From an uncultured Porphyromonadaceae bacterium (lineage in GTDB: Bacteria > Bacteroidota > Bacteroidia > Bacteroidales > Muribaculaceae), in assembly GCA_946187345.1 (NCBI GenBank), contig CAMHQD010000003.1, positions 1 to 64,000 on the forward strand: a stretch of 64,000 bases of DNA, in the 5' to 3' direction. Under the pieces are notes generated by a model that searched no databases, was not told the origin of the DNA, and saw nothing but the letters and a program-made list of their open reading frames with translations. The position numbers and the translations under genes were made by a program. Every line of letters begins with the position of its first letter. Within the stretch, counting starts at the first letter, position 1. Shown one piece after another: positions 1 to 64,000 of the stretch.

Positions 1-115
1 TTTAACAAGTTAAAATGCAATATTTTTAACATAAAGTTATTCAACAAATTCACAGGCTATAAAAATCAACATAAAAAAATTAATTATTAAAAAATTAAAA
101 ATAAATAATAATAAT

Positions 116-1084
116 ATGAACGTGGACAAAGGATATGTGGACGCGCCCGTTGATCCGTCGCTGGACCTGCGTGCCGAGATTGCGCGCCTCAAGCGCGAGC
201 GCGGCGCCGTGATTATGGCGCATTACTATCAGCGTCCGGAAATCCAAGAACTTGCCGACGAGATTGGCGACAGCCTCGCGCTGGCACAAAAGGCGGCCCG
301 GACCGACGCAAAGGTGATTGTGTTGTGTGGCGTACACTTCATGGGCGAGACGGCCAAGATATTGTGTCCCGATAAGACTGTGATTGTGCCTGACGTGAAT
401 GCCGGCTGTTCGCTTGCCGACAGTTGTCCGGCCGACGAGTTTGCCGCGTTTGTGGCGGCTCATCCGGGCCACACTGTGATCAGTTATGTGAACACGAGCG
501 CGGCGGTGAAGGCGGTTACCGACATTGTGGTGACGAGCAGCAACGCGTTGAAGATAGTGAGCAGTCTGCCAAAAGACGAGAAGATAATCTTTGGCCCGGA
601 CCGCAATTTGGGCAATTATATAGCCGCGACAACCGGTCGTGAGATGTTGATTTGGGACGGTGCGTGCCACGTGCACGAGCAGTTCTCGTTGCAGCGTTTG
701 TTGGAACTGAAACGTGAGCATCCGTTTGCCAAGATATTAGTGCATCCCGAGTGTCCGCGGCCTGTGCGCCTGCTGGCCAATAAGGTAGGCTCAACGCAGG
801 CGTTGTTGGAGTTTGCCGTTACCGATGAGGCAGATGAGTTTATTGTGGCTACCGAGAGCGGCATCATGCACGAGTTGCGTCGCCGTTGCCCGTCCAAGAC
901 ATTTATCGCCGCACCTCCCGAGGACGGCACGTGTGCTTGCAACGAGTGTAACTTCATGAAGATGATTACGCTCGAGAAACTTTATAACTCGTTGTTGTAT
1001 ATGGCCCCGGCAATCGAGGTTGATGAGGAGGTGGCGCGCCGCGCTGTGGTGCCCATCCGCCGGATGCTGGAATATAGTAATTAG
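116..1084 (+). CDS. nadA: Quinolinate synthase A
   Basis: Condenses iminoaspartate with dihydroxyacetone phosphate to quinolinate in de novo NAD synthesis, in the cytoplasm. The 322-residue length fits the family. The three cysteine positions expected for the [4Fe-4S] cluster are visible at LCGVHFM (about residue 71), HPECPRP (about 213) and the cysteine-rich CACNECN (about 273-279). MAHYYQRPEIQELAD near the N-terminus is a family hallmark. The first ATG is used, after a very AT-rich leader. nadB and nadC are not adjacent, so the pathway is split in this genome. Confidence 0.96.
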   Translation: MNVDKGYVDAPVDPSLDLRAEIARLKRERGAVIMAHYYQRPEIQELADEIGDSLALAQKAARTDAKVIVLCGVHFMGETAKILCPDKTVIVPDVNAGCSLADSCPADEFAAFVAAHPGHTVISYVNTSAAVKAVTDIVVTSSNALKIVSSLPKDEKIIFGPDRNLGNYIAATTGREMLIWDGACHVHEQFSLQRLLELKREHPFAKILVHPECPRPVRLLANKVGSTQALLEFAVTDEADEFIVATESGIMHELRRRCPSKTFIAAPPEDGTCACNECNFMKMITLEKLYNSLLYMAPAIEVDEEVARRAVVPIRRMLEYSN

Positions 1085-1101
1085 ATTTTAGATGTTAGAT
1101 G
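1084..1101 (+). repeat. Short tandem TTAGATG repeat running into the next start codon
   Basis: TTAGATTTTAGATGTTAG lies between nadA and the peroxidase gene, and its last unit reads directly into the ATG at 1099. The same TTAGATG/CATCTAA unit recurs at about 12482-12506 and 20470-20490, again in short intergenic gaps. It is one of several dispersed intergenic repeat types in this window. Confidence 0.6.
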
Positions 1102-1713
1102 GGACGAAGAATATTATTTTTACTAACTTTTATATTATCAATAATTACGACGATTATGGCACAAGAGAATGTGTACGGCTTCACCGTGCTTGACCGCAAG
1201 GGCAACGAGGTGAACCTGGGTGAGGCTTATAGCGGCAAGGTGCTGCTGATAGTGAACACGGCAACACGCTGCGGCTTCACTCCGCAATATGAGGAGTTGG
1301 AGGCTCTCTACAAGCAGTATAAAGAGCAGGGATTGGAGATTCTTGACTTCCCTTGCAACCAGTTTGGCAACCAGGCTCCGGGCAGTGACGAGGAGATTCA
1401 CAGTTTCTGCCAACTGAACTACGGCACCGAGTTTCCGCAGATGAAGAAGGTGGAGGTAAATGGCGAGAACGAGTCGCCTCTGTTTGCTTATCTCAAGAGT
1501 GAGAAGGGCTTTGAGGGTTTCAACCTGGAGCATCCCATCGGCAAGGTGCTGGCCGAGATGATGGCCAAGGCCGACCCTGACTATGCGTCCAAGCCCGACA
1601 TAAAGTGGAACTTCACCAAGTTTGTGATTAACCGCGAGGGTAAGGTGGTGGCCCGCTTTGAGCCCACGGCACCTGTCGCCGAGGTTGAGGCTTGCGTGAA
1701 GTCACTCCTCTAA
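1099..1713 (+). CDS. Exported glutathione peroxidase family thiol peroxidase
   Basis: Thiol-dependent reductase of hydrogen peroxide and lipid hydroperoxides. Family blocks are NTATRCGFTPQY with the peroxidatic cysteine (cysteine, not selenocysteine), FPCNQFGNQ with the resolving-type cysteine and conserved Gln, and KWNFTKFVI. The first ~21 residues (MGRRILFLLTFILSIITTIMAQ) form a signal peptide ending in a plausible cleavage site, which brings the length to 204 against ~160-180 for cytosolic forms. An envelope location is therefore inferred. It stands alone, just after nadA, and is followed by a long intergenic repeat. Confidence 0.93.
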   Translation: MGRRILFLLTFILSIITTIMAQENVYGFTVLDRKGNEVNLGEAYSGKVLLIVNTATRCGFTPQYEELEALYKQYKEQGLEILDFPCNQFGNQAPGSDEEIHSFCQLNYGTEFPQMKKVEVNGENESPLFAYLKSEKGFEGFNLEHPIGKVLAEMMAKADPDYASKPDIKWNFTKFVINREGKVVARFEPTAPVAEVEACVKSLL

Positions 1714-1721
1714 AAAAAAGT

Positions 1722-1860
1722 TGAGCGTTGAGGGTTGAGAGGTTGAGCCAATCGCGATAGCGATTGGGAATAAATGTAAGGTCTGGCCGTTCCTGAGACA
1801 AATCAATTATCCCCGAGCGCGATAGTGCAAGGCTCAACCCCTCAACTCTCAACCTCTAAA
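1722..1860. repeat. Long imperfect inverted repeat, TTGAGAGGTTGAGCC family, with inner hairpin
   Basis: The left arm is TTGAG-rich (ttgagggttgagaggttgag) and the right arm is its complement (ctcaacccctcaactctcaa). Between them is a smaller hairpin AATCGC-GATA-GCGATT and a short payload. Related elements lie at 31006-31195, 53409-53482 and 55860-55899. It fills the gap between the peroxidase and protease genes. It could be a transcribed hairpin or a non-autonomous mobile repeat. Confidence 0.7.
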
Positions 1861-1873
1861 CCAATAAAGGATT

Positions 1874-2452
1874 ATGTGGAGTTTGATGTCGATAGTGGCG
1901 CTGGCGGTGGTGGTGTTTATCCATGAGTTTGGACACTACTTCATCGCCAAGGCGATGGGCGTGAGGGTGCTCGAGGTGCAGGTGTTCTTTTTCCCGATGG
2001 TGACCTACGAGCCTGAGAAAGACTCCTCGACGCCCGCCGACTCGTGGCGCCGCACACGCTGGGTGCTGGGTTTGCTGCCGCTTGGCGGTGTGACGCAGTT
2101 TTATGACGCCGGGCCATATTCGCCGTCGAGCCTGTCAAGCAAGGCGCCGTGGCAGCGGCTGCTGATTTCGCTTGGCGGCATCGTGTTCAACCTTGTCACG
2201 GCATTGGCAGTGTTCCTATGGTGGTTGGTGGGGCTTCCCATGCCCGCGCTGCTGCTCAATGTGGGGTATATATCGTTCATGCTCGCGCTACTCAATCTTA
2301 TTCCCGTCTATCCGTTGGACGGTGGGCAAGCACTGTTTATCGCCTACGAGATGGTGACCGGCCGTGCGCCGAGTGATGAGTTCCGCCGCGTTGCCGGCAT
2401 TGTTGGCTCTATATTCATTATTATATTTTTCTGGATACTTCCTCTTTTCTGA
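1874..2452 (+). CDS. Site-2 protease family protein (M50), minimal form
   Basis: Membrane-embedded zinc metalloprotease fold. HEFGHYFIAKAMG near residue 18 is the HExxH zinc site, and LNLIPVYPLDGGQ near residue 143 is the second NPxDG-type ligand motif. ISLGGIVFNL matches the central GxxxN segment. At 192 residues with about four hydrophobic segments it lacks the PDZ domains of RseP, so it resembles the small SpoIVFB-like members. The substrate is unknown. Its stop is followed after one base by the start of the kinase gene, which suggests translational coupling. Confidence 0.88.
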   Translation: MWSLMSIVALAVVVFIHEFGHYFIAKAMGVRVLEVQVFFFPMVTYEPEKDSSTPADSWRRTRWVLGLLPLGGVTQFYDAGPYSPSSLSSKAPWQRLLISLGGIVFNLVTALAVFLWWLVGLPMPALLLNVGYISFMLALLNLIPVYPLDGGQALFIAYEMVTGRAPSDEFRRVAGIVGSIFIIIFFWILPLF

Positions 2453-2453
2453 T

Positions 2454-4133
2454 ATGACTGACGACCAATTGCAGATTTACTGCAAAAACACCGGTGAGTA
2501 TATAGACGTTGACGGTGGTGAGATGCTGCTCAGCGTGTTTGAGACAATCAAGCAGCGGTTGGGTTTCACGGCTTTGTGTGCCTACGTTAACAACTGTAAC
2601 GAGGACCTGCATTATAAGATTTACGGTCCGCGGCAGGTGGAGTTTCTTGATATCACAAGCAACAGCGGCTATAGGGTGTACACGCGCTCGCTGTGCATGG
2701 TGCTCTATAAAGCCATTAACGACCTGTATCCCGGCAAGCGGCTGACGATAGAGCACTCGATTGGCAACGGCCATTATTGTCGTCTCAAGCACAACGGCGG
2801 TGAGATGATGAATGCCAAGATAATTTCGGCAATCAAGGCCCGTATGGCCGAGATTATTGACAAGGACATCGTGTTTCAGCGTCGCGAGCGGCTGACGACC
2901 GACGTGATTGAAATGTTCCGCAAGCAAGGATTAAATGATAAGGTGAGGCTATTGAGTACCATAGGTGACTTGTACACAGCCTATTATAAACTTGACGATA
3001 TTATCGACAGTTTCTATGGCCCGTTGGTGCCGAGCACGTCCTATCTGAAGGTGTTTGACCTTGTACCGTATGAGCAGGGTATGTTATTGATGGGTCCGGA
3101 CCGCGGCAACCCGACGGTTCCCGCCAAGGCCGTAGCGCAGCCAAAGTTGTTCAAAGCGTTTACCGACTATGTAAAGTTTAACGACATTATCGGTGTGGAT
3201 GATGTGGGCACGCTCAACAAGGTGATTAACGACCATCAGGCGTCGTTGCTCATTAATGTCGCCGAGGCGTTGCACAACAAGATGTTTGCCAAGATAGCCG
3301 ACGAGATTACTGAGCGTTATCACAAGGGTGGTGCTCGCGTGGTGCTAATCGCCGGTCCGTCGAGCAGTGGCAAGACCACGAGCAGCAAACGTCTGTCAAT
3401 CCAGTTACTCACCAATTATATAATTCCAAAGGTTATCGAACTTGACAACTACTTCGTTGACCGTCACAGGACTCCCAAGGATGAGAGCGGCAACTATGAC
3501 TATGAGTCACTTTATGCCCTCGACTTGGAGTTGTTCAACAGCGACATCAAGCGTTTGCTGGACGGTGAGGAAGTTGCCTTGCCGACGTATAATTTCACCA
3601 CCGGTGAGCGTGAATATCGCGGCAACAAACTGCGTTTGGAAAAGAACGATATTCTGCTATTAGAGGGCATTCACGGCCTCAACCCGGAACTGACGCGCCA
3701 GATACCCGAGGAGCAAAAGTTCCGCTTGTTCGTCAGTTCGCTCACCACGCTCAGCATCGACGACCACAACTGGATTGGAACCTACGACAACCGGTTGCTG
3801 CGCCGCATCATCCGCGACTACAAGTACCGTGGTCATAGCGCTCAGGCCACCATCGCTATGTGGCCGAGTGTGCGCCGCGGTGAGGAGAAGTGGATTATGC
3901 CGTTCCACGAGAATGCCGACGCGATGTTTAACTCGAGTTTGCTCTTTGAATTGTCGGTGATGAAGAACTATGCCGAGCCAATCCTGCGTCAGGTGCCGGT
4001 CAACTCGCCCGAATACAGCGAGGCCTACCGGTTACTGAAGTTCTTGAGTTACTTTGAGCCGCTCGACGAGAAGGAGATACCCAGCACGAGCCTGCTGCGT
4101 GAGTTCTTGGGCGGTAGCAGTTTCCATTATTGA
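2454..4133 (+). CDS. udk: Uridine kinase-like nucleoside kinase with ThrRS-like N-terminal domain
   Basis: About 559 residues. The N-terminal half resembles the TGS plus second additional domain of threonyl-tRNA synthetase (LTIEHSIGNGHYCRLK). The C-terminal half is a phosphoribulokinase/uridine kinase P-loop domain with Walker A GPSSSGKTTSSKR, the DNYFVDR substrate motif and LLEGIHGLNPELT. It should phosphorylate uridine/cytidine or a related nucleoside, though specificity is not shown by sequence. The ORF track begins at 2364, but that start lies inside the upstream protease gene. The ATG at 2454, one base after its stop, fits the domain start. Confidence 0.88.
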   Translation: MTDDQLQIYCKNTGEYIDVDGGEMLLSVFETIKQRLGFTALCAYVNNCNEDLHYKIYGPRQVEFLDITSNSGYRVYTRSLCMVLYKAINDLYPGKRLTIEHSIGNGHYCRLKHNGGEMMNAKIISAIKARMAEIIDKDIVFQRRERLTTDVIEMFRKQGLNDKVRLLSTIGDLYTAYYKLDDIIDSFYGPLVPSTSYLKVFDLVPYEQGMLLMGPDRGNPTVPAKAVAQPKLFKAFTDYVKFNDIIGVDDVGTLNKVINDHQASLLINVAEALHNKMFAKIADEITERYHKGGARVVLIAGPSSSGKTTSSKRLSIQLLTNYIIPKVIELDNYFVDRHRTPKDESGNYDYESLYALDLELFNSDIKRLLDGEEVALPTYNFTTGEREYRGNKLRLEKNDILLLEGIHGLNPELTRQIPEEQKFRLFVSSLTTLSIDDHNWIGTYDNRLLRRIIRDYKYRGHSAQATIAMWPSVRRGEEKWIMPFHENADAMFNSSLLFELSVMKNYAEPILRQVPVNSPEYSEAYRLLKFLSYFEPLDEKEIPSTSLLREFLGGSSFHY

Positions 4134-4138
4134 TTGTC

Positions 4139-4172
4139 CTCTCCCGCCCTCTCCTTTAGGAGGGGTGTGGTA
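4139..4172. repeat. CTCCTTTAGGAGGGG palindromic repeat copy
   Basis: Contains ctctcctttaggaggggtg immediately after the kinase stop. It belongs to the family seen at 12529-12570, 21191-21217, 22871-22896, 36553-36661, 43771-43808 and, inside a gene, 45413-45490. The CCTCC/GGAGG arms can form a short hairpin. Confidence 0.65.
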
Positions 4173-4201
4173 AAGGCGACTAACGTTTAATACTAACGAC
4201 T

Positions 4202-4921
4202 ATGTTAAAGTGTGTTGCTGTAGACGACGAGCCGTTGGCTTTGTTGCAAATTAAGAACTATGCGGCACAGGTGGCCGGCGTGGAGTTGGTGGCCGCTTGC
4301 AATAGTGCCGCCGAGGCGAAGCGCGCGCTTGTTGAGAATGATGCTGATGTTATTTTTGTGGACATCAATATGCCCGATCAAGACGGACTGTCGTTTGTGC
4401 AGAGTCTGCCGGTAAAACCCATCGTGGTGTTTACGACGGCCTACGACCAGTATGCCATCGATGGTTTTAAGGCAGGTGCGATGGACTATCTGTTGAAGCC
4501 GTTTGATTTAGAGGAATTCAAGCGTGTTGTTGAGAAGGTGTCACATCAGGTGGAACTGCTTCACAAGGCGGCTGATGAGACTGACGGCGATTTGTTTGTC
4601 AAAGCGGACTATAAAATTGTGAAGTTATCGTTGCAGAACATCCGCTATATAGAAGCCATGAGTGAATATCTGAAGATTTACACTGAAGACTATAAGCGAC
4701 CACTCACTGTGCTGATGAGCATGAAGAAAATGGAGGAACGCCTGTGTGGCAGTTACTTCATGCGCATCCATCGCAGTTATATCATTAACCTGCACAAGAT
4801 TGCTGAGGTGACGCGCAGCCATGTGGCACTGCAAGGTGACGGCGAGGCTTCTATTCCCATTGGTGACCTGTATAAGGAAACTTTCATGTCCTATGTGACT
4901 AAACGTTTTCTTGTGAAGTGA
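4202..4921 (+). CDS. LytTR-family response regulator
   Basis: Receiver domain (residues 1-~120) with acidic pocket VDDEPLA, phospho-acceptor Asp in IFVDINMPDQDG, TTAYDQYAIDGF and the KPF lysine. The C-terminal LytTR DNA-binding domain (~140-239) includes RYIEAMSEYLKIYT and SYFMRIHRSYIINL. No kinase gene is adjacent. A LytS-type kinase lies at 53486-54577, but pairing across 48 kb would be a guess. Its stop is 13 bases before the next gene, a degenerate protease-like protein, which suggests co-transcription. A repeat with ACTAACGACT units sits just before the start. Confidence 0.94.
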   Translation: MLKCVAVDDEPLALLQIKNYAAQVAGVELVAACNSAAEAKRALVENDADVIFVDINMPDQDGLSFVQSLPVKPIVVFTTAYDQYAIDGFKAGAMDYLLKPFDLEEFKRVVEKVSHQVELLHKAADETDGDLFVKADYKIVKLSLQNIRYIEAMSEYLKIYTEDYKRPLTVLMSMKKMEERLCGSYFMRIHRSYIINLHKIAEVTRSHVALQGDGEASIPIGDLYKETFMSYVTKRFLVK

Positions 4922-4934
4922 AATAAGATAACAG

Positions 4935-6014
4935 ATGTTCAAAAAGATTTTTTACACAATATTACTATTTGGATTGCTTGGCGGTGGCGCCTATGGCTAC
5001 TTGAAATATAAGGAGCCTATTGACAGACTGTTGCATCCCGGCCAACGGCTTGATGAACTTTCCAATGGTGTGGTGGCGCTGACCAATAACTATTATTACC
5101 GGTTGCGGATGCCCGACGGGCAGACGCTCTACTTTAGTGGTGTTGGCGCCGACGCGTTTGACAATCTCACGTTTGAACGCGACAGTGTAAAGTTGCAAAC
5201 TGTGACCGGTGTGGCTGCCGCCGTAAGTGACAGCGGCTTGTTTGTCACGGCATCACGCTTGGTGTCACCTCAGTTGGCCACGGCCGGTGAGAAGCCGTTG
5301 CGTGTGCAGGATCTCATAGACAGGCTCGCGTCTTGGATTGAGGCCGAGCAGCGCGGCCGTGCCGGGGCATATCGCGCGCTTGAGGATTCCATCAACGATA
5401 ATTATTACATTGACAAATCAGACTCGATAGTGGAGCGCGTCAAGGGTCTTGAGGAGCGGCTCAAACAACGGCAGCGTGACTTGATGGCCGATATCCGTGC
5501 CGCCCGCGAGACGTTGGAGCGCCTTAAGGCGTTGGATCCGGCGCAGGTGAAGTTTGACTGCGTGAGCCACGTGACAGTGCGCATGGTGAATATTCCTTTA
5601 GACCCGAATAGTGCCGATACCATTCCATGTGTCGTGATGCCGGGCTCAGCCGCCGATGCCGATATTGTGAAGTTGAAACTGAATAGAGGCATCACGCCGG
5701 CAAGCGTGCCGGTGTTTGATATGCCCGGCAATGGATTGCTTGGCTTTGGAGGCGGTGATGATGTCACGGTTGCCGTTGGCGACAAGGTGCATCTGCTGTC
5801 AACGGTGAGGAGCAACGACAGTTACCGCACCACACGCATTGATGCTCACGTGGTGCAATGTGTCGGTGATAAATTGCTTGTTGACGTGGGTAGCGGACAC
5901 TCGGCCGCCGACCTGCTCGGCAGTCCCGTTTATACCGCCGATGGCGTGCTGGTGGCAGTGTGCACCGAACAAATGAAAGACGCGGTGAATTTTTTTCATT
6001 GCGCGATGAAATAA
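4935..6014 (+). CDS. Membrane-anchored protein with a degenerate trypsin-like fold
   Basis: 359 residues with an N-terminal membrane segment (KIFYTILLFGLLGGGAYGYL), so mostly periplasmic. GVAAAVSDSGLFVTASRLVSP resembles the start of a trypsin/HtrA domain, where GSGF..VTxxHV is expected, but the catalytic His position is not histidine. SAADLLGSPVYTADGVLVAV resembles GNSGSPVFNxxGxVVGV, but the Ser position is Leu. A predicted coiled coil (VERVKGLEERLKQRQRDL) interrupts the fold at about 155-195. It is probably an inactive, scaffold-like relative, inferred from motifs only. It is likely in an operon with the LytTR regulator upstream. Confidence 0.6.
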   Translation: MFKKIFYTILLFGLLGGGAYGYLKYKEPIDRLLHPGQRLDELSNGVVALTNNYYYRLRMPDGQTLYFSGVGADAFDNLTFERDSVKLQTVTGVAAAVSDSGLFVTASRLVSPQLATAGEKPLRVQDLIDRLASWIEAEQRGRAGAYRALEDSINDNYYIDKSDSIVERVKGLEERLKQRQRDLMADIRAARETLERLKALDPAQVKFDCVSHVTVRMVNIPLDPNSADTIPCVVMPGSAADADIVKLKLNRGITPASVPVFDMPGNGLLGFGGGDDVTVAVGDKVHLLSTVRSNDSYRTTRIDAHVVQCVGDKLLVDVGSGHSAADLLGSPVYTADGVLVAVCTEQMKDAVNFFHCAMK

Positions 6015-6049
6015 ATTATTAGTAGTAAATTATCAGTAATTACATAATA

Positions 6050-6628
6050 ATGAGAGACAAAATTGGTAAATTGTTGGTGATGGCCACTCTGGCCGCAACG
6101 GTTGCGTGCAATGGCATTGGCAATGCCGATGGAAGTGTCGCCAAGCCGGCCGACACCACGGCCGACAGCGTGGCCAATGAGGCGCGCATCGATAGTATGC
6201 GTCAAGCCGCTGAGCGTGACAGTGCCATTGTGAAGCATGTGCGCGATAGCCTTGCCGCCGACCCCAATTATCAAGAATTGAAAAAATTGATTGCCGACGA
6301 GGCAAAGGATTTTCCAAAGGAGTTGATGCCCGGCTTGCTGCTGGCCAACAACTATATTGAAGGCAGAGAGTTCTACTACCTGTACGGAGTGGATGAGCGA
6401 CAGATGGATTTCAAGAACATAGTGACTCAACGCGATGAGATGCGCCGTTCAATGGCCGAGAGCATCAAGAAAAGCGTTGCCGAGAAGGGTAACCCGATGG
6501 GTCGCTTTGTGGAGTTGTGCATCAAGTGTGGGGTGAATGTGAACTATATGTTTGAGGGTGCGCAAAGCCGTCGCACTATGGTAATCAGTTACACTCCGGC
6601 TGAGTTGCGCACTATAGTCGCCAAGTAG
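6050..6628 (+). CDS. Predicted lipoprotein of unknown function
   Basis: 192 residues. MRDKIGKLLVMATLAATVAC is a lipoprotein-type signal with the Cys at about residue 20, so it is probably anchored in the envelope. The rest is soluble, helical and charged (AERDSAIVKHVRDSLAADPNYQELKKLI), followed by a C-terminal segment with RFVELCIKCGVNVNYMFEG and a final YTPAELRTIV. I do not recognise the family. It is three bases upstream of the deacetylase, so it is probably the first gene of the deacetylase/GT2/GT87 operon. Confidence 0.7.
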   Translation: MRDKIGKLLVMATLAATVACNGIGNADGSVAKPADTTADSVANEARIDSMRQAAERDSAIVKHVRDSLAADPNYQELKKLIADEAKDFPKELMPGLLLANNYIEGREFYYLYGVDERQMDFKNIVTQRDEMRRSMAESIKKSVAEKGNPMGRFVELCIKCGVNVNYMFEGAQSRRTMVISYTPAELRTIVAK

Positions 6629-6631
6629 ATA

Positions 6632-7411
6632 ATGGTATTGCTGAGTTTTGACACCGAGGAGTTTGACGTGCCTCGCGAGCACGGTGTCGACATCCCGATT
6701 GAGGAGGCGATGCCGGTGTCGATAGAGGGCACGTCGCGCATTTTGGATGTTTTGAAGGCACATGGCGAGGTGAGGGCAACTTTCTTCTGCACGCTCACCT
6801 TTGCCGAGAATGCTCCACAGGTGATGCGGCGCATCGTTGCCGAGGGTCACGAGGTGGCCAGTCACGGAGTGGATCACACTCATCCTCAAGCGACTGACCC
6901 GTCGGTATCCAAGGTGGGCCTGGAGCGTTTGACGGGCGTCACCGTGACCGGTTACCGGCAGCCGCGCATGTTTGCCGTGGATGGTGACGAGTTGGAGCGC
7001 GCCGGATATGTCTACAACTCATCGTTGCACCCCACATTCATTCCCGGGCGTTATATGCATTTGAATATGCCGCGTGTGCCGTTCAAGCAGAGAAGTATAT
7101 TACAGATACCGGCATCGGTGAGCCCGTGGCTGCGGCTGCCGGTCTTCTGGTTGGCTTGCCACCATTATCCGCAGTGGCTATATCACCGGCTATGCCGGTG
7201 GACCCATCGCCATGACGACTTGTTTGTGACATACTTCCATCCGTGGGAGTTTTTCGCCCTGGGCGACCATCCCGAGTGGCGCCTGCCTTACACTGTGACA
7301 CATAACAGCGGTTACGAGATGGCGCGGCGTTTGGGCCGCCTTATCGATATGTTTAGAGCCGATGGTGCTGAGTTTGCCACATTTACCGACTATGTGAATC
7401 GTGTGTTATGA
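6632..7411 (+). CDS. Polysaccharide deacetylase family protein (NodB homology)
   Basis: 259 residues with the NodB fold. LLSFDTEEFD is motif 1 with the catalytic/metal Asp, HEVASHGVDHTHP is the metal-binding HxxxH motif, GYRQPRMF is motif 3, and FVTYFHPWEF is the C-terminal His motif. It would remove N- or O-acyl groups from a glycan or lipid-linked sugar. No signal peptide is seen, so it may act on a cytoplasmic lipid-linked substrate. The gene overlaps the following GT2 gene by four bases (ATGA), which suggests coupling. The same order is seen in envelope-glycan modification loci. Confidence 0.9.
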   Translation: MVLLSFDTEEFDVPREHGVDIPIEEAMPVSIEGTSRILDVLKAHGEVRATFFCTLTFAENAPQVMRRIVAEGHEVASHGVDHTHPQATDPSVSKVGLERLTGVTVTGYRQPRMFAVDGDELERAGYVYNSSLHPTFIPGRYMHLNMPRVPFKQRSILQIPASVSPWLRLPVFWLACHHYPQWLYHRLCRWTHRHDDLFVTYFHPWEFFALGDHPEWRLPYTVTHNSGYEMARRLGRLIDMFRADGAEFATFTDYVNRVL

Positions 7412-8349
7412 AGAAGGTGACAATAATATTGCCGGCTTATAACGAGGAGGCTTCGATGGACAGGCTGCGGGAGTGCATGGACAGCGTGGTGCGCGACAAC
7501 CCGGCATATGAGTGGGAATTTCTGCTGGTGAACGACGGCAGCACCGATAACACCCTGCAGCAGATGATCAGGCTTCACAACGAGGATCCGCATTATAGTT
7601 ATGTGGACCTCTCGCGCAACTACGGCAAGGAAATCGCGATGATGGCCGGTTTTGACTATGCGACGGGCGACGGTGTGATTATAATGGATGCCGACATGCA
7701 ACATCCGGTTGATGTGATTCCGGAGATGCTGCGTTGGTGGGAAGAGGGCTACGACGACGTGTATGCCACGCGCAAGAATAGTGGTGAGACGTGGTTCAAG
7801 CGCAAGACATCGCAGTGGTATTACGGCCTGCTGCAGTCGTTCACCAACATACCCATCCAGCGTGACACGGGTGACTTCAGGCTGCTGGACCGCTCGTGTG
7901 TTGACGCGCTGCGGCGCATGCGCGAGGTGGAGCGCAATACCAAGGGCATGTACTCATGGATTGGCTTCCACAAAAAGGGTATAACCTATGAGCAGCAGCA
8001 GCGTCAGCAGGGCAAGTCAAAATGGAGTCTGATGGCGCTGGTGAACCTCGCGCTGAACGGCTTCACGTCTTACACCACCGCGCCGCTGCGCATGGCTTCG
8101 GTGATGGGACTGATAGTGTCATTAGTGGCATTTATCTATCTTATTTATATCATTATTGTCACTAATGTATATGGTGAGCCTGTCCAGGGCTATCCAACGA
8201 TTATGGTAACGATGCTCTTCTTGGGCGGCGTGCAACTGCTCAGTCTGGGCATCATCGGCGAGTATCTGGGCCGAGTGTTCAACGAGGTGAAAGGCCGTCC
8301 GGGCTACTTCATCAATTCCTATAACGGCACCCGCGAGCATGTCAATTAA
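7408..8349 (+). CDS. GT2 glycosyltransferase, polyprenyl-phosphate sugar synthase type (GtrB/ArnC/DPM1-like)
   Basis: 313 residues. The N-terminal GT-A domain has ILPAYNEEAS, VNDGSTDNT, the metal-binding DADMQHP and the acceptor-region motif DTGDFRLLDR. Two C-terminal membrane helices (about 230-255 and 265-290) are typical of enzymes that transfer a sugar to undecaprenyl/dolichyl phosphate. It likely makes a lipid-linked monosaccharide for the membrane GT87 enzyme encoded next. The start overlaps the deacetylase stop. Confidence 0.93.
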   Translation: MKKVTIILPAYNEEASMDRLRECMDSVVRDNPAYEWEFLLVNDGSTDNTLQQMIRLHNEDPHYSYVDLSRNYGKEIAMMAGFDYATGDGVIIMDADMQHPVDVIPEMLRWWEEGYDDVYATRKNSGETWFKRKTSQWYYGLLQSFTNIPIQRDTGDFRLLDRSCVDALRRMREVERNTKGMYSWIGFHKKGITYEQQQRQQGKSKWSLMALVNLALNGFTSYTTAPLRMASVMGLIVSLVAFIYLIYIIIVTNVYGEPVQGYPTIMVTMLFLGGVQLLSLGIIGEYLGRVFNEVKGRPGYFINSYNGTREHVN

Positions 8350-8376
8350 TTGTGAATTATGAATTGTGAATTGATA
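8346..8376 (+). repeat. GAATTATGAATTGTGAATTG tandem repeat supplying a start codon
   Basis: TTAATTGTGAATTATGAATTGTGAATTGAT spans the stop of the GT2 gene and the first codons of the GT87 gene. Similar units are found at 38797-38829 and 63089-63107, and a diverged one at 48580-48600. The ATG within the repeat is the predicted start of the GT87 gene. Confidence 0.65.
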
Positions 8377-9477
8377 AAGCGGAACCCGCGGACGGCCTCT
8401 GTGGTGCTGGCGGTGGTGGTGGCCATCGTGGCCACGGCTCTCGAGACGTTCCGCCTGCGCTACGCCAATTACTTGGTGTTCACAGATTCCACGCTCGACT
8501 TCTGGAACGGTGTGAGCCCATACACGCAGCGGTTTGTAGACGATCATGGCCGCTACTTTCTCTATACGCCGGTGTTCTCGGTGCTGTATCTGCCGTTCGC
8601 GTTACTGCCCAAGTGGCTCGGGCCGTTTGTGTGGAACCTGACCAACGTGGCGCTGTTCACCACGGCTGTGTTCACACTGCCGTCGCGATATGACGCGTGG
8701 AAGGTGAAGATTTACCTCTTCTTGTTGTTGATTTTGGAACAGAGCGTGTTTTGTTTCCAGTTCAACATTGTGGTGGCCTATGTGTTCCTGTTTGCCTACT
8801 CGTTGATGGAGCGTGGCAAGAGCGGCTGGGCGGTGTTGCTAATCATGGTGTCGGCCACAACCAAAGTGTACGGCATCGTGCAACTGCTCATGTTGTTCTG
8901 CTATCCCAAGGTGTGGCGCAACCTGTGCATATCCGTTGTGGCGGGTGTGGCATTACTTGCCTTGCCGGCGTTGAAGGTGGGTTTTTCCGGCCTCGTGCCG
9001 TGTTATCTGGACTGGTGGGCGATGCTATCACAGCATCAGAGCGCGGCCTCATTTGCCTCACTGCTATACACATGGCCGCTCAACCTGCTGCTCAGTCACT
9101 ACCGCATCGTGCAGTTGGTGACCGTGGGTGCTATAATCGTGTTTTTTTTCATGCGCCACAGCAACTGGAGCGACTTCACGTGGCGGGCTACGGCCTTGGC
9201 GGTGCTCATGGGTTGGATTATCGTTTTCGGTGACTCGTCAGAGACCCACACTTATATTATCGCCCTTGCCGGATATATGTTGTGGTATAGCCTGCAGGAG
9301 CGTCATACGCTCGTTGACCGCGTGCTATTCTGGGCAATGCTAATCTTTTTCGGGATTATCCCCGTGGACGCGCTCGTGCCGGCGCGTGTCCACAACTTGC
9401 TCAACGGCACTTTCTATATAGATGTATATCTTTATGCAATCGCATGGTGCCGAATGTTTTACCGTATGGCTAAATAA
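8359..9477 (+). CDS. GT87-family (DUF2029) membrane glycosyltransferase
   Basis: 372 residues with about nine to ten hydrophobic segments. A conserved periplasmic loop has the early acidic motif TDSTLDFWNGVSPYT and then FLYTPVFSVLYLPF, characteristic of polyprenol-phosphate-sugar dependent GT-C enzymes of the GT87 family. TKVYGIVQLLML is also typical. The expected donor is the product of the upstream GT2 enzyme, and the acceptor is unknown. The first residues (MNCELIK) are encoded by a dispersed intergenic repeat. The native start may originally have been elsewhere, but no other ATG is better placed. Confidence 0.85.
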   Translation: MNCELIKRNPRTASVVLAVVVAIVATALETFRLRYANYLVFTDSTLDFWNGVSPYTQRFVDDHGRYFLYTPVFSVLYLPFALLPKWLGPFVWNLTNVALFTTAVFTLPSRYDAWKVKIYLFLLLILEQSVFCFQFNIVVAYVFLFAYSLMERGKSGWAVLLIMVSATTKVYGIVQLLMLFCYPKVWRNLCISVVAGVALLALPALKVGFSGLVPCYLDWWAMLSQHQSAASFASLLYTWPLNLLLSHYRIVQLVTVGAIIVFFFMRHSNWSDFTWRATALAVLMGWIIVFGDSSETHTYIIALAGYMLWYSLQERHTLVDRVLFWAMLIFFGIIPVDALVPARVHNLLNGTFYIDVYLYAIAWCRMFYRMAK

Positions 9478-9494
9478 ATAACTATCGACTAACA

Positions 9495-9833
9495 ATGGAG
9501 AAATTTGAGAAGAAATATTACCGCATTGGTGATGTGGCCGAGTTATTGGGTATTCCCGAATCGACGTTGCGTTACTGGGAGACACAGTTCACCATTGTCA
9601 AGCCCCGTCGCAATGCCCGCAATGTGCGTTTCTATACGCCGGCCGATATTGAGGTAATCCGCAAAATCTATTATCTTGTCAAGGAGAAAGGGCTCAAACT
9701 TGATGCGGCCCAAGCCCAATTGCGTGTCAACCGCGACGGTATTGACAAGCGGTTTGAGGTCATCGACCGCCTCAAGGCTATCCGTGCCGACCTCAAGCAG
9801 TTGCTCAATGCAATGGAAGACGTTAATGCTTGA
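9495..9833 (+). CDS. MerR-family transcriptional regulator
   Basis: 112 residues: N-terminal winged helix-turn-helix (YYRIGDVAELLGIPESTLRYWE) and a short helical C-terminus (VIDRLKAIRADLKQLLNAM) probably used for dimerisation. There is no ligand-binding domain. This short form is widespread in Bacteroidetes, where its targets are generally unknown. It starts 17 bases after the GT87 stop and could be in the same transcript. Confidence 0.92.
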   Translation: MEKFEKKYYRIGDVAELLGIPESTLRYWETQFTIVKPRRNARNVRFYTPADIEVIRKIYYLVKEKGLKLDAAQAQLRVNRDGIDKRFEVIDRLKAIRADLKQLLNAMEDVNA

Positions 9834-9926
9834 CGGCAAATCAGTTGCTCAGCGTGATCACAAATCGCGAGACAGAAATTTGGCAATCTGATGTCAAAAA
9901 AATTTTTCTGTTTTATGATTTTTGTG

Positions 9927-9934
9927 TACCTTTG
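9927..9934 (+). promoter_or_regulatory. Bacteroidetes -7 promoter element (TACCTTTG)
   Basis: TACCTTTG matches the TAnnTTTG -7 consensus and sits about 50 bases before the DUF3127 gene. The -33 region is weak. Confidence 0.6.
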
Positions 9935-9985
9935 CCGTTGCTAACAATTAGATAACATCGTTAATAAATCTATCAAGTTTTCACA

Positions 9986-10393
9986 ATGGAAGTTACCGGA
10001 AAGATTATCGACAAGTTCGAGTTGCAGAAAGGCACTTCAAAGGCAGGCAACGAGTGGCAAAAACAATTATATCTGATGGAAGTCAACGAGAATAACTCTC
10101 AATATCCCAAGAAGTTTGTGTTTGACTTCTTTGGTAGCCGCGTCAACGAGTATCCGCTTGAGGTGGGCGACACGGTGACGTTGTCGTTTGACATCGAGAG
10201 TCGCGAGTTCAACGGCCGCTGGTACACCGACATCCGCGGCTGGCGTGCCGTCAAGGTTGATGGCGCCGCGGCACCGGCCGGTGCCGCGCCCGGTGCCGCC
10301 CCTGTTGACCTGGGCGCTCCCGCCATCAGCGGTGCCCCCATTGCCGCCGGTGACCTCACCGATGGCGGCAGCACCGATGACCTGCCTTTCTGA
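9986..10393 (+). CDS. DUF3127 protein with SSB-like acidic C-terminal tip
   Basis: 135 residues. The N-terminal ~90 residues (MEVTGKIIDKFELQKGTSKA, then FNGRWYTDIRGWRA) match DUF3127, a small beta-rich and probably OB-like domain found in Bacteroidetes. A Pro/Ala/Gly linker follows, and the protein ends in STDDLPF, the same form as the protein-docking tip of bacterial SSB. By analogy it may bind single-stranded DNA and recruit SSB partners (inference). The ssb encoded at 40235 lacks such a tip. It has its own promoter. Confidence 0.82.
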   Translation: MEVTGKIIDKFELQKGTSKAGNEWQKQLYLMEVNENNSQYPKKFVFDFFGSRVNEYPLEVGDTVTLSFDIESREFNGRWYTDIRGWRAVKVDGAAAPAGAAPGAAPVDLGAPAISGAPIAAGDLTDGGSTDDLPF

Positions 10394-10421
10394 TTAGCCT
10401 CAAGCAGCAGTTAACTATACC

Positions 10422-10473
10422 GCGTGCCCACCCTCCGGGTCTGTATCTTTCACCGGCCTGACGGTGGGCACGC
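10422..10473 (+). terminator. Perfect 11-bp inverted repeat, probable terminator hairpin
   Basis: GCGTGCCCACC (10422-10432) pairs perfectly with GGTGGGCACGC (10463-10473). The loop holds a second, weaker CCGGGT/CCGGCC pairing. Only a short ATTTT follows, so termination efficiency is uncertain. It lies between the DUF3127 and TerB-like genes. Confidence 0.6.
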
Positions 10474-10497
10474 TATTTTCCCATTATCCAGCAAGCC

Positions 10498-10845
10498 ATG
10501 GCACTGAAACACTTGGGCCTAAACAAAAAAGCGGCATTTGTCAGTCTCATGCTTGAGGTGATTAATGCCGATGACAATATCGATGCCACCGAGTTTATCC
10601 TTTTCAACGATATAAATGAGTTGGAGAGAATAGGCACTGACGCTTTTGAGTTGGGCAAAAAGTTTGATTTGGAGTTGGCCTTGGCTACTCTCAAACGTTG
10701 CTCATCGGCAGTGAAGTGTGAAATTGCCACGTGGCTTATCTGCCTTGCCGAGTCCGATGGCACAATTCAGGCTCCTGAACGTGTCACACTCCACATGATA
10801 TTTGACAGACTCGGCATCCTTGACGAACTCCCAAAGGAAAAATGA
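10498..10845 (+). CDS. TerB-like helical protein
   Basis: 115 residues, all helical. The pattern ALMLEVINADDNIDATEF followed by LICLAESDGTIQAPE resembles the paired acidic, metal-binding repeats of TerB-like proteins, each with an xADGxxxxxE signature. Function is unknown; TerB-like domains are often membrane- or DNA-processing-associated accessory modules. The stop overlaps the start of the exonuclease gene (ATGA), so the two are probably translated together. Confidence 0.65.
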   Translation: MALKHLGLNKKAAFVSLMLEVINADDNIDATEFILFNDINELERIGTDAFELGKKFDLELALATLKRCSSAVKCEIATWLICLAESDGTIQAPERVTLHMIFDRLGILDELPKEK

Positions 10846-11333
10846 CCGATTTTGCCGCTATAGATTTTGAGACCGCTAATAGTGAGCGCACCAGCGTCTG
10901 TGCCGTTGGCGTTGTTATTGTGCGTGACAATACCATCAGCGGCAAGTTATACTCCCTAATCAAGCCAGAACCCAATTATTACAACTATTGGTGTCGTCGC
11001 GTGCATGGTCTCGGACCCGAGGATACCGACACGGCGCCGGTTTTTCCGGACGTGTGGCGGCAAATCCGGCCGTTAATCACCGGTCTGCCGCTCGTGGCGC
11101 ATAACAAAGCGTTTGACGAGACGTGCCTGCGAGCAGTGATGCGCTGTTACGGTATCGATTGGCCGGACTTGGTGTTCTACTGCACGCTACAAGCCTCGCG
11201 CCGGGCAATGCCCGAGTTGCCGGACCACCGGCTTGACACCGTTGCGGCGGCCATTGGCCATCCAATGTCCAATCACCATAACGCCCTCGCCGATGCCGAG
11301 GCCGCGGCCCACATCGCCATCGAACTGATGTGA
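10842..11333 (+). CDS. DEDDh 3'-5' exonuclease (DnaQ/epsilon-like)
   Basis: 163 residues. The three exonuclease motifs are AIDFETAN (ExoI, Asp and Glu), AHNKAFDETCL (ExoII, Asp) and HNALADAEAAA (ExoIII, with the His of the DEDDh class). HNxFDxxxL and HxALxDA are typical of the free-standing enzymes in Firmicutes and Bacteroidetes rather than the replicative epsilon subunit. It likely trims DNA or RNA 3' ends. It is coupled to the TerB-like gene by a four-base overlap. Confidence 0.93.
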   Translation: MTDFAAIDFETANSERTSVCAVGVVIVRDNTISGKLYSLIKPEPNYYNYWCRRVHGLGPEDTDTAPVFPDVWRQIRPLITGLPLVAHNKAFDETCLRAVMRCYGIDWPDLVFYCTLQASRRAMPELPDHRLDTVAAAIGHPMSNHHNALADAEAAAHIAIELM

Positions 11334-11440
11334 GACACCCCTCAAACGTTCATAGAGAAGATGACTGCCTGATTTTTACGGGAAGTCGCGGAATAATATA
11401 TATTTTCGGAAAAATTCGGATTTTTTCGTGAGAAATTTAG

Positions 11441-11448
11441 TAACTTTG
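11441..11448 (+). promoter_or_regulatory. -7 promoter element (TAACTTTG) immediately before a start codon
   Basis: TAACTTTG ends only five bases before the ATG at 11454. If the Bacteroides convention of initiation a few bases after the -7 box holds, the transcript would be almost leaderless, or translation would use the in-frame ATG at 11463. Confidence 0.65.
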
Positions 11449-11453
11449 CACTC

Positions 11454-12425
11454 ATGACAATAATGGATGAAATACGGCGGATGTTGGGCGACGACATCGT
11501 TCGCTTGAACAACATCATCGCCGACACCCTGCGCAGCGATAGCATGATGACCAACGCTATCGTCACTCAATACCTGCGCACCAAGGGCAAGCAGTTGCGC
11601 CCAATCCTGGTGCTGCTGAGCGCGCGCTTCTTTGGCGACATCACCGATGCCGTGCTCTACGGCGCGGCGGCCATCGAGATGCTGCACAACGCGTCGCTCA
11701 TCCACGACGATGTGATTGACAAGGCCGGCAACCGCCGCGGCAATCCCACCATCAATAGCGTGTGGGACAACCACGTGGCGGTGCTCATTGGTGACCTTTT
11801 TGTTAGCGGCGCCCTGCAGGCGGCCGTCCATACCGGCAGTCCTCGCGTGCTGCAATCGCTGGCCGCCATGGGGCGCGACCTGTCCACAGGCGAGATCAAC
11901 CAGATTGACACCGCGCGCCGGCATCTCATCGACGAAGATACCTATATGGACAACATCCGCCGCAAGACGGCGTCACTCTTCGTGAGTTGCGTCACCGTTG
12001 GCGGTATCACCGCCGGCGCCGACGACGACACCATGCGGGTGCTCACGTCCTACGCCAAGTTGCTCGGCCTCTGTTTCCAAATCAAGGACGACATCTTCGA
12101 CTACTACGACCTGGCCGGAGTGGGCAAGCCCACCGGCAACGACCTTCGCGAGGGCAAACTCACCCTGCCGCTCATCCACGCCCTGGGTCACGACACCGAC
12201 GAGGCCTGTGCCATGCGTCAACTCATCACCGACGGCAACCTCGACGAGGCCGCTATCGCCGGACTGGTGGACTATGCCAAGCGAGCCGGCGGCATCGACT
12301 ATGCCCAAAGTGTGATGCACAACCTGCGATACCGTGCCGCAACGCTGCTCGACCCATACGCCGGCAACCCCGTCACACCGCTGCTGTTGGGACTGCTTGA
12401 CTATATCATCAACCGCGACCATTAG
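11454..12425 (+). CDS. Polyprenyl diphosphate synthase (trans-isoprenyl type)
   Basis: 323 residues. The first aspartate-rich motif is LIHDDVIDKAGNRRG and the second is FQIKDDIFDYY, which identify a chain-elongating trans-prenyltransferase. GKQLRPILV is the IPP-binding block. It probably makes the long side chain of menaquinone (octaprenyl or longer), since small residues precede the first DDxxD. Chain length is not proven. It has its own promoter directly at the start, and an alternative start is the ATG at 11463. Confidence 0.93.
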   Translation: MTIMDEIRRMLGDDIVRLNNIIADTLRSDSMMTNAIVTQYLRTKGKQLRPILVLLSARFFGDITDAVLYGAAAIEMLHNASLIHDDVIDKAGNRRGNPTINSVWDNHVAVLIGDLFVSGALQAAVHTGSPRVLQSLAAMGRDLSTGEINQIDTARRHLIDEDTYMDNIRRKTASLFVSCVTVGGITAGADDDTMRVLTSYAKLLGLCFQIKDDIFDYYDLAGVGKPTGNDLREGKLTLPLIHALGHDTDEACAMRQLITDGNLDEAAIAGLVDYAKRAGGIDYAQSVMHNLRYRAATLLDPYAGNPVTPLLLGLLDYIINRDH

Positions 12426-12570
12426 TAGCATGTAGCACGTAGCACTGGGGGTTGGCCATGCCGCGCCCCCAGGCGCCGGCCATCTAACATCTAACATCTA
12501 ACATCTATTAGTATACTTCCCTATAGCAACAGCAAGCCCCCCTCCTTTAGGAGGGGTGGGGGGGAGGCCA
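12426..12570. repeat. Composite intergenic repeat block
   Basis: Contains TAGCATGTAGCACGTAGCA units, then a GC hairpin region, then three CATCTAA units (about 12482-12506), and finally a copy of the CCCCTCCTTTAGGAGGGGTG palindrome (about 12537-12562) preceded by AACAGCAAGCC. The last part has a reverse-oriented relative at 36553-36600. No coding function is seen. Confidence 0.65.
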
Positions 12571-12585
12571 ATCTTAACAACCGCA

Positions 12586-14142
12586 ATGCTTGCACGAACC
12601 ATTGGAGCCGCTGTACGCGGCATAGACGCCATCCGCGTCGATATCGAGGTCAGTGTCGACACCGGCGTGGGCTATACCCTCGTGGGCCTGCCCGATGTCG
12701 CTGTCAAGGAGGGAAGCGAGCGCGTGCGTTGCGCCATGCAGCAGTCGGGCATACGCTTCCCGGGGCGCAAGGTGGTGATTAATATGTCGCCGGCCGATGT
12801 CAAGAAAGAAGGCAGCGCCTACGACCTGCCGCTTGCCATCGGCATCATGGCCGCCAGCGAGAACGTGAGCATGGATCGTCTGGGACGCTATATGCTCATG
12901 GGCGAACTGGGACTGGACGGCAGCGTGCGGCGCATTCGCGGCGCCCTGCCTATGGCTATCGTGGCACGCTCGATGGGGCTTGACGGCTTTATCCTGCCAC
13001 ACGATAACGCCCGCGAGGCTGCCGTGGTCAACAACCTCACCGTTTACGGTGTGGACAACCTCACCCAGGTGGTTGACATCCTCAACGGCGTGCCATCAGT
13101 AGAGCCGACAGTGGTCGACACACGCGCCGAGTTTGCCGCGCGCCAGGGCGATTTTCCGTTTGACTTTGCCGACGTCAAAGGCCAGGAGGGCGTCAAGCGC
13201 GCCTTTGAGGTGGCATGTGCCGGCGGACACAACATTCTGCTGGTGGGCAGCCCGGGAAGCGGCAAGAGTATGATGGCCAAGCGACTGCCCAGCATCCTGC
13301 CGCCACTCACCCTCCAAGAGGCACTCGAGACGACCAAAATCCACAGCGTGGCCGGCAAACTCGGCAGCGATACCACGCTGATGACCACGCGCCCGTTCCG
13401 CTCGCCACACCACACCATCTCGCCGGTGGCCCTCGTGGGCGGTGGCTCTTACCCCACACCAGGCGAAATCTCGCTGGCACACAACGGCGTGCTCTTCCTC
13501 GACGAGTTGCCCGAGTTCCCGCGCGGCGTGCTCGAGGTGATGCGGCAGCCGCTCGAGGACCGCGTGATCAGCATCTCCCGGGCGAAATATTCCACCGAAT
13601 ACCCGGCCTCGTTTATGCTCGTGGCCTCGATGAACCCGTGCCCATGCGGCTACTACGGACACCCCCACAAGCAATGCGTGTGTACCTACTACCAGCGCAG
13701 CCAGTACATGAGCAAGATATCTGGGCCGCTGCTCGACCGCATCGACCTGCAAATCGAGGTGCAGCCCGTTGAGTTCGACGACATCTCAAGCCGCGAGAAG
13801 GGCGAGCCAAGCGCCGCCATCCGCCAGCGCGTCATCGCCGCACGCAACATCCAAGCCGAACGTTTCGCATCCTACAAGGGCATCTACTGCAACGCCCAGA
13901 TGACCTCGGCGATGCTCCACCAATTTGCCGAGCCCGACGAGGCGGGGCTGAAGAAACTGCGCGATGTGATGACCCGCGCCAACATGAGTGCGCGAGCCTA
14001 CGACCGCATCCTCAAGGTTGCCCGCACCATCGCCGACCTCGCCGGCAGCGAGCGTGTCACGTCCCAACACATCATGGAGGCCATCGGCTACCGCAACCTC
14101 GACCGCAGCGGCTACCTCGCCCCCGACGCCTCCTTGCTCTAA
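12586..14142 (+). CDS. comM: ComM/YifB-type AAA+ Mg-chelatase-like protein
   Basis: 518 residues. The N-terminal ChlI-like domain has VDIEVSVDTGVGYTLVGLPD. The AAA+ module has Walker A GSPGSGKSMMAKRLP and Walker B LFLDELPEF, and the zinc-like cysteine cluster MNPCPCGYYG..QCVC is diagnostic of the ComM family. ComM is a hexameric branch-migration helicase that helps integrate transformed DNA. The ORF track begins at a GTG inside the upstream repeat. The ATG at 12586 gives the family N-terminus (MLARTIGAAVRGIDA), so it is preferred. Confidence 0.93.
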   Translation: MLARTIGAAVRGIDAIRVDIEVSVDTGVGYTLVGLPDVAVKEGSERVRCAMQQSGIRFPGRKVVINMSPADVKKEGSAYDLPLAIGIMAASENVSMDRLGRYMLMGELGLDGSVRRIRGALPMAIVARSMGLDGFILPHDNAREAAVVNNLTVYGVDNLTQVVDILNGVPSVEPTVVDTRAEFAARQGDFPFDFADVKGQEGVKRAFEVACAGGHNILLVGSPGSGKSMMAKRLPSILPPLTLQEALETTKIHSVAGKLGSDTTLMTTRPFRSPHHTISPVALVGGGSYPTPGEISLAHNGVLFLDELPEFPRGVLEVMRQPLEDRVISISRAKYSTEYPASFMLVASMNPCPCGYYGHPHKQCVCTYYQRSQYMSKISGPLLDRIDLQIEVQPVEFDDISSREKGEPSAAIRQRVIAARNIQAERFASYKGIYCNAQMTSAMLHQFAEPDEAGLKKLRDVMTRANMSARAYDRILKVARTIADLAGSERVTSQHIMEAIGYRNLDRSGYLAPDASLL

Positions 14143-14208
14143 CAAGCCGTCAGGGACTCGCACTGCAGGCCGGCTTCTGCCGGGCCGCGCAGGCCACGCG
14201 TGGCAAAA

Positions 14209-14264
14209 GTTTACCGTTGACACTCTACCGTGCGCTGCTATTTCGGTTAACGGTAAGCGATGAC
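14209..14264. repeat. GTTTACCGTTGAC / GGTTAACGGTAA inverted repeat copy
   Basis: Left arm GTTTACCGTTGAC and right arm CGGTTAACGGTAAGC flank GTGCGCTGCTATTT. A close relative is at 40043-40114, where GTGCGTTGCCGTT occupies the centre. The family also occurs at 21094-21148 and inside mutS at 25117-25195. Confidence 0.6.
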
Positions 14265-14277
14265 TTTTTATAAAAAA

Positions 14278-14308
14278 TTGTTTTATAAAAGTATTATAAT
14301 TATCTTTG
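14278..14308 (+). promoter_or_regulatory. Promoter: TTG (-33) and TATCTTTG (-7)
   Basis: TTG at 14278-14280 and TATCTTTG at 14301-14308 are separated by 20 bases, a good fit to the Bacteroidetes primary sigma consensus. It drives the sirtuin gene 32 bases downstream. Confidence 0.75.
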
Positions 14309-14339
14309 CATAAAATATAACACACTTATTTTTAATATT

Positions 14340-15044
14340 ATGGAGCATTTGGTGGTGTTGACGGGGGCGGGGATGTCGGCCGAGAGCGGCATCGCGACGT
14401 TTCGCGATGAGAACGGGCTGTGGCGCAATTTCAACCCGATGGAACTGGCGAGCGTGAGCGGCTTTAGGCGCAACCGTGAGGCGGCGCTTGAATTTTACAA
14501 CGCGCGGCGGGCGCAACTGGCCACCGTGGAGCCTAACCACGGCCACAAAGTGCTCGCGGCGTTGGAGAACAACTACCGCGTGGACATCATCACACAAAAC
14601 GTTGACGACCTGCATGAGCGCGCCGGTTCGACGAGTGTGCTGCACCTGCACGGGCAGTTGGCTCTCGTGACGGGCATCAACAACCCCAATGACCCGCGTT
14701 GTATCCGCCCTAAGCCGCTGACGGAGCCTATCGGAATGGACGAGAAAGCGGCCGACGGCTCGCGGCTGCGGCCCTACGTGGTGTTCTTCGGCGAACCGGT
14801 GCCGAACATTCGCCGGGCGACGGAACTGGTGGAGAGCGCCGACATTTTTGTGGTAATCGGCACGTCGCTCCTGGTCACGCCGGCCGCCGACCTGCTCCAT
14901 GCGCCACACTGGAATGCCGCGCGCTACGTCATTGACCCGGGCGATGTGCCGTCGGCCGTCAATTTAGGCTACAAACACATTCGCGCCGGTGCCTCGGCCG
15001 GCCTCGACGCCCTTGCCGAAATTCTGCTCGCCACCGGAGATTGA
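14340..15044 (+). CDS. cobB: Sirtuin-family NAD-dependent protein deacylase
   Basis: 234 residues. The NAD-binding motif is GAGMSAESGIATFRD. TQNVDDLHERAG and the catalytic His in LHLHGQL follow, then GTSLLVTPAADL. The FYNARR segment supplies the Tyr and Arg that mark class III (Sir5-like) enzymes favouring succinyl/malonyl lysine. The four zinc-binding cysteines of most CobB proteins are absent (only one Cys, in NDPRCIRP), which I recall as usual for this Bacteroidetes subgroup. It is a single gene with its own promoter. Confidence 0.93.
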   Translation: MEHLVVLTGAGMSAESGIATFRDENGLWRNFNPMELASVSGFRRNREAALEFYNARRAQLATVEPNHGHKVLAALENNYRVDIITQNVDDLHERAGSTSVLHLHGQLALVTGINNPNDPRCIRPKPLTEPIGMDEKAADGSRLRPYVVFFGEPVPNIRRATELVESADIFVVIGTSLLVTPAADLLHAPHWNAARYVIDPGDVPSAVNLGYKHIRAGASAGLDALAEILLATGD

Positions 15045-15170
15045 TTTCTTAGACATAAGCCTGAATTCCGCAACTCGATACTTTTATCTTGAAAATTTTC
15101 GTGACTATATTTAAGGTTGCGGATTTTAGGATAAGTATTTTTCGGGAAACATGCCATAAAAATCGGAGAT

Positions 15171-15251
15171 ATTTTCGCTGAATTTTTGGAGTACTACTTC
15201 AGATTTTCGCTGAAATTTTGAAGTGCCACTTCAGATTTTCGCTGAAATTTA
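15171..15251. repeat. 32-bp direct tandem repeat, about 2.5 copies
   Basis: The unit begins ATTTTCGCTGAAATTTTG and ends CACTTCAG. Copies are 15171-15202, 15203-15234 and a partial 15235-15251. The first two differ at a few positions. No spacers are present, so it is not a CRISPR. Confidence 0.8.
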
Positions 15252-15349
15252 TGGGATTTTCCCGTGAATGCACCAGGTTGGCATCCGATATATATCGGTG
15301 ATACTATTCCTCCTGGAATGGGTAATCCATAAGGATACACACCAATGCG

Positions 15350-15451
15350 TTATTCTCCTCCACAATAGAGTTTAACCGGGAGGATATTAGAATCTATTGT
15401 ACCTGAGCCTGCAGCAAAGTATTTGCCCGAAAGTTGGTTTGAGTAATCCAT
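15350..15451 (-). pseudogene. Short minus-strand ORF, possible gene relic
   Basis: A 33-residue frame starts MDYSNQLSGKYFAAGSGTID and ends LYCGGE-stop. In the same frame beyond the stop the reading continues (RIGVYPYGLPIPGGIVSP, then YIGCQPGAFTG) for about 50 more codons into the tandem repeat. The Gly/Pro/Tyr-rich continuation looks protein-like, so this may be one gene broken by a stop codon, or chance. It is too short for the ORF track. I do not recognise the family. Confidence 0.3.
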
Positions 15452-15524
15452 TTACATTTTGGCATATTTTTTGCATTAACACATTATATCATCTCATGAT
15501 TATTTTAATTATTTTCTTATCATT

Positions 15525-15725
15525 ATGGAGACTATTATTAAAACAATAGTTGATATGGGTGTCATTATTCTTGAAATGATAGCCCAAACGAATAGATGGG
15601 GGTCTTTAGAAGGACTGCTGATAATTCTTTTGTCGTTGCCTATCCTACCCTGCCTTATGATAATCGGTGTTTCCATTTTGCGATGGTTTATGCGATGGTT
15701 TATTGTAAAGTTTGAAGTAAAATAA
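15525..15725 (+). CDS. Small hydrophobic membrane protein
   Basis: 66 residues. An amphipathic N-terminal segment (IIKTIVDMGVIILEMIAQ) is followed by a strong membrane helix (LLIILLSLPILPCLMIIGVSI) and a basic/aromatic tail (LRWFMRWFIVKFEVK). Family unknown. It is 11 bases upstream of another membrane-protein gene and probably co-transcribed. The AT-rich codon use differs from the flanking genes, which suggests acquisition by transfer. Confidence 0.6.
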   Translation: METIIKTIVDMGVIILEMIAQTNRWGSLEGLLIILLSLPILPCLMIIGVSILRWFMRWFIVKFEVK

Positions 15726-15736
15726 TTATTCAACTT

Positions 15737-16219
15737 ATGGAATCTATCTTCCAAGCACTCTGCGGAGTATTATTCTTAATTGGAGTTGCATTCGGCTTTA
15801 ATTATGAGGAGATTAGCGTCTATGTGTGTATCTATCTATGGCCAGCCCTTTGTTGTATCATGATTGCGGCTGTCCTTATTGCCGCAATTTATAATTGGAT
15901 AAAGAAAATGTCATTTTGGACTATTTTAAATCTTATGGCTTCATCTTCCGTTGCCATTTGGTTCTTTAAGTTGACCAATCAATTTTACGATCATTATGAA
16001 TTCCTCGAGGTAGAGCCATATGAAATGGTGCATTATCAATTTGTGACTTGCCAGAATGATTTGATAGCGATTGCCGATAGAGTGGGCATGACCTATGCCG
16101 AAGTGAATATTTATATATATTGCTATCTTTTTGCCGCGATCGCTCTTTTCACATGGTTATGGTTTGAAATTACATATCCAAAAAAATGGATTATTAATCG
16201 TCTATGGAGACGAGAATAG
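15737..16219 (+). CDS. Multi-pass membrane protein with an internal repeat
   Basis: 160 residues with about four hydrophobic segments. Two parts resemble each other: GFNYEEISVYVCIYLWPAL (about 20-38) and GMTYAEVNIYIYCYLFAAI (about 117-135). They share GxxYxEhxhYhxxYLxxA just before a membrane helix. This suggests an internal duplication with a repeated membrane-entry motif. Function is unknown; candidates include an immunity-like or stress-related protein of an accessory locus, but nothing in the sequence proves that. It has AT-rich codon use like its small neighbour. Confidence 0.65.
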   Translation: MESIFQALCGVLFLIGVAFGFNYEEISVYVCIYLWPALCCIMIAAVLIAAIYNWIKKMSFWTILNLMASSSVAIWFFKLTNQFYDHYEFLEVEPYEMVHYQFVTCQNDLIAIADRVGMTYAEVNIYIYCYLFAAIALFTWLWFEITYPKKWIINRLWRRE

Positions 16220-16263
16220 TATTTTTTAAGTTAATAGTTTGACACCTCAGACTATTTGCTTGT

Positions 16264-16304
16264 GATAGAGGGTGAGCCATAATTCAGTTATGACTCACCC
16301 TATC
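16264..16304. terminator. Hairpin terminator between convergent genes
   Basis: GATAGAGGGTGAGCCATAA pairs with TTATGACTCACCCTATC across a five-base loop, with one mismatch and a short bulge. T-rich sequence follows on the plus strand. It separates the plus-strand membrane gene from the minus-strand arcC. Confidence 0.75.
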
Positions 16305-16331
16305 TTCTGTTCTATTTCTTTTTCTTATTAT

Positions 16332-17273
16332 CTATCGGTCCTCGATTAGGGTGCCGGTGAGGCCCCGGAGGGCGGCGCGGGCCGTAGTGAGCGAGGTGAT
16401 GAGGGCGGTGCCGCCGTGGCTGTGCTCCACAAAGTCGAGGCAGGACTCTACCTTGGGCAACATACTGCCGGGGGCGAAATGGCCTTGGGCGATGTACTCG
16501 CGCGCCTGTGCCGCGTTGAGGCGGTCGAGGTCTCGCTGGGAGGGCTGACGGTAGTTGATTGACACCTTCTCGACGGCGGTGAGGATAACAAGCATATCGG
16601 CACCGAGGTCGAGGGCGAGGCGCGCGCTGGCGCGGTCTTTGTCGATAACGGCCGCCACGCCGGTGTAGTCGCCCGGCGCGTTTTCCACAACGGGGATGCC
16701 TCCGCCGCCCACGGTGATGACCACCGTGCCGGCCTCGACGAGGCGCTCCACCACGGGCAGTTCCACAATCTTGACGGGCATGGGCGAGGGCACGACGCGG
16801 CGGTAGCCGCGGCCGGCGTCCTCAACAAAGGTGTAGCCCGTCGCGGCGGCGATGCGCTCGGCCTCGTCTTTACTGTAGAACATACCCACGGGCTTGGTGG
16901 GATGATGGAAAGCCTCGTCGGCACCGTCCACGACAACCTGCGTGACCACTGTGGCACACGGGCGGTTGATGCCGCGCCGCGCCAATTCGCGCGTCACGGC
17001 CTGCTGCAGGTGGTAGCCGATGTAGCCTTGCGTCATCGCGCCACACTCGGGGAATGGCATTGCCGGAGTACCCCCACCGTGGCCGGCGGCATACTCAAAG
17101 GCGAGGTTCACCATGCCCACCTGCGGGCCGTTGCCGTGGCCGATGACCACGTCATATCCTTCCTCAACGAGGTCGACGATGGTTGAGGCCGTGCCGTCCA
17201 CCAGAGCCAGTTGCTCCTCGGGCGTCTTGCCCAGGGCGTTGCCGCCCAAGGCAATCACTATTCGTTTGTTCAC
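16332..17273 (-). CDS. arcC: Carbamate kinase
   Basis: Converts carbamoyl phosphate plus ADP to ATP, ammonia and CO2, the energy-yielding step of the arginine deiminase pathway. At 313 residues it has the amino-acid kinase fold with ALGGNALG at the N-terminus, GHGNGPQVG, and the nucleotide-binding VGGGGIPVV and LTAVEKVSINY. It is the last gene of the arcA-arcB-arcC operon, 15 bases after arcB, and terminates against a bidirectional hairpin. Confidence 0.96.
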   Translation of the reverse strand: MNKRIVIALGGNALGKTPEEQLALVDGTASTIVDLVEEGYDVVIGHGNGPQVGMVNLAFEYAAGHGGGTPAMPFPECGAMTQGYIGYHLQQAVTRELARRGINRPCATVVTQVVVDGADEAFHHPTKPVGMFYSKDEAERIAAATGYTFVEDAGRGYRRVVPSPMPVKIVELPVVERLVEAGTVVITVGGGGIPVVENAPGDYTGVAAVIDKDRASARLALDLGADMLVILTAVEKVSINYRQPSQRDLDRLNAAQAREYIAQGHFAPGSMLPKVESCLDFVEHSHGGTALITSLTTARAALRGLTGTLIEDR

Positions 17274-17288
17274 TTGAGTAATTAGTAA

Positions 17289-18281
17289 TTAGTTGAGGGT
17301 AGCGTAGATGACGGCTTTGATGGTGTGCATACGGTTCTCGGCCTCGTCAAAGACACGCGACTGCGGTCCGCGGAACACGCTGTCGGCGACTTCCATCTCT
17401 TTGAGGCCGAATTTCTCGTAAATCTCGCGGCCGATGGTTGTCTCCAGGTCGTGGAACGACGGCAGGCAGTGCATGAAGATGGCGTCCGGGGCGGCGTTGG
17501 CCATCACGGCCTCGTTCACCTGATAAGGGCTGAGCAACTTGATGCGCTTCTCCCACAGTTCGGCCGGCTCACCCATCGACACCCAGATGTCGGTATAAAT
17601 CACGTTAGCGCCACGCGTGCCCTCCTCCACATTGTCGGTGAGGGTGATAGTGCTGCCGTTCTGGTCGGCAATACGGCGGCAGGTGGCCACCAGTTCGGCG
17701 TCAGGCATATTCTCCGCGGGGCCGCAGGCCACAAAGTTTATGCCCAGTTTGGCCGAGACGACCATGAGCGAGTTGGCCACGTTGTTGCGCGCGTCGCCCA
17801 TAAAGACCATTTTCAGGCCCTTGTAGCGGCCGAAGTTCTCCTCGATGGTGAGCACATCGGCGAGCATCTGTGTGGGGTGGAACTGCGTGGTGAGACCGTT
17901 CCACACGGGCACGCCGGCATAGCGCGCGAGGTCCTCGACAATCTGCTGGTCAAAGCCGCGGTACTCGATGCCGTCATACATGCGGCCCAGCACCTTGGCC
18001 GTGTCCTCGAGCGACTCCTTCTTGCCCATCTGCGACGAGCCCGGGTCGAGGTATGTCACGCCCAGGCCCAGGTCGTTGCCGGCCACCTCAAACGAGCAAC
18101 GCGTGCGCGTCGACGTTTTCTCAAACAGCAGCACGATGTTCTTGCCGGTGAGCCATTTGTGGGGCGTGCCGGAACGCTTCATGCGCTTGAAATCCTTGGA
18201 GAGTTCAAGCAGATATTTAATCTCGTCGGTTGTGAAATCGAGTAACTTCAGGAAACTTCTTCCCGCTAAACTTCTTGGCAT
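17289..18281 (-). CDS. arcB: Ornithine carbamoyltransferase (catabolic by context)
   Basis: 330 residues. The carbamoyl-phosphate motif is STRTRCSF. GLTTQFHPTQMLADVLTIEE, MGDARNNVANSL and the ornithine-site motif HCLPSFHD are all present. The sequence alone does not separate catabolic from biosynthetic enzymes. Position between arginine deiminase and carbamate kinase on one strand argues for the catabolic role, phosphorolysing citrulline to ornithine and carbamoyl phosphate. Confidence 0.95.
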   Translation of the reverse strand: MPRSLAGRSFLKLLDFTTDEIKYLLELSKDFKRMKRSGTPHKWLTGKNIVLLFEKTSTRTRCSFEVAGNDLGLGVTYLDPGSSQMGKKESLEDTAKVLGRMYDGIEYRGFDQQIVEDLARYAGVPVWNGLTTQFHPTQMLADVLTIEENFGRYKGLKMVFMGDARNNVANSLMVVSAKLGINFVACGPAENMPDAELVATCRRIADQNGSTITLTDNVEEGTRGANVIYTDIWVSMGEPAELWEKRIKLLSPYQVNEAVMANAAPDAIFMHCLPSFHDLETTIGREIYEKFGLKEMEVADSVFRGPQSRVFDEAENRMHTIKAVIYATLN

Positions 18282-18297
18282 AATCTTTAGTCGTTTG

Positions 18298-18358
18298 TTG
18301 TTAGTCGTTAATCGTTAGTTTTTGGGTGCAGCCACAAGGAGGCTGCACACGGGACGCG
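18298..18358. repeat. GCAGCC...GGCTGC hairpin repeat between arcA and arcB
   Basis: GTGCAGCC (18326-18333) and GGCTGCAC (18341-18348) form a perfect 8-bp hairpin, flanked by TTAGTCGTTA tandem units on one side and ACGGGACGCG on the other. Relatives lie at 20491-20545, 37223-37310 and 50514-50591. It could form an intra-operon RNA hairpin. Confidence 0.65.
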
Positions 18359-19588
18359 TCAGTCTCGCCAGAGGGGCATGCTCATGCAGCGGGGGCCGCC
18401 GCGGCCGCGCGAGAGTTCGCTGCTGGGGATTTCGAGCACGGTAATGCCTTGCTCCCGCAGGATGGCGTTGGTGACGTTGTTGCGCTCATAGACAATCACC
18501 TTGCCCGGGGCTACACAGAGGGTGTTGGAGCCGTCGTTCCACTGCTCGCGCTCGGCCGAGATGCGGTCGCCGCCGCCACATTCAATCAAGGTGACGCTCT
18601 CCACGCCGAGGGCCTCGGCGAGGATGTCGGCGAGAGTCTCACGCTTCCGCGAGATTTTCACGCGGTCGTCGTTCTTGCCCGGGGTGATTTTGAAGACTTC
18701 AAGCGGTCCGAGGATGCCCGGGTGCATGATGAACTTGTCGTGGTCCACCTGGGTGAAAACGGTGTCGAGGTGCATAAACGCACGGCTCTCGGGAATGCGT
18801 ATGGCAAGGATAGTCTCGATGGTGGCATGGCGGTTGGCAAAGATATTTTTTGCCAACCGCTCGATGGCGTCGGGCTCGGTGCGCTGCGAGATGCCCACGG
18901 CCAGAGTGTGCTCATTGAGGTTGAGCACATCGCCGCCCTCGATGTGGAAGGGGCGGGTGCGGTCGTAGTAATGCTCCACCTCCATGAAGTCGGGGTGGTA
19001 GCGGAAGATGTAGTCGGCATAGATTGTCTCGCGGCAGCGCGTGGTGGAGTACATGCGGTTGATGCCCACACCGGTGCCGATACTCTCAAAGGGGTCGCGC
19101 GTGAAGTAGAGGTTAGGCATCGGGTTGACCACGATGCGGCTCTCGCCCTTGACCATATCGGCCAGCGAACTGCGGATGTTGTGATTGCGAAGCGGCAACT
19201 CGTGCAGGGCGATGCCCTCCATGGTCTTGAGCACCAATTCTTTGTTTGACTTGATGTCGCTCAAATAGTCGTAAATTGCCTCGTGATAACGCGTTGCTCT
19301 CACTCCGGCCTCGGCAATGTACTGTCGCAGAAAGCCCTCGCGCACCTGCGGATTGAGGTCGAGCACCTGAGTCATATAGTCCTCCAGATAGACGACCTCC
19401 ACGCCGTTGTCGCGCAGCGTCTGCGAGAAAGCGTCGTGCTCCTCTTGGGCAACCTTGAGATAGGGGATGTCATCAAAAAGGAGTTCTTCCAGCGTGTTGG
19501 GCGTCAAATTGAGCAACTCGCGTCCGGGACGGTGCAGCAGCACCTTCCGTAGCGGTTTTATCTCGCTTGTGACATTTATACCTTTCAT
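18359..19588 (-). CDS. arcA: Arginine deiminase
   Basis: Hydrolyses arginine to citrulline and ammonia, the first step of the pathway. 409 residues. Guanidino-group modifying enzyme motifs are LFDDIPYL, FTRDPFE, HIEGGDVLNL (Glu and Asp of the active site), HLDTVFTQVDHD and the C-terminal GGPRCMSMPLWRD with the nucleophilic cysteine. It is first in the operon, with a promoter-like box 42 bases upstream. No arginine/ornithine antiporter (arcD) is in the window. Confidence 0.96.
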   Translation of the reverse strand: MKGINVTSEIKPLRKVLLHRPGRELLNLTPNTLEELLFDDIPYLKVAQEEHDAFSQTLRDNGVEVVYLEDYMTQVLDLNPQVREGFLRQYIAEAGVRATRYHEAIYDYLSDIKSNKELVLKTMEGIALHELPLRNHNIRSSLADMVKGESRIVVNPMPNLYFTRDPFESIGTGVGINRMYSTTRCRETIYADYIFRYHPDFMEVEHYYDRTRPFHIEGGDVLNLNEHTLAVGISQRTEPDAIERLAKNIFANRHATIETILAIRIPESRAFMHLDTVFTQVDHDKFIMHPGILGPLEVFKITPGKNDDRVKISRKRETLADILAEALGVESVTLIECGGGDRISAEREQWNDGSNTLCVAPGKVIVYERNNVTNAILREQGITVLEIPSSELSRGRGGPRCMSMPLWRD

Positions 19589-19629
19589 GCGGATATATCG
19601 TTTCGTTAAGGTTTATGCATTTCAATGCA

Positions 19630-19637
19630 CAAAATTA
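19630..19637 (-). promoter_or_regulatory. -7 promoter element of the arc operon (TAATTTTG)
   Basis: Read on the minus strand, TAATTTTG lies 42 bases before the arcA start with AT-rich sequence and TTG trinucleotides upstream. It is the most likely promoter for arcA-arcB-arcC. Confidence 0.6.
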
Positions 19638-19757
19638 CAATTTTTTGCCGACACAATAGCAATACTTCGGTAAAAATTGTTTCGCGTGAATTGATGTTGT
19701 CATAGACGTGAATTGACGCTAACGAGTGGGGAGGGGAGACACGGTTGGGGGAGGGCA

Positions 19758-20468
19758 TTACTCGTCCTGGCCGGGCAGGGGAGGGGGCAGGACGTCCTGG
19801 TATTTGTCAAGGAACGCTTGGGGCGGGTTGGCGAGGTCTCGCTCATCGGCGCGCGTGACGTAGTAGAGCGCGACGCTGGCGGCGATGCTGCCGGCAACCA
19901 GGGCGAGTTCGCCGCCGTTGAAGTAATGCAGGTTGTTGAACGACAGCAGGGCAACGAGCAACGCCACCTGCAGCAACACCTTGAGCGCTTTCTTGCCCAT
20001 ACTCACCGGCGAGGGCTGCGCCATGCCGATATAGAGGCACATTCCCAACAGGAAGGCGCATAGCGGCATACCATAGACGGCTAACGCGAGGTCGCTGTTT
20101 TGTGGCCAGCCCCAGATGAGGCCCTTGAGGTCGACTGAGTAGGCGCTCGTGTCGATGTCGCCGCCGGTGATGGCTGCCGCGCCGACATCCACTACGGTTT
20201 CGGCGACAGACGCCGACACATCGTTGATGATGGAGTGGTAGAGCGACGGCAGGAAGAAATAGGATATAAAGGCCATCGCAATCAGTAGTCCCAAACCGAT
20301 TTTTGAGTTGCGGTCAGTTGTCTTTTGGTCATACGTGCAGTCGTCAATCGTGTCGCGGAAGGCGAGGCGGAATTGGACGCAGCAATAGGCGACTCCCACG
20401 ATAAAGAGGGTCGTTACCATGGCATAGAATTGCCACTTGGTCAAGCCGGGTAAAGTTGTTTCAAGCAT
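19758..20468 (-). CDS. Multi-pass membrane protein of unknown function
   Basis: 236 residues with about five hydrophobic segments: FYAMVTTLFIVGVAYCCV, LGLLIAMAFISYFFL, LCAFLLGMCLYIGMA, VLLQVALLVALLSF and LALVAGSIAASVALYYV. A charged tail ends in PPPLPGQDE. No catalytic motif is evident and I do not recognise the family. The gene is followed on the same strand by a gap up to the arc operon and preceded by repeats, so it may be monocistronic. Confidence 0.65.
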   Translation of the reverse strand: MLETTLPGLTKWQFYAMVTTLFIVGVAYCCVQFRLAFRDTIDDCTYDQKTTDRNSKIGLGLLIAMAFISYFFLPSLYHSIINDVSASVAETVVDVGAAAITGGDIDTSAYSVDLKGLIWGWPQNSDLALAVYGMPLCAFLLGMCLYIGMAQPSPVSMGKKALKVLLQVALLVALLSFNNLHYFNGGELALVAGSIAASVALYYVTRADERDLANPPQAFLDKYQDVLPPPLPGQDE

Positions 20469-20553
20469 AGTAGATGTTAGATGTTAGATGGCAGCCACGG
20501 GGTGGCTGCAAACGGTCGTTAGTGGGCGTGGCGGTGTCCGCCCACCTTTAACG
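20469..20553. repeat. Double hairpin repeat block with TTAGATG units
   Basis: Contains TAGATGTTAGATG units, a perfect hairpin GCAGCCAC-ggg-GTGGCTGC (20491-20509), a second hairpin GTGGGCG...CGCCCAC (20522-20545), and another TTAGATGTTGGATG. It fills the gap between two minus-strand genes. Confidence 0.7.
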
Positions 20554-21081
20554 TTAGATGTTGGATGTGGCGAAGTGCCACATGACGATGGCAGCGGTGC
20601 AGGCCACGTTCATGGAGTGCTTGGTGCCGCGCTGCGGCAGTTCGAGGCACGTGTGGGCGGCATCGACTACGGCTTGGCTGACGCCTTTCACCTCATGACC
20701 GAGCACGAGGGCGTAGCGCACGCCGGGCTGCGGCACAAACCGCTCGAGGCTGACGCTGCCGTGCACCTGCTCCACGGCGAGAATGACGTAGCCCTGTTGC
20801 CGCAACGCCTCCACCGCCTCAATCGCGGTGGCGTAGTGGACCCACGCAACCGCCTCTTCGGCACCAAGAGCGGTCTTGTGGATTTCGGGACGCGGCGGCA
20901 CGGGCGTGATGCCACACAGGACAATGCGCTCGATGCCCATCGCGTCGGCCGTGCGGAAAATCGAGCCCACGTTCATCTCGCTGCGCACCTCGTCCAGCAC
21001 GACAGTCACCGGCAGTTTCTCTGCCGCGAGGCTCTGCTCCACGGTGAGCCTGTGGAGTTCCTCCATCGTTTTCTTCTTCAT
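20554..21081 (-). CDS. TrmH/SpoU-family RNA 2'-O-methyltransferase
   Basis: 175 residues with the SPOUT knot: LDEVRSEMNVGSIFRTADAM (motif 1), then LVLGHEVKGVS (motif 2) and LPQRGTKHSMNVACTAAIVMW (motif 3), which form the SAM pocket. It resembles TrmL/TrmH-like enzymes that methylate tRNA or rRNA ribose; the exact target is not deducible. The ORF track starts with a TTG at 21111 inside a dispersed repeat. The ATG at 21081 (MKKKTMEEL) is the more likely start. Confidence 0.9.
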   Translation of the reverse strand: MKKKTMEELHRLTVEQSLAAEKLPVTVVLDEVRSEMNVGSIFRTADAMGIERIVLCGITPVPPRPEIHKTALGAEEAVAWVHYATAIEAVEALRQQGYVILAVEQVHGSVSLERFVPQPGVRYALVLGHEVKGVSQAVVDAAHTCLELPQRGTKHSMNVACTAAIVMWHFATSNI

Positions 21082-21093
21082 GTCTTTTTTGAA

Positions 21094-21148
21094 AGGTTGA
21101 CCGTTGACCAAAATGTCAACGCACGGTCAATGGTCGATGGTCAACCTT
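21094..21148. repeat. GGTTGACCGTTGACC inverted repeat copy
   Basis: GGTTGACCGTTGACC and the complementary GGTCAATGGTCGATGGTCAACC lie 10-20 bases apart and can form a long imperfect hairpin upstream of the methyltransferase gene. It belongs to the same family as 14209-14264, 40043-40114 and the insertion in mutS. Confidence 0.65.
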
Positions 21149-21190
21149 TATTAGATTGCGGATTTCGCCAATTATCCTGACTTGTGCAAA

Positions 21191-21217
21191 CCCTCCTTTA
21201 GTGGGGGTGGCCCCGGG
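21191..21217. repeat. CCCTCCTTTAGTGGGGGTGG palindromic repeat copy
   Basis: This lies directly after the lepB stop (minus strand). A diverged copy of the CTCCTTTAGGAGGGG family, it contains a CCTCC/GGGGG pairing and could act as part of a terminator. Confidence 0.5.
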
Positions 21218-21220
21218 TCC

Positions 21221-22837
21221 TCAACGCTTGTCAGGATTGGGGGTGATGAAGACGCGGTTCCAGCGCAGGCCGCCGTTGTTGAGAGGTTTGTCTTTGTCAA
21301 AGGAGACGAGCACAACGTTGGGTGTGCCCACGATATGGTCCTCGGGCACGAAGCCCCAGTAGCGCGAGTCGAGCGAGTTGTCGCGGTTGTCGCCCATCAT
21401 CCAATAGTAGTCCATCTTGAAGGTGTAGGACGTGGCCCTCTTGCCGTTGATGAGGATTTGACCGTCGGCACCGCGCTCGAGCGTGTTGCCCTCGTAGGCG
21501 CGGATGCAGCGCTCGTAGAGCGGCAGCGTCTCGGCGTTGAGCGCGATGGTGGCGCCACGCTTGGGAATCCAGATGGGGCCGTAGTCGGTGTGGGTCCAGC
21601 CCATGTTGTAGCCGACGGGGTAGGACAGCAGGGCATCGACCTCGCCGGGCACGCTGCGTGTGATGGTTGTGACCTGCGGCAGAGCCTGCAACTGCTTGAC
21701 CATCTCGCCGGTGAGCGGAATGATGTAGCCGTGGCGGTCGTCGGTGAGATGGCGGTCGTCGACGGCTATGCCCAGGCGCTCAAAGGTGGCGTCGTCGATG
21801 GGCGCGGTGGCCTCGATGTAGTAGAGATACTGCACGGCGGCGGGCAGCGTCTCCGGCACGCCGTTGATAATCACGCGGCCGTCCTTGACGGCGAGCGAGT
21901 CGCCCGGCAGACCCACGCAGCGCTTCACATAGTTGTCGCGGCGGTCGACTGGACGCGTAATCACCTCGCCAAACTGCTGCGGATGGGCGGCGATATACTC
22001 GCGACCGGCCTGCATAATGGCCTCGCGCGGCGCGCCGGCACCAAGACGCTCGGCGCCAACCTCAAAGCACAGGGTGTAGTAGTCCGGATTGGGCATATTC
22101 ACGGCAACGGTGTCGCCACTGGGCACGTTAAAGACGACGATGTCGCCGTGCTCCACCGAGCGCAGGCCTTTCAACCGGTGATATTCAAACTGCGGCCACT
22201 CGATGTAACTCTTGCAGCCGAAGAGCGTGTTCTGGGCCAGCGGGAAGTGGAGCGGCGTTTGCGGCACACGCGGGCCGTACACCATCTTGTTGACCCAAAG
22301 GAAGTCGCCGGTGAGCAAAGTCTTCTCGAGCGACGATGAGGGAATCTGGTAGTTTTGCCCCACAAAGAGGAAGAGGAAATATACCAGCACGAGGGCGTAG
22401 ACGATGGCGTCCACCCAGCCCATGACGGTGCGCAGGGCGGTATTCTTCACGCCTCGCCACCACGTCCAGGGGATAAACTGGGTGAGGTAGATGTCGGCCA
22501 GCAGCGGCCAGGCGAGCAGCACCCAGGGGTTGCCAAGCCACACGACCCACGCCAGGAAGATGGCGCTGACGATGCCGAAGCGCACCCACCGCGTGGCCTT
22601 CACGCGGCCCAGGCGCTCCTTCAGGCCGCCCGTCTGCGGATCATAGGTAGGCTCGGCTTGAGCGCCATCGCCATTGCCGTCCACATCCCAGCCACCGGCC
22701 ACCACCGCCGCAATCACCAGTGGCAGCAGCCATTGCCACGAGAGGCTGTCGGTCTTGATGTCGTTAAAGAGAATGATGGCTATGAGCGCCAGCAGCGCCA
22801 CAACCACGATATATTTCACAACACGTTTTTTGTTCAT
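21221..22837 (-). CDS. lepB: Signal peptidase I (Bacteroidetes long form)
   Basis: 538 residues. Several N-terminal hydrophobic segments (VVKYIVVVALLALIAIILF and more up to ~170) precede the catalytic part. QIPSSSLEKTLLTGDFLWVNK carries the nucleophilic Ser. DNYVKRCVGLPGDSLAVKDG carries the catalytic Lys, and YYWMMGDNRDNSLDSRYWGFV is the box E signature. The gap between the Ser and Lys blocks is longer than in E. coli LepB, as in other Bacteroidetes. It cleaves Sec signal peptides on the outer face of the inner membrane. Confidence 0.93.
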   Translation of the reverse strand: MNKKRVVKYIVVVALLALIAIILFNDIKTDSLSWQWLLPLVIAAVVAGGWDVDGNGDGAQAEPTYDPQTGGLKERLGRVKATRWVRFGIVSAIFLAWVVWLGNPWVLLAWPLLADIYLTQFIPWTWWRGVKNTALRTVMGWVDAIVYALVLVYFLFLFVGQNYQIPSSSLEKTLLTGDFLWVNKMVYGPRVPQTPLHFPLAQNTLFGCKSYIEWPQFEYHRLKGLRSVEHGDIVVFNVPSGDTVAVNMPNPDYYTLCFEVGAERLGAGAPREAIMQAGREYIAAHPQQFGEVITRPVDRRDNYVKRCVGLPGDSLAVKDGRVIINGVPETLPAAVQYLYYIEATAPIDDATFERLGIAVDDRHLTDDRHGYIIPLTGEMVKQLQALPQVTTITRSVPGEVDALLSYPVGYNMGWTHTDYGPIWIPKRGATIALNAETLPLYERCIRAYEGNTLERGADGQILINGKRATSYTFKMDYYWMMGDNRDNSLDSRYWGFVPEDHIVGTPNVVLVSFDKDKPLNNGGLRWNRVFITPNPDKR

Positions 22838-22870
22838 AATTATTATAAGGTTTCTTAGGAATTTATCTCA

Positions 22871-22896
22871 CCCTCCTTCAGGAGGGGTGGGGGAGA
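22871..22896. repeat. CCCTCCTTCAGGAGGGGTGG palindromic repeat copy
   Basis: A near-perfect CCCTCC-TTCA-GGAGGG hairpin between the lepB start and the mutS stop. It belongs to the same family as the in-gene copies at 45413-45490. Confidence 0.7.
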
Positions 22897-22900
22897 ACAA

Positions 22901-25621
22901 TCACAGATGCTTGCCGGTAACGATGCCCTTGATGCTGTTGAGTTTGTTGAGAGCCTCGATCGGCGTGAGGTTGTTCACGTCGAGGTTGATAATCTCGTCG
23001 CGGATTTGTTCCAGCACAGGGTCGTCGAGTTGGAACAGCGAGAGTTGGTAGCCGCTGCGGTGGGTGGCCACGTCGGCCAGATCTCGCGTGACGGTCACCT
23101 TGCCGCCCTCGCCACGGCTGGCCTGTTGCTCAAGTTGCTTGAGCACCTCGCCGGCGCGCGCCACAATGCTGGGCGGCATACCGGCCAACTTGGCCACGTG
23201 GATACCGAAACTGTGCTCGCTGCCGCCCTTGGCCAGAGTGCGCACAAACACCACCCGTCCGTCAATCTCCTTGACCTGCACGTTGTAGTTGACGATGCGC
23301 TTGAACGACTTCTCCATCTCGTTCAATTCGTGGTAGTGGGTGGCAAAGAGCGTCTTGGGGCGGCAGGGGTGCTCATGGATATACTCCACGATGGCCCACG
23401 CGATGGAGATGCCGTCATAGGTGCTCGTGCCGCGTCCCAATTCGTCGAAGAGCACAAGGCTGCGGTCGCTCAGGTTGTTGAGAATTGAGGCGGCCTCGGT
23501 CATCTCGACCATAAACGTGCTCTCGCCCAATGAGATGTTGTCGCTGGCGCCCACGCGGGTGAAGATTTTGTCGACGATGCCTACTTCGGCCTTTTCGGCC
23601 GGCACAAAGCAGCCAATCTGCGCCATGAGCGTGATTAGCGCCGTTTGGCGCAGCAGAGCCGACTTACCGGCCATATTCGGGCCGGTGATAATCATCACCT
23701 GCTGCCGCTCGCTGTCGAGGCTGATGTCGTTGGGCACATACCGCTCGCCCGGCGGCAACTGGCACTCGATGACGGGGTGGCGGCCGGCGGTGATAACGAG
23801 CCCGGTGCCATCGTTCAGCGTGGGGCGGTTGTAGCGGTTGTCGAGCGACACGCGCGTGAACGATAGCAGGCAGTCGAGTTGCGCCAGCACGTTGCAGTCG
23901 ACCTGAATGGCGGGGATATACTCGGTGGCGGCGGCCACTAATGAGGCAAAGAGTTGACCCTCGATGATGAGGATGCGCTCCTCGGCACCGAGGATTTTCT
24001 CCTCAAGCGATTTGAGTTCGGCGGTGATATACCGCTCGGCGTTGACCAGCGTCTGCTTGCGGGTCCAGTCGGCCGGCACCTTGTCACGGTGGGTGTTGCG
24101 CACCTCGATATAGTAGCCAAACACGTTGTTATAGGCGATTTTGAGGCTGGGAATACCCGTCTGCTCGCTCAAGTCGCGTTGCATCTGCATGAGCACGTCC
24201 TTGCTCGAGAATGCGATGTGCCGCAGTTCGTCGAGCGTCTGGTCCACACCGTCGCGGATCACATTACCGCGGTTCACCATATTCGGCGCGTCGGGGTTGA
24301 CCTCGCGCTCGATGCGGTCGCTGAGCAGGCGGCACTCGTTCAGGCGGTCGCCCATGGCCTGCAGCACGGTGCTCGACGAGTCGTCACACATTGCCTTGAC
24401 GGGCTCCACGGCGCGCAGGGCGGCGCGCAACTGCAGCATCTCGCGCGGCGTGACGCGTGCCGTCGACACGCGCGAGGCCAGTCGCTCCACGTCGCCGATA
24501 ACCTCAAGTTGCTTGACGAGCACGTCGCGGGCGGCATTGTCGCGCATAAACTGCTCCACGACCTCCAGGCGATTGTCGATGGCGTCGCGCTCCTTGAGCG
24601 GGAAGAGCAGCCACCGGTGCATCATGCGGGCTCCCATGGGGGTGAGAGTGCGGTCAAGCACGTCTAAAAGCGACTTGCCGTCGTCGCTCATAGGCTTGAT
24701 TAACTCCAGATTGCGCACGGTGAAGCGGTCCAGACGCACGTAGCGGTCGGCCTCGATGCGCGACAGCGTCGTGATGTGGGCCAACTGGGTGTGCTGCGTG
24801 AGGTCAAGATACTGCATTATCACGCCCGCGGCGACGATGGCCAGGTCCATATCCTCGACTCCGAAGCCTTTGAGCGACTGCGTCTCGAAGTGCCGCAGCA
24901 GCCTCTCTCGCGCCGTTGTCTCGACAAAGGCCCAGTCGTCCAGTTCCTGGGTGAGATATTGGTTGCCGAAGGTCTCGACAAACTGTCGCCGTGTGGAGCG
25001 CTCGATGAGCACCTCCTTGGGCGCGAAGTTCTCTAATAGTTTGCCCACATACTCGCGCGTGCCCTCGGCGGCGAGAAACTCGCCGGTGCTGATGTCCAGC
25101 AGCGACAACCCAACGCGGTTGAGGCCGTTGACGGTTGACGGTTGACCGTTGGCCGTTGGTGAAAAGTTGACCGTTGACGGTTGACGGTTGACCGAAGAGA
25201 GGGAAGAGGGAGTGCTGCGCCTGGCCGGATGGACTGCGGCCAGGAAATTGTTCTCCTTGCGGTCGAGGATCGGGCCGCCCACCACCACGCCGGGGGTGAC
25301 AAGTTCGGTGATGCCTCGCTTGACGAGTTTCTTGGTGAGTTTGGGGTCTTCGAGTTGGTCACAGATGGCCACGCGCTTGCCGGCGCGCACCAGTCGCGGC
25401 AGATATGTGTCGAGGGCGTGATGAGGGAAGCCGGCCATCTCGGTGTTGCCCGAGGCGCCGTTGCTGCGGCGTGTGAGTGTGATGCCGAGTATCTCGGCGG
25501 CGACAACCGCGTCGGCGGCATAGGTCTCATAGAAGTCGCCCACGCGAAAGAGAAGCACCGCGTCGGGGTGCTTCGCCTTTATCTGGTTGAACTGCCGCAT
25601 CATCGGCGTTTCATCGGCCAT
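22901..25621 (-). CDS. mutS: DNA mismatch repair protein MutS with a repeat-derived insertion
   Basis: 906 residues. The mismatch-recognition motif is VGDFYETY (the Phe-x-Glu pair, about residue 30). The ATPase has Walker [14 protein letters not shown] and Walker B/signature [17 protein letters not shown]. The C-terminal dimerisation helix-turn-helix is present. Between the mismatch domain and the connector domain, at about residues 133-168, is a low-complexity stretch ([19 protein letters not shown]...) that matches an intergenic repeat and accounts for the ~35 extra residues. The insertion keeps the frame and lies in a surface linker, so function is probably kept. Confidence 0.95.
25117..25195. 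repeat. GTTGACGGTTGACCGTTGAC repeat inside mutS
   Basis: Several tandem GTTGACGGTTGACC units in a row, in frame within mutS, encode two VNxQPSTVN-like peptides on the minus strand. The same DNA unit occurs in intergenic copies at 21094-21148 and 40043-40114. Confidence 0.8.
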
Positions 25622-25669
25622 ATCTCGTTTTTCGTTGTTTTTCTATAGGATTTCTAAGACAATGGTCTG

Positions 25670-27967
25670 TTATCGGATGATGGCGAGTTTGGTGATAGCC
25701 TGCTGCGAACTGCCGCCGTTGTCGCTATATGAGGCGATGATATAGTAGACACCTGTGCTCACGCGGTTGCCGTCCAAGCCGCAGCCGTCCCACGTGGCGG
25801 TGCCGCTGTCGCTCTTGAACTGCTTGATGACCAAGCCGCTGCTATCGGCAATCTTGACGATGCTATTGGCACGCAGACCCTGGATGGTGATCAACCCCAT
25901 GAAGTCGGGCCTAACCGGATTGGGATATACCAGCAGGTTGTCGAGTTCGTGATCGGGTGTGCCGCCACTGTCGCTGATATATTCTGCCAGGCCCTTGTTA
26001 GTCATCACGTACACCGAGTTGTTGCTCGTGTTGCAGGCCACGCTATAGATTATGTTGCCGGGCAGATAACTGTTGGAGGTGTTGAACTCCTTGAGAATTT
26101 GGGTGCCGTCCTCGCTGACAAGATATAATCCGTTGCCGTTGGTGCCCAACCACTTGCGGTTGGAGGCATCGACAGCGATGCAGGTCACGGTTGCACCGTC
26201 AAGCAGATAGTCGGCCGTGCCGGTGTTGTCGTTGCGCGGCACCTTGATGTGGTTGATGCGGAAGTCACTGGCGTAGGCCTGCGAGGGGTTGAAACTCACC
26301 ACGCCGGCCGAGGTGCCCATCCACACGATGCCATTGCGGTCGGCAGTGAGGCAGTAGACATACTCCCACTTCACTGTTTGGCCGTCCTGGTCGGTAAAAC
26401 TCGTGTAGGTGGCATGGTTGCGAGCGGCCATTGTGGAAGCGTCGGGCTGCCAGAATGTGACCTGCTCCAGGTATCCGCCCGGCGAGAAGACCATGTTGCC
26501 GCCTTGTCCCACAACGATGGCTCCTCGCTTGATTGAGGCGCCCTCGACGCGGGCGATGGTGGGTGTGACCCAATCGCTGAGTTTGACATCGTTGGCCAGC
26601 ACCTTGGCGCGCGGCAGCACGATAACGTTGGGTGCGCCGGTTGAACCGGGATTGGGATCCACGGCCCAGAGGTTGCCTTGAGCGTCAAATGCCAACTCGC
26701 GCGTGCGGCCCATCGGACTGTTGTCGGCATTGAACCACGCCGTGAGTTCGCCGCCACGTGCGCGACAGATGCCCCGGTGGCGTGTGGTGAAGAAATAGGT
26801 TGACGGGTCGGCGGGGCAGAACACAAGCGCGTGGTTTCCCATACCGTCCTCGGGCACTCCCGGCGGCGTGACGTCGCTCCACCGGCCGTTGCCATCGAGG
26901 GTGTACACCTCGGTTTGGGCGCCAACTTCGGCTTTGGGCAGCACGGCATTGTCGGTGGTTGAGGCGAGATAGAGTTTCTGCTCCGCTTCGTTGTAGTTGA
27001 GGTAGAACGGTGTGGTGGCGATGCCGTAAGACGTGGGGATGAACGGCTCGGCGTCACCGGCGCGCAGGCCATCGGCATTCAGAGACCAGATGGTACCGTC
27101 GCCTTGTGGCGACTGGCTATAGAGCGTACCCTCGGTGGCTTCCACACGAGTGGTGGCGTAGGTCGTCTTATCAATGGTGTAATAGTATGCCTTGCCCGAA
27201 AAATTGGCCAAATATCCGTCGGGAGTAGGCTGCAAATCTATAGGCGTACGGTCTAGCACCGTTGAAAACGTGACGTTGTCATCGCTGATTGTCGCCTTAT
27301 AGACATACCCCTCGTTAATGAAGAACGTGGTGTTGTCGATGGGCATTATCACACCATTGTTACGCTCCACACTCCGCATCTCGGTCAGCGTCTCATAGTG
27401 AGTTGCCGCTGAGCCGAAGTAGATGTGGTTGTTAGCGCTGAACACGATGTACTCGCCCACGATTGCCGCACAGCGCACGTTTGTGCCGAAATTGCGGCTG
27501 CGCCTGACAGTCCAATTCTCGTCGTCAAAGTCGATAAAGCCAAAGGCAGTGGCGACAATCATGTGGCCCGGAGCAAAGGTGATGTCGTTGATAGTCTTGT
27601 CGGCTGTCATCGAGGCGTTTTTGAGTTCGGGCACATTCACCACGGCACCATCGTTGAGCAGGATGTCGATGTTGCTGTTGTCGTAGGCGATGGCGAGCAA
27701 CTCCCGGTCATAGTTGTAGTAGATGCCGGTGATGGTGACATCCGACAACTTGTTGCGGTGGTTGATGGCCTCGTTCTCCAGAGTTTCCTTGTCGTAGCGG
27801 AACAGGCTGTTGAACACCAGATAATAGGTGCAGTCGCGCGTGTCTATCAGGCGTTGGATGCCCGTGCCGGCAAACCGCGAGTGGTAAATCCAGTCGCCGG
27901 TGGTCTGGGCCGCGGTGGCCATCGCGAGCGCCGCTGCCACGAGTGCTATCGCCAATCGATGTCTCAT
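25670..27967 (-). CDS. PorZ-like two-propeller secreted protein, paralog 1
   Basis: About 765 residues. A signal peptide (MRHRLAIALVAAALAMATAAQ) is followed by two beta-propeller regions with repeated WxVDPNxGST / VWMGTSAGVVSFNPS / KWLGTNGNGLYLVS blades, as in sensor-like propeller proteins. The C-terminal ~85 residues (VYPNPVRPDF..GVYYIIASYSDNGG) form a type IX-like sorting or immunoglobulin-like domain. PorZ anchors A-LPS at the cell surface in species with T9SS; whether this bacterium has T9SS is not shown here. The ORF track start at 28024 is upstream of the signal peptide, so the ATG at 27967 is preferred. The next gene upstream is a paralog. Confidence 0.82.
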   Translation of the reverse strand: MRHRLAIALVAAALAMATAAQTTGDWIYHSRFAGTGIQRLIDTRDCTYYLVFNSLFRYDKETLENEAINHRNKLSDVTITGIYYNYDRELLAIAYDNSNIDILLNDGAVVNVPELKNASMTADKTINDITFAPGHMIVATAFGFIDFDDENWTVRRSRNFGTNVRCAAIVGEYIVFSANNHIYFGSAATHYETLTEMRSVERNNGVIMPIDNTTFFINEGYVYKATISDDNVTFSTVLDRTPIDLQPTPDGYLANFSGKAYYYTIDKTTYATTRVEATEGTLYSQSPQGDGTIWSLNADGLRAGDAEPFIPTSYGIATTPFYLNYNEAEQKLYLASTTDNAVLPKAEVGAQTEVYTLDGNGRWSDVTPPGVPEDGMGNHALVFCPADPSTYFFTTRHRGICRARGGELTAWFNADNSPMGRTRELAFDAQGNLWAVDPNPGSTGAPNVIVLPRAKVLANDVKLSDWVTPTIARVEGASIKRGAIVVGQGGNMVFSPGGYLEQVTFWQPDASTMAARNHATYTSFTDQDGQTVKWEYVYCLTADRNGIVWMGTSAGVVSFNPSQAYASDFRINHIKVPRNDNTGTADYLLDGATVTCIAVDASNRKWLGTNGNGLYLVSEDGTQILKEFNTSNSYLPGNIIYSVACNTSNNSVYVMTNKGLAEYISDSGGTPDHELDNLLVYPNPVRPDFMGLITIQGLRANSIVKIADSSGLVIKQFKSDSGTATWDGCGLDGNRVSTGVYYIIASYSDNGGSSQQAITKLAIIR

Positions 27968-28002
27968 TTTTCGTTGTTTCGTTAGTTCCTTATGTCTTGA
28001 CA

Positions 28003-28019
28003 AAACGGCGAGGCCGTTT
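28003..28019. repeat. AAACGGC-GAG-GCCGTTT palindrome
   Basis: A 7-bp perfect inverted repeat with a GAG loop, followed by TCGCA, upstream of PorZ-like paralog 1. The same architecture (GCAAAACGGC-CAT-GCCGTTTTGC) lies inside the N-terminus of the DUF2490 gene at 51314-51336. Confidence 0.55.
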
Positions 28020-28052
28020 CGCACTGCACTCCATTAATACTACAAGCCAAAC

Positions 28053-30377
28053 TCACTTGATGAGTCTCACTTTGGCCACGGCGACAGGCTCGGTAGAGTC
28101 GTCGGGCGAGGCAAGCACGGTGTAAACGCCCGTAGGCAGGCGATTGCCCCGGCTGTCGCAACAGTCCCACAGGGCGGTGCCACCGTCGGCGGTGAGCGTG
28201 GCCACCGTCTGGCCCGCGGCGTTGACAATGGTCAACCGCGAGTCACGCATGAGTTTCTTGATCTCGACAAAACCGGTGAAGTCGGGACGAACCGGGTCGG
28301 GCGTGACGTAGGTGTTGTCATAGTTGTCGGCGGCGGCACTGGCTCCGATGTGGAACTCGGCCAAGCCGGCGTTGGTCATGACAAACATCGAGTTGCGCGT
28401 GGGGTGGTAGCACATGCGGTAAATCGTCGTGCTGGGCAGCATACTGTTCGACGGAGAGAACTGGGCGAGCACACGCTTGCAGTCACGGCTGACAACGGTC
28501 ACACCCTGGGTGGAGGTGCCAATCCAGTGGTTGCCGTCGCCGTCGACAGTCACACAGTTGACTTGAACGCCCGCCAGCAGATTGCCAACCGTGTTACCGT
28601 TGCTGTCGTACTGTTTCAGGCGGTTGACGTGGAAGTCGCTGTCAAAGGCGGTCGACGGGTCGAAGTAAATCACACCCTCGGCAACCCCGAACCACACATT
28701 GCCATCAAGGTCGCTGCTCAAGTCATAGGGGAAAGTCCAGGCAAAGGTGATGTTGTCCTGGTCAACAAAAGTCGAATAAGACGTATAGCGGTTGGTCGTC
28801 AGGTCGGCGTTGCTGTCCCAGAAAAAGACGGGTTCATTAAAGACACAACTCGACGCCACCTTGGTGTCGTTCTTGCCGATTGCCATCGACATGCGTTTGA
28901 AAGCCCCGCCCGCGATTTCGGGCTTGTCCGACAACACCAGGTCGCTCACCGGTATCACGTCCTTGGCAAGGTTTTCGGCGCTAATTGCCGCCACCGAGTT
29001 GGGGTCTGACGCGGAGCAGAGTGCGGCAAAGAAGTTGCCCTGCGAGTCAAGCGCCATGGCGCCGCGCCTGATGAATGCCGTGCCGCCGGTAGTCGTGTTG
29101 CTGAACGTCTGCGTCACCACGCCGTCCACCACATGATGGGTGCCGGCTCCGCCGCGGGTGCCGATGAAGTAGGATGACGGTTGTGACGGCACAAAGAGCA
29201 TATCGTAGGTGCCGCCGTTGCCGTCCGAGCGTCCCACAATAGTGCCGTTGCTCTTGCGCGGGGTGGCATTGGCCCACGTGGTGCCGTCAAAGTTGTAAAT
29301 CTCGATGTTGCCGTCATAGTCTACCGAGAGGATGGCGTTGTCGGTGGTGCGCGACACATAGAGTTTGTCCTCGTTGGGACTATAGGCCATCCACCACGCG
29401 CGGTTGCTGATACCAAGCGCGTTGGGCATGATATAGGCGGTGGAGCCCTTGGGGGTGATGCCGTTGGCCGAGAGCGTCCAGATGGTGCCGTCGCCATGCA
29501 CGGCCTGGCTGAACAACTGGCCGGTGCTCGACACCTTCACCGGAGTGGTGCCGTCGGCCGCCAAAGTGTAGTAGCACTTGTTGGCCTTGCAATTGATCAG
29601 GAAACCGTCGTGAGAGGCACGGCCGTTGTCGATTGTCATGCCGGTGACCATCTCGGTGAGCGTCGGCGTCCCGTCGGCAAACGCGCCGTGAAGAACTTTG
29701 GCGGTGCCCACGACGACGAAGTCGTTGTCTCCGGCCGGCAGGATCTTGCCGGCAACACTGCCCGTGACGTTGGACATCTGGCCCAGGCGGTCAATGTCGA
29801 GCGTGGCGTCGCCGTAGTAGAGCGTGGTGGACACTGACATGACGATGCGCGAGCCCACGACGTTCACCGAGGAAATGTTGCTGTAGATGATGTGCGACTT
29901 CACCTTGCTCAGTGTCGCCTCATCCACCACCACATAGCCAAAGGAGGTGGCGATGTAGATATTGCCGGCGGCAAAGTTAATGTCGTTCACCTTTTTGGAG
30001 GCGCTCGAGGTGTACACCAGGTCCTTGATGTCGGGGAAGTTGACAATCGAGCCGTCGGCGCGCACCAGGTCGATGTTGCAGTTGTCGTAGGCGATGGCCA
30101 TCACGTCACTCGCGTTGTCGTAACTCAATAACACGGGAGTGATGTCGTGCAGGCCGTTCTGCCGCGACATCTGCGCCACCTCGCCGCTGGTCTTGTCATA
30201 ACGGAACAAGCCGTTGCTCACGAGGAAGTAGACTTTCGTGGGCGTGTCGACGATGTCCTGGATGTTGCTGCCGGCAAACGAGGCATGCAGTTGCCACTCG
30301 CCGGTGAGTGATTGCGCCGCGCGAGCCGGCAACAGAGCCAGCAATGTCAGCACGATGGTTGTCAATATCTGTTTCAT
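28053..30377 (-). CDS. PorZ-like two-propeller secreted protein, paralog 2
   Basis: About 774 residues. The signal peptide is MKQILTTIVLTLLALLPARA. The opening LTGEWQLHASFAGSNIQDIVDT aligns with TTGDWIYHSRFAGTGIQRLI of paralog 1. Propeller blades such as GNVWFGVAEGVIYFDPS and HWIGTSTQGVTVVS and the C-terminal VTPDPVRPDFTGFVEI..GVYTVLASPDD also correspond. The two genes are a tandem duplication that has diverged widely. A good -7 box lies 31 bases upstream, so this gene probably leads a two-gene transcript. The ATG at 30377 starts the signal peptide. Confidence 0.82.
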   Translation of the reverse strand: MKQILTTIVLTLLALLPARAAQSLTGEWQLHASFAGSNIQDIVDTPTKVYFLVSNGLFRYDKTSGEVAQMSRQNGLHDITPVLLSYDNASDVMAIAYDNCNIDLVRADGSIVNFPDIKDLVYTSSASKKVNDINFAAGNIYIATSFGYVVVDEATLSKVKSHIIYSNISSVNVVGSRIVMSVSTTLYYGDATLDIDRLGQMSNVTGSVAGKILPAGDNDFVVVGTAKVLHGAFADGTPTLTEMVTGMTIDNGRASHDGFLINCKANKCYYTLAADGTTPVKVSSTGQLFSQAVHGDGTIWTLSANGITPKGSTAYIMPNALGISNRAWWMAYSPNEDKLYVSRTTDNAILSVDYDGNIEIYNFDGTTWANATPRKSNGTIVGRSDGNGGTYDMLFVPSQPSSYFIGTRGGAGTHHVVDGVVTQTFSNTTTGGTAFIRRGAMALDSQGNFFAALCSASDPNSVAAISAENLAKDVIPVSDLVLSDKPEIAGGAFKRMSMAIGKNDTKVASSCVFNEPVFFWDSNADLTTNRYTSYSTFVDQDNITFAWTFPYDLSSDLDGNVWFGVAEGVIYFDPSTAFDSDFHVNRLKQYDSNGNTVGNLLAGVQVNCVTVDGDGNHWIGTSTQGVTVVSRDCKRVLAQFSPSNSMLPSTTIYRMCYHPTRNSMFVMTNAGLAEFHIGASAAADNYDNTYVTPDPVRPDFTGFVEIKKLMRDSRLTIVNAAGQTVATLTADGGTALWDCCDSRGNRLPTGVYTVLASPDDSTEPVAVAKVRLIK

Positions 30378-30407
30378 GATTGCGATGTACTTTTTTGTTT
30401 CAACCTG

Positions 30408-30415
30408 CAAAGATA
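30408..30415 (-). promoter_or_regulatory. -7 promoter element (TATCTTTG) for the PorZ-like pair
   Basis: On the minus strand, TATCTTTG follows an AT-rich stretch containing ACTTTGTTATT, 31 bases before the start of paralog 2. Confidence 0.7.
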
Positions 30416-30547
30416 ATAAAAAAATAACAAAGTAAAACAATTAAGAACAATAAAGTCAACAAAGGCAACTTATTGTCGCCATTTTTTTGCTTTTTGGGGT
30501 GTAACGAGAGACTTCGTGTCGCGGGGTGAGACGAATAGGGCGGTGAT

Positions 30548-30997
30548 TCAGAGATGGGTGGCGACGGTAGCGGTTTGTCCGGCGGTGGGGGTGAAGGTGA
30601 GCACAGCCCATTGTCCGGTGATTTGGCTATCAAAACGAATGGTGTGTGGGTAGCAGGTTGCTGTTTTAATGGTGGCACTGATGTCCATCGGTGTGGTTGT
30701 GGGTGAGTCGCCTCGTGCACCTTGTTTCTCTGTGATGGTGATGTTGGTGCCGGTGGTGGTGATGATGAGGTTGACGGTGTCGCCATCACTCATTGGCACG
30801 CCGCTGTGCCTGAGTTGAACCACGCCGTGGTCTACAGCGTTCAGGTGCAGTCGCGCGTCCACCCCGGCGGCAGGTGATGGCTCGCCCGCCACAATGACTG
30901 TGGTGGGTTGGTGCTGTCGTGGCGAGGCAAGCAGTAGCCATAATAACGCTATGGCTACCACTAATGCAATCACGCACACTTCGGTTGTCAGTTCCAT
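30548..30997 (-). CDS. Small membrane-anchored protein of unknown function
   Basis: 149 residues. One N-terminal membrane segment (VCVIALVVAIALLWLLLA) is followed by a Thr-rich, beta-strand-like soluble part (GDTVNLIITTTGTNITITEK) with a single later cysteine. It may be a single-pass inner-membrane protein with an external domain. Not recognised. It is flanked by a repeat upstream and by ~130 bases of AT-rich promoter region for the PorZ-like pair downstream. Confidence 0.55.
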   Translation of the reverse strand: MELTTEVCVIALVVAIALLWLLLASPRQHQPTTVIVAGEPSPAAGVDARLHLNAVDHGVVQLRHSGVPMSDGDTVNLIITTTGTNITITEKQGARGDSPTTTPMDISATIKTATCYPHTIRFDSQITGQWAVLTFTPTAGQTATVATHL

Positions 30998-31005
30998 CGT
31001 TTATT

Positions 31006-31195
31006 CGTTGAGAGGTTGAGGGTTGAGGGGTTGAGCCTCGCGCTGGCGCACTCGGGGAGATTAGTTCTGTTGCTATTTGCGGTCACGCTGTAGGGACGAG
31101 GCTTGCCTCGTCCTTTGTCAGACCATACATTTATTCCCATTTGCGTCAGCAAATGGCTCAACCCCTCAACGATCAACCCCTCAACCATTAAACCC
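31006..31195. repeat. Long inverted repeat, TTGAGAGGTTGAGGG family, with payload
   Basis: Left arm GTTGAGAGGTTGAGGGTTGA and right arm CTCAACCCCTCAACGATCAACCCCTCAACC enclose about 110 bases. Inside are hairpins CTCGCGCTGGCGCACTCGG, ACGAGGCTTGCCTCGT and CATTTGCGTCAGCAAATGG. The last hairpin matches the one at 53420-53440 with a different loop. It lies between pgi and the small membrane protein gene. Confidence 0.75.
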
Positions 31196-31204
31196 CTAAT
31201 CCGG

Positions 31205-32527
31205 TTAGAGGCGAGCCTGAATGGCGCGCGTGGCCTCCTCATAGCCCGGCTTTCCCAGCAGGGCAAACATATTCTTCTTGTAGGCCTCCACACCCGGCTG
31301 GTTGAACGGGTTCACGCCAAGCATATATCCGCTGATGCCGCAAGCCTTCTCAAAGAAGTAAATCAGTTGGCCGATGTAACGCTCCTTGAGGGCGGGCAGC
31401 GAAATGACGATATTGGGCACGCCGCCGTCCACATGGGCGATGCGAGTGCCTAATTCGGCCATTTTGTTCACTTGGTCAACACGCTTGCCGGCGATATAGT
31501 TCAGCCCGTCAAGGTCGTCGTCATCGCTGGGGATGACAACGGTAGCGGCCTGCTCGCCCACGGTGATGACGGTCTCAAAGATGGTGCGCTCACCGTCTTG
31601 AATCCACTGTCCCATGGAGTGCAGGTCGGTGGTGAAGTCAACGCTGGCCGGGAAGATTCCCTTGCCGTCCTTGCCCTCGCTCTCGCCGTAGAGTTGTTTC
31701 CACCACTCGGCCAGATTGTGCAGGCGCGGGCAGAAGTTGGCCAGAATCTCCACCTTCTTGCCTGCCTGATAAAGGGCGTTGCGCGTCTGGGCGTAGCAGA
31801 GCATCGGCTCGTCGTCGCCCTGCTCGATGTCGACAGCGCCGGCCACCAGTTCGGCGATGTCAAAGCCGGCCACGGCGATGGGCAGCAAGCCCACCGGGGT
31901 GAGCACGCTGAAGCGGCCGCCCACGTTGTCGGGGATGACATAGGTGGTATAGCCCTCCTGGGTGGCCAAACCACGCAGCGCGCCACGCGCCGCGTCGGTA
32001 ATGGCGATGATGTGGCCGGAGGCAAACTTGCGTCCCTGTTGACGCTCGAGTTGCTCCTTGAGCAGACGGAAAGCGATGGCCGGCTCAGTGGTGGTGCCGC
32101 TCTTGCTGATGACGATGATGCCAAACGGGTGGCCGTCCACCAAGTCCATCAACTCATGGATATAGTCCTCACCGATGTTGTTGCCGGCAAAGAGCACCTT
32201 CGGTCCTTCGATTTTCTTGTAGGCGGCAAACGAGTCGCTGAGCGCGTCGATGACAGCCTTGGCGCCGAGATAACTGCCGCCGATACCGATGGCCACCACA
32301 TACTCGCAGTCGCGTCGCAACTTGTCGGCCGTAGCCTGGATGTCATTGAGTTCGCCCTTGCTGATGCTTGAGGGCAGGTGAAGCCAACCGAGGAAGTCGT
32401 TGCCGGCACCATTGCCGTTGTCGAGGGTTGCGGCGGCGTCGAGGGCTTGTTGGCGCAGGGCATCGACGTCGGCCTTGCTGATGGCACCGCCCAGGGCGGC
32501 GCTGTTGTTGATGGAGATTGTTGCCAT
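31205..32527 (-). CDS. pgi: Glucose-6-phosphate isomerase
   Basis: Interconverts glucose-6-phosphate and fructose-6-phosphate in glycolysis and gluconeogenesis. About 440 residues, the shorter Gram-positive/Bacteroidetes type. Motifs are [15 protein letters not shown], the sugar-phosphate site [28 protein letters not shown] and the C-terminal [14 protein letters not shown]. The ORF track start at 32614 is in the leader. The ATG at 32527 ([14 protein letters not shown]) follows a good promoter and is preferred. Confidence 0.96.
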
Positions 32528-32563
32528 ATTAGTTCGTTTTATGTGTTCTTTTATTTCAACCTG

Positions 32564-32571
32564 CAAAATTA
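32564..32571 (-). promoter_or_regulatory. -7 promoter element (TAATTTTG) for pgi
   Basis: Read on the minus strand, TAATTTTG followed by CAGGTTGAAA lies 37 bases before the pgi ATG. The downstream CAGGTTGAAA is shared with the PorZ-like promoter at 30408, so the two leaders are related. Confidence 0.7.
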
Positions 32572-32624
32572 GTAAAAAAGTGCGAAATGAGTGGCCTTTT
32601 GAAAGAGTTTTCAAATCGGTCGCG

Positions 32625-33521
32625 TTATTCGTATTGCTTGAGTGCGCGTCGCAGGTCGTCGGCCATCATGGTGCGTAACTCGAGTGGAGCGATGACTTCG
32701 ATGTTAGAGCCGTGGCTCAGGAGTTCCTCGCGCAGGTCGTAGGTGATGCACATATGGTAGCGGAAAATGCTGCAGCCATCCTGCAGTTGCTCTTGCTGGC
32801 TGTGGTGCAGCGGCAGGGCCCGGAAGTACTTGGCTTGGGTGGGTTCAACCTTGAGCACGATGTCTCGAGGCTCGCTACGGCTGGTGGTGATGCCGAAGTA
32901 GTTGGCGAAAAATCGGTCGGGATCAAAGCCCTCGGGCATGGTGAACTCGCGATCGGTAATCACGAGTTCTCGCATACGGTCCAGTGCGTAGGTTTTAATG
33001 CGTTGGTCGGCAATGTGCATACCAATAACGTACCACTTCTGCTTGAAGATTTTCACAAAATATGGCTCGATGAGTACTCCGTCGGTGCCCACACTGCGGG
33101 TGTAACTGCGATAGGCGAAGCGGATGCACCGGTCGCGCTTCATGGCATCTATGACCACTGGCAGATGGTCGCGTGCGCTCGGCACCGGCTCGAGGACGAT
33201 GCGGTCGGCCAGGTCGCGCGAGTCGGTGAGCATGCCGCTGAGGGCCATCGAGTCCACGAGCCATTCGTGCAGGCTCGTCGCGTCGCCGCCGCGTTGTTGC
33301 TCAATGTAGAACTCACGCGTGGTCTTGTCACACACTATGTCAATTCCAAACATTTCTTCGATGGCGTTGCGCCACGTGAAGAACGTGCGCCGCGGCAGCG
33401 GTTTGCCTTCGCTCAACGACGACTGTAGCCACAACTCGTCAATGCGCTCATGGCTAAGCCGTCCGTAGCGTCCCAGCGTGTCCACCAGCCACACATATTT
33501 GTTGACAGTATTACGTATCAT
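32625..33521 (-). CDS. WYL-domain transcriptional regulator
   Basis: 298 residues. An N-terminal winged-helix region ([29 protein letters not shown]) is followed by a WYL-type effector domain ([19 protein letters not shown], then [11 protein letters not shown]) and a C-terminal WCX-like extension ([17 protein letters not shown]). WYL regulators sense nucleotides or single-stranded DNA and often control stress or defence genes. No obvious target is adjacent. The GTG at 33527 is possible, but the ATG at 33521 is preferred. Confidence 0.9.
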
Positions 33522-33591
33522 CGTCACCTACAGACTTATACATTATATAACCAAACCATCAAATTTTATTTCCACGCAATTTTTCCGGATT

Positions 33592-33697
33592 AATAGCGTG
33601 CCGTAACTCGATTTTTTTACCACTTACGGCACACTATTCTGGTGCTAATAGTGTGCCGTAACTCGATTTTTTTACCACTTGCGGCACGTTATTCGGG
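33592..33697. repeat. Two tandem 51-bp hairpin units overlapping the symporter stop codon
   Basis: Each unit reads AATAG(C/T)GTGCCGTAACTC, ATTTTTTTACCACTT, (A/G)CGGCAC. The inner GTGCCGTAA/TTACGGCAC pairs form a hairpin with a T-rich loop. Units begin at 33592 and 33647, a 55-bp period. The downstream unit runs over the last codon and stop of the symporter gene (33689). A terminator role is possible. Confidence 0.8.
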
Positions 33698-35140
33698 TCG
33701 GCGGCATAGTGCCAGGCCAATCATGGTGAGGGCGGCGTTGAGCAGCAGCAGTTCGAAGCCGATGGTGTAGTCAAACTGCTCCTTGAGCCACCACTGGATG
33801 GCATAACTGAGCACCGGCGCGGCGACGCACACCGCGGGCACCAGCCGGTCGCGCACCGGGCCACGGAACATCATGCCGTAGGCAAACAGGCCGAGGATTG
33901 GGCCGTAGGTGTAACTGGCAATCGAATAGACCGCGCTGATAGCGTCCTGGTCGCTGATGGCATAGAACACGAGAATCACAAGACCCATACACACCGCCAT
34001 GCCGATGTGCACCACGCGCCGCGTGCGGGCCAGCCGACGGTCGTCGTTCTGCTTGTCGGTGCCGAGGATGTCGACCGTAAACGAGGTCGTCAGGGCCGTC
34101 AACGCCGAGCCGGCCGCGCTATAGGCCGCGCTCACCAATCCCAGAATGAACAGCACGCCCACAACCACAGGCACCGGACCGCCACTGAAAGCAACCAGGC
34201 CAAAGAGTTCGTCGGTCTTGTCGGGCACGACAAAGCCCGCCTGGCGCGTGTAGAGCACTAATAGCGTGCCTAAAACAAGGAAAAGCCCAACTACAAACAC
34301 CTGCACGATGCCGCTCACGATAAGGCCCTTCTTGCTCTCGTCAACGTTCTTGCTGGCCAACGTGCGCTGCATCAAGTCCTGGTCGAGGCCGGTGGTGGCG
34401 ATGACCATAAAGATGCCGGCCACAAACTGCTTCCAGAAGTAGGTGCCCTCTTTGGGATTGTCAAAGAAGAAGATGCGCGACGTGTCGTCGGCCGCCACCG
34501 CGCCGCACAACTCGCCCACGCCATATCCCAGCGCGCGTGCGATAAACACGATGCAGAGCACCACGCTCATGATCAGGCAGAAACTCTTCAGCGTGTCAGT
34601 CCAAATCACCGTCTTCACGCCGCCCTGCAGCGTGTAGAGGAAAATCAAGGCGATGGTGGCTATCACGTTCACCACAAACGGGATGTGTAGCGGGCCGAAC
34701 ACCAGCAACTGCAACGTGACGCACACCACATAGAACCTGACGGCCGCGCCCAGCATCTTGCTGATGAAGAAGAACCACGCGCCCGTGCGGTGAGTCCCTT
34801 GGCCGAAACGTTGCTCGAGGTAACCGTAGATGGATACCAGGTTGCGCTTGAAGAAGAGCGGCATCAGCACATAAGCAATCACAAAGTAGCCCACGACAAA
34901 GCCCAGCACCATCTGCATGTAACTGAAACTCTTGACGGCCACCTGGCCGGGCACGCTCACGAAGGTCACTCCCGAGATGGGAGCGCCAATCATCGCGATG
35001 GCCACGATGAACCACGGTGCCTGGCGGCCGCCGGTGAGTGCCGTGCGGTCGTCGCTGCCGCGCGAGGCCAACCACGAGATAAGAAACAACACGGCAAAGT
35101 AGCCGATAATCGTCAATAAAACAATAACTGGTGTTGACAT
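33689..35140 (-). CDS. Sodium:solute symporter family transporter
   Basis: 483 residues with about 13 hydrophobic segments, as in the SSS family. APISGVTFVSVPGQV and YGYLEQRFGQGTHRTGAWFF are family blocks in the first bundle, and LVSAAYSAAGSALTALTTSFTVDI is the conserved SSS core. The substrate (sugar, sialic acid, amino acid or other) cannot be read from sequence. DUF1343/NamZ upstream on the same strand is a glycosidase-like protein, so an amino-sugar such as MurNAc is an attractive but unproven substrate. Confidence 0.92.
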   Translation of the reverse strand: MSTPVIVLLTIIGYFAVLFLISWLASRGSDDRTALTGGRQAPWFIVAIAMIGAPISGVTFVSVPGQVAVKSFSYMQMVLGFVVGYFVIAYVLMPLFFKRNLVSIYGYLEQRFGQGTHRTGAWFFFISKMLGAAVRFYVVCVTLQLLVFGPLHIPFVVNVIATIALIFLYTLQGGVKTVIWTDTLKSFCLIMSVVLCIVFIARALGYGVGELCGAVAADDTSRIFFFDNPKEGTYFWKQFVAGIFMVIATTGLDQDLMQRTLASKNVDESKKGLIVSGIVQVFVVGLFLVLGTLLVLYTRQAGFVVPDKTDELFGLVAFSGGPVPVVVGVLFILGLVSAAYSAAGSALTALTTSFTVDILGTDKQNDDRRLARTRRVVHIGMAVCMGLVILVFYAISDQDAISAVYSIASYTYGPILGLFAYGMMFRGPVRDRLVPAVCVAAPVLSYAIQWWLKEQFDYTIGFELLLLNAALTMIGLALCRRPE

Positions 35141-35195
35141 TGTTCTATCCGTTTGTAGGAATAAAGTAAGAGTCCGCTGTAAAAAGTTGCTGATC

Positions 35196-35287
35196 TGTTT
35201 TAAACACGAATTACCATGAATTATCCATGAATTTTTATTCTGAATATTGTCGGTTTTATAAATAATTTATGGAAATTCATGTTAAAA
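35196..35287. repeat. AT-rich inverted repeat, ATGAATT family
   Basis: TTTAAACACGAATTACCATG at one end and GGAAATTCATGTTAAA at the other enclose AT-rich sequence with CCATGAATT units. A relative lies at 52083-52163, and a shorter, CACGGAAATT-type one is in 43829-43915. It separates the symporter and NamZ genes. Confidence 0.65.
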
Positions 35288-35301
35288 AATTTTGCTGACA
35301 T

Positions 35302-36537
35302 TTACTCCGGGTAGAGGAGGTAGGGGCGGCGTTGGGCGCGGAAGGTCTCGACCTCGGCGGCCCAGGTGGCCTTGATGTCGGCGGGGCTCATGCCGGCCAC
35401 AATCATCTTGCGCACCGCCTCTGTGCCCATCAGTTTGTCGAAGAACTTGGTGAAGAACTGCTCGCCGCGGCCGAGGTTGCGATAGGCGTTGACGACGTAC
35501 TCGAGGTTGACGCCCATGGCGATGGCCTCCTCGTCGCTGATGCCGCTCAGGTCCACGCCGTGGCACAACTTGTCGAGTTGCGGCGGGTTTTTGGCTCCGG
35601 GCACGCTGCGCGGCGTGAACGAGTAACTATAGCCCACCATATCGGGGTGTCCGTACTGCTGGAACGGTTTGTCGGTGCCGCGCCCCAGGCTGACGTCGGT
35701 GCCCTCGAAGTAGCACGTGCTCGGGTAGAGGTAGATTGACGTCATGTTGGGCAGGTTGGGCGACGGTGCCACCGGCAGGCGGTAGCGCGTCTGATGGGTG
35801 TAACCCTTGCAGGGAATGACGGTGAGGTTTTTCACCTGCAGGTTGTCCTTGAGCCAGTGCTCGCCGTTGGCCATCAACGCGATCTCGCCCAGCGTCATGC
35901 CGTGCACTGTGGGTATTGGCAACCGGCCCACGCCCGAGCGCAGCCGCATGTCTAAAACAGGGCCGTCCACCGTCATGCCGTTGGGGTTGGGACGGTCGAG
36001 CACAACGACGTCCTTGCCGGCGGCGGCGCAAGCCTCCATCAGGTTGATCATCGTCACATAGTAGGTGTAGTAACGCAGCCCAACGTCTTGGATATCAACC
36101 ACGAGCACGTCAAAGGCGGCCATTGTCTCGGGGCTCGGCCCGGGGCGCTTGCCGTCGTAGAGCGACGCGATGGGGATGCCCGTGACCGGGTCAACGCTGC
36201 TGCTGACGTGCTCGCCGGCGTCCGCCGTGCCGCGGAAGCCGTGCTCCGGCGAGAAGATTGTCGTCACCTTCAGGCCCTTGAAGAGCATCAAGTCCAGCGT
36301 GTGAACGGGTTTGCCGGTGTGGTCCCAGCCCACGATGCCCGTCTGGTTGCTCAGCAGCGCGATGCGCTTGCCGTTCAGCAGGCTGACGTAGCGGTCAGGC
36401 TGCTGTGCGCCGGTCATCACCGTGGTGGCAGGGTCCAGCGACCGGCGCGTGGCCGCCATCTCCGGCGTGAGTGCCGGCGGCGTGGCAAACGCGATAAGCG
36501 CCACAGCGGCAGCAATAAATGAGAATACTCGTTTCAT
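35302..36537 (-). CDS. namZ: DUF1343 exo-beta-N-acetylmuramidase-like protein (NamZ)
   Basis: 411 residues. The signal peptide is MKRVFSFIAAAVALIAFATPP. DUF1343 blocks are ALLSNQTGIVGWDH, TIFSPEHGFRGTADAGE, LVVDIQDVGLRYYTYYVTM and VVLDRPNPNGM. NamZ of Bacillus and Tannerella releases MurNAc from the non-reducing ends of peptidoglycan fragments, so this protein likely acts in the periplasm in cell-wall recycling. It sits upstream of a Na+/solute symporter on the same strand, which suggests co-expression for uptake of a released sugar (inference). Confidence 0.9.
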   Translation of the reverse strand: MKRVFSFIAAAVALIAFATPPALTPEMAATRRSLDPATTVMTGAQQPDRYVSLLNGKRIALLSNQTGIVGWDHTGKPVHTLDLMLFKGLKVTTIFSPEHGFRGTADAGEHVSSSVDPVTGIPIASLYDGKRPGPSPETMAAFDVLVVDIQDVGLRYYTYYVTMINLMEACAAAGKDVVVLDRPNPNGMTVDGPVLDMRLRSGVGRLPIPTVHGMTLGEIALMANGEHWLKDNLQVKNLTVIPCKGYTHQTRYRLPVAPSPNLPNMTSIYLYPSTCYFEGTDVSLGRGTDKPFQQYGHPDMVGYSYSFTPRSVPGAKNPPQLDKLCHGVDLSGISDEEAIAMGVNLEYVVNAYRNLGRGEQFFTKFFDKLMGTEAVRKMIVAGMSPADIKATWAAEVETFRAQRRPYLLYPE

Positions 36538-36552
36538 TTTGGCTAAAGGATT

Positions 36553-36661
36553 ATCCTCCCCCCGCCCCTCCTAAAAGAGTGGGAGGCTTGCTGTTGTTTT
36601 AGGAGAGAAATATGAGAAATATGAGAACCAGACACCCTTCCTTATAAGATGGGTAGGGGGG
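36553..36661. repeat. Two diverged CCCTCCTxxAAGGGTGGG repeat copies around an ATATGAGAA repeat
   Basis: First copy: a CCCCTCCTAAAAGAGTGGGAGG segment with GCTTGCTGTTGTTTT after it (reverse relative of 12529-12560). Then AAATATGAGAAATATGAGAA. Then ACCCTTCCTTATAAGATGGGTAGGGGGG ending at the frr stop. All lie in the frr/NamZ gap. Confidence 0.6.
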
Positions 36662-37222
36662 TTACACGGTGAGGATTTCTTTCTCCTTGGCGGCAAAGAG
36701 TTCGTCAATCTTCTTCATGTACTTGTCGTGGAGTTTCTGGACGCGCTCCTCGCCGTCCTTGGCCACGTCCTCACTCATGCCGGCCTTGGTGGCCTTCTTG
36801 AGGCCGTCGATGCAGTCGCGGCGCGCGTTGCGCACGCTCACGCGGGCCTTCTCGGCCTCGGCCTTGCTGTCGCGCACGAGTTGCTTGCGGCGGTCCTCGG
36901 TCAGCGGCGGAATGTTCAGGCGAATCATCTCGCCGTTGCTCTCGGGCATGATGCCGATGTTGCTGTCGATGATTGCCTTCTCAATCACGCGGAACATGTT
37001 CTTTTCCCACGGCGTGATGGCGATGGTGCGCTGGTCGGGCAGGCTGATGTTGGCGACGTTGCTCAGCGGCACCTTGCTGCCGTAGTACTCGACGCGGATG
37101 GGGTCGAGGATTTTCACGTTGGCCTTGCCGGCACGGATGTGGGCCAGGCTGTCGTCGAGGAAGGCGATGGCCTCCTCCATGCGGTCGCGCGCGGCGTCCA
37201 GGAATTGATTCAAGTCGTTCAT
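36662..37222 (-). CDS. frr: Ribosome recycling factor
   Basis: Releases ribosomes from mRNA after termination together with EF-G. 186 residues, the normal length. MEEAIAFLDDSLAHIRAGKANVKIL, VEYYGSKVPLSNVANISLPD and RTIAITPWEKN with NIPPLTEDRRKQLVRDSKAEAEKARV are characteristic. The ORF track extends to 37555, but the extra N-terminus is antisense-like nonsense; the ATG at 37222 (MNDLNQFLDAARD) is correct. pyrH, its usual neighbour, is not adjacent. Confidence 0.97.
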   Translation of the reverse strand: MNDLNQFLDAARDRMEEAIAFLDDSLAHIRAGKANVKILDPIRVEYYGSKVPLSNVANISLPDQRTIAITPWEKNMFRVIEKAIIDSNIGIMPESNGEMIRLNIPPLTEDRRKQLVRDSKAEAEKARVSVRNARRDCIDGLKKATKAGMSEDVAKDGEERVQKLHDKYMKKIDELFAAKEKEILTV

Positions 37223-37310
37223 AGTGTTATTTAGTCGTTTTGTCGTTAGTTGATAGTCGTTAGTTGAGGGGGACAGCCACAATGTGGCCGCACACCGGAC
37301 GCGTTGAGGA
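37223..37310. repeat. CAGCCACAATGTGGCCG hairpin with TAGTCGTTAG units
   Basis: Between the frr start and the aminopeptidase stop. TAGTCGTTTTGTCGTTAGTT and TAGTCGTTAGTTG tandem units precede a CAGCCAC-AAT-GTGGCCG hairpin and CCGGACGCG. It belongs to the same family as 18298-18358 and 20469-20553. Confidence 0.65.
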
Positions 37311-37316
37311 CGGGAA

Positions 37317-38729
37317 TCAGGCCTCCATATATGCCTCCACGTCGTCGGCGCGGTAGGGGATGCGATCCTGCTCGCCGGTGATGTAGCGGCAGCCGTCGGC
37401 GGTGATGAGGATGTCATCCTCGATGCGTATGCCGCCAAAGTCCTTGTAGGTTTCCAACCGGTCAAAGTCGAGCCACTCGGCGCAGTGTCCGCTCTTGCGC
37501 CAGTTGTCGATGAGGGCGGGAATGAAGTAGATGCCCGGCTCGTCGGTGACCACAAAGCCTTCTTGCAGGCGGCGTCCCAAGCGCAGCGAGCCGAGGCCGA
37601 ACTGCGTGCTGGGCTGCACCTCGTCGTCGTAGCCGAGGTAGCGCTGGCCCAGTGCCTCCATGTCGTGGACGTCCAGGCCCATCATGTGTCCCAGGCCGTG
37701 GGGCAGGAACATGGCGTGGGCTCCGGCTGCCACCGCCTCGTCCACATCGCCGCGCATGAGACCCAGTTCTTTGAGGCGGGTGGCCATCAGGCGGCAGACG
37801 CTCAAGTGGACATCCATCCACTTCACGCCAGGCTTGGCGACCTGCAGGGTGTGGTCGTGGCACTCGACCACGATGTCGTAGATCTCGCGCTGGCGAGTGG
37901 TGTAGCGGCCGTTGATGGGCACCGTGCGCGTGTTGTCGCTGCAATAGTTGTGGATGGTCTCGACACCGGCGTCACACAGGGCGAGGCGGCCCGCCTCGAG
38001 CGGCTGCATGGTGGGCATGCCGTGCATAATCTCGCCGTGCTGGGTGAAGATGGTGGGGAAACTGGGTATCAGTCCGTAACTATGGGCCGTGCCGTCCACC
38101 ACGCCGCCCACAAACTTCTCGGTCACGCCCGGCTTAATCGCCCGCATCGCGGCCGTGTGCATCAGGTAGCCGATGTGTCCGGCGCGCTCGAGTTCCTCAA
38201 TCTCTTGTGGCTCCTTGACGCTGCGCATCTTGATGACGGCCATGCGCAGCGGCATCGACACCGCCTCCTCCTGCTCCTTGCCCGGGTGCAGGCCCAGCAA
38301 GTCCATGAGCATAATCATGATGTCATGGCGGTAGGGCGGCAGGAAGTGTATGGGGCGGCCCAGGGAGCGTGCCTGGCGGCACACGTCGTCGAGGTGACGC
38401 ATGGGCGCGCTGCCGGCGATGCCCGAGGCCGCGGCCATATCGGCCACGCTTTCCACGCTGCCATACCAGATGATGTCGTCGATGTCGATGTCGTCGCCGT
38501 AGAGAACCTCGCGGCCGGTGTCCAAGTCAATCAACAGGGCGAGGCCCTCGCGGTTGAGGCCGGTGTAGTAGAGGAAAGTGGAGTCCTGCCGCATGGCGTA
38601 GTACTCGTTGGCGGGGTAGTTGCAGGGCGAGAGGTTGTTGCCGGGCAGCACGATGATGCCGTGCTCGCCCTTCATCAGTTCCACGAGCCGCTCGCGGCGC
38701 GCTGTATAAGTCTCTTTACTGAAAAGCAT
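37317..38729 (-). CDS. pepP: Xaa-Pro aminopeptidase (M24B, aminopeptidase P)
   Basis: Removes N-terminal residues preceding proline. 470 residues. The N-terminal creatinase-like domain (about 1-170) is followed by the pita-bread catalytic domain with ALCDAGVETIHNYCSDNTRTVPING (metal Asp pair), FLPHGLGHMMGLDVHDM (metal His), VVTDEPGIYF and GIRIEDDILIT (metal Glu residues). It is a cytosolic dimanganese-type enzyme by family. It may be co-transcribed with frr downstream. Confidence 0.95.
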   Translation of the reverse strand: MLFSKETYTARRERLVELMKGEHGIIVLPGNNLSPCNYPANEYYAMRQDSTFLYYTGLNREGLALLIDLDTGREVLYGDDIDIDDIIWYGSVESVADMAAASGIAGSAPMRHLDDVCRQARSLGRPIHFLPPYRHDIMIMLMDLLGLHPGKEQEEAVSMPLRMAVIKMRSVKEPQEIEELERAGHIGYLMHTAAMRAIKPGVTEKFVGGVVDGTAHSYGLIPSFPTIFTQHGEIMHGMPTMQPLEAGRLALCDAGVETIHNYCSDNTRTVPINGRYTTRQREIYDIVVECHDHTLQVAKPGVKWMDVHLSVCRLMATRLKELGLMRGDVDEAVAAGAHAMFLPHGLGHMMGLDVHDMEALGQRYLGYDDEVQPSTQFGLGSLRLGRRLQEGFVVTDEPGIYFIPALIDNWRKSGHCAEWLDFDRLETYKDFGGIRIEDDILITADGCRYITGEQDRIPYRADDVEAYMEA

Positions 38730-38796
38730 TGCTATCGTGAAAAATTATCTTTATTATTATCGATTGTTCGATTATTCGATTGCTCGAATGTTCAAA

Positions 38797-38829
38797 ATTA
38801 TGAATTATGCATTATGAATTATGCATTAG
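38797..38829. repeat. GAATTATGCATTATGAATTATGCATT repeat
   Basis: AATTATGAATTATGCATTATGAATTATGCATTAG lies directly after the stop of the dehydrogenase gene (minus strand) and before the aminopeptidase gene. It is the same unit type as at 8346-8376 and 63089-63107. A TCGATTGTTCGATTATTCGATTGCTCG run precedes it at about 38759-38787. Confidence 0.65.
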
Positions 38830-39987
38830 TCAAAGGCTGGCGGCATAGATCTCGCGCAGTTCCTCGCGGTTGAGGAAGCGCGGGTCGTTGTCGAGCATCA
38901 TCGCGCCGGTGGTCACGGCGTTCTCCACCAGGTCGTCGAGGTGGGCGGCGGTGAAGCCCCACTGGCTCAACTTGAGGTCGGCCACGCCACACTCTCGCTT
39001 CATCACCTCGAGCGCGTCGAGGAAGTCGCTGGGGCGGGCGGCCTTTTGCTGCGTCATCTTCTCGCTCATCTTCATCAGACGCTTCATCACGTCATTCTTG
39101 AGCGTCTTGAAGTAGGCACCCGAGATGGCGATAAGTCCGGCGCCGTGCGGCAGTTCGGGCTTGAAGGCGCTCAGGGCGTGCTCCAGGGCGTGCTCGCCGG
39201 TGCAGCCGGCAGTGCTCTCCACCATACCGGCCAGCGTGCTGGCCCACGCCACCTTGATGCGTGCCCAGCGGTTGTTGCCGTCGGCCACGGCCACCGGCAG
39301 ATATTTATAGAGGAGACGGATGGCCTCGAGGGCATAGAGGTCGCTGGCGGGGCTGTGGGAGTGGCTGATGTAACCTTCGGCGGCGTGGAAAAAGGCGTCA
39401 AAGCCTTGATAGGCCGTCAGGCGCGGCGGCACGCTCATCATCAGGTCGGGGTCGACAATGGCTATGGTGGGGAAAATCTGTGGGCAACCGAAGCCCATCT
39501 TCTCGCGGGTCTGCTCGTTGGTGATTACTCCCCAAAGGTCCACCTCGGTGCCGGTGCCGGCTGTTGTCGGGATGGCCACGATGGGCAGGGCGCGCTCCAC
39601 GGCCTTGCCGCCGCCGGTGCCGCCGTGCACATAGTCCCAGAAGTCGCCGCCCATGGCCGCTGTGATGGCGATAGCCTTGGCCGTGTCAATCGAACTGCCG
39701 CCGCCCAGGCCCACGACGAAGTCGCAGCCCTCTTGCCGGCACACCTCTGCGCCCTCCATCACTGTGGCCCGGATGGGGTTGGGCTGCACGCGGTCAAACA
39801 CGACGCTGTCGGCGCCGCCTTGCGCCAGCAGGGCGCGCACGCGGTCCAGATAGCCCAGGCGGGCCATCGAGCCGCCGGCACTCACCACAAGCAACGCCTT
39901 TTTGCCGGGCAGGCCGGCGGTGGCCAGTTGATTGAGTTCCCCGGCGCCGAAGAGCAGGCGCGTGGGGATATACAGTCCGAATTTCAT
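38830..39987 (-). CDS. Iron-containing alcohol dehydrogenase (butanol dehydrogenase-like)
   Basis: About 385 residues. The NAD(P)-binding motif is GLGGGSSIDTAKAIAI; AIPTTAGTGTEVDLWGVI follows. Fe2+ ligands are expected in DAFFHAAEGYISHSHSP and in GEHALEHALSAF. It reduces aldehydes to alcohols with NAD(P)H, substrate unknown. Two in-frame ATGs exist (39999 and 39987). The second follows an AGAGGA motif and begins MKFGLYIPTRLLFGAG like other family members, so it is preferred. Confidence 0.92.
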   Translation of the reverse strand: MKFGLYIPTRLLFGAGELNQLATAGLPGKKALLVVSAGGSMARLGYLDRVRALLAQGGADSVVFDRVQPNPIRATVMEGAEVCRQEGCDFVVGLGGGSSIDTAKAIAITAAMGGDFWDYVHGGTGGGKAVERALPIVAIPTTAGTGTEVDLWGVITNEQTREKMGFGCPQIFPTIAIVDPDLMMSVPPRLTAYQGFDAFFHAAEGYISHSHSPASDLYALEAIRLLYKYLPVAVADGNNRWARIKVAWASTLAGMVESTAGCTGEHALEHALSAFKPELPHGAGLIAISGAYFKTLKNDVMKRLMKMSEKMTQQKAARPSDFLDALEVMKRECGVADLKLSQWGFTAAHLDDLVENAVTTGAMMLDNDPRFLNREELREIYAASL

Positions 39988-40042
39988 CTGTCCTCTCATA
40001 ATGGGTAATCAAGTCTTTTATAAGGTTAGTGTTCAGTGAAAG

Positions 40043-40114
40043 GATGACCGTTTACCGTTTACCGTTTACAGTGCGTTGCCGTTCCGGTTAACGGTCAACG
40101 GTCAACAGCCAACC
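40043..40114. repeat. GACCGTTTACCGTTTACAG / GGTTAACGGTCAACGG inverted repeat
   Basis: Tandem ACCGTTT units on the left and ACGGTCAACGGTCAAC units on the right flank GTGCGTTGCCGTTCC. This is the most complete intergenic copy of the family that also appears in mutS. It lies between the divergent dehydrogenase and ssb genes. Confidence 0.7.
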
Positions 40115-40172
40115 TTTGAATAAAAGTGTGCTAAAGTAGTAATTTTTCACGAACCTACCAAATAATTCACAG

Positions 40173-40206
40173 TTTTTGTTATTCAAAACAAAAAGTTGTA
40201 CCTTTG
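40173..40206 (+). promoter_or_regulatory. Promoter: TTTTTG (-33) and TACCTTTG (-7)
   Basis: TTTTTG ends at 40178 and TACCTTTG spans 40199-40206, a 20-base spacer. This is a strong match to the consensus, 29 bases upstream of ssb. Confidence 0.8.
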
Positions 40207-40234
40207 CGGCAACGAAACTATCAAAAGAAATAAT

Positions 40235-40624
40235 ATGGGAGTAAACAAAGTTATATTGATGGGCAACGTGGGCAATGACCCGCGTGTGAGATACGTGGCC
40301 GAGAACCAGGCCGTGGCTTCTTTCCCGTTAGCCACCAGCGAGCGCGCCTTCACCCGCAAAGACGGCACGGCTGTGCCCGAGCGCACCGAGTGGCACAACA
40401 TTGTGATGTGGGGACGCGACGCGGAGGTTGCCGAGCGTTATATCCGCAAGGGAATGTTGCTTTACCTCGAGGGGCATCTGCGCACCCGCGTGTGGGAAGA
40501 CAACACAAAGGTGAAGCGCTATGTGACAGAGGTGTACGTTGACAGTTTTGAGATACTGCGTCGACCGGGTGACCATGCCGGCGAGCATAGGGACAACGGC
40601 ACCGCGGCGGCCCCCGAGTCATGA
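40235..40624 (+). CDS. ssb: Single-stranded DNA-binding protein without the acidic tail
   Basis: 129 residues. An OB-fold ssDNA-binding domain covers residues 1-~105 (VNKVILMGNVGNDPRVRY, TEWHNIVMWGRDAEVAERY, KGMLLYLEGHLRTR). The short C-terminus ends HRDNGTAAAPES, so the usual DDLPF/DDDIPF tip that recruits repair and replication partners is absent. The ORF track start at 40196 is upstream of the promoter-proximal region; the ATG at 40235 is correct. The gene overlaps tatD by four bases. It may be an auxiliary SSB. Confidence 0.92.
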   Translation: MGVNKVILMGNVGNDPRVRYVAENQAVASFPLATSERAFTRKDGTAVPERTEWHNIVMWGRDAEVAERYIRKGMLLYLEGHLRTRVWEDNTKVKRYVTEVYVDSFEILRRPGDHAGEHRDNGTAAAPES

Positions 40625-41391
40625 TTGACAGTCACAGCCACATTTATTGCGATGCCTTTGACGGGGATCGTGACTTGGTGGTGGAGCACGCGGCGGCGGC
40701 CGGCGTGACCCACATTGTGTTGCCCAACGAGAATTTGGCTTCGGTGGCTCGCGTGGTTGACACGCGTGACCGTTGGCCCGAGATGATGTCCGTGGCCATC
40801 GGTCTGCATCCCGAGGAGGTGAAAGGTGATTGGACCGCCCAGTTGGAGCAGTTGCGGCCGTTGGTTGAGGAATGTGGCGCGGTAGCCGTTGGCGAGGTAG
40901 GCATTGACTTATATTGGGACACCACCTACCGCGCCCAACAACTCGACGCGCTGCACGAGCAGTTGCGGTGGTGTGTGGAGTTGGGTCTGCCATTTATCCT
41001 GCACTGTCGCCGCGCGCTCGACGACTGTCTGACGGTGTTGCGGCGTTTTGGCGCCGGCGACCGTCCGCCCGGCGTGTTCCACTGCTTTGAGGGTGACGCG
41101 ATGGCGGCGCGCGAGGTGCTCGACGCGGGCGAGTTCTTGCTTGGCGTGGGAGGCTCGTACACGTTCAAGCGCAATGACGTGACCAGAAGAATGGTGACCG
41201 CGGTGGGGCTGGATCACATTGTGCTCGAGACCGATAGCCCATATCTGGCGCCCGTGCCTCATCGTGGACAGCGCAACGAGAGTGCCTATATTGCCGACGT
41301 GGCGCGCGCTATCGCCGCCAATACAAATCTTGACGTTGTCGACGTTGATCGCGTCACCACCGGCAATGCCCGCCGCCTGTTCAAGATTTAA
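40621..41391 (+). CDS. TatD-family metal-dependent DNase
   Basis: 256 residues with the amidohydrolase-like TIM barrel. Metal ligands are visible in IDSHSHIYCD (HxH), VGEVGIDLYWD (Glu), ILHCRRALDD (His), FHCFEGDAMAA (His) and LETDSPYLAP (Asp). TatD proteins are 3'-5' exonucleases/DNases acting in oxidative-damage repair, and TatD-like members are common in Bacteroidetes. Translational coupling to ssb (ATGA overlap) suggests a shared role in DNA metabolism. Confidence 0.95.
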   Translation: MIDSHSHIYCDAFDGDRDLVVEHAAAAGVTHIVLPNENLASVARVVDTRDRWPEMMSVAIGLHPEEVKGDWTAQLEQLRPLVEECGAVAVGEVGIDLYWDTTYRAQQLDALHEQLRWCVELGLPFILHCRRALDDCLTVLRRFGAGDRPPGVFHCFEGDAMAAREVLDAGEFLLGVGGSYTFKRNDVTRRMVTAVGLDHIVLETDSPYLAPVPHRGQRNESAYIADVARAIAANTNLDVVDVDRVTTGNARRLFKI

Positions 41392-41424
41392 CAAGAGTTT
41401 TAAGAAATCTAAGTTTTCTGAGGA

Positions 41425-41452
41425 AATGTGACATTTTGTCACATTTTTTTTG
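41425..41452 (+). terminator. Intrinsic terminator AATGTGACA-ttt-TGTCACATT plus T run
   Basis: A perfect 9-bp stem with a three-base loop, followed by TTTTTT. It lies ~35 bases after tatD and directly abuts the next promoter, so it ends the ssb-tatD transcript. Confidence 0.85.
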
Positions 41453-41460
41453 TACCTTTG
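41453..41460 (+). promoter_or_regulatory. -7 promoter element (TACCTTTG) for the acyltransferase gene
   Basis: TACCTTTG follows the terminator T-run immediately, 57 bases before the start codon. The terminator stem occupies the -33 region, so the two signals overlap. Confidence 0.7.
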
Positions 41461-41516
41461 CGGCAACGTTCAGTGTGCGGCTACCCCATGGCCGCTAAAT
41501 ATCCTCAATAACTAAA

Positions 41517-42377
41517 ATGGAAACTTCAAACGACAACAAATATACCGCGGCCGGCGTGAAGCGCGCTGTGCTCGACTATGACGACATCCGGCAGATGGCG
41601 CCGTTCTTTGACGGCAAGCCGCGTCTTGTGGCCGCCCTGCAATGGCTGCTCGACATCGACAAGGTGAACGAGGCCCACAGCCACAACTGCGAGACCCCCG
41701 GCGTCCCCTTCACCGAAGGGCTGCTGGCCGAACTAAACGTCAAGCGCGTCGTGCGTGGCGAGGAGCACCTCGAGGCGATGAAAGAGGGGGCATTCATCAC
41801 GGTGTCGAACCACCCCTTTGGCGCCATGGACGGCATCATGCTCATCAATCTCGTGGGCAAGCACCGCCCCGACATGAAGGTGATGGTGAACATGATCTTG
41901 AATTATATCCAAGCCATGCGACCCAACTTTATCGCCGTGGACGCGCTGGCCAGCGATGACCCGGCAAAACAGGCTGTGTCGCGCCGTGGCATGATGGAGG
42001 CCATGCGGCACGTGCGCGACGGCCATGTGCTGTCGTTCTTCCCGGCCGGCGCGGTGAGCAAGTTCACCAGCCAGTTGCGCATCCAAGACCGCGAGTGGCA
42101 GCCCAGTGTTATCCGCTTGATAAAAAAACTGCGTGTGCCGGTGATACCTATCTACTTCCACGGCCACAACAGTTTCTTGTTCAATCTGCTTGGAGTGATT
42201 GACTGGCGGCTGCGCACCCTCAAACTGCCCAGCGAGGTGTTCCGCAGCAAGAACCGCACCTTCCGCATCAGCGTCGGTCAGCCGATTACAGTGGTCGAGC
42301 AGGACGCCATCACCGAGGTGGAAGAGTTGGCCACTTTCTTACGAACCAAAACCTACGACTTGAGACAATGGCAATAA
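41517..42377 (+). CDS. Lysophospholipid/glycine-lipid type acyltransferase (PlsC-like)
   Basis: 286 residues. VSNHPFGAMDGIML is the HX4D catalytic motif (written NHPFGAMD). FFPAGAVSKF is the EGTRS-like substrate motif, here FPAG, and VPVIPIYFHGHN is motif IV. This sequence type is annotated as hemolysin-like or 1-acyl-glycerol-3-phosphate acyltransferase. It may be related to GlsA of Bacteroides glycine lipid synthesis, but no GlsB homologue is adjacent. It overlaps the sigma-54 activator gene by 10 bases. Confidence 0.85.
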   Translation: METSNDNKYTAAGVKRAVLDYDDIRQMAPFFDGKPRLVAALQWLLDIDKVNEAHSHNCETPGVPFTEGLLAELNVKRVVRGEEHLEAMKEGAFITVSNHPFGAMDGIMLINLVGKHRPDMKVMVNMILNYIQAMRPNFIAVDALASDDPAKQAVSRRGMMEAMRHVRDGHVLSFFPAGAVSKFTSQLRIQDREWQPSVIRLIKKLRVPVIPIYFHGHNSFLFNLLGVIDWRLRTLKLPSEVFRSKNRTFRISVGQPITVVEQDAITEVEELATFLRTKTYDLRQWQ

Positions 42378-43759
42378 ATTCAGTACGTCCGCGGCGCCCC
42401 GTGCCCACCCTTGACGATGACACCGCGCCTATATCCGCCCCAACCGCCGAGCCGTCGGCGACATCACCCATCGCCAAGCAGGTGGCCACCGAGATGCGCA
42501 AGAAGCAGATTGTTGGCGAGGCTCCGTTGCTGCTTGCAGCCGTTGAGCGTGCCATCCGTGTGGCACCCACCGAGATGGGTGTGCTCATCACCGGCGAGAA
42601 CGGTACCGGCAAGGAGAATCTGGCGCGCATTATCCACGACAACAGCAAGCGCAAGCACAAGGTGTTCATCACCGTTAACTGTGGCGCTTTGCCAGAGGGA
42701 ACCATCAATAGTGAACTTTTCGGTCACAAGAAAGGTGCTTTTACCGGTGCCGACAACGACCACGCGGGCTTCTTTGAGCGCGCCGACGGCGGCACTATTT
42801 TTCTTGATGAGGTGGCCGACCTGCCGCTCAACATTCAAGTGTTGTTACTGCGGGTGATTGAGTATGGCGAGTTTTACCGCATGGGTGAAACGACACCTCG
42901 CAAGACCAACGTGCGCATCGTGGCGGCCACCAACCGCGACATGGCACAGGCCATTGCCGACGGCAAATTCCGCGAGGACCTATACTATCGTCTGTCGACG
43001 GTGCAGGTCACGTTGCCCCCATTGCGCGAGCGCGGTGCCGACATCATGCGTCTTGTCGACTTTTTCGTCGACCGGTTTGTCAAGGACAACAATAGCCTGC
43101 CGCCCAAGTTCTCGCCCGACGCGGTGTCTGCCCTCGAGCGATACCGTTGGCCCGGAAACATCAGGGAGTTGCGCAGTGTCGTCAACGAGTTGTGCGTCAT
43201 GGAGCCCGGCAACATCATCACGCGCGAGCGTTTGAACCAGTCCTTGCCGTCGATGCGGCGCACCGATGTCGTGCCGGCCGGCCACGGCCCGCAGTATGAC
43301 TACAACCGCGACCGCGAATTCATTTTCCAGATGATTATGCAGATGCATGGCGAGATTGAGAGCCTTAAGGCGATGATTAACAATGATGGGGCGACCCACG
43401 AGCCGGTGCATGTGAGCACGCGCATTGATGACATCCGCCGTCCCGCCCATCGGCTGACGATGGACACCCTGCGCGGCGTTGACGAGAACCATTACAGCGA
43501 CATCGCCGTCAGCGACTACCTTGCCGATGACCTGCCTCAAGACCTTGGTCACGCCGACGAGGTGGTGCATCATCAGATAAGTGATCATGCTGCGCCGGCC
43601 CACGCTCCCTCCGGCATCAGGCCGCTTGACCAGATGAAGCGCGATAGCATCGAGGGCGCTCTCAACGAGTTTGACGGCAACCGCCGTAAGGCCGCCGAGG
43701 CACTCGGCATCAGCGAGCGCACTCTGTACCGCAAAATCAAGCAGTACGGCCTTGAGTAG
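42368..43759 (+). CDS. Sigma-54-interacting transcriptional activator without receiver domain
   Basis: 463 residues. A disordered Pro/Thr N-terminus is followed by an AAA+ domain (residues ~45-270) with Walker A GENGTGKENLAR, the sigma-54 contact loop GAFTGA, Walker B GGTIFLDEVADL and the arginine-finger segment. A C-terminal Fis-type helix-turn-helix (GNRRKAAEALGISERTLYRKI) follows. No phospho-acceptor or GAF domain is visible. Gene order activator-lptE is a conserved Bacteroidetes arrangement. The 10-base overlap with the upstream acyltransferase suggests co-transcription. Confidence 0.95.
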   Translation: MAINSVRPRRPVPTLDDDTAPISAPTAEPSATSPIAKQVATEMRKKQIVGEAPLLLAAVERAIRVAPTEMGVLITGENGTGKENLARIIHDNSKRKHKVFITVNCGALPEGTINSELFGHKKGAFTGADNDHAGFFERADGGTIFLDEVADLPLNIQVLLLRVIEYGEFYRMGETTPRKTNVRIVAATNRDMAQAIADGKFREDLYYRLSTVQVTLPPLRERGADIMRLVDFFVDRFVKDNNSLPPKFSPDAVSALERYRWPGNIRELRSVVNELCVMEPGNIITRERLNQSLPSMRRTDVVPAGHGPQYDYNRDREFIFQMIMQMHGEIESLKAMINNDGATHEPVHVSTRIDDIRRPAHRLTMDTLRGVDENHYSDIAVSDYLADDLPQDLGHADEVVHHQISDHAAPAHAPSGIRPLDQMKRDSIEGALNEFDGNRRKAAEALGISERTLYRKIKQYGLE

Positions 43760-43770
43760 CCCAATTCCGG

Positions 43771-43915
43771 TCTCTCCCCCCTCCAAAAGGAGAGGTGTAT
43801 AGGAGATGTGCTCTAAAACACAGAAAATAAAATATTTACGAAAATTCACGGAAATTCACGGGAGATTAATTTTCGGAAATTTTCGATAATTTTCGAGAGA
43901 TAAAAAACGTGAATT
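43771..43915. repeat. Composite repeat block before lptE
   Basis: Contains a CTCCCCCCTCCAAAAGGAGAGG copy of the CTCCTTTAGGAGGGG family (43771-43808), then AAAATTCACGGAAATTCACGG direct repeats, then a GAAATTTTCGATAATTTTCG palindromic tract. No gene is seen. Confidence 0.6.
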
Positions 43916-43923
43916 ATAAAGAA

Positions 43924-44439
43924 ATGAAAAAATACTTTGTACTTTGTACTTTGTACTTCGTACTTCTTCTTGTCACCGGCGGTTGCTTCAGTTATAAGTT
44001 CAATGGTGCCGCACTCGACTATAACGTCTATCGCACAATATCCTTCAGTGAGTTCCCCATCCGCTCCGCGCTGGTTTATCCGCCGCTGCAGCAACTCTTT
44101 GAAAACAAACTGATGGATATGGTGACCCAGCAGACACGCCTGCGGGTGCAGGACAATCCCAACAGTGACCTGCGCATTGAGGGGGAGATTACCGGCTATC
44201 AGTTGTCGCCGCAGGCCGTGGGCGAGGACGCCTATGCCACCAAGACGCGCCTGACAATCACGGTGCGCGTCAAGTATATCAATAACCGCAACGAGGCCCT
44301 GAGCAAAGACCAGACCTTTAGCGCCTACCGCGATTTCTCGTCCAGCCAGATGCTCACTGATGTGCAGGACGACCTGTGCAACCAGATCACGACCGACCTC
44401 ACCGACCTCATCTTTAACGCGACAATCGGCGATTGGTGA
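43924..44439 (+). CDS. lptE: LPS assembly lipoprotein LptE-like
   Basis: About 171 residues. Lipoprotein signal MKKYFVLCTLYFVLLLVTGGC has lipobox VTGGC. The mature part (FNGAALDYNVYRTISFSEFP, then TRLRVQDNPNSDLRIEGEITGY) matches the Bacteroidetes LptE family, the outer-membrane partner plugging the LptD LPS transporter. The hydrophobic core is encoded by four tandem TACTTTG-type repeats. The ORF track start (GTG at 43909) lies upstream; the ATG at 43924 gives the signal peptide. Confidence 0.88.
   Translation: MKKYFVLCTLYFVLLLVTGGCFSYKFNGAALDYNVYRTISFSEFPIRSALVYPPLQQLFENKLMDMVTQQTRLRVQDNPNSDLRIEGEITGYQLSPQAVGEDAYATKTRLTITVRVKYINNRNEALSKDQTFSAYRDFSSSQMLTDVQDDLCNQITTDLTDLIFNATIGDW
43931..43967 (+). 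repeat. GTACTTTGTACTTTGTACTTCGTAC tandem repeat inside lptE
   Basis: Four 9-base-type units (TACTTTG/TACTTCG) encode the signal peptide core FVLCTLYFVLLL. Related AAGTACGAAGTGCTAAGCAC sequence occurs in the intergenic region at about 58503-58530. Confidence 0.75.
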
Positions 44440-44444
44440 AACAC

Positions 44445-44497
44445 GGGGACGGTTCTTCTGTTTCAGCAACAAGTAGTGAAACAGAAGAACCGTCCCC
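44445..44497. repeat. Perfect 21-bp inverted repeat (REP-like)
   Basis: Arms 44445-44465 (GGGGACGGTTCTTCTGTTTC plus A) and 44477-44497 are perfect reverse complements around an 11-base loop. It begins six bases after the lptE stop. The motif type resembles the REP sequences mobilised by IS200-like tyrosine transposases; no transposase is in the window. It can also serve as a hairpin terminator. Confidence 0.85.
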
Positions 44498-44533
44498 ACC
44501 CGGAGGCCTCCTCCGACCAACGAAAAACTAAAA

Positions 44534-45772
44534 ATGAAAAACGAAATGAAAGCGGAGTTTGTCGATAGCATACGGCGGTTGCTGCCGGTGGACGACGCGG
44601 CGGCGTTGCTCGATGCGCTTGCCGAAGGCGAGCCCACGGTGAGCGTGCGCGTCAACACGGCGCGCGGCGCCACTGTGCCCGACGGTGTCACGCGTGTGCC
44701 GTGGTGCCCCGAGGGCTACTATATCGACGGCGAGCGCCCGCAGTTCACTTTCGACCCGCTTTGGCACAGCGGCATGTACTATGTGCAGGATGCCTCGTCG
44801 ATGTTCATCTCCCACGTCATCCGGCAAGTTGTCGACAGGCCGGTGAACTACCTCGACCTCTGCGCCGCGCCGGGCGGCAAGGCTACCGCCGCACTGCAGG
44901 CACTGCCCGCGGGCTCACAAGTCGTGGCCAACGAGGTAGTGCCGCAGCGCGCTCTCGCCCTCAGCGACAATGTCACGCGCTGGGGCGCGCCGGGCGCGAC
45001 GGTCACGCGCGAGCAGCCTCGCGCCTTCGGCCGGATGGCAAACACGTTTGACGTCATCGCCACCGACGTGCCGTGCAGCGGCGAGGGCATGATGCGCAAG
45101 GACGACCAGGCCGTCGACCAATGGTCGCCGGTACTCGTCAAGCAATGCGCCGACACGCAGCGGCAAATCCTGCGCGACGTGTGGCCGGCCCTCAAGCCAG
45201 GCGGATTGCTCATTTACAGCACTTGCACCTTCAACCGCGAGGAGAATGAACTCATGCTCGACTACATCGCCGGCGAACTCGGTGCCGAGAGTGTCGCCGT
45301 GCCAATCGACCCGGCGTGGAATATTGCGCCCGGTATAGATACAGACCGCCCCTGCTACCGTTTCATGCCACACCGCACTCGCGGCGAAGGTCTCTTCATG
45401 GCCGTGCTGCGCAAAGCCCCCTCCTTTAGGAGAGGGATGGTGGAGGCCAGAAGTAAAGCCCCCTCCTTTAGGAAGGGGGTGGGGGAGGTCACTACACGTC
45501 GCCCCGACCCGGCGTTAGCCTATAGCCTCACCGCCGACCGCAACGCCTGGCCACCGGCCGATGTGGACTATCCAACCGCTATCGCCTACCTGCGCGGCGA
45601 AGCCCTCATCCTGCCGCCCGATGTGCCACGCGGCATCGTGCTCGTCACCTATCGCGGTGCCCCACTCGGCTTTGCCAATAACATCGGCTCTCGCGCCAAC
45701 AATCTTTACCCCAAGCCCTGGCGCATCACCGGCAGCCACGCGCCGGCCGCCGCTCCCCGCGTCATCGACTGA
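44534..45772 (+). CDS. RsmF-type RNA (cytosine-C5) methyltransferase with repeat-derived insertion
   Basis: 412 residues. The SAM-binding motif is YLDLCAAPGGKATAALQAL. The catalytic cysteine motifs are ATDVPCSGEGMMRKD (motif VI PC) and YSTCTFNREENE (motif IV TC). It makes m5C in rRNA or tRNA, probably 16S rRNA as for RsmF. The C-terminal PUA-like domain (LTADRNAWPPADVDYPTAIA) is preceded at residues ~294-321 by two peptides KAPSFRRGMVEA and KAPSFRKGVGEV encoded by an intergenic palindromic repeat, in frame, at the interdomain linker. Function is probably retained. Confidence 0.94.
   Translation: MKNEMKAEFVDSIRRLLPVDDAAALLDALAEGEPTVSVRVNTARGATVPDGVTRVPWCPEGYYIDGERPQFTFDPLWHSGMYYVQDASSMFISHVIRQVVDRPVNYLDLCAAPGGKATAALQALPAGSQVVANEVVPQRALALSDNVTRWGAPGATVTREQPRAFGRMANTFDVIATDVPCSGEGMMRKDDQAVDQWSPVLVKQCADTQRQILRDVWPALKPGGLLIYSTCTFNREENELMLDYIAGELGAESVAVPIDPAWNIAPGIDTDRPCYRFMPHRTRGEGLFMAVLRKAPSFRRGMVEARSKAPSFRKGVGEVTTRRPDPALAYSLTADRNAWPPADVDYPTAIAYLRGEALILPPDVPRGIVLVTYRGAPLGFANNIGSRANNLYPKPWRITGSHAPAAAPRVID
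45413..45490 (+). repeat. Two in-frame copies of the CTCCTTTAGGAGGGG palindrome inside a gene
   Basis: Copies 45413-45448 and 45455-45490, spaced exactly 42 bases (14 codons), each beginning AAAGCCCCCTCCTTTAGGA and ending GGTGGAGGCC or GGGGGAGGTC. They are near-identical to intergenic copies such as 12537-12562. Confidence 0.9.
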
Positions 45773-46022
45773 TGCCATCCCCGCATTGTGCCGTAAGGGG
45801 GGGCGGTTTTTACGGCTATAGGAGAGGAAAACGTGTGTTTGTTTTTGGCATAAATTTCCGTAATTTCGGATATTTTGGGCAAAAAGATTTGCGTAAAATA
45901 AATAAATCGTCTCCCTCCCGACCCCCCGAAAGTGCGAATTTTGAGAAAAACTTTGTGGTTGTTGTCGGTCGGGTCGCAGTTTTTTATTAATTTTGTGGTG
46001 ACAAACGCAATTAAGTTTCGCG
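45773..46022 (+). other. 250-bp intergenic region before the GT4 gene
   Basis: No gene is seen. The AT-rich second half contains a promoter-like TAATTTTG at 45988-45995, 28 bases before the ATG. The rest holds nothing I can name. Confidence 0.5.
45988..45995 (+). promoter_or_regulatory. -7 promoter element (TAATTTTG) for the GT4-recF operon
   Basis: TAATTTTG lies 28 bases before the ATG at 46023. TTG trinucleotides occur in the preceding 40 bases with non-optimal spacing. Confidence 0.6.
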
Positions 46023-47123
46023 ATGACAACCAATGTGTTTCATATAGTGAGCGACAAGGTGTGGACCGGCACTTGCCAGCAGGTCTACGACCTCGTGTCC
46101 AAGATGCGGCATGACGACCGTTTCTATGTTGAGGTGGTGTGCAAGAAGCACGATGCCGTGCTCAAGCACTTCCGCCGCCTCGAGGTGCCCGTGTCGATTC
46201 TGCCGCTCAAAGGCCTCACCGACATCGACAGCCCTGTGCGCCTGGCCGAGATGCTGCGCACCGGCCGCAATGTGGTGCACGTCCACAACTTCTCGGACGC
46301 CTTCCTTGCCGTGTGGGCACGTCGCATCAGCGGCAACCGCGACACGCGTGTCATCGCCACCATCCACACCATCTCCAAGCCGCGCAGCAACTACCTCTTC
46401 AACCGCATCTATCGCGCTCTGGACGGCGTGGTGTTTGTCAGCGACATGACCAGCCGTCACTATCTTGAGGCCTGCCCACGCCTCAACCCGGCCAAGTGCC
46501 GCGTGATCCGTGACAGCGTCTTCTGGCCGGAGCCGATGCCCGGCGCGCCCGTTGTACCCGACTTGCGGCGACAACTCGGCCTCTTGCCGGGCCAGGTTTT
46601 GCTCATGTATCATGGGCGCGTCAACCACGACAAGGGTGTTGATGTGCTTCTGCGAGCCGTCACCCAACTCGACAAGTCAAGTTATCACCTGATGATCCTT
46701 GGCGATGGCCAGCCCAAGTTCATGAGCCAAATCAAGGCCTTTATCGTCGCCAACCAGTTGCTGCGCAACGTCACCCTCGCCGGCTTCAAGGAGCAGGTGC
46801 TGCAGCACATAGAGCAGTGCGACATCGGCATCGTGCCCAGCGTCATGCCTGAGGCCATGGGTCTGTCGTGTCTCGAATATATGATGTGTGGCAAGGCGCT
46901 TATCACCACCGGCAACGGCGCTCAGCGCGAGTATATCCGTCACCGCGAGAACGGCGTGCTCGTGCCGCCGGACAATTACAAGGCCATCGCCTCGGCACTC
47001 AAGGTGCTCATCGAGAACCCTGACCTGCGCGCCGATATAGGCCGCGAGGCGGCGGCCGACTTTGACGCCACGCTGGCCTACGACCGTTATTACTCCGACA
47101 TGACTAACCTTTACCTGCGATGA
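46023..47123 (+). CDS. GT4-family glycosyltransferase
   Basis: 366 residues with the GT-B fold. The acceptor-side N-terminal domain (HIVSDKVWTGTCQQVYDL) and linker precede the nucleotide-sugar domain, which has MYHGRVNHDKGVDVLLRA and the EX7E-type motif PSVMPEAMGLSCLEYMMCGKALI. It probably adds a sugar to an LPS or other envelope glycan; specificity unknown. It overlaps recF by four bases, an odd pairing likely due to operon fusion rather than a shared pathway. Confidence 0.93.
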   Translation: MTTNVFHIVSDKVWTGTCQQVYDLVSKMRHDDRFYVEVVCKKHDAVLKHFRRLEVPVSILPLKGLTDIDSPVRLAEMLRTGRNVVHVHNFSDAFLAVWARRISGNRDTRVIATIHTISKPRSNYLFNRIYRALDGVVFVSDMTSRHYLEACPRLNPAKCRVIRDSVFWPEPMPGAPVVPDLRRQLGLLPGQVLLMYHGRVNHDKGVDVLLRAVTQLDKSSYHLMILGDGQPKFMSQIKAFIVANQLLRNVTLAGFKEQVLQHIEQCDIGIVPSVMPEAMGLSCLEYMMCGKALITTGNGAQREYIRHRENGVLVPPDNYKAIASALKVLIENPDLRADIGREAAADFDATLAYDRYYSDMTNLYLR

Positions 47124-48214
47124 TTCTCAACCGGCTCACCATCGTCAACTATAAGAACATCGCCGACGCGCGCCTCGAGTTCGCTCCCAAACTCAACTGT
47201 CTGATCGGCAACAACGGCATGGGCAAGACCAACGTGCTCGACGCCATCTACTACCTCAGCCTGTGCCGCAGTCACACCGGTCAGCCCGACCAATCGGTCA
47301 TCGCCCACGATGCCGACTACATGATGCTGCAAGGACAATACACGCGTCGTGGCGTGGCCGAGGACGTCACCATCGGCCTGCAACGCGGCAAGCGCAAGAC
47401 CATCCGCCGCGCCGGCAAGGAGTACAAGCGTTTGAGCCTGCATATCGGCCTGCTGCCCGTGGTGCTCGTCTCGCCGGCCGACGCTGACCTCATCAGCGGC
47501 GGCAGTGAGCACCGCCGCCGACTTATGGACATGATTATCTCGCAGGGCGATAATGAGTATTTGGCCGCGCTCATCCGCTACAACAAGGCGTTGGAGCAGC
47601 GCAACACAATGATACGCAACGAGATGACTGACGCGTTGCTGTTTGAGACCGTTGAGCAGGTGATGGACACCACCGCGACTCTAATCCACGCGCGTCGCCG
47701 CGAGTGGGCCGCCAATTTCGCCCCGATTTTCACCGAGCGTTATTGTGCCATTGCCGGCGGTGACGAGGTGGTGGGCATCGACTATGCCAGTCACCTCAAT
47801 GAGATGCCGCTACATGACCACCTCAACGCAACGCGTGCGCGTGATTTGGCTATCGGCTACACCACCCGCGGCATCCACCGCGATGACATTACCCTCTCGT
47901 TGGGCGACCACCCGATGCGCCTCACCGCCTCGCAGGGCCAGCGCAAGACCTACACCATCGCCTTGAGGCTCGCGCAGTTTGACTTCATGGCGCGCCAGAG
48001 TGCCACCACGCCGCTGTTGCTGCTCGACGATATTTTTGACCGTCTTGACGCCACACGCGTCGAGAACATCATGCATGTGGTGGCCGGCGACAACTTCGGC
48101 CAGATTTTTGTCACCGACACCAACCGTGACCATCTTGACCGTATTCTCGCCCGCATCAGCGGCGACAATACACTGTTTGCCGTTCACCACGGCGCCGTCA
48201 CCCCACGTTCCTAA
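47120..48214 (+). CDS. recF: DNA replication/repair protein RecF
   Basis: Loads RecA at gaps as part of RecFOR. 364 residues. Walker A is LIGNNGMGKTNVLDAIYYLS, the ABC-type signature is LTASQGQRKTYTIALRL and Walker B is PLLLLDDIFDRLD. GIHRDDITLSLGD is a conserved block before the signature. The first codon ATG overlaps the GT4 stop. The DciA-like gene follows after 42 bases, a common order in Bacteroidetes. Confidence 0.97.
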   Translation: MILNRLTIVNYKNIADARLEFAPKLNCLIGNNGMGKTNVLDAIYYLSLCRSHTGQPDQSVIAHDADYMMLQGQYTRRGVAEDVTIGLQRGKRKTIRRAGKEYKRLSLHIGLLPVVLVSPADADLISGGSEHRRRLMDMIISQGDNEYLAALIRYNKALEQRNTMIRNEMTDALLFETVEQVMDTTATLIHARRREWAANFAPIFTERYCAIAGGDEVVGIDYASHLNEMPLHDHLNATRARDLAIGYTTRGIHRDDITLSLGDHPMRLTASQGQRKTYTIALRLAQFDFMARQSATTPLLLLDDIFDRLDATRVENIMHVVAGDNFGQIFVTDTNRDHLDRILARISGDNTLFAVHHGAVTPRS

Positions 48215-48256
48215 GACAATCAGTAACCATCAACACTAAAAATTATTGTCTGAAAG

Positions 48257-48547
48257 ATGAAACGGACTAACGCGCAGTCGATAGGTGAGATAATCGACGC
48301 GTACTTCAGGCAGGAGAACCTGCGGCAGGAGTATGACGAGCATCAGGCGGCGGCCCTGTGGCCCACGATTGTGGGCGACGGTATCAACCGTTATACAGTC
48401 AGCCGTGAGGTGCGCGATGGTGTGCTGTACATCGGCCTGAGTAGTCCCGCGTTGCGCAACGAGTTGTCGCTCAACCGGTCGCGCCTTGTGAAACTTATCA
48501 ATGACGCGCTCGGCAAGCCCGTGATCAAAGAGGTCCGCTTCCGGTAA
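48257..48547 (+). CDS. DUF721 (DciA-like) protein
   Basis: 96 residues. MKRTNAQSIGEIIDAYFRQENLRQ, LWPTIVGDGINRYT and GVLYIGLSSPALRNELSLNR form the KH-like DUF721 domain. In other phyla DciA helps load the replicative helicase DnaB. The position after recF matches this family in many bacteria. It is small and N-terminally complete from its ATG, and probably co-transcribed with recF. Confidence 0.92.
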   Translation: MKRTNAQSIGEIIDAYFRQENLRQEYDEHQAAALWPTIVGDGINRYTVSREVRDGVLYIGLSSPALRNELSLNRSRLVKLINDALGKPVIKEVRFR

Positions 48548-48586
48548 GTGATATAAGAATAAAAAGCCCCCCACTATAGACTGATT

Positions 48587-49021
48587 ATGGATTGTGAATT
48601 AGATGCCTCATTCCGTTGTGCCACGCCGGTGCAGTTGCGCTTTAACGACTTGGACACGCTGGGCCACGTCAACAACTCTGTATATTTCCAACTCTTTGAT
48701 TTGGGCAAGACAGACTATTTCACCCGCGTGAACGGCGCCCCGCTTGATTGGGAACAGGTGCCAATCATGTTGGTGAATGTGAATTGTGACTTTATGGCCC
48801 AGACTCGTTATGGCGAGCCACTTGAGGTTCTCACCCGCCTTGACCGTGTCGGCAACACCAGCATCACCCTCATGCAGGCCTTGCGCAATAAGGATACCAG
48901 CGAGGTGAAATGTGCCTGTCGTTCGGTCTCGGCCTATCTTGACCTCGCCACTCTTCAGCCCACTCCCGTGCCGGAGCGGTGGCGTGAGGCCCTCGCGCGT
49001 TTTGAGAGTGGCGTGAAATGA
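48587..49021 (+). CDS. Acyl-CoA thioesterase (4HBT hotdog family)
   Basis: 144 residues. RFNDLDTLGHVNNSVYFQLFDLGKTDYF carries the catalytic Asp (in DxxGHVNN) typical of 4-hydroxybenzoyl-CoA thioesterase and YbgC/FadM-type enzymes. It hydrolyses acyl-CoA or acyl-ACP; the substrate is unknown. The start codon lies in a GATTATGGATTGTGAATTAGAT sequence resembling the intergenic repeat that starts the GT87 gene, giving MDCELDAS. It is not clearly in an operon. Confidence 0.93.
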   Translation: MDCELDASFRCATPVQLRFNDLDTLGHVNNSVYFQLFDLGKTDYFTRVNGAPLDWEQVPIMLVNVNCDFMAQTRYGEPLEVLTRLDRVGNTSITLMQALRNKDTSEVKCACRSVSAYLDLATLQPTPVPERWREALARFESGVK

Positions 49022-49079
49022 TGATTTTCATGATAAAACAGGTGATTGGCCGCAAAATATCAGCAATTTATTGATTTGA

Positions 49080-49111
49080 TTTGCGCTAAAACCGAATAAT
49101 AGTTAATTTTG
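49080..49111 (+). promoter_or_regulatory. Promoter: TTTG (-33) and TAATTTTG (-7)
   Basis: TTTG at 49080-49083 and TAATTTTG at 49104-49111 are separated by 20 bases. It drives the dockerin mini-protein gene 50 bases downstream. Confidence 0.75.
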
Positions 49112-49161
49112 CGACCAATAAAATACAGGTGGTTTATCCCATCCACAATAATTATTGCCCT

Positions 49162-49572
49162 ATGAAGAAATATATTCTCACCCTGGTGCTCATGTTGTGC
49201 GGCCTGGCCGCCAACGCGGACTATGGTTATCTCAAGTTCACCACCACCTGTGGCAAGGAATCCACTATCGCCACCGGCGGGTTGAAGATTACCTTTGCCG
49301 ATGGCATGGCGGTCGCCACGGCGGGCGGCGATTCGCAAAGTTTCACCCTGGCCGAGTTGGCCACGATGCTCTTTACCAATGATGCCGTGATTTCCTATAG
49401 CATTTATGACGTCAACCGCGACACGAGTGTCGATGTGGGCGATGTAAACAAAGTGCTTGAGGTAATTCTCGCCAATGGAACTGACACGACAGCGGACGTC
49501 AACAATGATGATGCCATTGATGTGGGTGATGTGAACGCTATCCTCGGCCACATTCTCGGTGCCAACGAATGA
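49162..49572 (+). CDS. Small secreted protein with a type I dockerin domain
   Basis: 136 residues. The signal peptide is MKKYILTLVLMLCGLAANA. A ~55-residue beta-rich domain (YLKFTTTCGKESTIATGGLK) follows. The last ~57 residues are two dockerin repeats: YDVNRDTSVDVGDVNKVLEVIL and ADVNNDDAIDVGDVNAILGHIL, each a Ca2+-binding loop with Dx(N)xDxxxDxxD. No cohesin is in the window. It has its own promoter. The ORF track start at 49129 precedes the promoter-proximal leader; the ATG at 49162 fits the signal peptide. Confidence 0.85.
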   Translation: MKKYILTLVLMLCGLAANADYGYLKFTTTCGKESTIATGGLKITFADGMAVATAGGDSQSFTLAELATMLFTNDAVISYSIYDVNRDTSVDVGDVNKVLEVILANGTDTTADVNNDDAIDVGDVNAILGHILGANE

Positions 49573-49679
49573 TGTGTTGACACATAAAAACGTTGTGCGG
49601 GCGCGATAATCACTTTATGTAACAATATCGCTGCTCGCACCTCGTTATTTATTCAGACCAGAACCCTCTGTTACCCTCA

Positions 49680-50513
49680 ATGAACGCGCTGACCGACATA
49701 GTGTCCCGCTTGCGCCCCATCACTCTGGAGCAGATGAGTGGCGTGAAGCTGATGAACCGCACCGACACCAAGTTTGTCACCACCGAGCCCATGCTGCTGC
49801 GGCTGCTGGAACTCGCCGGTGACAGTTACCGCGTGCAGGATATCGCCGGCGAGCGGATGGCATCATACCACACTCTCTACTATGACACGCGGGCGATGGA
49901 AATGTATCTGATGCACCTGCATGGCCACACCGGCCGCCAGAAAATACGCGTCCGCTCCTACCTCGGTTCAAACCTTAGTTTCCTCGAGGTGAAAACCAAG
50001 AACAACCACGGTCGCACCAAAAAGAAGCGCGTCGCGCTTGACTTCAACGATGTTACAGCCGCCATCTCCGGTGTCAACAGTTGGATGGAACTGGCGCAAT
50101 CTCAACGGCAGTGGGTCGACAATCATCTGCGCTACGGTACCAACGCCATCGTGCCCAGGCTCGAGAACAACTTCGAGCGGCTCACTCTGGTCAACGATGC
50201 CATGAGCGAGCGGCTCACCATTGACCGGCAGTTGCGGTTCCACAACCGCGACACCGGCCGTGACATCGACCTCACCGGCCTCGTCATCATCGAACTAAAG
50301 CGCGACGGGCTGCAACCCTCGCCCGTGACGGCCATGCTGCGACGGCTGCGCATCATGCCCCACGGCTTCTCAAAATACTGCATGGGCACGGCAATGACCA
50401 ATCCTGACGTGCCGCGGGGACGCTTCAAGGAACGACTCCACAGCATCAACCGCATTCTATCTGGTATTCCCGCCACCCAAAGCGGCCAGGCCAAGGCCAG
50501 GACCTACAAGTAA
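49680..50513 (+). CDS. VTC-domain polyphosphate polymerase-like protein
   Basis: 277 residues with the tunnel-fold VTC domain. Basic strands are RQKIRVRSYLGSNLSFLEVKTKNNHGR, and the acidic metal-binding strand is LVIIELKRDG. MNRTDTKFVTTE carries the N-terminal Lys. YCMGTAM is at the end. In yeast Vtc4 this domain makes polyphosphate from ATP. The bacterial family is largely uncharacterised. It lies immediately upstream of DUF4956, as in many Bacteroidetes. Confidence 0.9.
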   Translation: MNALTDIVSRLRPITLEQMSGVKLMNRTDTKFVTTEPMLLRLLELAGDSYRVQDIAGERMASYHTLYYDTRAMEMYLMHLHGHTGRQKIRVRSYLGSNLSFLEVKTKNNHGRTKKKRVALDFNDVTAAISGVNSWMELAQSQRQWVDNHLRYGTNAIVPRLENNFERLTLVNDAMSERLTIDRQLRFHNRDTGRDIDLTGLVIIELKRDGLQPSPVTAMLRRLRIMPHGFSKYCMGTAMTNPDVPRGRFKERLHSINRILSGIPATQSGQAKARTYK

Positions 50514-50591
50514 GGGGTGACAAACGACAAAAACGTTCGGTGTGCAGCCACCTCGTGGTTGCCCTCTATCGACTAACGACTGACGACTATA
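50514..50591. repeat. GCAGCCAC-ctc-GTGGTTGC hairpin with CGACTAACGACTGACGACT units
   Basis: GCAGCCAC pairs with GTGGTTGC through one G-T wobble. Then TATCGACTAACGACTGACGACTATA leads to the DUF4956 start. It belongs to the same family as 18298-18358, 20469-20553 and 37223-37310. Confidence 0.7.
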
Positions 50592-51272
50592 ATGGACGCA
50601 TTACTTGATTTTACGATCTCCTACGGATTTGTAGAGATGCTGATACGCTTCGCCATCAGCACGGCTTTCGCGTGGCTCATCGTTGACCGGCTTTATTTCG
50701 CCAAGAGCCACCGGCGCGACTTCTATTTTACTTTCATGCTATCGAGCATCGCCATCTTTCTGATTGTATTCTTCATGATTTTCGTGCTCGAGGATATGAA
50801 GACCAAGACGAGCATCGGTATCGGAATCGGCCTCTTCGGTATCTTCTCCATCATGCGATACCGCACCGACGCGATGCCCGTGCGCGAGATGACTTATCTA
50901 TTCCTGCTCGTCGCGCTGGCCGTGGTGAACGCGATTGCCAACACCATGTCGATAGCCGAACTGCTCATTACCAACGCGATGGTTGTGCTCTGCATCTTCC
51001 TGTGTGAGATGCACCTGGGCAAGGAACACTCCAAACTCATCCAGTATGACCGCATCGAACTCATCACTCCCGAGCGAAGAGCCGAACTGATCGCCGACCT
51101 CGAGAAGCGCACGGGCCTCAAGGTGGAGCGCGTCACCATAGGCGCCATCGACTTTCTGCGCGACATGGCCATCGTCAAAATCTTCTATCAACTGCCCGAG
51201 GACGAGCATGAAGAAAAAGAAATCAACAACCTGACCAAACTTCCACGACAAGAATGGGAAACAGTAAATTGA
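50592..51272 (+). CDS. DUF4956 integral membrane protein
   Basis: 226 residues. Four hydrophobic segments: LIRFAISTAFAWLIV, FTFMLSSIAIFLIVFFMIFVL, MTYLFLLVALAVVNAIA and LLITNAMVVLCIFLC. GIGLFGIFSIMRYRTDAMPVREMTY is the family-defining motif between them. A cytoplasmic C-terminal domain (LTPERRAELIADLEKR) follows. DUF4956 proteins repeatedly pair with VTC-domain proteins, so a polyphosphate export or anchor role is suggested by context only. The gene overlaps the start of the DUF2490 gene. Confidence 0.9.
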   Translation: MDALLDFTISYGFVEMLIRFAISTAFAWLIVDRLYFAKSHRRDFYFTFMLSSIAIFLIVFFMIFVLEDMKTKTSIGIGIGLFGIFSIMRYRTDAMPVREMTYLFLLVALAVVNAIANTMSIAELLITNAMVVLCIFLCEMHLGKEHSKLIQYDRIELITPERRAELIADLEKRTGLKVERVTIGAIDFLRDMAIVKIFYQLPEDEHEEKEINNLTKLPRQEWETVN

Positions 51273-52078
51273 AATATAAAGAATTGTGCCGCTTTGCAAC
51301 AAAGGAGTTGTGTGCAAAACGGCCATGCCGTTTTGCAACAGCGTGCCGCATTGTGGCAATCGCGCTGGCGATGCTGCTGGCGACGCCGGCCGCCGTGGCC
51401 GACGACACCGGCCTTGTCGTCGAAGCCGGCGTTTCAAAGAAAATCACCAAAACGGTGAGTGCGGGCATTGACGCCGAGTTCCGCACCCGCAACGACTTCC
51501 GCACGGTCGACCGCTTCAGCATCGGTGCCGACGTGAGTTACAAGCCGTTGAAGTGGCTTAAAATCTCGGCCGGATATATCCTCATGGTCGACAACAACGG
51601 CGAGGACATCAGCCGCAACGAGGACGGCACCTACAACAACTGGCGCCCGAGTTACTACGGCCTGCGTCACCGCTTGAACGTGAGCCTGACCGGTGAGTAT
51701 AAGCCCCACAAGCGAGTGAAAATTTCCCTGCGCGAGCGCTATCAGTACACACACCGCGGCACGCACGACACGCGCCGTTACGACTTCGACAACGAGTGGT
51801 GGGAAGACGTCACCGTCAAGGCGCGCGACCGGCACATGTTGCGCAGCCGCCTGCAGGTCGAGTGGGACATCCCAAAGTGCAAGTTTGACCCCTTTGCCAG
51901 CGTCGAAATCTACAACGACCGCTACTTCGACAAAGCGAGGTTCACTCTGGGCGGAGAAATCTCCATTAATAAGATCCACACTTTCGGTGCCTACTACCGC
52001 TACCAACTCACCGGCGCCAAAGAGGACGAGGAGCCAAACTTCCACTACATCGGCCTGAGTTACAAATTCAAATTTTAA
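51254..52078 (+). CDS. DUF2490 outer-membrane beta-barrel-like protein
   Basis: 274 residues. After an unusual basic, Cys-containing N-terminus (KELCRFATKELCAKRPCRFA) comes a signal peptide core (RIVAIALAMLLATPAAVADD), then alternating polar/aromatic strands (VSYKPLKWLKISAGYILM, HRLNVSLTGEYKPHKRVKI) ending in the C-terminal YIGLSYKFKF typical of barrels. The extra N-terminus contains a palindromic repeat. The true start may lie after it, though no better ATG is present. It overlaps DUF4956 by 19 bases. Confidence 0.8.
   Translation: MGNSKLKYKELCRFATKELCAKRPCRFATACRIVAIALAMLLATPAAVADDTGLVVEAGVSKKITKTVSAGIDAEFRTRNDFRTVDRFSIGADVSYKPLKWLKISAGYILMVDNNGEDISRNEDGTYNNWRPSYYGLRHRLNVSLTGEYKPHKRVKISLRERYQYTHRGTHDTRRYDFDNEWWEDVTVKARDRHMLRSRLQVEWDIPKCKFDPFASVEIYNDRYFDKARFTLGGEISINKIHTFGAYYRYQLTGAKEDEEPNFHYIGLSYKFKF
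51314..51336. repeat. Perfect 10-bp palindrome in the DUF2490 N-terminal coding region
   Basis: GCAAAACGGC-CAT-GCCGTTTTGC, just before the signal peptide core. The same motif (AAACGGC-GAG-GCCGTTT) lies at 28003-28019. Confidence 0.75.
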
Positions 52079-52082
52079 GCCT

Positions 52083-52163
52083 ACAGCATCTTATTTTTAA
52101 ACATGAATTTCCATGAATTTCCATAATTATTTATTAATAATAATTCATGATAATTCATGTTTA
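52083..52163. repeat. AT-rich inverted repeat, CATGAATTTCC family
   Basis: AAACATGAATTTCCATGAATTTCC at the left and AATTCATGATAATTCATGTTTA at the right flank an AT-rich centre. It is related to 35196-35287. It lies between DUF2490 and the carbohydrate-binding lipoprotein. Confidence 0.65.
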
Positions 52164-52183
52164 GTATTATCCTCAACCAGACT

Positions 52184-53410
52184 ATGATAAAGAGACTTCT
52201 ATATATAACGGCATGCGCCATCGTGCTGGCCGGTTGCGTCAAGGACGACACCGACTTCGGCAGCCTCGTGCCCGCCGACCCCGGCACCGACCCCGTGCCC
52301 ATCACCCCTATCAGCATCGAGTTTGACACCTCGGCACTCACCGGCGAGACCGAGACCATCCCCACCGACCCCACCGACGTGACCTACAACGACTACGTGG
52401 AGAACGACACGTTTGACCGCACGGTCACCGTCACTTTCGACGGCGAGACGGCCACCGTCACCGGCACACGCACGGGCATCACGGCCACCGTCACCGGCGC
52501 CCATGTGACCGTCAACTGTGCCATCGGACGAATGGCGATTGTGGCCTCGGGCACGAGCACCGACGGCTCTCTGAAGGTCTATAGCGAGCACAAGTTTAAA
52601 CTGACTCTTGACGGCCTCACGCTCACCAATCCCACGGGTCCTGCCATCAACAACCAATGCGGCAAGACGCTCTACCTTGTGCTGGGTGACGGCACCACCA
52701 ACAGCCTGGCCGACGGCGAGACCTATGCCACACCCGAGTTGGCCGACGAGCAGGCCAAGGGAACCCTCTTCAGCGAGGGACAAATCATCTTTAGCGGCAG
52801 CGGCGCGCTCACGGTCAATTCGGTCGGAGCCAAGGCAATCGTCAGCGACGACTACCTGCGCTTCCGCCCGGGCATAAACATCCAAGCCGTCAGCAGCGTG
52901 GACCACGCCATCAAGGCCAACGACGGTATCTGGATTGACGGCGGCGTGATTAACGCTTCAACCTCGGCCGCCGGCGCCAAAGCCATCAAGTGTGACTACC
53001 GCACCTACATCAGCGGCGGCCGCACCACGCTCATCACCACCGGCGCGCCGGTCATCGGGACATTTGACGGCTTGAGCGACACCACCAGTTGCGCCGCCAT
53101 CAAGAGCGACAGCCTGATGACCGTCAGCGGCGGCACACTGCGCCTCAAGAGCATTGGCGAGGGAGGCAAGGGGCTCAACACCGGCGATGACCTCGTCATC
53201 ACCGGCGGCACCGTCCAAGTCGTCACCACCGGCATCAAGGGCCTCTCCTCTCCCAAGGGCGTGAAGGTGGACGGCGATTTCGCAATAAGCGGAGGCTCAT
53301 TCTACAGTTATAGCGCCGCCGCCGCACCGCTCGAGGCCGCCTCGCAAACCATCGCCACCGGCTATACCACCCTCGAGAGCAAGCCCCGTCGTCTAATCAT
53401 CGAGTATTAG
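52184..53410 (+). CDS. Carbohydrate-binding (DUF4353-like) lipoprotein
   Basis: About 408 residues. Lipoprotein signal MIKRLLYITACAIVLAGC precedes a short acidic linker. The rest is a repetitive parallel-beta structure with Gly-rich turns (GGRTTLITTGAPVIG, SGGTLRLKSIGEGGKGLNTG), as in DUF4353 carbohydrate-binding proteins found beside CotH and VTC genes in gut Bacteroidetes. A surface-exposed binding role is inferred. The ORF track start at 52157 lies upstream of the signal; the ATG at 52184 is preferred. No CotH gene is in this window. Confidence 0.82.
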   Translation: MIKRLLYITACAIVLAGCVKDDTDFGSLVPADPGTDPVPITPISIEFDTSALTGETETIPTDPTDVTYNDYVENDTFDRTVTVTFDGETATVTGTRTGITATVTGAHVTVNCAIGRMAIVASGTSTDGSLKVYSEHKFKLTLDGLTLTNPTGPAINNQCGKTLYLVLGDGTTNSLADGETYATPELADEQAKGTLFSEGQIIFSGSGALTVNSVGAKAIVSDDYLRFRPGINIQAVSSVDHAIKANDGIWIDGGVINASTSAAGAKAIKCDYRTYISGGRTTLITTGAPVIGTFDGLSDTTSCAAIKSDSLMTVSGGTLRLKSIGEGGKGLNTGDDLVITGGTVQVVTTGIKGLSSPKGVKVDGDFAISGGSFYSYSAAAAPLEAASQTIATGYTTLESKPRRLIIEY

Positions 53411-53482
53411 CGTTGAGATGTTGAGCCATTTGCGATAGCAAATGGCTCAACGCTCAACCTCTCAACTTCTCAACCCCTCAAA
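53409..53482. repeat. GTTGAGATGTTGAGCC hairpin, minimal copy
   Basis: GTTGAGATGTTGAGCCATTTGC-GATA-GCAAATGGCTCAACGCTCAACC followed by further CTCAACTTCTCAACC units. The inner hairpin ATTTGC/GCAAAT is the same motif as in 31006-31195 with a different loop. It lies between DUF4353 and the kinase gene. Confidence 0.75.
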
Positions 53483-53485
53483 GCA

Positions 53486-54577
53486 ATGTTCAACAAGCAG
53501 GAATATAGTATTTATGCGGTCGTGTGGATTTTTATTTTCCTCGCGCCCGTGTTAGGACACTTTGTATTCACTTCGGTACAGAGTGTGCCCTTCGACTGGC
53601 ATGACGTGTGGCGCATCTGGGGCGCGCTCGCGTTGTATCTTGTGGTGTTCTTTATTCACGACCTGCTCGTGGCCCCACTATTGGCCCGGTACGGTAAAAA
53701 ACAACTTTATGTCGTTGCCACATTAGCCCTGGTTGCCGCCGGCTTTGCCTATAATTTCAGCCATCGCCCCGACAAGCCCGGTCCGCCGCCGGGTGTCACC
53801 GAGGGGCGCACCGACGGCGGCCGCCCGTTGCGGCCGCCGGTGGGCATGCACGACATGATGTCGCTGGCGATGCTGGTCACCACCATCGGCGCCAACATCG
53901 GCCTCAAACTCTTCTTCAAGAGCCAACTTGAGCAACAGCGCATCGACCGCGAGCGAACCGCCCACCTCCAACAAGAGTTGGAGTACCTGCGCTATCAGGT
54001 GAACCCTCACTTCCTGATGAACACCCTCAACAACATCCACGCCCTTGTCGATATCGATCCCGCCAAGGCCAAGCAGAGCGTGGTGGAACTGAGCAAGATG
54101 CTGCGATATATGCTCTACGGCACCGATAGGCGCTCCATCTCGCTTGAGGAAGGCTTCAAGTTTCTGGACAACTACATCAGCCTGATGCGGTTGCGGCACG
54201 ATGAGAACAAGGTCAGGATAACGCTCGACCTGCCGGACCCCGTGCCCAACGTGTGGCTGCCGCCACTGCTCTTTATCCCGTTTATAGAGAACGCGTTCAA
54301 GCACGGCATCAGTTATGACTACGGCTCTTTTATTCATATAACCGTCTCTGTAGCCGATGGCCGCATCACCTTAAACTGCCGCAACAGCATTCCCATGAAG
54401 GCGCAGAACGGGCACGATAAAGGCGGCATTGGCGTGGTGAACGTCAAACGCCGCCTCGAGTTGATTTTCGGCAAGGATAATTATTCCCTAACAATCGGTC
54501 CGGACATCTCGGCGCCGGAGCCTGCCTTTGCGGTCTCGCTATCGATACCGGCCCTTTCGGCTCCGCTTGAGTTGTGA
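53486..54577 (+). CDS. LytS-like sensor histidine kinase (HisKA_7TM-less, His_kinase family)
   Basis: 363 residues. Four membrane segments (VVWIFIFLAPVLGHFVF, WGALALYLVVFFIHDLLVAPL, KQLYVVATLALVAAGFAYNF, MMSLAMLVTTIGANIGL) span residues ~10-160. The phospho-His motif is LRYQVNPHFLMNTLNNIHALVD, and a HATPase region follows with LFIPFIENAFKHGI and GGIGVVNVKRRLELIFG. It should signal to a LytTR regulator; none is adjacent, and the one at 4202 is far away. It is directly downstream of the VTC/DUF4956 block and could be part of it. Confidence 0.93.
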   Translation: MFNKQEYSIYAVVWIFIFLAPVLGHFVFTSVQSVPFDWHDVWRIWGALALYLVVFFIHDLLVAPLLARYGKKQLYVVATLALVAAGFAYNFSHRPDKPGPPPGVTEGRTDGGRPLRPPVGMHDMMSLAMLVTTIGANIGLKLFFKSQLEQQRIDRERTAHLQQELEYLRYQVNPHFLMNTLNNIHALVDIDPAKAKQSVVELSKMLRYMLYGTDRRSISLEEGFKFLDNYISLMRLRHDENKVRITLDLPDPVPNVWLPPLLFIPFIENAFKHGISYDYGSFIHITVSVADGRITLNCRNSIPMKAQNGHDKGGIGVVNVKRRLELIFGKDNYSLTIGPDISAPEPAFAVSLSIPALSAPLEL

Positions 54578-54581
54578 GGGT

Positions 54582-55847
54582 TTAATTGCGCAGCGAGACT
54601 TCGATTGAAGCCACGGGAGTGGCGCCGCCCGGATGGAAAGCGTTGTAGATGCCTCGCAATAGTGGCTCCAATCCCATTGTGGTGTCGGCAAAGTCAGGTC
54701 GTGCCGCGTTGTCGTCGGCTCGTGTCGATGACGCGCTGACCCATTGCGGCAGCACATCGGGCAGTGTCACCGAGATGTGGTCAGCGCCCGTGGCGCAGGC
54801 GCCGCTGAGTGTGAGCAGGTGGGTGCGCCCCTCAAGGTATCGGCGGTTGTTGCCGGTGATGATGTCATCGGTGATGGGCGCGATGCTCAGTTTGAACCCG
54901 CCCATTGATTTCACCTCATAGTTTGTCGAGTCGAGCAGCGCCGCGCTGTCGAGGCCTGTGTGGCTCAAGTCGGCGGCCACGGTGAACGTCAGCCGTCCGG
55001 TCTCGTCATCTGCGCCGCAGCCCGTGAGGGCGAGTTCGTCGCCGCGGGCGATGCGCCATCGTCCGGCGTTGCTCTCGTGGCGCGGCATTATTGCCGCGTT
55101 GGTCGCGACTGTGCCGCGGTTGAAACGGTAGGTCGCTATCGCGCGCTCTGGCGACAGCAGCGCTGTCGCGGCCGCGTCGCCGGCTGCCTCGATGGCCGCC
55201 AGAGTGCCGCGTCGGGCAATCACCATGATATAGAATGGCCGTTGGCCGCGATAGTCAAACGCTCCACCCATGGCGGGGTAGTATCGTCCGTGATAGTCAC
55301 CCGTCATCTTGTGCACAACCACGTCAAGGTCGGCGTGGCCGTTGAAGGCGGCGTGGGTCACGCCGGTCGCCTCGTTAAAGAGTTTGTCGAGGCTTAATCC
55401 GTCGGTGCCTCGCGGCGAGTAAATCAAGTCGCTCACCAGCACGCTCACGTGGCCGGGGCGCAGTCTGTCAAGCAGTGTGTTGAAGATGAGTTGGAAGTCG
55501 GTGTAGGCCGCGTTGCCCACGCCGGCCGTGCTGCCGTAGATGTCGCGGTCTTGCAGAAACGATGCGATGGTGCCGCCATAGGGCCACACACTGTCGTTCA
55601 CAATCGAGATTGTCACCGAGTCGGCGTTCGGCGCCGCGTTGATAATCTCGTTGACTGTCGCCTTGAGTTGTCCACCGCCATCCGGTGTGTCGTAGGCCAC
55701 CATCGAGCCGCTGCGCTCAAGGTAAATATCCACGGCGGTGAAAGCGGCGCTATCCTCCGGGGCTGCCACATCGGCACCACGGTTGTGGCGGTGTCCGCCA
55801 CAACCGGCCAATAACAGCAATGCCGCCGCTAAGCAAATCTGTCTCAT
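54582..55847 (-). CDS. VWA-like lipoprotein of unknown function
   Basis: 421 residues. Lipoprotein signal MRQICLAAALLLLAGC has lipobox LLAGC. AVDIYLERSGSMVAYD resembles a von Willebrand A MIDAS motif (DxSxS), but the first Asp-Ser pattern is altered (YLERSGSM). HVSVLVSDLIYSPRG is the second VWA strand with a conserved Asp. The C-terminal half is unrecognised. It converges on the kinase gene with four bases between stops. Surface exposure is inferred. Confidence 0.7.
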   Translation of the reverse strand: MRQICLAAALLLLAGCGGHRHNRGADVAAPEDSAAFTAVDIYLERSGSMVAYDTPDGGGQLKATVNEIINAAPNADSVTISIVNDSVWPYGGTIASFLQDRDIYGSTAGVGNAAYTDFQLIFNTLLDRLRPGHVSVLVSDLIYSPRGTDGLSLDKLFNEATGVTHAAFNGHADLDVVVHKMTGDYHGRYYPAMGGAFDYRGQRPFYIMVIARRGTLAAIEAAGDAAATALLSPERAIATYRFNRGTVATNAAIMPRHESNAGRWRIARGDELALTGCGADDETGRLTFTVAADLSHTGLDSAALLDSTNYEVKSMGGFKLSIAPITDDIITGNNRRYLEGRTHLLTLSGACATGADHISVTLPDVLPQWVSASSTRADDNAARPDFADTTMGLEPLLRGIYNAFHPGGATPVASIEVSLRN

Positions 55848-55859
55848 CTTTTTTAACGT

Positions 55860-55899
55860 TTAGCGTTGAGGGGTTGAGCCTCTCAACTCTCAACTCTCA
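55860..55899. repeat. TTGAGGGGTTGAGCC / CTCAACTCTCAACTCTCAA copy
   Basis: GTTGAGGGGTTGAGCC followed directly by CTCAACTCTCAACTCTC. It forms the shortest member of the TTGAG family and touches the stop of the PCMD gene. Confidence 0.6.
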
Positions 55900-56853
55900 A
55901 TAGACAAGGGCGAAATTGTCGACCCAGAGAGTCATGCCGATAGTGCCCACAAAGGCTGTGCCGCAGCCGCTGCTGGCCATCACGAGCATATGGGTGGGGG
56001 TGGCGTTGGCGTCGTCCCACTTCTCTTCCACAACCGGAACCATCTTGCCCTTGCTGTTGCGCGCGCTGTAACTCTTGTCTTTGGGAATGAGCCCCATATA
56101 GGACTGGTAACCCTGATGCTTGGTGATGTCGCCATACCACACGGGGATGCGGTAGCCGTTGACCCAATTCTTGGTCGTCGCGCCCAGGCGGCGGCGGCCG
56201 GTGCCCACGCGTGCGGCGTGGATGTTACCTTTGGAGTCTTCCCAACGGCGCTGCAGGATGATATACACTTCGGCGAAATCACGGCCCAGGATTGTCTTCT
56301 TGGCGCTGAAGCCGGTACTTTGCGTGCGGTCTTCAAGCGGCGCGAGCAGTTTGTAGTCAAACTGCAACGCGGTGGGGCGGCCTGTGAACGGCACGCCCAT
56401 GTCGAGTTTGGCGTAAGGATTCTTGCTGCTGGTGATGGGCTCAATCATTCGGCCCAAGAAGATGCTGCCGCTCACGAGCACCTCGATGTTGATGATGCCG
56501 ATAGCCTTGGCCTTCTCGAGAATGGTGGTGAGTTTGGCACACTTGCCGGCGCCGCGCGCCTCGGGAAAAACGGCATTGCTCGTCTTGACAACGCCCATCA
56601 CTTTGGCATAGACGTTGCTCGAGGCCCAGGGCGAGCCGCCCTCGGGCACGTAAGCCTTGGCGCCGTTGATTGTCTTGGTGGGACCGATGGCATACACCGT
56701 CTTGGTGTTGCCGCCCAGCACGGCGCTCTCCTTGATGTTACGGGTCACCCAGTGATCCATGTCGCCAAACTTGATGGGCACGACCTTCTCGGCCGTGGCC
56801 GGCATTGTTGCCGCTGCGGCAATCACTGCCGCCATGATAAGAAATTTCTTCAT
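55897..56853 (-). CDS. PCMD-domain secreted protein (putative carbohydrate metabolism domain)
   Basis: 318 residues. The signal peptide is MKKFLIMAAVIAAAATMPATA. The mature protein has the PCMD pattern of an N-terminal GNTKTVYAIGPTKTINGAKAY block, FTGRPTALQFDYKLLAPLED and the C-terminal GMTLWVDNFALVY, which is the family end motif. PCMD proteins occur in gut Bacteroidetes near polysaccharide-related genes; a ligand or substrate role is not established. It could be a surface carbohydrate-interaction protein. Confidence 0.85.
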   Translation of the reverse strand: MKKFLIMAAVIAAAATMPATAEKVVPIKFGDMDHWVTRNIKESAVLGGNTKTVYAIGPTKTINGAKAYVPEGGSPWASSNVYAKVMGVVKTSNAVFPEARGAGKCAKLTTILEKAKAIGIINIEVLVSGSIFLGRMIEPITSSKNPYAKLDMGVPFTGRPTALQFDYKLLAPLEDRTQSTGFSAKKTILGRDFAEVYIILQRRWEDSKGNIHAARVGTGRRRLGATTKNWVNGYRIPVWYGDITKHQGYQSYMGLIPKDKSYSARNSKGKMVPVVEEKWDDANATPTHMLVMASSGCGTAFVGTIGMTLWVDNFALVY

Positions 56854-56939
56854 TATAACAGATGTTATTCTATAATGTTGTTATATTCAATCGCCGTATG
56901 CTGCTTGTAGCATACTTTTATTAAGACTATGGCGAGGCG

Positions 56940-58247
56940 TCAAGGTTTAATTGTCGCGGCTTGTCGCAGCAGTCGCCTGCCCAAGCGGCAGTAGATACAC
57001 TTGCGCGTGTCGCAATAGGCTCGTCGCAGTTGGATTAGCGCTTGGGACTCCAAAGCGTTGTCGCAGGGCAACCCGGCACGGACAAACGTGTCGATGATGC
57101 TGTTGCGTTCTGCCGGCAGTTGCTCGAGCAGGCTGATTGCGGCGTCTTGCAGGCGGGCATTGCCTGTCGAGTCGCCGTAGGCGAATAGCAGCGGAGCCAC
57201 CGTGTTGATGACCACCACATCAATCATGCGGCCGCTCAGACCGCTTGCCCCGTTAGTCCCCTCGCTGTCGTCGAGCGTGTAGTGCTTCGCCCAATAGCCA
57301 GTCAGTTCGATGGTGAACAGTGCCCGTTGCCGGTCTAAGTCCTCGCCGCAATCAATCACCCTCGCCATCAGGTCAAAGCCGTTGTGCACCATCTGGGCCA
57401 GCATGGCGATGCGGCGCATGGGGAAATTTTGCGGTCGGGTGCGCATCATCTTCCATGCCACGGGCTCCATGGGCGTGAGCGAGAATTTGTTGCGCAGGAA
57501 GGCGTACTCTCGCATCAGTTGCGCGTGATAGCCATCGCGCGGAGTCGTTGTCGTGTCAAGCAGCCCGGCTTGTCCCATAAGCAGAGCCTCAACCTGCAGC
57601 AGCGAGTCGCTGTGCTTGGCCAGCAGTCGCAGGGGTGTGCGCCGCGCGAGTCGCTCAAATGGGTCGCTGTTGATGCCAAAGCCCAACGTGCGTGCCATTG
57701 TCACGTAGCACACGTCTTGCCAACTGCCGCAGTAAGTCTCAAGCAACGCGTGCAGCCGGTCCACTTTGCTGTGCAGGCGTTCAAATGCCAGAGCCTCCAC
57801 CCAGTCGGTCACCGTGAGGCTCGGCACCTCGTTCAGATTGCAGGCGCATGCCACGCCGCGGCCCGATGAGCCGGCGCCGATGAGTTGCTCTAACCGAGAT
57901 GTGAACTGTGGCGCGATTTGCAGTACCATCTGTGGAATGACCTCACCGCGCGCGTTTCTCACCTCGGCGTCGTTCTCGGCCACAACGTGCAGCACCACAT
58001 TGTCGTAGGCCTTGTCGCCGTGATGTCCGTGGCGGTACCAGTCGCCGGCACGCACGTGAATCTCGATATTGCCCACCCATATGCGTCCGTCAATAGTCAC
58101 CTTGGCGTTGAAGAAGTCCGGTCCGGAGCCGCTGTTGAGCAGTCCCGGATCAATGATGCGCAGCGCGCGACCATCGGTCGTGCTCATCCGGCCGTAACTC
58201 CACAGCCGGTGTTGCCACACGTATTGCAACACTGCCTCGCTTGCCAT
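56940..58247 (-). CDS. DUF2851 family protein
   Basis: 435 residues, soluble. Family blocks are QYVWQHRLWSYGRMSTTDGRAL, IDPGLLNSGSGPDFFNAKV, WVGNIEIHVRAGDWYRHGHHG and DNVVLHVV. A cysteine cluster is at the C-terminus (CDTRKCIYCRLGRRLL). DUF2851 is found mainly in Bacteroidetes and its function is unknown. No operon partner is obvious. It starts just upstream of a long AT-rich promoter region that serves the tRNA genes in the other direction. Confidence 0.88.
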   Translation of the reverse strand: MASEAVLQYVWQHRLWSYGRMSTTDGRALRIIDPGLLNSGSGPDFFNAKVTIDGRIWVGNIEIHVRAGDWYRHGHHGDKAYDNVVLHVVAENDAEVRNARGEVIPQMVLQIAPQFTSRLEQLIGAGSSGRGVACACNLNEVPSLTVTDWVEALAFERLHSKVDRLHALLETYCGSWQDVCYVTMARTLGFGINSDPFERLARRTPLRLLAKHSDSLLQVEALLMGQAGLLDTTTTPRDGYHAQLMREYAFLRNKFSLTPMEPVAWKMMRTRPQNFPMRRIAMLAQMVHNGFDLMARVIDCGEDLDRQRALFTIELTGYWAKHYTLDDSEGTNGASGLSGRMIDVVVINTVAPLLFAYGDSTGNARLQDAAISLLEQLPAERNSIIDTFVRAGLPCDNALESQALIQLRRAYCDTRKCIYCRLGRRLLRQAATIKP

Positions 58248-58375
58248 GAGTGCCAGTTGGTTCCGTTGAGTGTTTCAAAAAACGTGCCAAATTACACATT
58301 TTTTCCCACACAACGGTTATCAACCTCGCTAAATATTGCTAAAAACGCTTTTTTTGTGATTTTTTTTCAAAAAAA

Positions 58376-58407
58376 TTTTGTCATTCCAAAAACTCGCCGT
58401 ACCTTTG
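58376..58407 (+). promoter_or_regulatory. Promoter: TTTTG (-33) and TACCTTTG (-7) for the tRNA pair
   Basis: TTTTG at 58376-58380 and TACCTTTG at 58400-58407 with a 19-base spacer, 17 bases before tRNA-Phe. This is a strong match to the consensus. Confidence 0.85.
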
Positions 58408-58424
58408 CAGTCGCAATTCCGAAA

Positions 58425-58496
58425 GGTACCTTAGCTCAGCGGTAGAGCAATGGACTGAAAATCCATGTGTCCCCGGTTCGATTCCTGGAGGTACCA
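58425..58496 (+). tRNA. tRNA-Phe (anticodon GAA)
   Basis: 72 bases without encoded CCA. Acceptor GGTACCT/AGGTACC and discriminator A. The D arm has GCTCAGCGGTAGAGC. The anticodon arm ATGGA-CTGAAAA-TCCAT gives GAA. The T arm is CCCGG-TTCGATT-CCTGG with one C-T mismatch at position 51:63. Confidence 0.96.
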
Positions 58497-58542
58497 CGAT
58501 TTAAGTACGAAGTGCTAAGCACGGAGTGGTAAGTGAGTCAAC

Positions 58543-58616
58543 GGTGCGTTAGTTCAGTTGGTTAGAATGCCTGCCTGTCACGCAGGAGGTCGCTGGTTCG
58601 AGTCCTGTACGCACCG
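58543..58616 (+). tRNA. tRNA-Asp (anticodon GTC)
   Basis: 74 bases. Acceptor GGTGCGT/ACGCACC and discriminator G. The D arm has AGTTCAGTTGGTTAGAAT. The anticodon arm CCTGC-CTGTCAC-GCAGG gives GTC. The T arm GCTGG-TTCGAGT-CCTGT has a T-T mismatch at 51:63 and a G-T wobble at 49:65. Confidence 0.95.
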
Positions 58617-58626
58617 CAAAGGCGGT

Positions 58627-58661
58627 AAGGCGTGTGAGATTAATTTCTCATGCGCCTTTTT
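58627..58661. terminator. Bidirectional hairpin terminator
   Basis: AAGGCGTGTGAGA pairs with TCTCATGCGCCTT (two G-T wobbles), followed by TTTTT on the plus strand. It ends the tRNA transcript and abuts the stop of the guanylyltransferase gene. Confidence 0.85.
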
Positions 58662-58663
58662 CA

Positions 58664-59752
58664 TTATACCAGATCCTCAAATGTGTTGCGCACCTCGTTG
58701 ACGTAGTGGCGCAGGCGTTGCTCGTCGCTCTTGGGGATAATGAGCAGCGCGTCGGGTGTGTCGGCGATGATGTAATCATTGATGCCGCTTGCCACGAGCA
58801 CTTTGTGGCCCTTGACGGCGATAACGTTGTTGTGGCAGTCGTGCAGCAACGCGCGGCTGTTCTGCACCACGTTGCCGTCAACACCCTTGGGCGACACATC
58901 ATAGAGGGCGCCCCATGTGCCCAAGTCGCTCCATCCGAAGTCTACCTCCTGGACGCAAACGCCGGCCGCCTTTTCCATCACGGCATAGTCGATTGAAATG
59001 TTTGGACAGCGCTCATATGCGTCATTGATGAACTCTTGCTCACGCGGCGAGGCCATCAAGTCGAGACCGTCGTCCATGACGGCCGCGATCTCCGGCGCGT
59101 GGGTGCGCATGGCGTTGATGATGGCTTGCGCTCCCCAGAAGAACATACCGCTGTTCCAAAGGAACTCGCCGCTGTCGAGGAAGACGCGGGCCAACTGCTC
59201 GTTGGGCTTCTCGGTGAATGTCTTTACCATGGAGAATGGCCCCTCAAGGTGTGTGCCGGTCTGGATGTAGCCATAACCGGTCTCGGGTCGTGAGGGCTTG
59301 ATGCCGAGCGTGAGTAGCGATGAGTTGTGTCGCTCGACAAAGTCAAACGAGGCGCGCACCGCTTGCGCATACTCGTCGGTGCGGATGATGAGGTGGTCGC
59401 TTGGCGCGACCATGATGCTCGCATGGGGGTTGCGCGCGGCGATGTGCCACGCGGCCCATGCGATGCACGGCGCCGTGTTGCGGCGGGCCGGTTCGAGCAG
59501 AATCTGCTCCGGCGCGAGTTCCGGCAGTTGCTCTGCCACGATGTCGGCATAGCGGCTATTGGTCATCAGGATGATGTTCTCTATGGGCACGATGTCGCGC
59601 AGGCGGGCCACAGTCATTTGCAGTAGGGAACTGCCGGTGCCGAAGAAGTCGATGAACTGCTTGGGCTTGGCCTCGCGGCTGAATGGCCAGAAACGGCTGC
59701 CCACGCCGCCACACATAATCACACAATATCGGTTGTTGTCCATTTTAGTCAT
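58664..59752 (-). CDS. manC: Mannose-1-phosphate guanylyltransferase
   Basis: 362 residues. The nucleotidyltransferase motif is IMCGGVGSRFWPFSREAKPKQFI; GYIQTGTH is a further family block and FTEKPN holds the conserved lysine. WNSGMFFW follows. The phosphomannose isomerase C-terminal domain of long ManC enzymes is missing. It makes GDP-mannose from mannose-1-phosphate and GTP, a donor for GDP-fucose and LPS or capsule sugars. Two starts are possible (ATG 59752 or ATG 59743, MDNNRYCVIMCGG). Confidence 0.94.
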   Translation of the reverse strand: MTKMDNNRYCVIMCGGVGSRFWPFSREAKPKQFIDFFGTGSSLLQMTVARLRDIVPIENIILMTNSRYADIVAEQLPELAPEQILLEPARRNTAPCIAWAAWHIAARNPHASIMVAPSDHLIIRTDEYAQAVRASFDFVERHNSSLLTLGIKPSRPETGYGYIQTGTHLEGPFSMVKTFTEKPNEQLARVFLDSGEFLWNSGMFFWGAQAIINAMRTHAPEIAAVMDDGLDLMASPREQEFINDAYERCPNISIDYAVMEKAAGVCVQEVDFGWSDLGTWGALYDVSPKGVDGNVVQNSRALLHDCHNNVIAVKGHKVLVASGINDYIIADTPDALLIIPKSDEQRLRHYVNEVRNTFEDLV

Positions 59753-59893
59753 TAGTCGTCAGTTGTTAATGGATACTCTATTATTTAACGGATAGTGGCA
59801 CTGAATATTGTTGTGAGAAATTTTCTAGTTGTGTTCTAAAAATTTAGTCACTTTTTACAGTGGACTTCTATTTAAAATTTCGCAGTTTTTATC

Positions 59894-59901
59894 TAACTTT
59901 G
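59894..59901 (+). promoter_or_regulatory. -7 promoter element (TAACTTTG) of the restriction-modification locus
   Basis: TAACTTTG lies 43 bases before the dpnM-like start, in an AT-rich tract. No clear -33 TTG at the usual spacing. Confidence 0.65.
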
Positions 59902-59944
59902 CAAACAGATTTTGACATCATCTGAAAATCTTATCAGAACATCA

Positions 59945-60862
59945 ATGAAAGCGAAACCATTTATCAAGTGGGTTGGCGGAAAAACGCAACTCATTGAACA
60001 ACTCGAAGCACTGCTTCCGGCTGACTTTGATACTTGTGAAGATGTCACTTACATTGAGCCTTTTGTGGGCGGAGGAGCAATGCTCTTTAATATGTTGCAG
60101 ACACATTCCAACATCAAATCGGCTATTATCAACGACATTAATCAGGACCTCACGACTTGTTATAAAGTGGTGAGAGACTATCCAACTGAGTTGATTGCGT
60201 CCCTTAACGAAATCCAGCGAAAATATTATGCTCACAAAACGGATGATGAGCGCAAGCAGTTCTTCATGCTGATGCGTGACGAGTTTAACACTAAAAAGTT
60301 AACTCCGATACGCAACACAACTCTCTTCTTTTTTCTCAATCGCACTTGCTTCAATGGATTATACCGCGTGAATAAAGCGGGCCTGTTCAATGTCCCGTTT
60401 GGCAAATACGAGACCCCAACAATCTGCGACCCAGAGACTATTCTGACAGACAGCAAATTGCTGCAAAATGTGGAAATCCTTACCGGCGACTATCAACAGA
60501 CCCTTGCTTACGCCAAAGGAAATACGTTATTTTATTTCGATCCTCCTTATCGTCCTCTGAGCAACACCAGCAGTTTTAATAGTTATGCCAAAGAAGCCTT
60601 TAACGACATCGCCCAACAACGGCTTAAAGACTTCTGCGACCGCGTCGAGCAAGCGGGCTTCAAGTTTATGTTAAGCAATTCTGATTGCTTTAACACACCG
60701 CTGAAAGACCGTTTTTTTGAGGATTTATATTTTAACTACATCATTGACCGCGTTTGGGCTGCACGCAGCGTAAATGCAAATCCGGCAAAACGCGGAAAAT
60801 TGCAGGAAATCCTTGTTCACAATTATATAAGGACACGTCGACAATTAAACGTTACTGTATGA
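59945..60862 (+). CDS. dpnM: Dam-type DNA adenine methyltransferase, DpnM-like (GATC)
   Basis: 305 residues. FIKWVGGKTQL is the SAM-binding motif of D12-class enzymes. IEPFVGGGAMLF is motif I-like and LFYFDPPYRPLSNTSSFNSY is the catalytic DPPY motif. It resembles M.DpnII and Dam, which methylate adenine in double-stranded GATC. It overlaps the endonuclease gene by four bases. The ORF track start (59912) is not an ATG; the ATG at 59945 fits the family. AT-richer codon use than neighbours suggests acquisition. Confidence 0.93.
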   Translation: MKAKPFIKWVGGKTQLIEQLEALLPADFDTCEDVTYIEPFVGGGAMLFNMLQTHSNIKSAIINDINQDLTTCYKVVRDYPTELIASLNEIQRKYYAHKTDDERKQFFMLMRDEFNTKKLTPIRNTTLFFFLNRTCFNGLYRVNKAGLFNVPFGKYETPTICDPETILTDSKLLQNVEILTGDYQQTLAYAKGNTLFYFDPPYRPLSNTSSFNSYAKEAFNDIAQQRLKDFCDRVEQAGFKFMLSNSDCFNTPLKDRFFEDLYFNYIIDRVWAARSVNANPAKRGKLQEILVHNYIRTRRQLNVTV

Positions 60863-61695
60863 TGGCGGCACACTCTATTGAACAATTCAATTTGTTTATG
60901 TCTCAATTGCGCGAGACAAACGCAACTCTCGATTTCTACTGCGACTTCCGAAAGATTTCCAAGAATGTGGAAGACATTGAGATAAGCCTCAATATGCTGA
61001 ACTATCTGATTGGTAAAAACAATCTTCGCGAGGCCGTTGAAGCATTATGGATGCGGGACCCAAAAGTTTTTGAGGTAATGGATATCCTTATTGCCACACG
61101 CAAGAAAGATGACAAGAAATATATTGACGATACAGGCTCAATGCACTCTGTCCATTCATTGTTCAGTTCTGTTGATGGCGTAATGACATTCATCAGCGGA
61201 ACTGGACTTGACAATGTTTTCAAGAACAAAAAGGTCAAGGATTTGGTGGATTATGTGTTCGGAGTGGAAACCGGACTTGACACCAACGCTAGAAAGAATA
61301 GAAGCGGAGAGATTACCGAAACTCTTGTTGCACGCATCTTCAACAACAGTGGCATTAACTACCGCGAGCAGGTTTCTTCCAATGAGTACCAGGCGATTTC
61401 AAGAGTTCTTGGAGCCGACCAAAAGGTGTTTGACTTCGCTATCACCGCCAAAGGCATTACATACCTTATCGAAGTGAATTTCTATTCCGGTGGTGGTTCC
61501 AAGTTGAATGAAGTTGCACGCTCATACACAGATGTTGCACCTAAGGTGAATGGAGTTCCAGGATTTGAGTTCGTCTGGATTACAGACGGCATCGGTTGGA
61601 GAAGCGCGCGAAACAAATTAGAAGAGGCTTTCGCCGCGATTCCCCATATCTACAATCTAACGACTATAAGCGAGTTCATCTCTAAAATCAAATAG
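60859..61695 (+). CDS. dpnB: DpnII/MboI-type restriction endonuclease (GATC)
   Basis: About 278 residues. LDFYCDFRKISKNVEDIEISLNMLNYLIG resembles the start of R.DpnII. GLDTNARKNRSGEITETLVARIF, TYLIEVNFYSGGGSKLNEVARSY (PD-(D/E)xK-like core, with E-V-N replacing ExK) and FEFVWITDGIGWRSARNKLEEAF are strong family blocks. It cleaves unmethylated GATC. Its ATG overlaps the DpnM stop (ATGA). The ORF track start at 60754 extends into the methylase gene and is not supported. Confidence 0.93.
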   Translation: MMAAHSIEQFNLFMSQLRETNATLDFYCDFRKISKNVEDIEISLNMLNYLIGKNNLREAVEALWMRDPKVFEVMDILIATRKKDDKKYIDDTGSMHSVHSLFSSVDGVMTFISGTGLDNVFKNKKVKDLVDYVFGVETGLDTNARKNRSGEITETLVARIFNNSGINYREQVSSNEYQAISRVLGADQKVFDFAITAKGITYLIEVNFYSGGGSKLNEVARSYTDVAPKVNGVPGFEFVWITDGIGWRSARNKLEEAFAAIPHIYNLTTISEFISKIK

Positions 61696-61726
61696 CGAAA
61701 TAGAACTATGATTACTGCGTCATTTT

Positions 61727-62914
61727 ATGGTTCAACCGAACAAGACATATCCTGACTTTATCCTGCTGCATGGCGATTGCATGGAACGGCTGCGCGAGAT
61801 CGAAGACAATTCGATCAACGCGATTTTTGCCGATCCTCCATATTTCTTGAGTAATGGCGGTATCAGCGTGCAAAGCGGCAAACAGGTGTGTGTGGATAAA
61901 GGGGAGTGGGATAAAGGAGGCACACCAGAGTACGTCTATGAGTTCAACCGTCAATGGCTATCCCTTTGCCACTCAAAACTCAAGGATGACGGGACGATAT
62001 GGATTAGTGGTACTCACCACAATATTCATGTGGTAATGCGTTGCTTGCAGGAACTTGGCTACAAAGTCTTGAACACAATCACTTGGCAAAAGACCGACCC
62101 TCCCCCCAACTTGTCGTGCAAATACTTCAACTTTTCGACCGAACTAATCATTTGGGCGCGAAAACTCGTAAAGAAAACCCATAAATTCAACTACGATGTA
62201 ATGAAGCGGCTGAATGGAGGCTCTCAAATGACTGATGTTTGGAGAATCCCCGCAGTTGGCTCTTGGGAAAAACAGCAAGGCAAACACCCGACCCAAAAGC
62301 CTCTAAGGTTATTGTATCGCGTTATACTTGCCTGCACTAATGAGGGCGACATTATTCTTGACCCCTTTTGCGGCTCAGGGACAACAGGCATCGCCGCCAA
62401 TCTGTTGGGGCGTAGATTTATTGGAATAGAACAAGAACACAGTTTTTGCGAACTTTCGTTAGCCCGCAGAGCGGCACTTGAGGATGCCGAGGTGCGCAAA
62501 CGACTTTTCGACAAGATGCGTGAGAACCCACAGGAAACGACAGTTTTGGTCAATCACATGCGGAACCAAGATATTATTATTGCGAAGCAACTTGGCATTA
62601 CATACTTAAGAGCCGGTGACTCAAAGGGTTCTCTTTTAGTGAAACAAGGTTTCGAACGGCTGGGCTATGTCTGCCTGCATACTAACGGTGATAATCCTCA
62701 AATGTATAAACTACGGAGCAAAGGGTTCCAAATATGGACAGCGGAGGAACTTCGCGGTAAAGGCTTTACAGCAGAGAATGCGCCTTACTATGCGGTGCTG
62801 CGATTTGACGGCTTAAATTCAATACCATTTGACCTTTCGGTCAACCTAAGGCAGAAGTCGTTTACAAATGTGGCGAAAATACGGCCGTTGTCAGACTTCA
62901 TCGCAATCATATAG
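61727..62914 (+). CDS. dpnA: DpnA-like DNA methyltransferase with a C-terminal extension
   Basis: 395 residues. The N-terminal ~280 residues are a beta-class methylase: catalytic motif ADPPYFLSNGG, then HPTQKPLRLLYRVI, then SAM motif DPFCGSGTTGIAANLLGRRFIGIE. This fits M2.DpnII (DpnA), which methylates single-stranded GATC and protects incoming transformed DNA. The last ~115 residues (NHMRNQDIIIAKQLGITYLRAG..APYYAVLRFDGLNS) are extra and unrecognised. It is 31 bases after the endonuclease gene. Confidence 0.85.
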   Translation: MVQPNKTYPDFILLHGDCMERLREIEDNSINAIFADPPYFLSNGGISVQSGKQVCVDKGEWDKGGTPEYVYEFNRQWLSLCHSKLKDDGTIWISGTHHNIHVVMRCLQELGYKVLNTITWQKTDPPPNLSCKYFNFSTELIIWARKLVKKTHKFNYDVMKRLNGGSQMTDVWRIPAVGSWEKQQGKHPTQKPLRLLYRVILACTNEGDIILDPFCGSGTTGIAANLLGRRFIGIEQEHSFCELSLARRAALEDAEVRKRLFDKMRENPQETTVLVNHMRNQDIIIAKQLGITYLRAGDSKGSLLVKQGFERLGYVCLHTNGDNPQMYKLRSKGFQIWTAEELRGKGFTAENAPYYAVLRFDGLNSIPFDLSVNLRQKSFTNVAKIRPLSDFIAII

Positions 62915-63114
62915 TTATTTAATCAATCAGCCGCTATCTCATAGAGTCGTTACGGCCTCGTTTTTTGCGGCGTTTAGTGTGTTTTTCTTGCAAAGGGGTT
63001 GCGGGTCAGCGGATTTTAGGGTTGAACGAGATTTTCTTGTTGCAATGCGAGGATATTCCGAAAATTTGCCGTAAATTTGCATTTCTGTAATTGTGCATTG
63101 TGAATTAAAAACCT
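62915..63114 (+). other. 200-bp intergenic region before dnaX
   Basis: No gene is seen. It contains a promoter-like TAAATTTG at 63072-63079 and an AATTGTGCATTGTGAATT repeat unit at 63089-63107 immediately before the dnaX leader. Confidence 0.5.
63072..63079 (+). promoter_or_regulatory. -7 promoter element (TAAATTTG) for dnaX
   Basis: TAAATTTG lies 36 bases before the dnaX ATG. No optimal -33 element is seen. Confidence 0.6.
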
Positions 63115-64000
63115 ATGAGCGACAACAATTATATCGTGTCGGCGCGCAAGTATCGCCCGTCTACGTTTGCCAGCGTGGTTGGTCAGCAGTCGCTGACCCA
63201 CACTCTCAAGACGGCCATTGCCAGCGGCCGGTTGGCTCACGCCTATCTTTTTTGCGGGCCTCGCGGCGTCGGCAAGACAACGTGTGCCCGCATTTTTGCC
63301 AAGACAATCAACTGTGAGCATCCCACAGCCGATGGCGAGGCGTGCAACGAGTGCGCCTCGTGTCAGGCGTTCAATAATCAGCAGAGTTATAATATAACCG
63401 AACTTGACGCGGCGAGCAACAACTCGGTAGAGGACATCCGCAACATCACCGACCAGGTGCGCATTCCGCCACAGGGCGGTCGTTACCGTGTGTTTATTAT
63501 TGATGAGGTGCACATGCTGTCCAACCAGGCTTTCAACGCGTTTCTCAAGACGCTCGAGGAGCCGCCGGAGTATGCCATCTTTATATTGGCGACGACCGAG
63601 AAGCAGAAGGTGATACCCACCATCTTGTCGCGTTGTCAGATTTACGACTTCGCGCGCATTACAGTGCCCGACATTGTGGCTCAACTGCAGCGCATCGCTG
63701 CCGACCAGGGTGTTGAGGCGGCACCAGAGGCACTCAACGTCATCGCTCAAAAGGCTGACGGCGCCATGCGAGACGCGCTGTCGATCTTTGACCAGGTGGT
63801 GGCCAGCACCGAGGGGTACATCACCTATCAGAACACGATAGCCAACCTGAATGTGCTTGACTATGACTACTACTTCAGGCTGGTGGACACGTTTGTGGCA
63901 GGCGATGTGCCACAGTCGTTGCTCATCTATAAGGAGGTGCGCGACAAGGGTTTTGATTCGCTATTCTTCATCAATGGCTTGGCGGCTCACTTGCGCAACC
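63115..64000 (+). CDS. dnaX: DNA polymerase III subunit gamma/tau (5' part, runs off the window)
   Basis: Only the first ~295 codons are in the window, and the reading frame is open at the end. MSDNNYIVSARKYRPSTFASVVGQ, Walker A FCGPRGVGKTTCARIF, the zinc-binding CEHPTADGEACNECASC, Walker B RVFIIDEVHMLS and the sensor FILATTEKQKVIPTILSRC are diagnostic of DnaX, the clamp-loader ATPase that organises the replisome. It is not listed as an ORF because it lacks a stop in the window. Confidence 0.95.
   Translation, partial: MSDNNYIVSARKYRPSTFASVVGQQSLTHTLKTAIASGRLAHAYLFCGPRGVGKTTCARIFAKTINCEHPTADGEACNECASCQAFNNQQSYNITELDAASNNSVEDIRNITDQVRIPPQGGRYRVFIIDEVHMLSNQAFNAFLKTLEEPPEYAIFILATTEKQKVIPTILSRCQIYDFARITVPDIVAQLQRIAADQGVEAAPEALNVIAQKADGAMRDALSIFDQVVASTEGYITYQNTIANLNVLDYDYYFRLVDTFVAGDVPQSLLIYKEVRDKGFDSLFFINGLAAHLRN

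Follow-up and report, generated by a model that had tools for sequence, protein, structure and literature searches.

How does a palindromic repeat that is otherwise found mainly between genes come to lie twice, in frame, within the gene for a conserved RNA-modifying enzyme? We examined this question in rsmF, a gene contained in a stretch of 64,000 nucleotides (the window) of a 2.79 Mb rumen Muribaculaceae MAG. The initial annotation had placed two 36-base copies, 14 codons apart, within this RsmF-type gene, and had located their KAPSFR-type peptides at the linker between the methylase and PUA-like domains. Both statements held at the coordinates that follow.

44437..44500, + strand: palindrome of a second, unrelated family (GGGGACGGTTCTTCTGTTTCA...TGAAACAGAAGAACCGTCCCC), in the spacer before rsmF
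44519..44546, + strand: 7-mer array (AACGAAA)n, extending into the start of rsmF; the sister genome has a similar array within its rsmF linker
44534..45772, + strand: RsmF-type 16S rRNA m5C methyltransferase gene, 412 aa (Pfam PF17125, residues 7-87; PF01189, 106-293; PF13636, 349-398)
44849..45412, + strand: methylase domain (Pfam PF01189), its final codon abutting repeat copy 1
45413..45448, + strand: REP-like copy 1, AAAGCCCCCTCCTTTAGGAGAGGGATGGTGGAGGCC, translated KAPSFRRGMVEA
45455..45490, + strand: REP-like copy 2, AAAGCCCCCTCCTTTAGGAAGGGGGTGGGGGAGGTC, translated KAPSFRKGVGEV, starting 42 bp after the start of copy 1
45578..45727, + strand: PUA-like RNA-binding domain (Pfam PF13636), intact past the repeats; dN/dS downstream 0.23 versus the sister genome G109

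All three RsmF domains (N-terminal, RsmB/F methylase and PUA-like) score above the Pfam cut-offs, and the catalytic motifs PCSGEGM and STCTF are intact in the product. The two copies are in direct orientation, agree at 31 of 36 positions and are both read in frame, together encoding the peptide KAPSFRRGMVEARSKAPSFRKGVGEV. Copy 1 begins on the base after the last codon of the methylase match. In a structure model, pLDDT falls to about 50 at residues 301-320, versus mostly >90 in the domains on either side, and the repeat-coded linker is accordingly predicted to be disordered.

Alignment with homologues, proposed at the outset as a way of finding residues ~294-321 absent, gave a divided answer: the repeat peptide is missing from all 80 homologues, but a different and longer segment occupies its place in relatives, and a plain insertion at rsmF was rejected on that ground. 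In most orthologues of the genus this segment has about 80 residues (about 84 in L083), versus 33 in the source genome. In the model of one relative (L071) part of the segment folds confidently, and this part can be aligned to the solved structure 3M4X. Pfam's first C-terminal domain hits it weakly and below the cut-off, in a single relative. Most members of the genus, and 3M4X, have this first C-terminal domain ahead of the PUA-like domain; it is absent from the source genome, from L070 and from Prevotella-type homologues. Since the Prevotella-type homologues also do without it, a shorter form of RsmF is viable. The sister G109 likewise lacks the folded domain, and at short distance we found no empty rsmF site. 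Because source and sister both lack a domain that most relatives have, the rsmF repeats are best read as replacing it, or as bridging its loss.

The sister's linker is built from other material: first the palindrome GGGGACGGTTCTTCTGTTTCA...TGAAACAGAAGAACCGTCCCC, then 7-mers of the GAAAAAC type. This palindrome forms a separate family with 179 matches in G109 and 59 in the source genome (both strands, ≤3 mismatches). In a third species, L139, an AATGCAC 7-mer array stands at the start of the rsmF linker and the folded domain is still there. Periodicity exceeded our threshold in 2 of 75 rsmF linkers (the sister's and that of L139), versus 1 of 525 control windows.

The 36-mer is far from unique to rsmF, as a genome-wide count of copies made clear. 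With ≤2 mismatches allowed, the repeat core CTCCTTTAGGAGGGG has 10 matches in the window versus 0.03 expected, and the copies that had been reported near 4139, 12529 and 22871 were recovered among them. The window copies outside rsmF include the following.

4151..4165, + strand: repeat core, intergenic copy
12542..12556, + strand: repeat core, in the stretch before a gene
22873..22887, + strand: repeat core
36565..36579, - strand: repeat core, at the 5' edge of a minus-strand ORF
43778..43792, - strand: repeat core, intergenic; G109 has other repeats in the same spacer

Across the genome, the core has 103 forward and 105 reverse matches (9 and 5 for a reversed control), totals in which palindromic places are counted on both strands and which thus correspond to about 100 places. 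The consensus of 103 copies comprises a C-rich arm, a TTYA loop, a G-rich arm and a GGGGAGG-type tail, in a unit of about 36 bp; the tail accompanies 71 of 103 copies versus 2 of 100 shifted control positions. Inverted pairs 38-48 bp apart (about 45 bp) are common among the copies; the rsmF pair is direct. With its short palindromic unit, high copy number and location mostly between genes (16 of 103 copies lie in genes), the repeat has the characteristics of a REP element. The GTAG and CGTC tags were not enriched at it (GTAG 7 and CGTC 16, both strands of 103 copies, versus 15 and 37 in 100 shifted controls). Among 101 genomes of the genus scanned, the repeat is numerous only in the source genome and in G109, which holds about as many copies; eight genomes have 1-7 matches and 91 have none. 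Among the papers available, the core string occurred in two, a mouse and an Arabidopsis study, and in no bacterial description.

In-frame copies occur in other genes throughout the genome, which rules out reading rsmF as a single-gene oddity. Requiring coding-type codon usage on both sides of the repeat, and adding two genes from a reciprocal search, we found in-frame repeats in 11 genes (16 of 103 examined copies): RsmF, Mfd, GT2, GltX, DsbD, GH31, SpoIIE/PP2C (two sites), ValS, TMEM43-like, GT9-like and a membrane protein. These counts are a lower bound, as only the stretches around listed repeat copies were read, and since the cases were selected through their open frames they give no rate of frame-preserving versus frame-breaking copies. 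The GT9-like glycosyltransferase and the membrane protein, named from a reading of their sequences and not from Pfam, fell short of the codon-usage threshold and are the two that the reciprocal search added. Four of the six reading frames of the repeat are open and all four are used in genes, the other two containing stops; APSFR(R/K)G and SPxPLLKEGE recur among the encoded peptides. Slot-bearing genes remain under selection on both flanks of the repeat: dN/dS (Nei-Gojobori, source versus G109) was 0.04-0.47 upstream and 0.00-0.36 downstream of the slots, no tested slot reaching 0.5 on either side.

Comparing 13 such slots between the source genome and G109, we found the same repeat in three, a different repeat or orientation in seven, unassigned filler in two and native sequence in one.

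Same repeat in both genomes: PP2C site 1, GT9-like, membrane protein
Different repeat, or the same family reversed: RsmF, Mfd, GT2, GH31, PP2C site 2, TMEM43-like, AMP-binding synthetase
Filler in G109 not assignable to a repeat: GltX, DsbD
Native sequence in G109: ValS

The AMP-binding synthetase slot was found from the G109 side, and the source genome has a 7-mer array there. The repeats that fill G109 slots have further copies elsewhere, and in the more distant genomes G027 and G033 the slots are short or native. Repeat-derived inserts in genes are rare (among the 45 ORF pairs of the window, source versus sister, only rsmF carries one), and independent random hits therefore do not explain why slots coincide between the sisters; the shared sites may reflect a common tolerance, or an older insertion that was later overwritten. 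Several intergenic spacers differ between the sisters just as the slots do, while others are conserved, and since spacers turn over in the same manner the slots can be read as the coding counterpart of intergenic spacer. In ValS, about 34 bp of repeat replaces about 19 bp of the sister's native sequence with no target duplication evident by eye, a junction that looks more like the product of repair or recombination than of clean transposition.

Taken together, we think it likely that a non-autonomous REP-like repeat has spread to about 100 places, is tolerated in frame in linkers, and occupies slots that have been overwritten repeatedly. The 36-mer would be a palindromic repeat dispersed within this lineage, and because four of its six frames are open, copies that land frame-neutrally in a tolerant loop or inter-domain linker would persist and be read out as a flexible peptide, either charged or rich in Gly and Pro. 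At the rsmF slot, a former C-terminal domain would have been lost, with the repeat-coded peptide now bridging the methylase and PUA domains. Such slots would be constrained only to remain open and in frame, and could be rewritten by whichever repeat family is active, whether REPs, other palindromes or 7-mer arrays. We infer that the slot-bearing proteins are made, that the repeat peptide is neutral, and that arrival of the repeat preceded or accompanied the loss of the domain. A broader proposition, to which we give somewhat less than an even chance, is that the genomic repeat pool continually overwrites DNA under no constraint, including that of protein linkers, such that core-enzyme slots change wholly between sisters only modestly apart at synonymous sites and a slot can be the route by which a domain is lost; linker replacement would then be a standing process and not an occasional insertion.

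The initial annotation had likened the rsmF case to the invasion of coding sequences by Rickettsia palindromic elements. Those elements occur in a different phylum and, judging from the literature, differ in sequence, and the unit of the present repeat is much shorter than that of RPE-1. The part of the analogy that stands is a dispersed palindrome translated in frame, here in at least 10 other genes; simple insertion at rsmF does not. What is shared, judging from the account of Ogata et al. cited in the available text of PMC3733652, is the translation of palindromes in frame within conserved, selected genes, a likeness by mode of occurrence alone. Nor are in-frame REPs special to Rickettsia, as the same text of Di Nocera et al. 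2013 (PMC3733652) defines two REP superfamilies by a GTAG or CGTC tag at one hairpin end and describes members lying wholly within ORFs of several bacterial species, often doubled, including in tRNA synthetase and repair genes, and at recB two Xanthomonas species carry different REPs in about the same position. The present repeat resembles these (PMC3733652) in being a short palindrome, mostly intergenic, sometimes in frame, often doubled and found in tRNA synthetase and repair genes, but it is untagged, occurs in a Bacteroidete, and lies in slots that swap between unrelated repeat classes including 7-mer arrays. CGTC repeats are listed there in Bacteroidetes, and the available text notes no intragenic Bacteroidetes cases. 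With in-frame REPs beyond Rickettsia already published there, what looks new is the Bacteroidetes case, the untagged repeat and the turnover of whole slots between unrelated repeat families.

REPINs and their RAYTs offer a further parallel, in high copy number, inverted pairs about 45 bp apart and the presence of Y1 transposase genes in the genome, and raise the possibility that a dedicated Y1 (RAYT-type) transposase moves the repeat, with slot occupancy reflecting its insertion preference for existing hairpins in place of general turnover. The frequent inverted pairs fit this reading, as do nine Y1_Tnp matches in the genome, 3 of which have a REP less than 300 bp away (p about 0.01). One of these genes (G000:C82:8032-8484) is identical at 451 of 453 nt to G109:C93:11248-11700, has a REP about 125 bp away in both genomes, and has a next best match in the genus of 53% among the matches listed; because the genomes are sisters, however, this co-occurrence counts for little. 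We nevertheless regard a dedicated transposase as unlikely. Unlike in REPIN systems, the present repeat does not clearly form the flanking inverted repeats of any Y1 gene: of eight genes compared, seven have different ones of their own and none were found for the eighth, while the repeat stands on both sides of only one (L068), outside another repeat. The C82 gene, with its own 39-bp flanking inverted repeats, was dropped as a candidate for the cognate transposase. Moreover, a transposase for the REP would not account for the 7-mer arrays in the same slots, and intergenic spacers turn over too.

Two observations on the Y1 genes deserve separate mention. The identity between the C82 and C93 genes is well above that of typical genes of the two genomes and points to a recent transfer, or to a recent acquisition common to both. 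In addition, most of the Y1 genes L061-L068 (G000 contigs C82, C4, C15, C68, C120, C29 and C119) lie between long inverted repeats that differ in sequence from gene to gene, a hint that one genome holds several palindrome families, each with its own transposase.

It is quite improbable that the repeat is selected for a function within genes, for example by forming a hairpin in mRNA or supplying a useful peptide module. The GT9-like doublet, which is the same in both sisters over the stretch compared, would fit such a role, but other slots are wholly different between them and all four open frames are in use. An Rfam search with the element gave no match and the rsmF pair folded no better than shuffles (z -0.84), and on these results the reading of the repeat as an RNA element was rejected.

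Both genomes are MAG assemblies and repeats are classic misjoin points, such that a misjoin could have deleted the rsmF domain and made false in-frame repeats. This too is highly improbable: in 11 genes the reading frame stays open and in phase; the sister, which comes from a different sample, is independently without the rsmF domain and has the same downstream domain and synteny; three insertions are common to both genomes with identical junctions; the slot flanks are under purifying selection; and an ordinary read would cover more than the 84 bp of the rsmF pair. As for an ordinary low-complexity linker resembling the intergenic repeat by chance or base composition, relatives' rsmF linkers are indeed also Lys/Arg-rich and poorly conserved, but the excess of core matches in the window, the match of both rsmF copies to many others over at least 30 nt, the ten further genes with in-frame repeats and the GT9-like doublet, identical in the two genomes, leave this idea practically no chance.

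A repeat dispersed in this way makes it practicable to study, in bacteria abundant in the gut, how selfish or filler DNA provides proteins with new sequence. With sister genomes carrying different repeats in the same core-enzyme slots, the speed of linker replacement, the tolerant positions of proteins and the loss of domains through slots become measurable. Alignments of slot-bearing proteins call for caution, as they include repeat-derived segments without homology.

The 7-mer arrays that share slots with the palindromes have intergenic counterparts. Intergenic heptanucleotide repeats are known, for example TAACTGA repeats (PMC4679880); arrays of the present type likewise occur as direct repeats in spacers, but the 7-mers are many and different in these genomes and some are translated within genes. 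In the window, a tandem-repeat scan gave 7 as the most frequent period, and short tandem arrays of varied 7-mers (GTTGAGG, CATCTAA, GTTGACG, TACTTTG and others) lie mostly in spacers, at 1720-1747, 8348-8373, 12481-12507, 20471-20490, 25127-25192, 38796-38828, 40047-40069, 43933-43965, 44519-44546 and 55880-55900. Inverted composite repeats of about 75 nt, with GTTGAGG-type units around a small palindrome, occupy 1720-1870 and 30996-31193, with more than 20 similar places in G109. A unit of 53-55 bp occurs twice at 33591-33698, its copies being 91% alike, and contains the inverted repeat GTGCCGTAA...TTACGGCAC.
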